A program made the position numbers and the translations under genes. The notes beneath the pieces are model-generated. The model ran no database searches. It was not told the origin of the DNA and saw nothing but the letters and a program-made list of their open reading frames with translations. From a virus, in the IMG/VR virus record IMGVR_UViG_3300034279_000464, positions 1 through 28,759 of that record: a stretch of 28,759 nucleotides of DNA; one strand, 5' to 3'. Shown piece after piece: positions 1 through 28,759 of this stretch; the first letter of the stretch is position 1, and each line of letters begins with the position of its first letter.

Positions 1-26
1 TGCGCTTGCGCTATGTCTTGGTTCAT
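1..26 (-). CDS. Start of a gene truncated by the window edge
   Basis: Eight codons (MNQDIAQA) starting with an ATG that overlaps the stop of the 52-residue ORF as ATGA. The junction style matches the rest of the operon, so this is likely a real gene that continues beyond the left edge. Nothing can be said about function. Confidence 0.45.
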
Positions 27-181
27 AAGGTTTCAACTGCTGTTTTGAGTTCATCCATTGTTTTGTATTCGGTATCGGCAAGGTAAACGAATGTGATGCA
101 GCCATCAAGTTCAATGTGGCATCCAAATTCATCTATCTGCTCAAAATATGTGCTTGTTACTTGCTTATTGTATATTGTCAT
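23..181 (-). CDS. Small hypothetical protein after the fibre gene
   Basis: A 52-residue protein that begins MTIYNKQVTSTYFEQIDEFG and ends with KTMDELKTAVETL. It starts two bases after the fibre gene stop and ends with an ATGA overlap with the next, truncated gene, which makes it credible despite its size. The predicted layout is two beta strands and a C-terminal helix, and two Cys lie near the centre. It could be a fibre assembly factor by position, but the sequence is not recognised. Confidence 0.55.
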   Translation of the reverse strand: MTIYNKQVTSTYFEQIDEFGCHIELDGCITFVYLADTEYKTMDELKTAVETL

Positions 182-183
182 TG

Positions 184-2307
184 TTACGTTATAGATAAAA
201 CATTACATACTGAACTATCACCTGCTGCACCATTTTGAATAGCGCATATTAAGTAGCTATCAACTGTCCAATCAAGTGCAAGTGTAGAAATCGCAGCCGT
301 TGATACTCCGAAATCAGTTGCTGCAAATGTTGTGGCTGTGAACATACGTGTTCCATTTCCTGTTCCGTTTGCCACCTCAACAGGTATCCATCGGGACATT
401 TGAGAAAAAACACTACTTGATGCACCTGCTGCGGTAGTGGCTAACAATATTGCACCTGTAAGTGATGCCGTTGTGTTCCAATATAAGCGCAGTTGTATTG
501 TGCCTGCATTGCCTGTTTTTGCCACCCTTGCTAATAATATAACAACCGAACCCGCTTTAAGTGTGTTTGCCTTTACAAGCAAACTTTTTGAAAGCGTGTT
601 TGCCGTTGTTCCTGTAACTGCCGTTCCATTGGTGTTGTCGCTTACTTTAAGTGCTTTGGCCTCCCACAATGAAGTTGATGAATTGTAAATTAATGTGTTG
701 TTGTCCGCAGGTGCTTGCGCACTAACATCGTGCAACTCTTCCAACTCATAGCCGTTTTGTATATTAACATACATTCGACCTGCTGAACCTGCGCTTGCAG
801 TTGTAACCGTACCCACGTACACCAAATGATTAGGTGCGTATGGTTTCGTTCTTGTGATTGACCCGTTGGTAGCACCTAAATAAACGCTATCCCCATCAAC
901 AAAAGGCGAACCCAAAATGCTCAAACCATCTATCAAACCTTGCATAATAATGATGCCCTTTTGATTAGCCGCAATGCTTGCCGAGAATACTACACCAACC
1001 GTTCGAGCAGATGTTAAATCACTTTGGTTGTTTGCTAACTTCACGGTCATTCTATCACCTGTACCGCCAAACGCATACACCACTTGCCCCTTTGTTATGG
1101 TCACGCTATCATCATTTGTAATGTAGGCAAACAAACTATTAGGACTTGTACCGATACATTGAAATCCGTTTAAAAACGAGTTAAAAACGCAAAGCATTTC
1201 AGCACCCGCCCAAATGTCACCGCCTATTATTGCGCCATCGTTATTTCTGTATAGTGTTTTTGCGCCAAGGAACGAAGTCCCATCGTTAATGTCCAACGTT
1301 GCTCCCGTTGTGTTTCCGTTAGTAAATCGTATCAAGTAAGTATCGCCATCGGCATATCCTGTAACACCTGTGATTGTGGTTGTGTATGTGTCTGTTCCCG
1401 CTGCGGTTGCTTTTGTTATACCGCCCAACCCTGTTAAATCACTCAACATTGCAAAGGTTTCTGCGCCTGCGGGTTTGTCGGGTAGTTCAAAGGTAACAAT
1501 TTCATCTAATGTTGGTAAGTTAATAACCGCTTCACCGCCTAATGGGTTTACAATCTGCACGTAATTTGTCCCAATTGTAACCCAATTCCCTGCCCCATCT
1601 TGTATCTTTAATCCTTGTGTCGATATATTCCCCTCATCTAACACTTGTTGTAAGTCGGGGGTGGAAACCGTAAACGTATCAGTTGCTAAAACGTAAGTTC
1701 CACTTTCGCCTGTATCTAAATTCAATACACCATCATCAATAGTAGTTGATGTTTTTCCTTTTGTCAATAATTGACCTGCTACGGCATCCGTTACAACATA
1801 AAATGTAGTTGTACTTATACCACTTGTTGAACCTAATGTTATTAAAGCAGCATTTGTAATGTAAACAATGTTGGCATTGCCTGTGCTTACAATTGGATTG
1901 AAGCTATCAGTAACAATATCATACGTTCCAATTTCACCTGTGTTGGCATCTATACCGAATTGATATAAAGTAATGTTGCTATCAGCGCAAACCAATATGA
2001 TTTTACTTGCACCAACGGCATCGTTAATTTGATAAAATTTATAACCTACTGCTAAATTATTAGTAAGCAATGTTTGCAAGTCGGCACGTGATATATTCTC
2101 GTTATAATAAGAGGAAAACATCGCACCGTTTCCATCAAGTCCAACATAACCATTGGCTTGGTCTTTATCGGATATAATATTTGGTGATGAGTCAAGTAGG
2201 TTTACAAATCTATCCTGCGCGTTTTGGCCTGTGATATAATTAATAACATTATTGAAAATGTTACTTGTAATATCTATGAGCATTTGCGCCCTGTTCTTTT
2301 GCGCCAT
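184..2307 (-). CDS. Tail fibre or receptor-binding protein
   Basis: A 707-residue protein rich in Gly, Thr, Asn, Ala and Ser with few charged residues, typical of trimeric phage fibres. The first ~90 residues would anchor it to the virion. Two related segments (TGEIGTYDIVTDSF near 123-136 and TGESGTYVLATDTF near 198-211) are an internal repeat. A central part has ITGVTGYADGDTYLIRFTNG and GDIWAGAEMLCVFN, common in fibre domains. The last 150 residues (from about NGTAVTGTTANTL) are probably a receptor-binding head of beta-sandwich type. There is no enzymatic motif or chaperone domain. A small ORF follows closely and may encode a fibre chaperone or assembly factor. The exact receptor cannot be inferred. 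Confidence 0.75.
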   Translation of the reverse strand: MAQKNRAQMLIDITSNIFNNVINYITGQNAQDRFVNLLDSSPNIISDKDQANGYVGLDGNGAMFSSYYNENISRADLQTLLTNNLAVGYKFYQINDAVGASKIILVCADSNITLYQFGIDANTGEIGTYDIVTDSFNPIVSTGNANIVYITNAALITLGSTSGISTTTFYVVTDAVAGQLLTKGKTSTTIDDGVLNLDTGESGTYVLATDTFTVSTPDLQQVLDEGNISTQGLKIQDGAGNWVTIGTNYVQIVNPLGGEAVINLPTLDEIVTFELPDKPAGAETFAMLSDLTGLGGITKATAAGTDTYTTTITGVTGYADGDTYLIRFTNGNTTGATLDINDGTSFLGAKTLYRNNDGAIIGGDIWAGAEMLCVFNSFLNGFQCIGTSPNSLFAYITNDDSVTITKGQVVYAFGGTGDRMTVKLANNQSDLTSARTVGVVFSASIAANQKGIIIMQGLIDGLSILGSPFVDGDSVYLGATNGSITRTKPYAPNHLVYVGTVTTASAGSAGRMYVNIQNGYELEELHDVSAQAPADNNTLIYNSSTSLWEAKALKVSDNTNGTAVTGTTANTLSKSLLVKANTLKAGSVVILLARVAKTGNAGTIQLRLYWNTTASLTGAILLATTAAGASSSVFSQMSRWIPVEVANGTGNGTRMFTATTFAATDFGVSTAAISTLALDWTVDSYLICAIQNGAAGDSSVCNVLSIT

Positions 2308-2309
2308 AA

Positions 2310-2903
2310 TTAAGGAATATCAAATGAGTCATCAAAGCTATTGTCAAATGAAGCACCGTAAACATTTGTGCTGATGTTGCAAACAAACACATTATCGGGT
2401 TTCAAATATTGTTCTGGCATCAAATCATGTGTCCATGATGCCGTTATTGTGTACAAAATATCATCTTTTAAACTGTTTTTAATCGGCATATTAACCGTTA
2501 AATTACAAGGTCTTTGTGCTAAATGTACTAATGTTTCTGTGATAAATGCCATGTAGTAATTCCTACTGCCATTTATCGCATTATAATGGTTTATATTGCC
2601 ATAAAAGTCAGGGTCTTGATAGGTTACAACATGCTTCAAAGCCACAAGTGTTTCTTCACTATATCCGAAGCCACGGCCATTTATCGGCTCGGCATTGTAT
2701 TCGCCATTGGTTTCGGGCAACAACACAATCATGCCCAAGTTGACACCTGCCTGCCAAACAACAGGATTTTCGGGGTCAATTGCAACTTGATTATAAAACG
2801 ATTTGTGTATCAATGCAACACCTCGCACTCGACCCATTTCGGCCTCGCAGGTGCAAGATTGATGCGTTGGTATTGCGTTGCAGTTACTCGGATAGTAAGC
2901 CAT
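2310..2903 (-). CDS. Tail-tube candidate, paralogue B
   Basis: A 197-residue protein homologous over its whole length to the gene just upstream: shared MAYYPS-C start, RVRGVA strand, PETNGEYNAE segment, GSRNYYMAF strand and PDNVFVC end. It has a longer C-terminal extension that carries a short repeat, SFDNSFDDSFDIP, of three S-F-D units. The divergence is considerable, so the duplication is old rather than recent. The pair may form a mixed tube, or one may be a tube and the other a tip or decoration subunit. The extension may be exposed on the outside of the tail. Confidence 0.7.
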   Translation of the reverse strand: MAYYPSNCNAIPTHQSCTCEAEMGRVRGVALIHKSFYNQVAIDPENPVVWQAGVNLGMIVLLPETNGEYNAEPINGRGFGYSEETLVALKHVVTYQDPDFYGNINHYNAINGSRNYYMAFITETLVHLAQRPCNLTVNMPIKNSLKDDILYTITASWTHDLMPEQYLKPDNVFVCNISTNVYGASFDNSFDDSFDIP

Positions 2904-2920
2904 TGCGTTGAGGTTTTAAA

Positions 2921-2953
2921 ATTGATGCGACCTTACGGGGTCGCTAAATCAAT
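2921..2953 (-). terminator. Hairpin between the two tail-tube candidates
   Basis: On the minus strand ATTGAT and GCGACC pair with GGTCGC and ATCAAT, with a TTA bulge on the 5' arm and a CCGTAA loop. It begins directly after the stop of paralogue A and is followed by TTTTAAAA, a short U-run. It may reduce transcription into paralogue B and the fibre gene, or protect the message 3' end, setting different dosages of the two proteins. Confidence 0.65.
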
Positions 2954-3496
2954 TTATGGTACGTAACAAGTAAACACGTTGTCTGGTGTTGTCGCTTCCG
3001 CAGGGAAATTCTCCGATGTCCATTTTACCTCGATATCCCAAGTACGCTCCAACTTCAAGTCGTTTGCGATAGGGTTCTTTGGTACAATTGTACACGGTTC
3101 ATCACTTATTGCGATAACGGTTTCACTTCTAAATGCAACGTGGAAATTGCGTGAACCTTTAATAGAGTTGAAATGTGGTTGGTTGCCAACATAGTTCGGG
3201 TCTTTGTATGATAACATAAAGGTGTAGCTATTCAACTGCTCCTCTGTATCACCGTAACCTTGCCCCATATTTGGTGTTCCGCCATCAAATTCACCCTGTA
3301 CTTCGGGATAAACATAAATGTCACCCGATGCGATACCTGCCGCCCACAACGATGAGTTTTCGATGTCGGTGATGAGCGTTGGGTAGTATTGTTTGTTAAC
3401 GAATGCAACTGAACGTACGCGAGATAATTCAACCCCGCAAGTTCCGCATACGTGGTCTGCGATGTTTGAGTCGCAACCCGATGGATAATATGCCAT
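2954..3496 (-). CDS. Tail-tube candidate, paralogue A
   Basis: A 180-residue protein, one of a tandem pair. It shares with the next gene the start MAYYPS-C, a VCGTC pair, an RVRSVA strand, a YPEVQGEFDGG segment, the GSRN-Y/F-x-x-AF strand near residue 115-122, and the PDNVF-x-C end. Its size and its place between connector genes and the fibre suggest major tail tube. It ends at a TAA followed by a perfect 12-bp hairpin (a 3-nt bulge on one side), which separates it from paralogue B. A tail-tube role is inferred; decoration or tip roles for one of the two are possible. Confidence 0.7.
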   Translation of the reverse strand: MAYYPSGCDSNIADHVCGTCGVELSRVRSVAFVNKQYYPTLITDIENSSLWAAGIASGDIYVYPEVQGEFDGGTPNMGQGYGDTEEQLNSYTFMLSYKDPNYVGNQPHFNSIKGSRNFHVAFRSETVIAISDEPCTIVPKNPIANDLKLERTWDIEVKWTSENFPAEATTPDNVFTCYVP

Positions 3497-3510
3497 TTTT
3501 ATTTATGGTT

Positions 3511-4062
3511 TTAGCATACGCAGAAATCTTGACAACCTCTGCGGTATGTTGATTTGATTGTGTATCGGACTGCTATTAGTCCATATTGACCTCCAACTCT
3601 CACGGTTGGTTCGGTGCATTCTTCTTTGAAAACAACGTTGCTATTCATCTCCGTACTTGCGACCTCGATAGTGCAACCGAATATTTGCAAGCTCTCACAC
3701 GTTGCTTTACTCATCACACTTGGAAGCGCGGACACAAACCAATCTTTTATTGTTTCAAAACTGATTGCAGCGCGTGTAAATATTATTAATTGAACAGGTG
3801 TTGTTTCCTCTACCTTGTCCATTTTGTTTCCGTAATCAAACTCCATCAAGTTGAATGATGAGGTTGATGTTCTGTGATACCAACTTAATTTATATTGGTC
3901 TTGCAAAAAAGGATTGATAATATCCTCGCCATTAATAATGCCTGGGTATCTTTTTTCGCCATCGAAATAAAAGTCAGCCATACCAAATGCACGTTTGTTC
4001 TCAACCTTGATGGCTGCTAACAATGCTTTGTCAATCTCTGCTATGATGGTCTTATTTTGCAT
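3511..4062 (-). CDS. Candidate tail terminator or neck protein
   Basis: A 183-residue protein of alpha/beta layout. It begins with a helix (MQNKTIIAEIDKALLAAIK), continues through aromatic beta segments (YKLSWYHRTSTSSFNLMEFDYGNK), and ends with beta strands (GQYGLIAVRYTIKSTYRRG) and a terminal cluster CQDFCVC. Tail terminators of long-tailed phages are of similar size and lie between the connector genes and the tube gene, as here. The terminal Cys trio is unusual. No family match can be named with certainty. Confidence 0.65.
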   Translation of the reverse strand: MQNKTIIAEIDKALLAAIKVENKRAFGMADFYFDGEKRYPGIINGEDIINPFLQDQYKLSWYHRTSTSSFNLMEFDYGNKMDKVEETTPVQLIIFTRAAISFETIKDWFVSALPSVMSKATCESLQIFGCTIEVASTEMNSNVVFKEECTEPTVRVGGQYGLIAVRYTIKSTYRRGCQDFCVC

Positions 4063-4507
4063 TCAATATTGCTTGTGAGGTAGCTTCGGCAGCTATGCGA
4101 GTGATTTCGATTTCGTGTTCGGTCAACTGCCAAATGTCACCATATTTTTCTGTTAAATAATCTGTTTTAGTTTTGCTATCTCCTTCTATTGTGTTGCCTA
4201 AATTATCAATCGAATATCCGTTTTCAGTTGCTTTTAGAGTATATGCGCCTTCAAGTTGTCTTGTCAACGATGCAACAACATGCTTATCGGCAGTCCTATT
4301 GTAGCGTTCACGCACTTTCATATAGCTATTTGAGTACGTTCCAATCTTGCTACCCTTGCTATTCAATCCCTTAACGTGTATGCGCTCGTGTAATTCGGGC
4401 AACACGGCCAAAGCAGCAGCGCGTGATATTGTTTCGGGATTGTCTAACTCCCGAAACTTTGCAAGCATTGTGCCTATTACAAATGGTATGTTGTCCGTTA
4501 TCTGCAT
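4052..4507 (-). CDS. Candidate head-tail connector or tail-completion protein
   Basis: A 151-residue protein with ELHERIHVKGLNSKGSKIG near residues 35-53 and a VRERYNRTADKHVVASLTRQ segment, a pattern seen in small phage neck and tail-completion proteins that carry a conserved basic region near the middle. Size and location, two genes after the capsid and before the tail-tube candidates, fit this role. The ATG follows the previous stop directly, and its 3' end overlaps the next gene by 11 bases. Assignment to a particular completion protein is uncertain. Confidence 0.7.
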   Translation of the reverse strand: MQITDNIPFVIGTMLAKFRELDNPETISRAAALAVLPELHERIHVKGLNSKGSKIGTYSNSYMKVRERYNRTADKHVVASLTRQLEGAYTLKATENGYSIDNLGNTIEGDSKTKTDYLTEKYGDIWQLTEHEIEITRIAAEATSQAILNAK

Positions 4508-5518
4508 TTATGGTATTTGACTGAATACTTGTACTAAACTATTGCACTCCAAACACGCATCGCACTCAAATTTTAAGCCACCTAATGCGTTCTTTAATGC
4601 TTCTTCGTATCTAACTTGGTACAAAGATATCAACTCTTTTGCTTCCTCGCGTTTAATCGATGTGTAAAAGTTTACACGTTCCGAGTAAAGTCGCTCTTCC
4701 AAAAATTCGATGCCGAGTAAATACCAAAATGCTTCCGCAAATAACAACCTATTGTTGCACACGGCAGCGTTGTAACTGCATCCGAGTGTTACGGTAGCAC
4801 GGAGTGAATTGATGGTTTGATTTTGCACGTAATTGCCGTTGCTCTCTGCAAAGCCGTAAATGTAACCGCAACCATCAACACCATAGCACTCGTAAAAACA
4901 CGATTGAAAATTTGCGTTAACATCTGCCGTTTGATAGGTCACACCGTTGACATCTTTGTCTTCGAAGCCGATGGCCAACAATGGTGCGTTAAATTCTTTT
5001 AATATGCTGATTTCATTCCAACCTGTCGATAAATCCGCCATCGTTAAGGTCTTTGTGAATAATACTTCTTTTGTGATGTAGTTGACAAACTTAATGTCAA
5101 GTGTTGTAACCGTGTTTGTTGCCGATTTATAAAAAGAAATGCGGTCAACTTGAAGCGTTTGAAATGGACTAATCACCCAATTCTCGTTGAGTGTCCACGC
5201 TTGCACAAACACCATCCCCTTAAACACGTTGTCACTAACGGCAGCCACTTCGGGTTGACCTGTTACTGATACGGTTCTGCGCACACGTTTAATGTCGTAA
5301 CGTGTGGACATTGCGCTGATGATTTGGTTCTTTATTCGTGCCTCTGCACGCTCGTTGATGGCATCCCAAACACCGAGGTAGTTGACTTGTTCACTATTGG
5401 CTACTTGCTCAAATGATTTCAATGAAATACCGGGTAGGCTGTTTAACGAGTAAACAGCCCCCGATACCTCTGTAATTTGGCATCCTGCAAGTTTTATTAA
5501 TCCTTGTAGACAAGCCAT
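4508..5518 (-). CDS. Cys-rich structural protein after the capsid
   Basis: A 336-residue protein with about twelve Cys, several in pairs or triplets: CFYECYGVDGCGY near 207-219, CSYNAAVC near 248-255, and FECDACLEC near 319-327. The other parts are beta-rich and aromatic. The clustering suggests disulphides or metal binding that stabilise the protein. It directly follows the capsid gene, where head completion and connector genes lie, but is larger than typical adaptors (about 100-150 residues). I infer a structural head or neck role and cannot name the family. Its stop is followed immediately by the next ATG. Confidence 0.7.
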   Translation of the reverse strand: MACLQGLIKLAGCQITEVSGAVYSLNSLPGISLKSFEQVANSEQVNYLGVWDAINERAEARIKNQIISAMSTRYDIKRVRRTVSVTGQPEVAAVSDNVFKGMVFVQAWTLNENWVISPFQTLQVDRISFYKSATNTVTTLDIKFVNYITKEVLFTKTLTMADLSTGWNEISILKEFNAPLLAIGFEDKDVNGVTYQTADVNANFQSCFYECYGVDGCGYIYGFAESNGNYVQNQTINSLRATVTLGCSYNAAVCNNRLLFAEAFWYLLGIEFLEERLYSERVNFYTSIKREEAKELISLYQVRYEEALKNALGGLKFECDACLECNSLVQVFSQIP

Positions 5519-5521
5519 TTG

Positions 5522-6634
5522 TTAAGCGTTTGTCGCGGTGTAACGAAGTGCGCCATTGTTGCCTGTTAAGCGGTCAGCAGCAAGGTAAGCATCCGATGGT
5601 ACTTGCCACAATGCAAAACGCTTGCTCATAATCAATGAGTAACCTGCGCCAAGTGTGGTTTCGCTATATCCAACGGTTGTTTCTTGTGGGCAATCGATTT
5701 CCTTTAATTGAAAGTCGATGTTTAACATTCCCAACATACCATCTGCACCCGGTAAATCAACAGGTACGGCCATATTCCAAAACGTTGAAGTACCTAACTT
5801 CTTCGCACGGAAACCTCTGTATCTGTCAAGTTCAACAAGTCCGAATGTACCCGGCATAAACACTCCGAATTGGTTTGAACCCCAAGCAGATGTTGCGTAA
5901 AGGTCGTGATACCAATCGATATTCCCAACGGCAGCGTTGTTGTTCAACTGCGCATATTGAGTCATTGCGGCATTGCTCGCCTGTATCATTGCGCTATTTA
6001 CTAAACCACTACCAATTACGATAGGTTTGCCATAACCCTCGTTCACTTGGTAGTCGGACAATACTTTTGTCCAACCCTCGCTAAACAAGTTGATAGTGTT
6101 GTCATCGTTAAAGTTAACGGTTACGGCAGAGTTGTTGCCTGATACTGCGTTAGTACCCCATACAACTTGACCTAACAATGTTTGGTCAATCTTGCCTACA
6201 AATCCATTCATTGCAGCCATAAGACCTGCAAGGTGTTCTTGCATAAATGGTGTTGGTGCTGAACCGATTTGAACGGAAGCAGATGCCTCATCGCAGTAAC
6301 GTGCGATTGTTGCATCATCGAAATGTAAACCAAACTTCACAATAGAAGTTGTGTCGATGGTCATTTCATCGTATGCCTGTACCAAGTCAACATCGCAGTT
6401 GTCGCTTGTTGACATTTGAGCAGGGATTGTACGATTGTAATACTTTAAGCGTAAGTCCTTGATGTGACCTGCTTGATTACTTAAAGAAAGCGCATCTTGA
6501 ACAGGTGTCGCTTGTGCGCCTTTTTCAAGTGTTGCGCGTAATAAACCACTTGGAGTGATTTTGTGTTCGGGTGCGTTTTGGCCTATCACATATTTCATGT
6601 GCATAAGCATCGCGGGGCAATATCCTAAAGCCAT
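5522..6634 (-). CDS. Major capsid protein
   Basis: A 370-residue protein recognised as the major capsid protein by its position after the scaffold, its size and its composition. It is rich in Ala, Asn, Gly and Asp, with long beta segments. Features include a helical N-terminal arm, a central region (QIGSAPTPFMQEHLAGLMAA) that would be the long spine helix of an HK97 fold, and a C-terminal region (TLGAGYSLIMSKRFALWQVP) typical of the A-domain close. There is no obvious proteolytic site. The HK97 fold is inferred from family knowledge of tailed phages, not seen directly. The gene is followed, after a three-base gap, by the first connector gene. Confidence 0.85.
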   Translation of the reverse strand: MALGYCPAMLMHMKYVIGQNAPEHKITPSGLLRATLEKGAQATPVQDALSLSNQAGHIKDLRLKYYNRTIPAQMSTSDNCDVDLVQAYDEMTIDTTSIVKFGLHFDDATIARYCDEASASVQIGSAPTPFMQEHLAGLMAAMNGFVGKIDQTLLGQVVWGTNAVSGNNSAVTVNFNDDNTINLFSEGWTKVLSDYQVNEGYGKPIVIGSGLVNSAMIQASNAAMTQYAQLNNNAAVGNIDWYHDLYATSAWGSNQFGVFMPGTFGLVELDRYRGFRAKKLGTSTFWNMAVPVDLPGADGMLGMLNIDFQLKEIDCPQETTVGYSETTLGAGYSLIMSKRFALWQVPSDAYLAADRLTGNNGALRYTATNA

Positions 6635-6655
6635 TTTATTATTGTTGTTGTGCTA

Positions 6656-7504
6656 CTACTTAAATCCTTCAAGTGCCTTTTCTAAATCGGCCATTGCGTT
6701 GTTCGCAGCGTTGTTAAGTTTTGGTGGTTCACCACCTTGTGTCGGCTTCGGTGGCGGTGCGCTACCATTGCCATTTACTTTGATAAACTTATTGTCGGCC
6801 AAAGCCATGTTTGTGAGAGTGTCAAGGTCGAGTTCCTTTCCGTTGTCAAAGATAAACATTTTTTCATCATCTTTTGCAACTAATTTTAATTTTCCATCAA
6901 TTCTTTTTATTGCAGCGTTCCTCTCGGCTAACTTTTTGTTTAGAAACTCGCGTGCAATCTTACGCTCAACATCGGTGTCGAACTGACCGGGCAATGGTTT
7001 TGAGCCGATAATGGCATCTATTTCTTGCTCTGTAAAGCGTTGTTCATACTCATTGCGCACACTATTAACGGCCTCATCACGCTCACGTTGTTGTTGTGAT
7101 AGCATCAAGTTTAACTCGTTTATCTTTTGCTTCAATTCAGCATCATTCGCTTTCGTTTGCGGTTTCGTTGCTGCGATTGCTGCGATGGCTTTCTCAATCT
7201 TCTCAAACGTGTTCTTGTTCTCACTGATTGCCTTTGCATCATCATCACTAACACCGTTGTCTTTCAACCAAGTTTCAACCTTTTTGTTAAATGGGTCAAG
7301 GGCGTTACCGTAATAATGCGCTTTTAATGTTGGATTGTGCTTTGCCTCATCGATGGTGAGCAATGTCGGGAGTGCTTCCTTTACTTTGTCGGGTACTTCA
7401 AACGCTACACCCTTATTTTGCACGATTGCATTGAATTCTTCCGTGCCTTGTTGTATGCCTATTTTCGGCAAAAGTTGTTCTAAAATTTCAGCTAATAATG
7501 CCAT
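6656..7504 (-). CDS. Scaffold-like protein
   Basis: A 282-residue protein immediately upstream of the major capsid gene. A coiled-coil core (about 115-200) has AELKQKINELNLMLSQQQRE and similar heptads, followed by a charged segment and a Pro/Asn-rich linker (NGNGSAPPPKPTQGG) that leads to a short helical tail (MADLEKALEGFK). A long coiled coil with a flexible linker and terminal helix is typical of phage scaffolding proteins, which bind capsid subunits through their C-terminus. The length is in the usual range for scaffolds. No protease signature is visible, so removal may occur by exit rather than cleavage. Assignment rests on layout and position. Confidence 0.75.
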   Translation of the reverse strand: MALLAEILEQLLPKIGIQQGTEEFNAIVQNKGVAFEVPDKVKEALPTLLTIDEAKHNPTLKAHYYGNALDPFNKKVETWLKDNGVSDDDAKAISENKNTFEKIEKAIAAIAATKPQTKANDAELKQKINELNLMLSQQQRERDEAVNSVRNEYEQRFTEQEIDAIIGSKPLPGQFDTDVERKIAREFLNKKLAERNAAIKRIDGKLKLVAKDDEKMFIFDNGKELDLDTLTNMALADNKFIKVNGNGSAPPPKPTQGGEPPKLNNAANNAMADLEKALEGFK

Positions 7505-7536
7505 ATTGTTTTTGTTTTAAAATTAAAAATTATTGA

Positions 7537-7596
7537 TTAACGACTACCACCGCAGCAACCGCCACGTGGTTTAGTTGGTTTTGTTCCCTTTGGCAT
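7537..7596 (-). CDS. 19-residue Gly/Cys-rich micro-ORF
   Basis: A very short ORF encoding MPKGTKPTKPRGGCCGGSR. The ATG overlaps the stop of the previous gene by one base (TAATG), as at five other junctions of this operon, and a GGAGG motif lies nine bases upstream, unusual in this window. The product is basic and ends with a CC pair flanked by Gly. It fills most of the 91-base gap between the head-region gene and the scaffold gene. It could be a real microprotein, a translational coupling device that hands ribosomes towards the scaffold gene, or chance; conservation in relatives would decide. I find the overlap and GGAGG combination persuasive. Confidence 0.5.
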   Translation of the reverse strand: MPKGTKPTKPRGGCCGGSR

Positions 7597-7949
7597 TACT
7601 TGGCTCCTCCTTTTTTAGCTTCAATCACCGCCAATCTTTCGGCAAGTTCTTGATTTTGTTTTAGCAACATTGCAACGATGTCATTCGACTGCTGCGATAC
7701 TTGACCTTTGCGTTGTGCAGGGTAAAGTTCCGCGTGCGCTTCTGCCACTCCAATGGCTGCGGCTTCTTCGGCAGTCATTTCAACTTCTTCAATTTTGTAC
7801 TTCTCGCGCTTGTCCTTTGATAAGGTTGACTTGTACGCGGTGTAAAAATCTTTGTTTGTTTTGTTTAGTGGCACGTGTTTTTCGTTACCTCGTGCATCGG
7901 TAATAAGTAGCAATTTGTACTTTTTGATTTGTGTCGGATTTGTTTCCAT
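7596..7949 (-). CDS. Small head-region protein
   Basis: A 117-residue protein with a basic, beta-like N-terminus (KKYKLLLITDARGNEKHV) and a helical C-terminus rich in Ala, Glu and Gln that ends in KKGGAK. The C-terminal helix (MLLKQNQELAERLAVIEAKK) has heptad-like spacing and may form a coiled coil. I do not recognise the family. Position between the MuF-like and scaffold genes suggests a head assembly or decoration role. The last codons also form a GGAGG run nine bases before the ATG of a 19-residue ORF, and the stop overlaps that ATG (TAATG). Confidence 0.75.
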   Translation of the reverse strand: METNPTQIKKYKLLLITDARGNEKHVPLNKTNKDFYTAYKSTLSKDKREKYKIEEVEMTAEEAAAIGVAEAHAELYPAQRKGQVSQQSNDIVAMLLKQNQELAERLAVIEAKKGGAK

Positions 7950-7953
7950 TTGT

Positions 7954-8868
7954 TTATTTATTTAGTTGATTGATAATTGTTTTCGGTACTAACGCAGTCG
8001 GTATAGGGTACGCTTGATGTCCGCAGTTGTAGCCACCTCTGTACACTTGAAAGTTGCTTGTGTTGGTATCTTCAATCATTCCATCGGGCAACCCTGTGCG
8101 GTCATAGATGCGACCTTTCATTGCTTTAAATTCTTCAAAGTTACCCTTGATAATTTGTGGCAGTTCGCTGATGTGGTAGTATTGTTTTTTTGTGAGTGCC
8201 TTGCAAAATGTTCGCGTTGTTTTTATGTTGCTGCCAACGTATCGAAACCACTCCCAACCCAAGTCCGATGCAAGCACACTATTGACCGTTGCGGTATATT
8301 GATTGATTGAGTCGGTTGCAATTTGCTTTGTATACTTCACAAGCGCGCCATCAATCTCGGGTGTGCCGTTGATGTAGTTGTTCAACTCCTTGGTCATTTT
8401 GGAGTAACTACCGCCTGTTGTTGTATAGGCAGTAATCATTTCGCGTATGGGTGTAATCAATTCGGTATTCAATCCGCTTTCGGTCAAGCTATCGACAAGT
8501 ATCGAAACCGATTGTTTGCGGATGGCATCCATAACCTTTGGCGGTTTGAATTTCTTTTCAAGTGCCTTAAAATATGAGTAGTTGAGCGTGTCAACTTTCT
8601 CGTACAATTTACCAAGTTTGGTCACGCTTTCAAGGTAGTCGGTATCGTTTAAAATGATGTCCTCTAAATCACTTTTTAAACTCGACAACAACTGAATATT
8701 CTTAACGCTATTCGTGATGGTATCACCTTGCACGATTAACTCCTTTTGAAAGCGCAGCAACCTGCGGTAAATCTGCTCTTGAATAGCAGGGATTGCCTCG
8801 TTAAAGGTAATCAATCCCTCATCAACTGCGTTTAAAACACGTTGTATTTCTTTGCTTCCAACTGCCAT
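7954..8868 (-). CDS. MuF-like minor head protein
   Basis: A 304-residue protein directly after the portal. The C-terminal part has RGGYNCGHQAYPI, the GxxCxHxxxP signature of MuF-type head morphogenesis proteins, preceded by the usual TRTFCKAL and DRTGLPDG segments. The N-terminal 150 residues are helical. The family associates with portal and scaffold during prohead assembly; some members are ejected with the DNA. The histidine and cysteine in the signature are intact. There is no added toxin domain, which is found in some MuF proteins. The gene appears complete and is preceded by a TAATG junction with the portal. Confidence 0.85.
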   Translation of the reverse strand: MAVGSKEIQRVLNAVDEGLITFNEAIPAIQEQIYRRLLRFQKELIVQGDTITNSVKNIQLLSSLKSDLEDIILNDTDYLESVTKLGKLYEKVDTLNYSYFKALEKKFKPPKVMDAIRKQSVSILVDSLTESGLNTELITPIREMITAYTTTGGSYSKMTKELNNYINGTPEIDGALVKYTKQIATDSINQYTATVNSVLASDLGWEWFRYVGSNIKTTRTFCKALTKKQYYHISELPQIIKGNFEEFKAMKGRIYDRTGLPDGMIEDTNTSNFQVYRGGYNCGHQAYPIPTALVPKTIINQLNK

Positions 8869-10817
8869 TAGGTCAATTGCGTAATTTTGTTAAGTTCTTC
8901 TTTGGTCTTGATGACTTGCGGTGTACCTAACTGCGCTTTAGCTTGCTCATAGGTTAATCCAAATCTATCCATTACCATTTGAATGGCTGCCTCTAAATCG
9001 TACACGCCACTACTTACCGCCTTAACGATTTCTATAATACCTGTTAAACCTCCAACGGTATACTTCAAGTCGGCAGGTGATGGGCCATCGTTTGAACCCG
9101 TTTGCGTATCGGCAACTTTAAATATCTTGTTTACAATTGCATCCTTAACCTCAATATTCTTCAACTTCTCGGTTGCGTATTGCTCCAATATCGCATATTT
9201 CTGCGCTTTGGTTAGGTTTATAAAGTCCTTGTTTTCGGCTATTGCACGGTCAACAAAGTCAAAAATGTACGTGCTTATGATGGCATCTAACTTCGACATC
9301 AGTCGGTTGCTCACCAACAACGCTTTTTCTTCATCCGTTTTGCCCGATGCTGGGTCAAGTTCAAACGCATTGCGAAGTTTATTCTGCATTTGGATGTCGT
9401 TAGGAAAACGTTTTTTTATAAACTCCATCTCCATCTCGCTCAACACGGCATCATTTAACGTGCTATCTTTGGCCGCTTTAATTTCTTCTACAATCGTTTG
9501 ACTACCCAAGACATCAAACGTATTAGGCACGATGCAAATCGGACACATACGCTTCAAATCTGCATCGGCATACAAACTGCCGTATCTCCACTTGGCAACA
9601 AGGAACGAAATGCGCTCCATCATTAACCCTAAATTAGTGGCAACTGAATAAAATGTGTTGTTGGTTTCATCACGGTCGTATGCCTTTGCAACACCGCTTT
9701 GTTGTGCAGGTGCTGACTCTAAAAACTGCATATTAACCGCAGCTAACGCACGGTAACGCATTTCATTGATGCGCCTATCTTGTAACTCTGCTATCTCTGT
9801 TTGCTTTTGGATGTAACCCATTGGCGGTGTCGGTGCAGGTACTTCACCCATCGATGTCTTTGCGGGTCTTACACGCAATGTTTCGTATGGTGATAACGGT
9901 ATTTGACCACCTTTACATTCGCTATTGGTACACGGCACACGCTCGTTTTCGCGCATAAGCCAACCGTTGCCGTTACAAGTCGCACATTGTTGGTCTTGAT
10001 AAATCCAAACCGTTGAATGTATGTGTTGCGTAATTTCTGCACGTAGGTCACTAAACTCAATTGTTGCCACGTTCAACCACGGCAACATAGCACGAAAAAC
10101 CGATTGGTACTCTCTGCCGAGTTCTTCTTCTTCCTCAACAATGCCACCGATGGTAAACCCGGGGAAGATGCCAAGGTTGTGAATTGACTGCTCAACCATC
10201 ACATATTTGTTGGTCTTATAGTCACGTTTGTACTTGTTCCAACTATACTTGTCAATCGAATAGTAAACGTTCCTATCATCATCATCTTTGTAAACGATGG
10301 AGTTGCCCTCGTATGAGTAGATGATGCGGTCACTATTGATGATGTATGGTGTTGGCTTGGTGTATTCCGTTTCGCTTACTTCTTCTTCGTTCCATAAAAT
10401 AATAACACCATTGACATCGATAACGGCTTGCTTTAATCCTACTTGAAAAGTCCAATTAAAAAGCGACTTCGATGCGGTAAAATGCTCGGTTAAATACACA
10501 TCCAACTTCTCATCCTTGCTGATTTTGCTGAACTCGGATTGGTCGGGAAACTTTAACATAAACCCATCTGCACGTTGTATCTTGTTTAAGGAGTTTAACA
10601 CACGGTCAAACACCTCACTAAACACAGGTTGGTAGGTTTTCTTGCGGTACTCCTTTACGATTTCGTGTTCGTTAGGGCGGTTTTCATCAATAAGTTTATG
10701 CGGATATTCATCATCCGAATAAATCATAAAATTTTCGTATTCTTCGCTTTCGTAATCGGGGTCTTTTATTATTTCCGTTACGATTTTGGCATCGATAATT
10801 GTGAACTTCTTATCCAT
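8868..10817 (-). CDS. Portal protein with Cys-rich insertion
   Basis: A 649-residue protein recognised as portal by its position before a MuF-like gene, its length and its layout: an acidic N-terminus, a central region with NSDRIIYSYEG, a GFTIGGIVEEE segment, and a helical C-terminal region with MERISFLVAKWRYG that would form the stem and crown. Inserted at about residues 278-303 is CATCNGNGW, then about 13 residues on VPC, then C-K-G-G, resembling one CxxCxGxG zinc unit of DnaJ. Most portals lack this. The portal forms the dodecameric DNA channel at one vertex, contacting terminase and later the connector. It is coupled to the next gene by TAATG. Confidence 0.8.
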   Translation of the reverse strand: MDKKFTIIDAKIVTEIIKDPDYESEEYENFMIYSDDEYPHKLIDENRPNEHEIVKEYRKKTYQPVFSEVFDRVLNSLNKIQRADGFMLKFPDQSEFSKISKDEKLDVYLTEHFTASKSLFNWTFQVGLKQAVIDVNGVIILWNEEEVSETEYTKPTPYIINSDRIIYSYEGNSIVYKDDDDRNVYYSIDKYSWNKYKRDYKTNKYVMVEQSIHNLGIFPGFTIGGIVEEEEELGREYQSVFRAMLPWLNVATIEFSDLRAEITQHIHSTVWIYQDQQCATCNGNGWLMRENERVPCTNSECKGGQIPLSPYETLRVRPAKTSMGEVPAPTPPMGYIQKQTEIAELQDRRINEMRYRALAAVNMQFLESAPAQQSGVAKAYDRDETNNTFYSVATNLGLMMERISFLVAKWRYGSLYADADLKRMCPICIVPNTFDVLGSQTIVEEIKAAKDSTLNDAVLSEMEMEFIKKRFPNDIQMQNKLRNAFELDPASGKTDEEKALLVSNRLMSKLDAIISTYIFDFVDRAIAENKDFINLTKAQKYAILEQYATEKLKNIEVKDAIVNKIFKVADTQTGSNDGPSPADLKYTVGGLTGIIEIVKAVSSGVYDLEAAIQMVMDRFGLTYEQAKAQLGTPQVIKTKEELNKITQLT

Positions 10818-11689
10818 TATAAATGTGTTCTATTTGCAATCCATTTCTTCTTTGGTTGCGCTTTAAAAATGTATCGCAAATTTAACATCTTTGCATAGAT
10901 TGTGACCAAAACATCGTAAGCTTCACGTTGTACGGTTGGTATGTTGTTGCCTCCTATACTCAACCCGCAGTAACCCTCTGCTTTCATGTCTTTTAGTCGT
11001 TTTTGTTTTCGGCTATCCATTGGCCAATAAGTCGGATGATAGTTGCTAATGTGTGGCTCAACATCAAGCTGGCACATTGCAATCCACAATGGCAATTCAT
11101 CGGGTATGCAGCCGCCAAATTCGATATTCTCAACACGTATATTTTCAAAGTTTTCAACCCATTTGCTGAATACTTTGTGACCTTTCTTCCACCATATAAA
11201 TTCCGAGTGTACATTCCAAATTCTTTCATTCGTAAAGCCGTATTTATCACGCACTTCGTAGATGCTCGCCCATTGTTTGCTATCAGCGTTAACGGTTTCA
11301 GCATCGAACGTGGTAAAGCCACTATTTTTAATTGCAAACTCAACACCCCGCAACTTCTCAATCTCTGCATTAATAGACCCATCGTTTAACGCAAGCACAT
11401 CGGCATCGATAAACAACGTGTAATCATACGGAGTTAACTCATCCATATGCGCTTTGGCTTTAATGTAGCATTCGATGTTATCGTTCAATGTGATATGCTC
11501 ATCCTTGACCTCAACAAAGTCGGTAAACAAAGCCAAGTAATCTTCATCAAGTCGCGTGATGGTTTCTTTTTGGTGCGCCAAACATATCGGCAAGGTGCAA
11601 TTATTAGCACGTAACGAGGCCGCTAACGAACCTGCTAATTGTCCGTAACCCTTTGCCCCAACTGCGATTATTAAGATGCCTGTTGTCAT
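10817..11689 (-). CDS. Glycosyltransferase with DxD motif
   Basis: A 290-residue protein with a GT-A nucleotide-sugar fold. The first strand GILIIAVGAKGYG and the metal-binding IDADV (Asp 95 and Asp 97) are clear, and HSEFIWWKKGHKVFSKW and HPTYWPMDSRKQKR resemble acceptor or donor segments of GT8-like or related phage enzymes. It would transfer a sugar to an unknown acceptor. The gene lies between the tail-tip and portal genes, tightly packed on both sides (stop-ATG contact upstream, TAATG downstream), which suggests a virion protein acceptor. It is not closely related to the family 2-like enzyme at 19.1-19.7 kb by eye, so the phage carries two different glycosyltransferases. Confidence 0.75.
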   Translation of the reverse strand: MTTGILIIAVGAKGYGQLAGSLAASLRANNCTLPICLAHQKETITRLDEDYLALFTDFVEVKDEHITLNDNIECYIKAKAHMDELTPYDYTLFIDADVLALNDGSINAEIEKLRGVEFAIKNSGFTTFDAETVNADSKQWASIYEVRDKYGFTNERIWNVHSEFIWWKKGHKVFSKWVENFENIRVENIEFGGCIPDELPLWIAMCQLDVEPHISNYHPTYWPMDSRKQKRLKDMKAEGYCGLSIGGNNIPTVQREAYDVLVTIYAKMLNLRYIFKAQPKKKWIANRTHL

Positions 11690-12574
11690 TTATGAGCAGT
11701 TTGAATTGAAGTTATTAAATGGAGTTTCAAAGATAGTGAAATCTGCTGACCAAATTGACACATTTTGCATCACTTCGGGAAAATTATTATTGTACTCATC
11801 TTCGAAACGTACACGAATGCCGTTTGTAATGTTGTCGGGGTAGAATGTAACCTCATCGTGATTGAGCGCAACAACTAAATTTTGATGCACTTCCTCTGGC
11901 ACGTGGTCAACTAATGCCTTGTACTTCTTCGACAACCTTGCTGATAACAATTTACGGCTTCCATCACTACGCACATACACGTTCTTGTCACTACTAATGA
12001 TTGGCTCTTTAAGGTAGAACGGCAAGCGGACTGCGTTGATGGTGGGTACAGGTATCGGTGGTAATGGTGGTATGTTTATATTGAATGTTCTATACGCAAA
12101 GCCAAATGCATTCTCATTGTTGAAGTATTGCACTTTGGTTGTTAAGCACTTGTCTGCAATCTTTTTAAAGCATTGGTTGCTCACAAAAAATCTTGTTTCA
12201 AGTCCAACTGCAAAACCTAATTGGAAGCAGTCACCATCGAAAGTGTTATCAAGCAAATCCGATGATGCAAAATTAACCCAAATGTTATAAATCGGCACTC
12301 CGTTTTGAGTTCCGTTTGTGATTATATTCGTGCCTACACTATTCAATAAAATTCCTGTACCGCTTGTTGGTATCTTGTAAAAGGCAATGCTACTTATAAC
12401 CTCTGTTGATACAACTTGCGTTTGAAAAATTATGTCACCAACATCGTGAACAGGTAAACAAAAATCTTTTTGAATGCCACATACGGTATCGGTCACGTAT
12501 TCGGGAGTGCCTACATCATTCGCTATGTTATAAAATGTAACAAAGCTATTGGGTATGTTTAATATCTCTATCAT
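11690..12574 (-). CDS. Second tail-tip protein
   Basis: A 294-residue protein coupled to the large tail-tip gene through TAATG. It is beta-rich and includes a proline stretch PPLPPIPVPT in the middle (about residues 170-180), which may be a linker between two domains. Five to six Cys occur in the first half. The C-terminal domain, with VRSDGSRKLLSARLSKKYKAL and an acidic NITNGIRVRFEDEY segment, could be a host- or hub-contact domain. There is no similarity I can name. Its role as a tail-tip or hub component follows only from position after the tape measure and the tail-tip gene. Its stop is directly followed by the next ATG. Confidence 0.7.
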   Translation of the reverse strand: MIEILNIPNSFVTFYNIANDVGTPEYVTDTVCGIQKDFCLPVHDVGDIIFQTQVVSTEVISSIAFYKIPTSGTGILLNSVGTNIITNGTQNGVPIYNIWVNFASSDLLDNTFDGDCFQLGFAVGLETRFFVSNQCFKKIADKCLTTKVQYFNNENAFGFAYRTFNINIPPLPPIPVPTINAVRLPFYLKEPIISSDKNVYVRSDGSRKLLSARLSKKYKALVDHVPEEVHQNLVVALNHDEVTFYPDNITNGIRVRFEDEYNNNFPEVMQNVSIWSADFTIFETPFNNFNSNCS

Positions 12575-14766
12575 TATCTTCTCAATAGTAATTTAAAGGA
12601 TGCTAAACCGGTATTCGGTTCGTGGCTCAATGTTACAATGTTGCCAAGGTATAAATCATTGCCACAACGGAAGCGGATAGCACCGTATACGTTTGTTTTT
12701 ATCGCTTCAAACTGCACCATTGTAAGCGGTGCATCAAATGTCGCATAGATTGTTTTCCAGATAGGTTGAGGTGCAACAACATCTGTGCTAATTACTGTTT
12801 GATTTTCTGTTACAACTCCCGTTTCAATAAAACATTGGTCTGCAAATCTGCATTCAGCAATATAATTACCAGTTCCGCTTGTGAATATTAGTTGCTCGTT
12901 AGTAATTGTTGGTGTTGGTGCGCATAACGATTTAAACCACCTCATCAAGTTACGCACAGGTGTTAATCTTAAATTCATTCTTGTATTTGGGGAATATATG
13001 TTTGCAGCATCGCTTGTTCCTCTATAAGCGTATAGTTGCCCCTCATCTTCAAAAGTATTGATGATAAACAAATCATCATCATAACGCCAATCACTCGTAC
13101 CTGTTTCTGCTTGGTTCTTCCTGCGTGTTACTTCAATGGTATATCCTGCGCTGATGATGTCGGCCATTAAGTCAAGTTCCGATGGGTTGCTGTTGATATT
13201 CCTGCGATATTGTCGCTCGGTATTCATTTCATCAAGGCCGTTGTACTCTTCGGCTTCCCACTTGTTATAACCTATTGTTATTGTGCCATAAATCAAATCC
13301 TTTGCCGTTGTGAATGTGGCCTTGTTTACCAATCCAACATCAGCCACAACTGAACCAAGGTAAAAATCATTAATGTTGCCAATCAATAATTCGGTTTCGT
13401 TATTGTCAAACCCCCATCCGATGTTGAATATCTTACGGCAATTGTCAAACATAAACTCAAAACTTGTAAACAATTGTGGCACGCTTGGCTCGGTTACATT
13501 ACGCAGGAACGAACCTTTTGTTATTGAGTAACGCGCCAAACAATCACGCAATTCGCTTTCAATTTGCAACTGTGGACATTCCGATGAATAGTATGCCGTT
13601 GGTAGCCACTCCAATAAATCGGGCAATGATACGGAGTCTGTTGTTGTTTCACCGCAAGCACTATTGGCTTCCATATTAAAGTAATTTACACTGCCACTAT
13701 CGTAATCAATGCTTATTACATTTTGGTCAAGTGCCGATGCTGTTGTTTTTAATATCTCTAAATGAAAGTAAAATGCAACAAAATCAAATGGAGTGCCATT
13801 TGTAAATGATGATGAATTTGTTTCATCAAAGGCAATAGTTGTTTGAACGCCATTGGTTAAAGCAACACCTGTGGCAATTATTACTGTTCCTAAACTTATT
13901 GCTGGGCCTGTTAATGGATTTACTTGTATAGCTCTTAAAGTAATTTCAATAAAGCCGTTGTAATTAGGTGTAATATTGAAATTGCCCTTTGTTCGCCATG
14001 TGTAATCAATGTTTGAAACACAATCATCAACTGCAGGTTGATACAAGTAAATAAAATTAAAATACTGACTAAAATCACTGCCACTCATAGGAAATGATAT
14101 ATTATCTATTCCCTCATTCTTTGCCACAATTGATGGACTAACATTGTTAACGTTCCAATCTCCAAACTCAATTATCGGATTGTTTGGTAACAATATAGGT
14201 ATGTCATAATAACGTGTTCCTGTTGTGTTAGATGAGTCAAGTGTTAATCCAACAAAGTTATCTCCATTGTCGTTATCCGCTTTATTCTGCACAAATATAT
14301 CCTGCCCCTCAATGTTCAAGGTAGTGAATGTCATTGGTGCTATTGCATCACCATCAAAGTTTTGCGTGCTTTGTACGTTAACATCCTGCCCCATACGTGA
14401 TAAGAATATATCCGTGCATTTTGTGGCCGTTACATCGCATTTAATAAAGCAATAATCTAAACACTGTCTTTCAAAAGTATTGAAGTCAAATTTGCCCCTA
14501 AAATATGTTGTTAATGTATCGCCCTCTGCACATTGATATTCAATCAATAAGTCCATTGAACCATTTGCACCGTTCATTTGATACTCGGCAAGTAATAAAT
14601 CATAAGCATCCTCTACCCATTCAAATGAGTTGGTTGTTACATTTGTGAATATACCGTGATGTGTTAGGTTACGTGTAAAGTTACAAGCTATGCCATCCCA
14701 TCCAACTGGCTCATCAACAACAACCGCAATGTTATTAATATCTACTAAACTAAATTGCCATATCAT
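12574..14766 (-). CDS. Large tail protein, probably tail tip or baseplate
   Basis: A 730-residue protein directly after the tape measure, in the place of the distal tail and tail-tip genes of long-tailed phages. It is rich in Asn, Thr and Asp with many predicted beta strands, and carries scattered Cys, including a cluster at about 120-145 (CLDYCFIKCDVTATKC). No enzymatic motif, transmembrane segment or signal peptide was seen. The N-terminal 150 residues (WQFSLVDINNIAVVVDEPVGWDG) could be the tube-joining domain as in Dit-like proteins. The gene is coupled to the tape measure by an ATGA overlap and to the next gene by TAATG. I infer a structural tail-tip role from context; the exact homologue is not recognised. 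Confidence 0.75.
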   Translation of the reverse strand: MIWQFSLVDINNIAVVVDEPVGWDGIACNFTRNLTHHGIFTNVTTNSFEWVEDAYDLLLAEYQMNGANGSMDLLIEYQCAEGDTLTTYFRGKFDFNTFERQCLDYCFIKCDVTATKCTDIFLSRMGQDVNVQSTQNFDGDAIAPMTFTTLNIEGQDIFVQNKADNDNGDNFVGLTLDSSNTTGTRYYDIPILLPNNPIIEFGDWNVNNVSPSIVAKNEGIDNISFPMSGSDFSQYFNFIYLYQPAVDDCVSNIDYTWRTKGNFNITPNYNGFIEITLRAIQVNPLTGPAISLGTVIIATGVALTNGVQTTIAFDETNSSSFTNGTPFDFVAFYFHLEILKTTASALDQNVISIDYDSGSVNYFNMEANSACGETTTDSVSLPDLLEWLPTAYYSSECPQLQIESELRDCLARYSITKGSFLRNVTEPSVPQLFTSFEFMFDNCRKIFNIGWGFDNNETELLIGNINDFYLGSVVADVGLVNKATFTTAKDLIYGTITIGYNKWEAEEYNGLDEMNTERQYRRNINSNPSELDLMADIISAGYTIEVTRRKNQAETGTSDWRYDDDLFIINTFEDEGQLYAYRGTSDAANIYSPNTRMNLRLTPVRNLMRWFKSLCAPTPTITNEQLIFTSGTGNYIAECRFADQCFIETGVVTENQTVISTDVVAPQPIWKTIYATFDAPLTMVQFEAIKTNVYGAIRFRCGNDLYLGNIVTLSHEPNTGLASFKLLLRR

Positions 14767-17141
14767 GCTTTTATTCTCAATTTAGCGTTTCTAAACTCTG
14801 TCCTGCTGTTCGACTTCTCAACATACTTGTTAAAGCCATTCTCATCAATGTTTATGTTCACATTTGTCTTGTGCTTTTCCAATACTTTGCCAAGTTTTTC
14901 AACATCAAAGGTCGATTTGCCTTTGCTTTGGCCTTGATGATATTGCGCTGCAAGGTCAAATGTTCCATTGGCCAATGCCGTTAGTATATTGTTTGCAAAC
15001 GTTGGTTCAACTTCTCTGTTATGGATGGCTGACAATGCAGGATAATAATCACTATTGACCGAAGCAGGAACGACACGCTCACCATGCGATAGGTATGCAA
15101 GGTTGTTATCGCTGCGACCTGTTCCGGCACCAATTAAAAATTCAGTTCCATCGGCAAACTTTGGCGGTTTAGTGTTCGCTATCACGGCTATTTGAGCAGC
15201 CGTAGCAACACCTGCGGCTATTGATGCAGGGATGGCAGCAGGTAAACCTAATGTCCATGCTCTACTTATGGCAAGCGCACCATTGATAACTGCTTGCGCT
15301 AAATCAGCATCCTTTTGTTGCTTCCATGCTTGTTGCTTTAACCGTGCTTCTTCTAATTTATAACGCTTTTCAATCTGCGCACGTTGTGACTCTGTTAAGT
15401 TTTTATTGTCAAGTTCACGCTCACGTGCTTCTTCAAGTTTTGCCATGTCAGCATCGAATATAGATTGCCTGTTTTGTTGCATGATGGTGAATACAGCATC
15501 GGAAACAACACGTGCTTGGTCAATGGTAAATTGTGTGAGTTCTGCGCCATCTTCAAATGCTTTTTTCTTCTTTTTCTTATCTGCTTCAGCTTGTTTTGCG
15601 GCTGCGGCCTTGGCTGCATCAATCTTTGCTTGCTCATTTGCTGCCCACGCTTCTAAATCTGCATCGTAATATCCATCTTGGGCATATTTTTTATCCACTA
15701 ACAATTTTACAAATGCTTCATATTCTTTATCGAATTGCTCCAATCTTAATATCAATTCGCTATCCGTTAAATCCTCGGTTAACCTTACTTGGTCTTTTTT
15801 AAGTTCGGTTATTTTTTTATAATAAAATGCTTTTTCATCAATGGAAGTTGCAGACTCTAATGCCAATTGATTTGCTGCAATTTCCTCACGTAATGCTCTT
15901 TTTTGCTCATTAATTAAATCTTGTGTTTCCTTTTTTTTGTTTTCTACAATTTTACCACTTGTTTCTTTTGCTGTTTTTTGTTTAGCTTCTGCAACTGCCT
16001 TATCAATTTCTGCTAATTCATCTTGATATGTTTTTTCTACAAGAATACTATCTTTATTGAATTGGTCTATTATTTTTTTACGCTCTCTTAAATACTTGCC
16101 ATTTTCTCTTATTTTATCCTCACTTTCTAATTTATTAAATGCATTATCAATTGCCTTTATATCTTTTCTAAATTCTGTTTGAAATTGAAGTTGTGCCTTA
16201 TTCCTTGCATTTACTGCATCTAATCGTAATTTGGCTTCATCTGTTAAACCTTTACGTATCAACTCAATTCTTGTACGTGCATTTTCAAGACTGCCCTCAT
16301 CTTTTCCTATATTTGCTATGGTTTTGTTAAATTCGGCTACATCATCACTTGTGTCATTTAGATAAATTACAAGTGAAACCAATCCTGCAACTAATAAACT
16401 TAATCCTGCTGTTGCAACCGCTGTTGCTCCTGCTATACTTGTTCCCATCACTCTGGCACTTACAGCAGCAGTTTTTTGCGCCCCATCTAATACCATTGTT
16501 CTTAATGCTCCCTCTGTCGTGGCTATGTTTGCCAATTCTTGAACACCTTGCAATAAAGCCATTGCACCTTGCGCCTTGGCTAATGTTTGATTTAGTTTTT
16601 CATTCTCTCTTCCAAACAAAGCCGATGCACCTGCGGCAACTGATGCGGCTGCGGCTATTCCTCTAAATGCTGTTACTACTGCATCAATTCGCTTTGTGTC
16701 GCTTGCCAATGCTTTTACCTTATCATTAACATCACCAAGTTCATCAGTTAATTCTGACGCTCTCTTTGTGGCTTCTCGTAGTTCCTTTTCGCCTAATGTA
16801 CCACTCGCAATTTGCGCTTTTAATTCACGCAATTCGGCTTTCATTGATTTGAAACCTTTACCTGCTTCTTGGGTTTCTTTGGTTACATCGGATAAATGGT
16901 CAGCAAAATCTTCTAAAACACCCCCTTGAATTTCAGTCATCAAATCATCAACTTGATTAGACAACTTGCCCATTTCGGTTGTTGACTTATTTAGGTTTTG
17001 AATAAACTCTTTTTGTTCAGCATTAATAGCATTAAACGCAGCAGCATCTTCTTTGCTTATCTTGCCAATTAATTCTAACTGCTTAATCGCAGGTTCTAAC
17101 CCAGATGTGTCTGCAACAAATTTAATAATTACATTTTCCAC
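14763..17141 (-). CDS. Tail tape measure protein
   Basis: A 792-residue protein starting with GTG, which overlaps the stop of the frameshift product. The N-terminus (IIKFVADTSGLEPAIKQLE) matches the start of many phage tape-measure proteins. Long coiled-coil stretches rich in Lys, Glu, Ala and Gln occupy about 30-180 and 280-620. There is a hydrophobic segment at about 235-262 (AGLSLLVAGLVSLVIYL) and another near 640-675. The segment KFADGTEFLIGAGTGRSDN followed by LSHGERVVPA is a typical C-terminal feature of tape measures in Bacteroidota phages. By the rule of roughly 1.5 angstrom per residue, a tail near 120 nm is expected. Its last bases overlap the next gene's ATG (ATGA). Confidence 0.92.
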   Translation of the reverse strand: MENVIIKFVADTSGLEPAIKQLELIGKISKEDAAAFNAINAEQKEFIQNLNKSTTEMGKLSNQVDDLMTEIQGGVLEDFADHLSDVTKETQEAGKGFKSMKAELRELKAQIASGTLGEKELREATKRASELTDELGDVNDKVKALASDTKRIDAVVTAFRGIAAAASVAAGASALFGRENEKLNQTLAKAQGAMALLQGVQELANIATTEGALRTMVLDGAQKTAAVSARVMGTSIAGATAVATAGLSLLVAGLVSLVIYLNDTSDDVAEFNKTIANIGKDEGSLENARTRIELIRKGLTDEAKLRLDAVNARNKAQLQFQTEFRKDIKAIDNAFNKLESEDKIRENGKYLRERKKIIDQFNKDSILVEKTYQDELAEIDKAVAEAKQKTAKETSGKIVENKKKETQDLINEQKRALREEIAANQLALESATSIDEKAFYYKKITELKKDQVRLTEDLTDSELILRLEQFDKEYEAFVKLLVDKKYAQDGYYDADLEAWAANEQAKIDAAKAAAAKQAEADKKKKKKAFEDGAELTQFTIDQARVVSDAVFTIMQQNRQSIFDADMAKLEEARERELDNKNLTESQRAQIEKRYKLEEARLKQQAWKQQKDADLAQAVINGALAISRAWTLGLPAAIPASIAAGVATAAQIAVIANTKPPKFADGTEFLIGAGTGRSDNNLAYLSHGERVVPASVNSDYYPALSAIHNREVEPTFANNILTALANGTFDLAAQYHQGQSKGKSTFDVEKLGKVLEKHKTNVNINIDENGFNKYVEKSNSRTEFRNAKLRIKA

Positions 17142-17853
17142 TAACGCTTGGTTTGTTGTGGTTTAGGTGGTGTCTTCTTTGCTTCATTCGCAAAGAAAAA
17201 GAAATCGTACAAAGATAATAAATTTATCGGATAATTAGCAGGCAAATATTTTAACACCGTCAACTTCAATCTTTCTCTGCTTGCAATTCCATCTCTAACG
17301 TCTGCAATGAAAGAATGTCCCGTTGTATCTGGTCTATTTTTTCCACGATGTTCAAATACATCAGGGAAGTGTCGCCTGATTTCATCAAAAACGGTATTAA
17401 CTTCTTTACTGGCATTGACAAAAAAAAACTATCTCCAGCATTTTCCTTCCAATTTGCAATCTTCTTCTCATTCAACTTGTAATCATAACGTGTCAATGGT
17501 TCATTCTTATCAACAAAGGCAACAGAAGCAACCTTGTAAATGATGTCTTTGCTTACGATATAATTGCAACGTTCTTCAAAGCGTGCCTGCAACTTTATAA
17601 TCTCGTTGAGGTTAATCTTTCGTGGGTCGGATAATAGTTGGTTCATCTTTGCATTGTATGCTTTTAGGTAGTCGTTAGTGACACCGTTTTGCATTTCTTG
17701 GTAGAACGTTAACGCTTCCAGCCCACGCTCGTAAGGTAGATTGTTCTTGTCAACGAACTCAAAGTATTCAACACCATTGCAGGTGAATGCGTACTCCAAA
17801 GGATAGTCGGCTTTATACGTTGGCTTCGATTTCTTGAATAGTTTTAACAACAT
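17141..17853 (-). CDS. Tail assembly chaperone frameshift fusion (gpGT-like)
   Basis: A predicted 237-residue product of a -1 shift at the T9 run, made of the first 144 residues of the zero-frame protein plus 93 residues in the -1 frame. The -1 frame is closed by a TAG directly upstream of the T-run, is open for 93 codons after it, and contains no ATG, so slippage is the obvious way to express it. It ends with a TAG that overlaps the GTG of the tape-measure gene (TAGTG). The extension is basic near its end (KKTPPKPQQTKR) and has a hydrophobic LLSLYDFFFF segment. In lambda the T part of gpGT recruits major tail protein. The frame is directly seen; its use and efficiency are inferred. Confidence 0.75.
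17266..17853 (-). CDS. Tail assembly chaperone, zero-frame product (gpG-like)
   Basis: A 195-residue protein ending 125 bases before the tape-measure start, the usual place of the lambda gpG-type chaperone. It is predicted to be helical and charged, with PLEYAFTCNGVEYFEFVD near the N-terminus and a helix-rich C-terminal half. Codons 142-145 (S-F-F-L) are encoded by a run of nine T on the coding strand, which serves as a -1 slippery site. After the slip site this frame continues for about 50 more codons. gpG-type proteins bind the tape measure and recruit tube subunits; they are not normally found in the mature virion. The identification rests on position, size and the frameshift rather than on sequence similarity. 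Confidence 0.75.
   Translation of the reverse strand: MLLKLFKKSKPTYKADYPLEYAFTCNGVEYFEFVDKNNLPYERGLEALTFYQEMQNGVTNDYLKAYNAKMNQLLSDPRKINLNEIIKLQARFEERCNYIVSKDIIYKVASVAFVDKNEPLTRYDYKLNEKKIANWKENAGDSFFLSMPVKKLIPFLMKSGDTSLMYLNIVEKIDQIQRDILSLQTLEMELQAEKD
17419..17430 (-). promoter_or_regulatory. Slippery site for -1 programmed frameshift
   Basis: The coding strand reads AGT TTT TTT TTG in the zero frame, so the site contains T_TTT_TTT, a perfect X_XXY_YYZ heptamer in the correct phase. A stop (TAG) closes the -1 frame one base before the T-run, and the -1 frame is open from there to the tape-measure gene. No strong downstream pseudoknot or hairpin was identified by eye. Confidence 0.75.
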
Positions 17854-18001
17854 TGTTTACGGTTATTTTTTTTGTTCGTGTATGATAAATTAGTTGGTCG
17901 CTGCCTTTTATGTATGTGCGCTTCTTTTCAGCACCACCACAGCCACAACTTTCGCGCTTAAATTGCCAACCTGCCGCAATTATTCGTTCGTGTGTTCCCA
18001 T
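17813..18001 (-). CDS. Small conserved-looking protein before the tail chaperone
   Basis: A 62-residue basic protein with CGCGG near residues 19-23 and a C-terminal helix. It overlaps the membrane-protein gene by 22 bases and the tail-chaperone gene by 41 bases, so it is firmly embedded in the operon. The C-G-C-G-G motif could bind metal, but only two cysteines are present. I do not recognise the family. Tight overlaps on both sides argue that it is a genuine gene rather than a chance ORF. Confidence 0.6.
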   Translation of the reverse strand: MGTHERIIAAGWQFKRESCGCGGAEKKRTYIKGSDQLIYHTRTKKITVNNVVKTIQEIEANV

Positions 18002-18276
18002 GTTAAATAGAATATCGCTGATAGCAAACCGTTAAGGCCGCATAAAGCAAGTAAGTATAGAATGATGTTTAATTCGGGAGTGAAGTATAACCAACCCAAT
18101 ATGCCCCAAACCGAAGCCATACACGGTGGGCAGTCATACAATGGTTTGCGAATATATCCGCTCAAATCATCATTAACGAATGGTTGCAATAGCATACCGT
18201 GTCGTGTCAACACATGAATGCCCATGATTATTAAGCTATTCAGCGCAAGCACATGGAATATTGACATAGTCATCAT
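17980..18276 (-). CDS. Membrane protein with CPPC motif
   Basis: A 98-residue protein with two to three hydrophobic segments: about residues 5-24, a shorter one near 53-65, and 70-91. Between the first two sits CPPC at residues 49-52 in the context LYDCPPCMASVWG. Two Cys separated by two Pro, next to a membrane helix, suggests a redox or metal site. The start is uncertain: ATGs occur at codons 1, 2 and 4, and 41 bases overlap the previous gene. The 3' end overlaps the next gene by 22 bases. A holin function is possible for a small phage membrane protein but is not supported by neighbouring lysis genes; I leave the function open. Confidence 0.65.
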   Translation of the reverse strand: MMTMSIFHVLALNSLIIMGIHVLTRHGMLLQPFVNDDLSGYIRKPLYDCPPCMASVWGILGWLYFTPELNIILYLLALCGLNGLLSAIFYLTWEHTNE

Positions 18277-18595
18277 CTGTTTGAATGTTTGTAAAGTTTA
18301 TATTGATACCGTTGTATGTCTTATCGCAATGGATAAACTCAAACGGTGTGCAGTTGTTGCTGTCTTGAAAAAACTCAAACACCACCTCACCTGTTCCAAT
18401 ATGCCAATAGTTTTCATTGCTAATAGTAAAGTCATTAGTGTAGGCATTTAAAACAAGCGGGTGTTGAATTGCTGCGCCAGATTGAAAAGTAAATCGAACG
18501 GTCCAATCGTTATCGGATGTGATGCCCGGTATTGAGAAGTTTAGGTCAGTTACGCAACCGCTTACTGATTGCGTGTAGTGTGTTGAACAAATCAT
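18236..18595 (-). CDS. Hypothetical small beta-rich protein
   Basis: A 119-residue protein with no recognised family. It is rich in Asn, Thr, Phe and aromatic residues and has alternating hydrophobic positions (WTVRFTFQSG, EVVFEFFQDS), suggesting a beta-sandwich like many small phage structural proteins. Cysteines near both ends (MICS at the start, CACAE at the end) could form a disulphide or metal site. It is coupled to the methyltransferase by an ATGA overlap and its end overlaps the membrane-protein gene. Its place just before the tail module suggests a virion-associated role, but nothing more specific can be supported. Confidence 0.7.
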   Translation of the reverse strand: MICSTHYTQSVSGCVTDLNFSIPGITSDNDWTVRFTFQSGAAIQHPLVLNAYTNDFTISNENYWHIGTGEVVFEFFQDSNNCTPFEFIHCDKTYNGININFTNIQTDDDYVNIPCACAE

Positions 18596-19116
18596 TTTTT
18601 GATGCCATAAAAATACAAATCTTGCGGGAACGTGGTGCGTGCCTTAAACTTGTATTGCGTGAATATCTTATCAATATCAACCTCTGCTCTTATATCGGCT
18701 TCGGTTAGGTTCTTGTAATAATCAGTTGTGAATGGACTATCCTTTGGCGATGTGCGCTTCGTTCCATGTTCGGGCCTGCCCTCTGTTGCACATGTGAATA
18801 ATAACATGCCGCCTTTCTTCAATAATCGTATCGCATTGTGTATCGTATCAACCCAATGCTTATCATGTTCAAAGCACTCGGTACTTATCACAACATCAAA
18901 CTTTGTCTTGCTCTTATACTCATGGCCACTGCAAACAACATCAACATTCGCACCCTCACCAATATCAATGCCTGTGTAATCGCATTGCTCAAACAGATAA
19001 CGGTTGTTGCCGTTAATGTCAAGTGAGCCGATATCCAACACGGTTACACCATGGAAGTGTTCGGGATGCGCAACCTTAACGAGGTTACACCATTCTATTT
19101 GTTCAGCGTGTGCCAT
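18592..19116 (-). CDS. Class I SAM-dependent methyltransferase
   Basis: A 174-residue methyltransferase of the Methyltransf_11 type. Motif I is VLDIGSLD (about 26-33) in the SAM-binding loop, followed by YTGIDIGEG with an acidic ribose-contact residue, and FDVVISTECFEH (73-84) as the post-motif strand. LLKKGGMLLFTCA is the next core strand. The protein lacks the DPPY or PCQ motifs of DNA base methyltransferases, so DNA is a less likely substrate; small molecules, sugars or proteins are typical for this group. It overlaps the glycosyltransferase by 22 bases, which points to methylation of a transferred sugar, although that link is inference. Its stop overlaps the next start as ATGA. Confidence 0.85.
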   Translation of the reverse strand: MAHAEQIEWCNLVKVAHPEHFHGVTVLDIGSLDINGNNRYLFEQCDYTGIDIGEGANVDVVCSGHEYKSKTKFDVVISTECFEHDKHWVDTIHNAIRLLKKGGMLLFTCATEGRPEHGTKRTSPKDSPFTTDYYKNLTEADIRAEVDIDKIFTQYKFKARTTFPQDLYFYGIKK

Positions 19117-19691
19117 ATCTTGCTATCTTGTTCCGCAATGGCTATAAACTCGGCCTCGCGTGATGTTGTACTCATTTCGGTATTTACTCTTATGCCGTTG
19201 ATGTTGTAGCGGTTCGGTAGTTTCTTGAACAACCAATCATCACCGTAACTAACTCTTAACTCATTCGGGATGGGTGGATAATCCTCATTGCGCATCAACA
19301 TCAAGCATCCCCATCCGTGACCGCGTGAGTGCGTGTGTGAAACCGATGGGTAGTCCAATTCGATTTCAGTTTCGTAACAAGCCGACCCGATGCCGAAAAT
19401 GTCCCCGTAATCGGGTTCTAATTCAAACATCTTGCTGGCATTGAAATTGATATCATCGTTGCAAAGCGCGATAAATGGATAGGTAGCAGCGTATACTCCC
19501 ATATTCCAACTCGGATTAACGTAATTGTTTTGCCCATTTGATATGATTTTAACTTTACCGCCCTCGGCTATTTGACCGTTATTGTTGTCAATGATGATGA
19601 CTTCGCCAACACGACTGCATTGAACGAGGTCGCTAATCAATCGCAGCGTTCGTGTGCTGCGCCATAGTGTCGGAATGATTACGGAATACAT
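19095..19691 (-). CDS. Family 2-like glycosyltransferase
   Basis: A 198-residue GT-A fold protein. It opens with the MYSVIIPTL nucleotide-binding strand, followed by EVIIIDNN near 30-37, NMGVYAATYPFIALCNDDI with the metal-binding NDD near 78-80, and a later GHGWGCLMLMRNEDY segment typical of acceptor-site regions in family 2 enzymes. It is shorter than most GT2 enzymes but keeps both halves of the catalytic domain. It would transfer a sugar from a nucleotide sugar; the substrate is unknown. It follows the terminase and overlaps a methyltransferase gene, so the two could act together on virion proteins, DNA or host glycans. There is no membrane segment. Confidence 0.8.
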   Translation of the reverse strand: MYSVIIPTLWRSTRTLRLISDLVQCSRVGEVIIIDNNNGQIAEGGKVKIISNGQNNYVNPSWNMGVYAATYPFIALCNDDINFNASKMFELEPDYGDIFGIGSACYETEIELDYPSVSHTHSRGHGWGCLMLMRNEDYPPIPNELRVSYGDDWLFKKLPNRYNINGIRVNTEMSTTSREAEFIAIAEQDSKIWHTLNK

Positions 19692-19696
19692 CTTTG

Positions 19697-19704
19697 CAAA
19701 TGTA
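19697..19704 (-). promoter_or_regulatory. Candidate leaderless promoter for the glycosyltransferase operon
   Basis: On the minus strand this reads TACATTTG, an exact TAnnTTTG element. The ATG of the glycosyltransferase follows after five bases, so transcription would start at or next to the ATG. The -33 region reads TTA rather than TTG, so the match is partial. The spacing from -7 element to start codon equals that at the ParB gene if ParB starts at the second GTG. Confidence 0.45.
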
Positions 19705-19715
19705 GTAATTTTTGT

Positions 19716-20957
19716 TTACGTTGTAATAAAATTATTCAAAAATACATTACAGGCATACCGAAACGTGTCGAGTGCATCGGCCTGTTGTGCAGGGTCGTTA
19801 CGGTCTTGTTTTTTCAATGTACCATCAGCCAACACCGAAACGTTTTCTAAATCGAATTGAAGTGCCTTTGTTTTGTGTTTATGCAGTCGTACATTGCCTC
19901 TGCTCAATAACGAGTTGACAAGCACTCTATTCTCGGCTATCTTCGGGTTGATAGTCGGCACTTGAAATTGTCGCATATTCAAGTTGAGTTGTGTTGCAAT
20001 TATCTTGTAGTAGTTAAGGTTATCGGCTACCATTGCGCTGCCCGACTTGCCCGAAGCATCACCTGTTACGATGTACAAACGGTTGCCGTACACGGTCTTG
20101 ATATAGTCGCACATTTGGTAAATGTCGGAGTTGGGTATCTTTATGGTTTCGTACACATCAATCGAGTTGAACCTATCCGTTTGAACCACGGAGCAGGTCA
20201 TTGGATTGCGGTTAAAGTCGAAACTCAATATAGTTTCTCTCGCTGGGTTCAATTCAAACTCGGCCAAGTGCTTACTCGGCTCGTAAGCGTATGCCCACAA
20301 CATTGAACCAATGCTCACATCCTCGGCCATGTACTCGCACAGAAAAAACAATGGGTCGGTTGTTAGTTTTGCGCTTTCAATCTCATCGGGGTCGATGAAT
20401 GGGTTGTCATAGGTGCTGAACTTCCACGACTGCCACTCATGTATGAACTTGTCCTCGGTTGCTCTTTGGTGCAATTCTTTGAAATAGGTCTTGCCAAACT
20501 GCGGTGTCGAAAGAAACCACGCATCACCTTTAAAGTCGGTTAGCGTTGCCCTTATCGTTCCGTTCCAAGCGGTCTGTAAATGACTTGCTTTCTCACATTC
20601 ATCAATCACAACACGCTTATACTTACGACCTCTTCCACTATCGGGGTCATCCATTGACCACATATCAATAACACCATCGGTTATTAAGCGTATTTGTTTC
20701 AACTGCTCGGACTTGGACTTGATTACATCGTGTACAATGTGCTTGATGATGTTCCAAAACTCCTCTAAATCTTTGTAGGTCGGTGCGTAGTAAGCTACCG
20801 GGAAGCCATCCAAAGCAGGTTCAATGATTAACTCCTCTGCCAACGATGTCTTTCCGAACCTACGACCGCATTTAAGCACGTTGAAACGCTTGGCAGTATC
20901 AATGATGTGTTGCTGATTTGCGTGTCGTTTTCGTAACTTGATTTGGATTTCACTCAC
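19716..20957 (-). CDS. terL: Terminase large subunit
   Basis: A 413-residue packaging motor. The ATPase domain has Walker A CGRRFGKT (30-37), Walker B VVIDE (116-120) with the catalytic Glu 120, and coupling motif STP (150-152). The RNase H-like nuclease domain has FDFN (246-249), GDAS (299-302) and a closing acidic motif AQQADALD (390-397), giving the expected three-metal-ligand pattern. Length and order are normal, and the gene appears intact. It translocates DNA into the prohead through the portal and cuts concatemers. It overlaps the DUF5681 gene. The head genes lie 9 kb further downstream, after the tail tape-measure module, rather than directly next to it. Confidence 0.95.
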   Translation of the reverse strand: MSEIQIKLRKRHANQQHIIDTAKRFNVLKCGRRFGKTSLAEELIIEPALDGFPVAYYAPTYKDLEEFWNIIKHIVHDVIKSKSEQLKQIRLITDGVIDMWSMDDPDSGRGRKYKRVVIDECEKASHLQTAWNGTIRATLTDFKGDAWFLSTPQFGKTYFKELHQRATEDKFIHEWQSWKFSTYDNPFIDPDEIESAKLTTDPLFFLCEYMAEDVSIGSMLWAYAYEPSKHLAEFELNPARETILSFDFNRNPMTCSVVQTDRFNSIDVYETIKIPNSDIYQMCDYIKTVYGNRLYIVTGDASGKSGSAMVADNLNYYKIIATQLNLNMRQFQVPTINPKIAENRVLVNSLLSRGNVRLHKHKTKALQFDLENVSVLADGTLKKQDRNDPAQQADALDTFRYACNVFLNNFITT

Positions 20958-21237
20958 GAATGACTTTGATGTTTACTTCTTGTGAACCGCTTTGCTCAAC
21001 TTTCTGCACAGGTTGCGAATACGTGTACTTCAACAACAACTCCGCGGCCCTTGCATCACCCCTTACCGCTTTGGCTCGTAACCCTGCCAATATGGCTTCA
21101 AGTGCAATCTTGCCGTCTTTTTCTTCACCCAATATCTTTGCCATCGCTTCCTTTAAATCGGGAAGTTTCGGGCGGCCTTTGGGGTTGCCGCTTACTCCTT
21201 TTGGGAATTTATGTTTTTCAATATCCTTTGCTGCCAT
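20950..21237 (-). CDS. DUF5681 protein, likely small terminase subunit
   Basis: A 95-residue protein with the DUF5681 signature: FPKGVSGNPKGRP at residues 11-23, followed by helices that include a GLRAKAVRGDARAAELLLKY segment. DUF5681 proteins are very often encoded immediately upstream of large terminase genes in phages and are regarded as candidate small terminase or DNA-recognition subunits. Here the gene ends overlapping the large terminase start by eight bases. The Gly/Pro/Lys-rich N-terminus may contact DNA. It is smaller than classical TerS proteins and shows no obvious helix-turn-helix, so the TerS role rests on position and family. Confidence 0.8.
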   Translation of the reverse strand: MAAKDIEKHKFPKGVSGNPKGRPKLPDLKEAMAKILGEEKDGKIALEAILAGLRAKAVRGDARAAELLLKYTYSQPVQKVEQSGSQEVNIKVIRE

Positions 21238-21256
21238 TGTGCTGATATTGTGCTGT

Positions 21257-22045
21257 TTATTTGAGCGCTGAGGTCGGTGTAACCGCCATCTCGATACTGG
21301 AAGTACCGCGACTTTTATTTAGCCCATCAGCGCATGTTTCTTTTCTACTTTGCAAAGATACTTTTTTTCCCTTATACATTCCTGCTCCCATTTCATCTAT
21401 TTTGCTAAATGGTAAAATAGGAACTGTTATTTTGCAAGTTTTGTCAATTAGATAAATGTATTTTAATTGTTTACCTACTAAAGGTTTTCCTTTTAAAACC
21501 TCAACCATATATTTTTTAGCATTACCATAACCACTCTCTAACATTTTTTTCCTTAACGCTCCGTGCTGTCCACCTTGCAAACCCATTAAATGTAAAGTAT
21601 CTCCGTTAGGTAATTCATATAATTGTTTACTATCGTTTATGTTTGTCAAAACAAAACCACTTGCCCTATAAATTGTACCATCTCCGCATTGAGTAGCATC
21701 GGCAAAACTCATAACCCATTTTACTTGTGGTGCATTCTTTTTAATTAATAATAGACATACTTTTATAAAACGACTTTCAGTATATTTTGGTGTGTCATCA
21801 ATACAAACTAATCTGTTTAATTCTAAAAAATCATTCCACTTTGTGTTTTCAATTAAATGCAAATGAAGATACTTGTTTATAGGTCTTCCCCATTGTGCAA
21901 CCCCTATAATTTTATTATCTAAAAAAGCTCCAAAACAAATTAATCCAGTAGCCGCAACTTTACCACTATAATGATGCTTTTTAACAAACTCATTTGCAAT
22001 CTTTGATGGTATTACCTTAACGATTATTTCCTTTGCTCTGCCCAT
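21257..22045 (-). CDS. Mom-like DNA adenine modification protein
   Basis: A 262-residue protein of the Mom family (GNAT-like fold), named for the phage Mu enzyme that adds a carbamoylmethyl group to adenine and protects DNA from restriction. Conserved blocks are the HHYSGK region near residues 24-29, FGAFLDNKIIGVAQWGRP near 38-55, ELNRLVCIDDTPKYTESRF near 75-93 and SFADATQCGDGTIYRASGF near 113-131. The C-terminal tail is low in complexity and polar, as in other phage members. It overlaps the ParB-like gene and lies directly before the small terminase, so modification would occur close to packaging. No Com-like translational activator is seen. The family call is good; the modified base and sequence preference cannot be read from sequence. 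Confidence 0.85.
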   Translation of the reverse strand: MGRAKEIIVKVIPSKIANEFVKKHHYSGKVAATGLICFGAFLDNKIIGVAQWGRPINKYLHLHLIENTKWNDFLELNRLVCIDDTPKYTESRFIKVCLLLIKKNAPQVKWVMSFADATQCGDGTIYRASGFVLTNINDSKQLYELPNGDTLHLMGLQGGQHGALRKKMLESGYGNAKKYMVEVLKGKPLVGKQLKYIYLIDKTCKITVPILPFSKIDEMGAGMYKGKKVSLQSRKETCADGLNKSRGTSSIEMAVTPTSALK

Positions 22046-22629
22046 TGCATAATGATTAAATAAAGCGCGTTACCGTTACTGTTTTCATTTCCCATTGTTT
22101 CGGCATACTTATACTCATCAGTCCCCTTTATATCATCAATAGCATTTTTTATTATCGTTGCCTGTTCATCTGCTAAAGTAAAAGTCATTTGTTGAAATGG
22201 TGCTTTATCTCCATCTGGCAAACTAAACTCAGTGCCTAACTCATTAGCATTTACATCAAACCCTGGTTCCACCTCACCCCAATCTGCCAACTCTTCTTTT
22301 TGCCATTCCGAAAGTTCTGCCCAATTCCAATCGGCAACATCGGCATTGTCGTATAGGATAAACTTTTCTTTTTGTTCAGCAGTCCAATCATCTGCAAGTA
22401 TAACAGGTGCTTCCTTTGCTCCGATTTCTTTAAGTGCTTTCAATCTTTGATTACCGCCCAATACAACAAGTTTGCCATCGGTATCGGTATAACACACCAA
22501 TGCTCTTTTCTCTAACATTTCGGGGAAATCACGTACTGACTCAACAAGTTTCTTGAACGAGTCATCCCTAATAACACGCGGGTTCTTTGGGTTCGGTTTT
22601 ATTTTAGATATGGCTACTTTCACGTTCAC
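22024..22629 (-). CDS. ParB/Sulfiredoxin-fold protein, phage type
   Basis: A 201-residue protein with a ParB N-terminal-like domain: IKPNPKNPR near residues 10-18, FKKLVESVRDFPEMLEKRA near 25-43, and the core motif LGGNQRLKAL at 57-66. Phage members of this family typically lack the chromosomal ParB DNA-binding and dimerisation domains, as here, and are often annotated as ParB-like nucleases. The C-terminal part includes WNWAELSEWQKEELADWGE, a frequent segment in these proteins. The listed start is a GTG overlapping the -7 element; the second GTG at 22623 is a plausible true start if the message is leaderless. Its end overlaps the Mom-like gene by 22 bases. ParB-like genes beside Mom-like genes are a recurrent pairing in phages. 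Exact activity is unknown. Confidence 0.8.
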   Translation of the reverse strand: MNVKVAISKIKPNPKNPRVIRDDSFKKLVESVRDFPEMLEKRALVCYTDTDGKLVVLGGNQRLKALKEIGAKEAPVILADDWTAEQKEKFILYDNADVADWNWAELSEWQKEELADWGEVEPGFDVNANELGTEFSLPDGDKAPFQQMTFTLADEQATIIKNAIDDIKGTDEYKYAETMGNENSNGNALYLIIMQWAEQRK

Positions 22630-22657
22630 AAAGATACAAATTATTTTAGAATTGCAA
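22629..22657 (-). promoter_or_regulatory. Candidate Bacteroidota promoter for the ParB-Mom-terminase operon
   Basis: On the minus strand a TTG (22657-22655) is followed 18 bases later by TATCTTTG (22636-22629), which matches TAnnTTTG exactly. This is the best two-part promoter match seen in the window. The element runs into the predicted ParB start, so transcription would begin at about the second in-frame GTG (22623), giving a leaderless message. Confidence 0.6.
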
Positions 22658-22661
22658 GTAT

Positions 22662-22688
22662 CAGTTATTCGGCATTATCGAACAACTG
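22662..22688 (-). promoter_or_regulatory. Inverted repeat between the replication and packaging operons
   Basis: On the minus strand CAGTTGTTCG pairs with CGAATAACTG (ten pairs including one G-U) around a 7-nt loop. It begins two bases after the stop of the small Cys-rich gene and lies just upstream of the candidate -33 element of the ParB promoter. There is no U-run, so it is either a weak terminator or an operator site for a dimeric repressor or activator. Confidence 0.5.
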
Positions 22689-22689
22689 A

Positions 22690-22881
22690 TTAAATATAAC
22701 CTAATCTTTTTAAACAACTGCTGCATTTCCTATTATACTTATCACTTTCATATTTTATTGGCGGGTAATATCCATTAGCAGTTTCTTCAAATTCGGCATA
22801 ACAATCTCCATCGGAACAATAAATCAATAGTCCATTGCCTTTTTCATATGTCATCAAAATTAATTCTTCTTCTTCTTTCAT
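22690..22881 (-). CDS. Small Cys-rich protein, possible zinc ribbon
   Basis: A 63-residue protein of unknown function. It has four clustered cysteines: YCSDGDC around residues 21-27 and CSSC around 53-56. This CxxxxC...CxxC arrangement could bind one zinc ion as a small ribbon. The rest is acidic at the N-terminus and tyrosine-rich in the centre. It starts seven bases after the nuclease stop and ends two bases before an inverted repeat that precedes the ParB gene, so it is probably the last gene of the replication operon. The ORF is short, but its position and tight spacing make it credible. Confidence 0.6.
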   Translation of the reverse strand: MKEEEELILMTYEKGNGLLIYCSDGDCYAEFEETANGYYPPIKYESDKYNRKCSSCLKRLGYI

Positions 22882-22888
22882 TTTATCT

Positions 22889-23416
22889 TTATTTTAATAT
22901 GCCCAAAATTTCTTCTTGCACTTGCTCAAACGATGTAGCCACAATGTAATAACCCCCATCGGCTTCAAGTGCTGCCTTGCGCTTTAATTGGTCGGGGCTT
23001 ATTCTGTCGCCAGGCGCTTTAACCTCAATGGCTATCAATCTGCCGTTAATGATTGCCTGTATATCTTCCATGCCCTTGTTCAACCCTGCAATGTAACCGA
23101 TACCTTTACGATACCTGCCCTCGCTACTTATGCGCCTTGCTGAATTGCAGTTGTGTACAAGTTTAAGATAATCGATAATCAAGTCGGTAAATCGGTTAGT
23201 GTTGAACGCATCCTTGGTAACTTTGTGTTGCAGGATTTCACTCACCGGTAAATCTAAATGGTTTGTCTTCAATTCAGTTTTACGAACCTTAACCACTTTC
23301 TTCTTGGTTAAGTTATAACGCTCAATCGGCAAGTATTGAAAGCTATGAGCAGAATACTTTGACCGCTTGGCTTCGTGGTTTAATTGCTCGAATTCGGGGA
23401 TGGTGAGGATGGTCAT
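22889..23416 (-). CDS. VRR-NUC domain nuclease
   Basis: A 175-residue protein. The C-terminal half is a VRR-NUC domain of the PD-(D/E)xK superfamily: RISSEGRYRKGIGYIAGLNK, then GMEDIQ with the catalytic Asp near 118, then IAIEVKAPGD with Glu 131 and Lys 133, then a conserved Gln near 143. Stand-alone phage VRR-NUC proteins are thought to act as Holliday-junction or other structure-specific endonucleases. The N-terminal 90 residues are basic and unrecognised, perhaps DNA-binding. I chose the ATG at 23416 because it overlaps the upstream stop as TAATG; an in-frame ATG at 23440 lies inside the previous gene. A role in resolving replication intermediates before packaging fits its place between replication and packaging genes. 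Confidence 0.85.
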   Translation of the reverse strand: MTILTIPEFEQLNHEAKRSKYSAHSFQYLPIERYNLTKKKVVKVRKTELKTNHLDLPVSEILQHKVTKDAFNTNRFTDLIIDYLKLVHNCNSARRISSEGRYRKGIGYIAGLNKGMEDIQAIINGRLIAIEVKAPGDRISPDQLKRKAALEADGGYYIVATSFEQVQEEILGILK

Positions 23417-23778
23417 TATGGCAGTATTATAAATTCGCAATCAATGTTGTGGAGTATCTTTATTTTTACCCATTTCATTTCAGTAATATTTCTATCACAA
23501 ACAAGTACGATATCTGTTTTGACCTTTGTTAGTTTTTTATACTTAAATAACGACATCATTGAGTATAAAAATATTTCATCATCAATATCATCAATAACAA
23601 CCAATTTTGCTTTTGGTTTAATTATAGCATCCCAATAATTAAGCATCTTGCTTACATATTGAAGCGGTTGCAATGTCCATACAACTTCATCACTATTGTA
23701 ATTTAGTGCTATTTCTTTTGCCTTTAAAGTTTTGCCGCTGTTTTTAGGGCCGATAATAATTGTTAGTTTGTTTTTCAT
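23416..23778 (-). CDS. Small P-loop ATPase, replication module
   Basis: A 120-residue protein starting at the ATG four bases after the primase stop. An upstream in-frame ATG at 23838 would overlap the primase gene and put 20 basic residues in front of the first strand. Walker A is GPKNSGKT at residues 10-17. Walker B is LVVIDDIDDE near 59-68, with a doubled acidic pair typical of ATPases. The C-terminal part has a VLVCDR strand that could carry a sensor residue. The protein is shorter than a full AAA+ domain and has no lid. It may act as a small helicase-loader-like or accessory ATPase next to the primase-helicase. Its stop overlaps the next gene's ATG by one base (TAATG). The P-loop is certain; the function is unknown. 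Confidence 0.75.
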   Translation of the reverse strand: MKNKLTIIIGPKNSGKTLKAKEIALNYNSDEVVWTLQPLQYVSKMLNYWDAIIKPKAKLVVIDDIDDEIFLYSMMSLFKYKKLTKVKTDIVLVCDRNITEMKWVKIKILHNIDCEFIILP

Positions 23779-23782
23779 TGGT

Positions 23783-26164
23783 TTAAAAATAATCTTCGTT
23801 AGCATCTTTCCACATTTGTTTTTCATTGAATACTTCAAAATATCTACCTATGCCGGGATGGTTGCCCTCTTTATACTCATGGCCATAAAATCTGCAGTAC
23901 TCTTCCAACCATTGTTTGAATTTCTTTTGGCTTAACCACTTCTTTAAATCTGGATATTCCTCTAATAATTCATTGTACTTTTCACGCTTTGCAAGTCTTT
24001 GATTAAAGCCAAACGCTTCATGCGTTTTTGTCCATTCGTAAAACTCAAAGGAAGTATTTTTAATAAATTTACGTGTTTCAATATTGTCAAAATCGGCCTT
24101 TACCAATCCATTATTCAAGTAGTATTGCGCACATTGTATCATGTAATTATCAAACCTGCTCCATTCTTCATCGTTCCATTCATCAAAAAGTAGCTTTCCA
24201 AACTTCATCAATGGTGTGTTTTGCGAATTAAAGTAACTGCTCAATTCAATTTCAAATTTCCTGCGCTCAAATGAGCCACCGACACCGCCAACGGTATAGT
24301 TAGTAGTAATTATTATTTTCGGGCTTTTCTGCACAGGAAGTTTAATCGCATCTTGCCCTTTGTACTCAATGGTTATTCCCTCGGTAATCAATGAAAATAA
24401 ACGCTCAAAATCAAAGTTCTTTTTAACATCATCGAAAACTAATAGTTGACAGTCGGTGCTTACCGTTTGATAGGGGAATGACTTGTTAAAATCAAATGTT
24501 TTGCCATCTATACTGCTCACTTTCTTTAAGTGTGATAGCGCATTACAAAACAAACCTTTACCGCTTCCACCGTTGGGATTTTCACTAATCACACTATCAT
24601 TCAGTATTACGGCCTTGTTGTTTGCCGATGTCTTAAAGGAGTGCATAAGATAACCGATAACTGATTTGAATGTATTATACTTTTGCCTATCTTCCCCGGA
24701 TATGTACCAAACAAAACTTCTGTATTCACTTTTGTGATGGTCAGTTAATTTAAAATCACGGTCAATAATTTGATTTTTCCAAACGTAACCATCAACATCC
24801 AAGTAATCAATTGTTTCAAATGTATCTTTGGTTATCCTTACAATGCAGTTTCGATAATAGATAAAAATCTCATCCTGTGTATCTTCTTTGATTTTGATGT
24901 CGGCACTGTCAAGCAAAGAAAGAAAATCAACACTAAACGCTTTTGTTGATGATGCCATTGAGTCATAAGGCATGTACCCTATATCTTTTCGCTCAATTAG
25001 GCATTTTAACACAAAATCTTTGATGCGCTTTTCGTTTGTTTCTTCTACCTTGTTTTGGTCAATTTGTATAAAAGTAAATGTTTTGCTTTCCGTTGGAAAG
25101 AATTTAGAAAAGTTGTTGTTTTCCAACCAAAACTTATACTTATGTGGGCTTAACTTAAATTTGCCCTTTTCATCAAAAGTCCAATAATCTTCAATGTCTA
25201 TTGTTTCACGGATGTATTCGGATGCCGACTCAATGATGTTTGGTGCAACATCTGGGAACATTTTTATAATTTCTTTTGCTGCCTTACCTTGCCTTACTTG
25301 CTTTTCAACTTTAAACTTAATTGCATTGTCTTCAAAAAAACGTGTTCCATGGGCTTCAACTCTTTTGTATGCCGACTTGCACAATGTTTCAATTTCAGAT
25401 AAGGTAAAATCCTTTTCTTGAAACTCCGATAAAACATTCATTGCTTCGCTTTTGCTGATGCCAAAAGAGTTTAAAGCCATGGCCAACTTAAACAAGTTTT
25501 CGTTACGGCTTCCTTTGCTCATTCCGTATTTCTTGCGCCACCATGTAAGCAAGTTTTGAATGATACGGTTATCCGATTGAATTGCAAACAAAGGTGTTTG
25601 CGTTCCGATGTCGGAGTATTCTGGTTCCTCAACCTCGGCAAAAATTAATGCTGATTGATTGATGTAAATGTTTGGGTCGTAGCTTTCATAACATAACCTG
25701 CTTATATTGCTGCTTGAAACATCAAAGTATTCGGAATTAAAGTAATTTTTAAGAGCATCAAAATAACCCTTGTAGTTAGCAGCACCATCAACAGGTATTT
25801 TCACTATCAATTTAAAGCCATTGCCCCTTGGTGATATAAACATTGCAAACACATACTCATTGTCTTTTAATGACTCCATAAAGGCATCCATTTCGGATTT
25901 ATCCTTAAACTTATCAAAGTCGAGGGGCATCAATCCACTAAACTGCTTTATGCCTTTATCGTTTCGTTCCTTGAATATGCCTTGAAAGTTTATTGCAGGC
26001 AGTTGTTTTTTTAGTTCCTGCTGCTTTTGCTCATCATTTTCGGCACGTATCTGTTCAACTAATACTTTTGATTTACCGTTCTTTATGCGGTCAAATACAT
26101 AGTTTACATCACGGTGAAAACCGTTAGTAATCTCTTTTAGGTTCTTATAAATTGTAACTGTCAT
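23783..26164 (-). CDS. Primase-helicase (VirE_N/BT4734-like primase plus SF3-type helicase)
   Basis: A 793-residue replication protein. Residues about 1-180 match the VirE_N/BT4734 primase-like domain of Bacteroidota: LPAINFQGIFKERND, the acidic LDFD motif at 81-84, SPRGNGFKLIVKIP and SSNISRLCYESYDP. Residues about 200-280 form a PriCT-like helical module (SRNENLFKLAMALNSFG). The C-terminal helicase core has Walker A GGSGKG (about 532-537), Walker B LLVFDD (574-579), a sensor IIITTN (617-622) and an arginine-finger-like FERRKFE. It should prime and unwind DNA at the phage fork. I chose the ATG at 26164 because the homologous domain begins there; an in-frame ATG 16 codons earlier would add residues that overlap the leader hairpin. 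The candidate origin lies just upstream. Confidence 0.85.
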   Translation of the reverse strand: MTVTIYKNLKEITNGFHRDVNYVFDRIKNGKSKVLVEQIRAENDEQKQQELKKQLPAINFQGIFKERNDKGIKQFSGLMPLDFDKFKDKSEMDAFMESLKDNEYVFAMFISPRGNGFKLIVKIPVDGAANYKGYFDALKNYFNSEYFDVSSSNISRLCYESYDPNIYINQSALIFAEVEEPEYSDIGTQTPLFAIQSDNRIIQNLLTWWRKKYGMSKGSRNENLFKLAMALNSFGISKSEAMNVLSEFQEKDFTLSEIETLCKSAYKRVEAHGTRFFEDNAIKFKVEKQVRQGKAAKEIIKMFPDVAPNIIESASEYIRETIDIEDYWTFDEKGKFKLSPHKYKFWLENNNFSKFFPTESKTFTFIQIDQNKVEETNEKRIKDFVLKCLIERKDIGYMPYDSMASSTKAFSVDFLSLLDSADIKIKEDTQDEIFIYYRNCIVRITKDTFETIDYLDVDGYVWKNQIIDRDFKLTDHHKSEYRSFVWYISGEDRQKYNTFKSVIGYLMHSFKTSANNKAVILNDSVISENPNGGSGKGLFCNALSHLKKVSSIDGKTFDFNKSFPYQTVSTDCQLLVFDDVKKNFDFERLFSLITEGITIEYKGQDAIKLPVQKSPKIIITTNYTVGGVGGSFERRKFEIELSSYFNSQNTPLMKFGKLLFDEWNDEEWSRFDNYMIQCAQYYLNNGLVKADFDNIETRKFIKNTSFEFYEWTKTHEAFGFNQRLAKREKYNELLEEYPDLKKWLSQKKFKQWLEEYCRFYGHEYKEGNHPGIGRYFEVFNEKQMWKDANEDYF

Positions 26165-26176
26165 AATATAATAAAG

Positions 26177-26218
26177 AAGCCCGATGCTACTGGGATGCAG
26201 CCAATAACACACGGGCTT
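26177..26218 (-). promoter_or_regulatory. Leader hairpin just before the primase start
   Basis: A 7-bp stem, AAGCCCG paired with CGGGCTT, encloses a 28-nt loop. On the minus strand it is followed by CTTTATTATATT and then the primase ATG about 12 nt later. It uses the same stem sequence as the core of the terminator at 26501-26536. It may be an attenuator in the primase leader, or a terminator for plus-strand transcripts. An in-frame upstream ATG at 26212 would place a translating ribosome across it. Confidence 0.5.
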
Positions 26219-26280
26219 TGTTTGGCAATCAGGCCAATATTATGAATAAGAATCTGCATCATTCTTTAAATTTTCTTGGG

Positions 26281-26288
26281 CAAATATA
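26281..26288 (-). promoter_or_regulatory. Candidate Bacteroidota -7 element for the primase operon
   Basis: On the minus strand this reads TATATTTG, an exact TAnnTTTG element. Eighteen bases upstream is a T-run rather than the usual TTTG, so the -33 match is partial. Transcription would begin near 26275, giving a leader of roughly 110 nt that contains the hairpin at 26177-26218. There is no competing gene here. The rest of the gap (26219-26500), apart from the octamer array, shows only A/T-rich sequence. Confidence 0.5.
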
Positions 26289-26375
26289 AATTATTATTTT
26301 GAATGAAAAAAATATAACACTTTTAACACGTAAAAAAATTTTAGAACATCATTCTTTACTTACTGCTGATTGAGT

Positions 26376-26490
26376 TTATACACTTATACAGGTTGAAAAC
26401 CATTTTTTATAAAAAATATTTCAAAAAGTAAAAAAACGCTCAAATTAAATATGTATATAAATATGGGGGTCAATGTGTATAACTGTATAA
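26376..26490. other. Candidate replication origin with DnaA-box-like iterons
   Basis: The segment contains four copies of the octamer TTATACA[C/G]. Two are in tandem on the plus strand (TTATACAC at 26376-26383 and TTATACAG at 26384-26391). Two are in tandem on the minus strand (26475-26482 and 26483-26490). The minus copy at 26474-26482 reads TTATACACA, an exact match to the DnaA-box consensus TTATNCACA. The roughly 80 bases between the two pairs are extremely A/T rich, with T and A runs typical of an unwinding element. The segment lies in the only large gene-free gap of the window, between a terminator and the primase-helicase gene. The pattern is directly seen; origin function is inference. 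Confidence 0.6.
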
Positions 26491-26500
26491 GATTAGACAT

Positions 26501-26536
26501 AATAAAGCCCGCAGCGTTTTATGTTACTGCGGGCTT
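26501..26536 (-). terminator. Intrinsic terminator of the early operon
   Basis: A perfect 10-bp GC-rich stem, AAGCCCGCAG paired with CTGCGGGCTT, with a 12-nt loop. On the minus strand it is followed by TTTATT. It starts about 11 nt after the Gp157 stop and so ends the early operon. Because the stem is flanked by A/T on both sides it could also stop transcription on the plus strand. Confidence 0.85.
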
Positions 26537-26546
26537 GTGTTATTCC

Positions 26547-27041
26547 CTACTTAATCTGCAAGTTGCGATTTGCAACTATTCTGCACCCAGGGATATCAGC
26601 ACCATTCTTAATAGCTTCCTTGATTGCCACCTTATCTGCTTGCTCGGTAACTTTAACCACTTTGTAAGGTGCAGGAAGTTGGTTCACATCATCCACCTCA
26701 ACGGCTTCGGATTTGCGAAAGTTAATCTTAACCAAGGGCGTTTTGATTTCATCAATATTAAACAATTCCATTGCGTGCTTGATGTTTGCCTTTAAGCGTT
26801 CCGATGCGTTTTCACGTGTTTTTTTCATTGCCTGCAAACGTTTGATTTCAGCATCAATAATATCAACCTCGCTGTCGATTTGCTTTATTACAAAGGAATA
26901 AGCAACAGATTTGTTTTGGAGTTGTTCTTCAGTTATGGCTAATGCTTCGGACAATTCGGGGGTTAATTCACCCCCATTGTCGATTAATTCCTCTGCTAAT
27001 TGGTTATAGCTTTGCTCGATTTGATAGATTGTTAGTTTCAT
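26547..27041 (-). CDS. Siphovirus Gp157-family protein
   Basis: A 164-residue protein matching the Gp157 family of siphovirus proteins. It starts with MKLTIYQIEQSYNQLAEEL, followed by an acidic helix, then a long coiled-coil region with KQIDSEVDIIDAEIKRLQAM and a basic stretch. It ends with a compact beta domain that includes VKINFRKSEAV and VDDVNQLPAPY. Family members lie in phage recombination operons. A Streptococcus phage member was linked to phage resistance when expressed in the host; the biochemical role remains unclear. The gene closes the early operon: its stop is followed within about 11 nt by a strong intrinsic terminator. Its place after the RecA-like ATPase fits a recombination accessory role. 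Confidence 0.85.
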   Translation of the reverse strand: MKLTIYQIEQSYNQLAEELIDNGGELTPELSEALAITEEQLQNKSVAYSFVIKQIDSEVDIIDAEIKRLQAMKKTRENASERLKANIKHAMELFNIDEIKTPLVKINFRKSEAVEVDDVNQLPAPYKVVKVTEQADKVAIKEAIKNGADIPGCRIVANRNLQIK

Positions 27042-27054
27042 AGTTTTTAAATTA

Positions 27055-27900
27055 TTATTGGTTAGTGATTACTTCTGTTGTGGTTGTAAATTTAGCTTTC
27101 AATTCATCCTTTAACGCTGCATGTGTTTTTTTCTCATCCAAAGTTAACGACTGAAACACATTAGCAAGTTCAGTTATTGTGGTGCATTTGTTTAATCTAA
27201 CATCAGCAGGTTCCAACCCTTGTTCACACCATTGTTTTATGGCTTGTCCAGTTTCTTCTGTAATTAAAAACGGTTGCTTACCCTCAAATAAATTAGTACG
27301 GTCTTTTGATGGTGTTGCGAGGTGTGTATCACGGTCCAAGTTAAGAGATACAGTCAATTCGTATTCCCACCCCTCGCGTTGCACATCTTTCATTCCTACC
27401 TTGTGAACTTTCTTACCCTCACCCATTACAGTTTCCATTTTTGAACGTGTGCAGGTTATAACATGTGCATTGCAATGCAATACCGATGCAACAAACTTGT
27501 CATGTCTTGGTGTTGTTTTGGACCAAGCCGACCATGTGTTACCTCTAAATGATGTTTGTGCCAAAACTTCATTTTCATCTAATAAACAATTCCATTCATG
27601 TGAACTGCTATCAATAATAATTACTTCCATTCCTGCGTTGGTGCAAGCGTTTAACGCTTCTGTGTATTTCTCTGGCTGAAAAGGCGGTTGCAAGTCCACA
27701 ACATTGAACGGTCCTAAATGCGAGTAAAGGGATGCGGAACCGTTCTCGGTGTCAATCACTGCGATTTTGTTCCAATCTCCACAAAGGCCATAAGCCATAC
27801 GAAGTGCTGAAAATGTTTTACCGGCACCGCTTGGAGCAGATATGTTTAATCTTAATTTAACTTGTTGGCGTGTTGCCTTTTTTAATTTAATTGTTTCCAT
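27055..27900 (-). CDS. AAA_24/RecA-like phage NTPase (Sak4-like)
   Basis: A 281-residue P-loop NTPase. Walker A is SAPSGAGKT at residues 21-29, and Walker B is VIIIDS at 93-98, followed by SSHEW, a pattern shared with AAA_24 phage nucleotide-binding proteins. Between them VIDTENGSASLY (about 48-59) matches the DTE segment conserved in this family. The central part includes CTRSKMET and a DVQREGWEYELT segment, also typical. These RecA-core proteins, some called Sak4, act in phage single-strand annealing and recombination, often with an SSB partner. The OB-fold gene just upstream could be that partner. The protein ends in a less conserved Lys/Thr-rich tail. The family call is strong; annealase versus generic replication ATPase cannot be decided from sequence alone. 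Confidence 0.85.
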   Translation of the reverse strand: METIKLKKATRQQVKLRLNISAPSGAGKTFSALRMAYGLCGDWNKIAVIDTENGSASLYSHLGPFNVVDLQPPFQPEKYTEALNACTNAGMEVIIIDSSSHEWNCLLDENEVLAQTSFRGNTWSAWSKTTPRHDKFVASVLHCNAHVITCTRSKMETVMGEGKKVHKVGMKDVQREGWEYELTVSLNLDRDTHLATPSKDRTNLFEGKQPFLITEETGQAIKQWCEQGLEPADVRLNKCTTITELANVFQSLTLDEKKTHAALKDELKAKFTTTTEVITNQ

Positions 27901-27924
27901 AGGTTTTGTTTTTATTGGTTATTA

Positions 27925-28212
27925 TTAAAATGAATTGTTATTTAATTCTATTTTCCAACCCTCAATGGAGTTGAAATACTTAACGCTGCCATCCTTGCCT
28001 TGGTATTGCTTACCGCGTAGGTTGTAGCACACGGTCACGTTATCGCCAACCATGTACTTGTCGAGCATTGGGCATCTGTCCTGTGTAAATTGCACCGTAA
28101 TGTGTTGTGGGTACTTGTCGGCCACGGTGATGACCATTTCACGCTTTGCGAAGTTATCGCTAACTTGTTGCGTGTTGTAAAGTTCTCGGATTGTTCCTGT
28201 GATTGTGTTCAT
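27925..28212 (-). CDS. DUF3127-like OB-fold protein
   Basis: A 95-residue protein with the layout of the DUF3127 family, small OB-fold proteins common in Bacteroidota and their phages. It starts with an ITGTIREL strand, continues with a KREMVITVADKYPQ segment typical of the family, then GDNVTVCYNLRGKQY, and ends with a GWKIEL strand. The family is thought to bind single-stranded DNA, so the likely role is protecting or organising ssDNA during phage replication. The location fits: it lies directly before a RecA-like NTPase and a Gp157-family protein, a common recombination and replication grouping. No catalytic residues are expected. The family call is fairly secure; the ssDNA-binding role is family knowledge rather than something visible here. 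Confidence 0.8.
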   Translation of the reverse strand: MNTITGTIRELYNTQQVSDNFAKREMVITVADKYPQHITVQFTQDRCPMLDKYMVGDNVTVCYNLRGKQYQGKDGSVKYFNSIEGWKIELNNNSF

Positions 28213-28217
28213 TGTGT

Positions 28218-28487
28218 TTAATTGTTTAAATTGATTAGTATTTCAGTTAGTAATGCTTCGGGTAACGCATCGAATTGTTCCGATGTATGTTTATACTCAT
28301 GCTCTGTCCATTGCTCACCATTTGGGTTGCTGTAATGCTTTGGAACCGCTTCGTAGGTAATATTGATGTCGCTGTAATTAAAATGCTCGCATATCGCATC
28401 TAATAACGACCACGATAATGACTCGGCATCATCGGACAATTCAATGATTTCACATTCGCTGTTGAATTTGATTATGATTTCTTTCAT
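28218..28487 (-). CDS. Hypothetical acidic protein, early operon
   Basis: An 89-residue acidic protein that I do not recognise. It begins with a beta-strand-like stretch (KEIIIKF), continues with an acidic Ser-rich segment, and ends with a leucine-rich helix. I see no signal peptide, membrane segment or metal-binding motif. Its ATG overlaps the stop of the alpha-CTD-like gene by four bases (ATGA), so the two are probably translationally coupled. Only five bases separate its stop from the OB-fold gene that follows. The position suggests an accessory factor for replication or host takeover, but nothing in the sequence shows the role. Confidence 0.7.
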   Translation of the reverse strand: MKEIIIKFNSECEIIELSDDAESLSWSLLDAICEHFNYSDINITYEAVPKHYSNPNGEQWTEHEYKHTSEQFDALPEALLTEILINLNN

Positions 28488-28744
28488 TGCTTTACAAGTT
28501 CATTAAATTCAACAATAGTTTTAATTCCGCACATATTAATTCGCATCAGTTCACGCTCGGTTAATTCCTCAACGGTTTCGTGTCCGATTTCAACGGCCTT
28601 GTATAAGATATTGATTAATCTTCTGCTCATCCTGTGCTTGTTGTATTCGATGAATGATTTGAGCGGTGTTACGTGCTGTTGTGCTTTGTACTGCTGGCAT
28701 ATTAATAATGCCTTGTGGTATTGTTTATCAGTTATTGGTTTCAT
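28484..28744 (-). CDS. Small alpha-CTD-like helix-hairpin-helix protein
   Basis: This 86-residue protein has a C-terminal half (about residues 38-84) that resembles the C-terminal domain of bacterial RNA polymerase alpha. It shows the order R-L-I-N-x-L, then T-V-E-E-L, then E-R-E-L-x-R-I, then G-I-K-T-I-x-E-F. The alpha-CTD has the equivalent VRSxNxL, DL, TExELLK and GxKSLxEI blocks of its helix-hairpin-helix fold. The N-terminal third is basic and could add a second DNA or protein contact. The assembly, dimerisation and beta/beta' contact domains of full-length alpha are absent. It is the first gene of the early operon in the window, and its stop overlaps the next start as ATGA. A role in host RNA polymerase recruitment, or simply DNA binding, is inference. 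The similarity is by eye only. Confidence 0.7.
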   Translation of the reverse strand: MKPITDKQYHKALLICQQYKAQQHVTPLKSFIEYNKHRMSRRLINILYKAVEIGHETVEELTERELMRINMCGIKTIVEFNELVKQ

Positions 28745-28759
28745 TGTGTAGTTTTAGCG

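Follow-up and report, generated by a model that had tools for sequence, protein, structure and literature searches.

The DNA analysed here (the window, 28,759 bases) is a virus contig whose likely phage genes all lie on the minus strand. It encodes a large terminase subunit and a long run of other phage-type open reading frames (ORFs), together with a DNA-metabolism block composed of an SSB-like DUF3127 protein, an AAA_24 protein, a Gp157 protein and a primase-helicase of 793 amino acids. A blastn comparison with known phages returned zero matches and the protein matches were distant only. The source is a Bacteroidota phage: the named relatives of its primase-helicase belong to phages of Flavobacterium, Cellulophaga, Polaribacter, Maribacter and Bacteroides, and further relatives are found in genome bins mostly of Bacteroidota, including a Pedobacter sp. 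contig. Between the Gp157 and the primase-helicase genes runs a gap of 382 bp (26165-26546), the largest gene-free gap in the window; as an earlier note on this DNA had proposed, it has a hairpin at both sides and holds an array of short boxes upstream (5') of the primase-helicase gene. The hairpin on the Gp157 side probably ends transcription and insulates the array, but the ATG-proximal one belongs to a separate leader RNA, which the earlier note had missed. The main features are as follows.

23783 to 26164, minus strand: primase-helicase gene, proposed initiator (793 aa; BT4734-like_N, PriCT_1 and SF3-type DUF5906 helicase)
26376 to 26396, plus strand: outer arm A, tandem boxes TTATACAC TTATACAG, then GTTGA
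26392 to 26474, no strand: A/T-rich core between the box pairs, candidate unwinding element (83 bp, ~81% A/T)
26470 to 26490, minus strand: outer arm B, inverted, tandem boxes TTATACAG TTATACAC, then ATTGA; contains TTATACACA at 26474-26482
26505 to 26536, minus strand: hairpin that follows the upstream Gp157 gene and probably ends transcription

When all 28,759 bases are scanned, the octamer TTATACAS matches at 26376 and 26384 (plus strand) and at 26475 and 26483 (minus strand) only. The four matches form two tandem 8-bp pairs, inverted to each other and 83 bp apart, all within 26376-26490; the coordinates and the arrangement had been described correctly beforehand, and the motif search then suggested gives zero further octamers outside the gap in the whole window. 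Some 2.4 copies of TTATACAS are expected by chance in the window against the four observed. The copy number is ordinary and it is the clustering that is unusual, the odds of four random positions falling within 115 bp being roughly 4 x (115/28759)^3, or ~3e-7, by our own post hoc arithmetic. No further copy of the tandem pair was found anywhere in the record with up to two mismatches. Both arms extend into a 32-nt inverted repeat that is 78% complementary and in which a shared RTTGA adjoins either box pair. Scored simply as an inverted repeat, the array reaches 13.8, close to the values of four further places in the window (12.6-14.2); judged in this way, in one sequence, it is not exceptional. 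Its strength comes from the clustering of the octamers and from the comparison with relatives, not from the inverted-repeat score. Cumulative GC skew, which had also been put forward as a check, presents no switch at the array in either the raw sequence or third codon positions, and is uninformative here because all genes run on one strand.

Four scans for relatives of the primase-helicase yielded many contigs, which were reduced to 95 distinct loci. The earlier note had looked to conservation of the array, and this holds for the layout but not for the letters. The exact octamers are shared by near-identical contigs only, with partial TTATACA boxes in one recombinant locus (L006), but the same layout is found upstream of the primase-helicase gene in more than 12 lineages, with an outer span of 97-118 bp, and it reaches distant lineages, down to roughly 40% protein identity. 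It comprises tandem boxes at a spacing of 8-9 bp, in many cases with ATTGA behind them, then an A/T-rich core and inverted boxes, and in most relatives it is located ~200-340 bp 5' of the primase-helicase start codon. In 15 lineages the core is of similar length, with an A/T content of 67-89% and two tandem boxes per side. The box sequences vary by lineage (GTACACA, GGGCACA, GCAACAC, TTCACACA, CGTGACAA and others), as the following arms illustrate, each read from outer to inner.

Window, left and right arms: TTATACAGTTATACAC / TTATACACTTATACAG
L014, left and right arms: TTTCCACATTCACACA / TTTCCACATTAACACA
L018, left and right arms: AGTACACAAGTACACT / AGTACACAAGTACACA
L151, both arms: TAGGGCACAAGGGCAC
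L240 (distant), left and right arms: CGTGACGACGTGACAA / CGTGACAACGTGACAA

The match between left and right arms averages 0.84 within a genome as opposed to 0.46 between genomes in 15 lineages picked for showing an array, a result reached by 0 of 20,000 permutations. In a shuffle test of the inverted pair, at most one shuffle in 60 was as good in 16 of 17 loci, and the locus that failed (L006) has degenerate arms. A recognisable upstream array is absent from some relatives (the L070, L156 and L165 groups), and a 32.9-kb relative has its tandem box pair nowhere but in its own array. A conserved layout with changing but matched letters thus points to sites read by a co-evolving protein.

The identity of this protein had been left between host DnaA and a phage protein, with one box singled out as a perfect DnaA-box consensus. 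The match is real, since TTATACACA (26474-26482, minus strand) corresponds exactly to the consensus TTATNCACA and belongs to one of the four boxes. Nevertheless, three other exact TTATNCACA matches occur in the window, all inside genes, and one-mismatch matches are not enriched across it, so that the match carries no weight. Sites read by host DnaA are expected to stay DnaA-like. The boxes of relatives with ~84-85% identical primase-helicases do not match TTATNCACA, and close relatives with the same layout bear GCAACACA, TTCACACA, GTACACA, GGGCACA or CGTGACAA boxes. Among the 15 lineages compared, the match is present in the window type only. A DnaA-dependent origin should display a cluster of TTATNCACA boxes kept in relatives, and what is found is one exact box that is not kept. 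On the sequence comparison, divergent but matched boxes argue strongly against host DnaA, which was rejected as the reader, and an origin opened by DnaA at TTATNCACA boxes appears highly improbable; the part of the earlier proposal that finds support is the phage protein.

The most likely candidate for such a reader is the C-terminal winged helix of the primase-helicase, which lies in one of the most variable stretches of the protein.

23810 to 24049, minus strand: C-terminal winged-helix domain, proposed to bind the boxes (codons ~706-785; AlphaFold pLDDT 86, pTM 0.77)

Since the helicase core of the full-length model has a pLDDT below 50, the fold argument draws solely on a model of the C-terminal domain made by itself. 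The predicted winged helix aligns with the P4 origin-binding domain 1ka8 (Z 5.8, rmsd 2.6 over 71 residues), and this match is compatible rather than diagnostic, because the fold is common and a Z of 5.8 is not specific; the model aligns with many winged-helix proteins, one fold match being the Orc1-DNA structure 2v1u. A Pfam search of the domain gave no significant family, and a sequence search of solved structures gave no useful match.

A further indication is provided by the way in which the boxes track the C-terminus of the primase-helicase. The L006 locus is a natural recombinant in which primase residues 100-500 are L014-like (95-96%) and residues 500-793 are identical to those of the window. 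Its boxes are of the TTATACA type, as in the window, as opposed to the TTTCCACA type of L014. Boxes and C-terminus thus appear to stay together in L006, although linkage may contribute, because L006 is also identical to the window in its first ~50 residues and in the flank. When box difference is related to difference along the protein with the rest of the protein controlled, the winged helix yields the highest partial correlations of 20 protein windows (r of 0.31 and 0.28; 13 of 2000 permutations as high), with others close behind (0.27 for residues 81-120 and 0.25 for 441-480); the partial correlation is modest. One clade includes two box types, GTACACA and GGGCACA. Its winged helices share 85-89% identity when the boxes are of one type but 51% when they differ, a steeper drop than in any other region of the primase-helicase (72-97% identity between box types). 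A second clade with the same two box types shows no special winged-helix drop. Overall, there is moderate support for the winged helix as the domain that co-varies most with the boxes. A shared residue code for GGGCACA against GTACACA was considered and discarded: although eleven columns tell the two types apart in each clade, the residues are not the same.

A further set of features occupies the stretch between the array and the primase-helicase start codon.

26281 to 26288, minus strand: TATATTTG, a Bacteroidota -7 element (TAnnTTTG), 88 bp from the array
26177 to 26266, minus strand: leader RNA with two strong hairpins, immediately behind the -7 element in the stretch from array to start codon
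26248 to 26266, minus strand: leader hairpin 1, with loop GATGCAG at 26254-26260
26177 to 26218, minus strand: leader hairpin 3, ATG-proximal, with loop CTGCATC at 26194-26200

Scans for sigma-70 promoters and terminators gave nothing above shuffles, and a -7 element is present in this zone in 58 of 91 loci as compared with 39 of 740 control stretches; the primase transcript would presumably start by TATATTTG. The position of the array upstream of this element, in a regulatory gap, is what lends some credit to the main rival explanation, by which the array is an operator where a repressor, an activator or an autoregulating primase-helicase controls the primase promoter, possibly through looping of the arms; a distance of about one hundred bp between inverted tandem boxes would be well suited to this. 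At 88 bp from the -7 element, however, the array does not overlap the core promoter, and the upstream neighbours (the Gp157, AAA_24 and SSB-like genes) include no obvious regulator. Furthermore, several relatives (among them L006, L009 and L029) have an extra ORF, equipped with a promoter-like element of its own, that parts the array from the primase leader by ~450-550 bp, so that the array is not tied to the primase promoter. We thus regard an operator as unlikely. The products of the extra ORF in L006, L009 and L029, of roughly 110-130 codons, look mutually related.

Paired inverted repeats are also typical of centromere-like (parS), packaging and recombination sites, and a ParB_N-like protein is encoded nearby (22024-22629). 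This gene is directly followed by a Mom-family DNA modification gene, both lying within 21257-22629 on the minus strand, and its PHROG matches include a DNA methyltransferase. The pair may hence constitute a DNA-modification module rather than a partition system, a DNA-modification role being as likely for the ParB-like protein. In addition, the array is ~5 kb away from the terminase gene, and its boxes track the primase-helicase. A site for some other protein of this sort is accordingly quite improbable.

In our view the array is probably a replication origin with a PICI/SaPI-like layout, whose reader would be the primase-helicase through a C-terminal winged helix like that of P4 alpha. Computation gives the array, a layout that stays conserved while its matched arms diverge, the predicted winged helix and a partial co-variation of this domain with the boxes. 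The classic layout of an origin beside its initiator gene, which the earlier note had invoked, is well supported as an origin-type iteron array by the comparison with relatives; origin activity itself is our inference. In the mechanism that we propose, the phage primase-helicase would bind the four boxes through its winged helix, two per side and in opposite orientation, and this arrangement could place two opposed SF3 helicase rings on either side of the A/T-rich core. The core would then melt, the same protein would unwind the DNA and subsequently prime it, and a host or phage polymerase would take over after priming.

Several known systems share part of this design. Archaeal origins have inverted origin recognition boxes flanking an A/T-rich unwinding element, and they resemble the phage locus in the inverted sites around such a core, but their initiator is the AAA+ protein Orc1/Cdc6, whereas the candidate here is a helicase-primase. 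Phage P4 uses a second site, crr, as opposed to the window, where no second array was seen. The window is probably incomplete, and another origin might lie elsewhere. In PICI/SaPI origins (Rep or Pri-Rep) two iteron sets flank an A/T-rich region beside the gene for the initiator, which is a helicase, in some cases with a primase fused to it, and whose C-terminal domain recognises the origin in SaPIs (PMC6092414, PMC7581432). The phage locus likewise displays two box sets around an A/T-rich core beside a helicase-primase gene. Its C-terminal domain may recognise the boxes, their co-variation being an indirect sign. It differs from those systems in its two inverted boxes per side and its Bacteroidota hosts, in that the array lies 5' of the primase-helicase gene and not immediately 3' of the initiator gene (rep) as in PICIs, and in that the window belongs to a phage rather than a satellite, with a terminase and structural-type genes of its own. 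P4 alpha unites a TOPRIM-type primase and a helicase in one protein, and its winged helix binds origin repeats (PMC4234260). The phage protein also combines primase and helicase, with a predicted C-terminal winged helix that aligns with 1ka8, but in place of a TOPRIM domain it has BT4734-like_N and PriCT_1, and its primase fold hits include the primase-polymerases AsfvPrimPol, RepB' and NrS-1 PrimPol. The phage system would thus work as a mixture of the PICI/SaPI and P4 types, but by the features tested it belongs to neither. Within the open-licence literature, no paper describing this array was found.

The leader RNA is an adjacent feature, separate from the origin proper. The 7-nt loops of its hairpins 1 and 3, GATGCAG and CTGCATC, are perfectly complementary, and the loop pair co-varies across lineages (GATACAG/CTGTATC, AGTGGTAG/CTACCACT, GTGGTGG/CCACCAC, CTGGAAG/CTTCCAG, GAGGGG/CCCCTC, CTCTTCAC/GTGAAGAG and more). 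At most two shuffles in 100 gave equally good complementarity in each of 16 leaders picked for showing a complementary loop pair; leaders of this kind are found in the window and in L008, L017, L020, L026, L030, L031, L039, L052, L069, L082, L159, L181, L190 and L236. No Rfam family matched this RNA. A short ORF (26162-26260, minus strand) starts in the loop of hairpin 1 and ends overlapping the primase start codon (ATGA); a protein-coding function for the leader was rejected, since this ORF belongs to the window clade and is not kept in more distant relatives. In I-complex plasmids a loop-loop pseudoknot and an antisense RNA control the synthesis of the initiator, rep (PMC10724649 and works cited there). 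By analogy, the phage leader resembles these pseudoknots in the complementary loops of two hairpins within an initiator leader, and it differs in belonging to phages of Bacteroidota and in having no conserved leader peptide; it is not known to have an antisense RNA.

It is conceivable, if doubtful, that iteron origin and kissing-loop leader RNA form together a plasmid-like replicon module, with two adjacent, fast-diversifying and self-matching specificity elements whose diversification would be akin to that of incompatibility groups. In such a module the winged helix would read the origin and the leader RNA would control initiator synthesis, and co-infecting relatives would be kept from using or silencing each other's replication. 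More generally, the locus provides a concrete candidate for the origin and initiator of a widespread and essentially unstudied family of Bacteroidota phages. The layout with two iteron sets has been described as unique to phage satellites (PMC6092414), and the present array would extend it to full phages, on the opposite side of the gene. The matched variants of boxes and winged helix may likewise offer a natural series for how initiators change their DNA specificity.

The number of boxes also differs among these phages. Additional direct repeats of GGTACACATT, spaced ~11 bp apart, follow downstream of the inverted pair in L031, L046, L077 and similar loci; they are ~147-220 bp away from the primase gene on its upstream side, and some lineages thus have more than four boxes.
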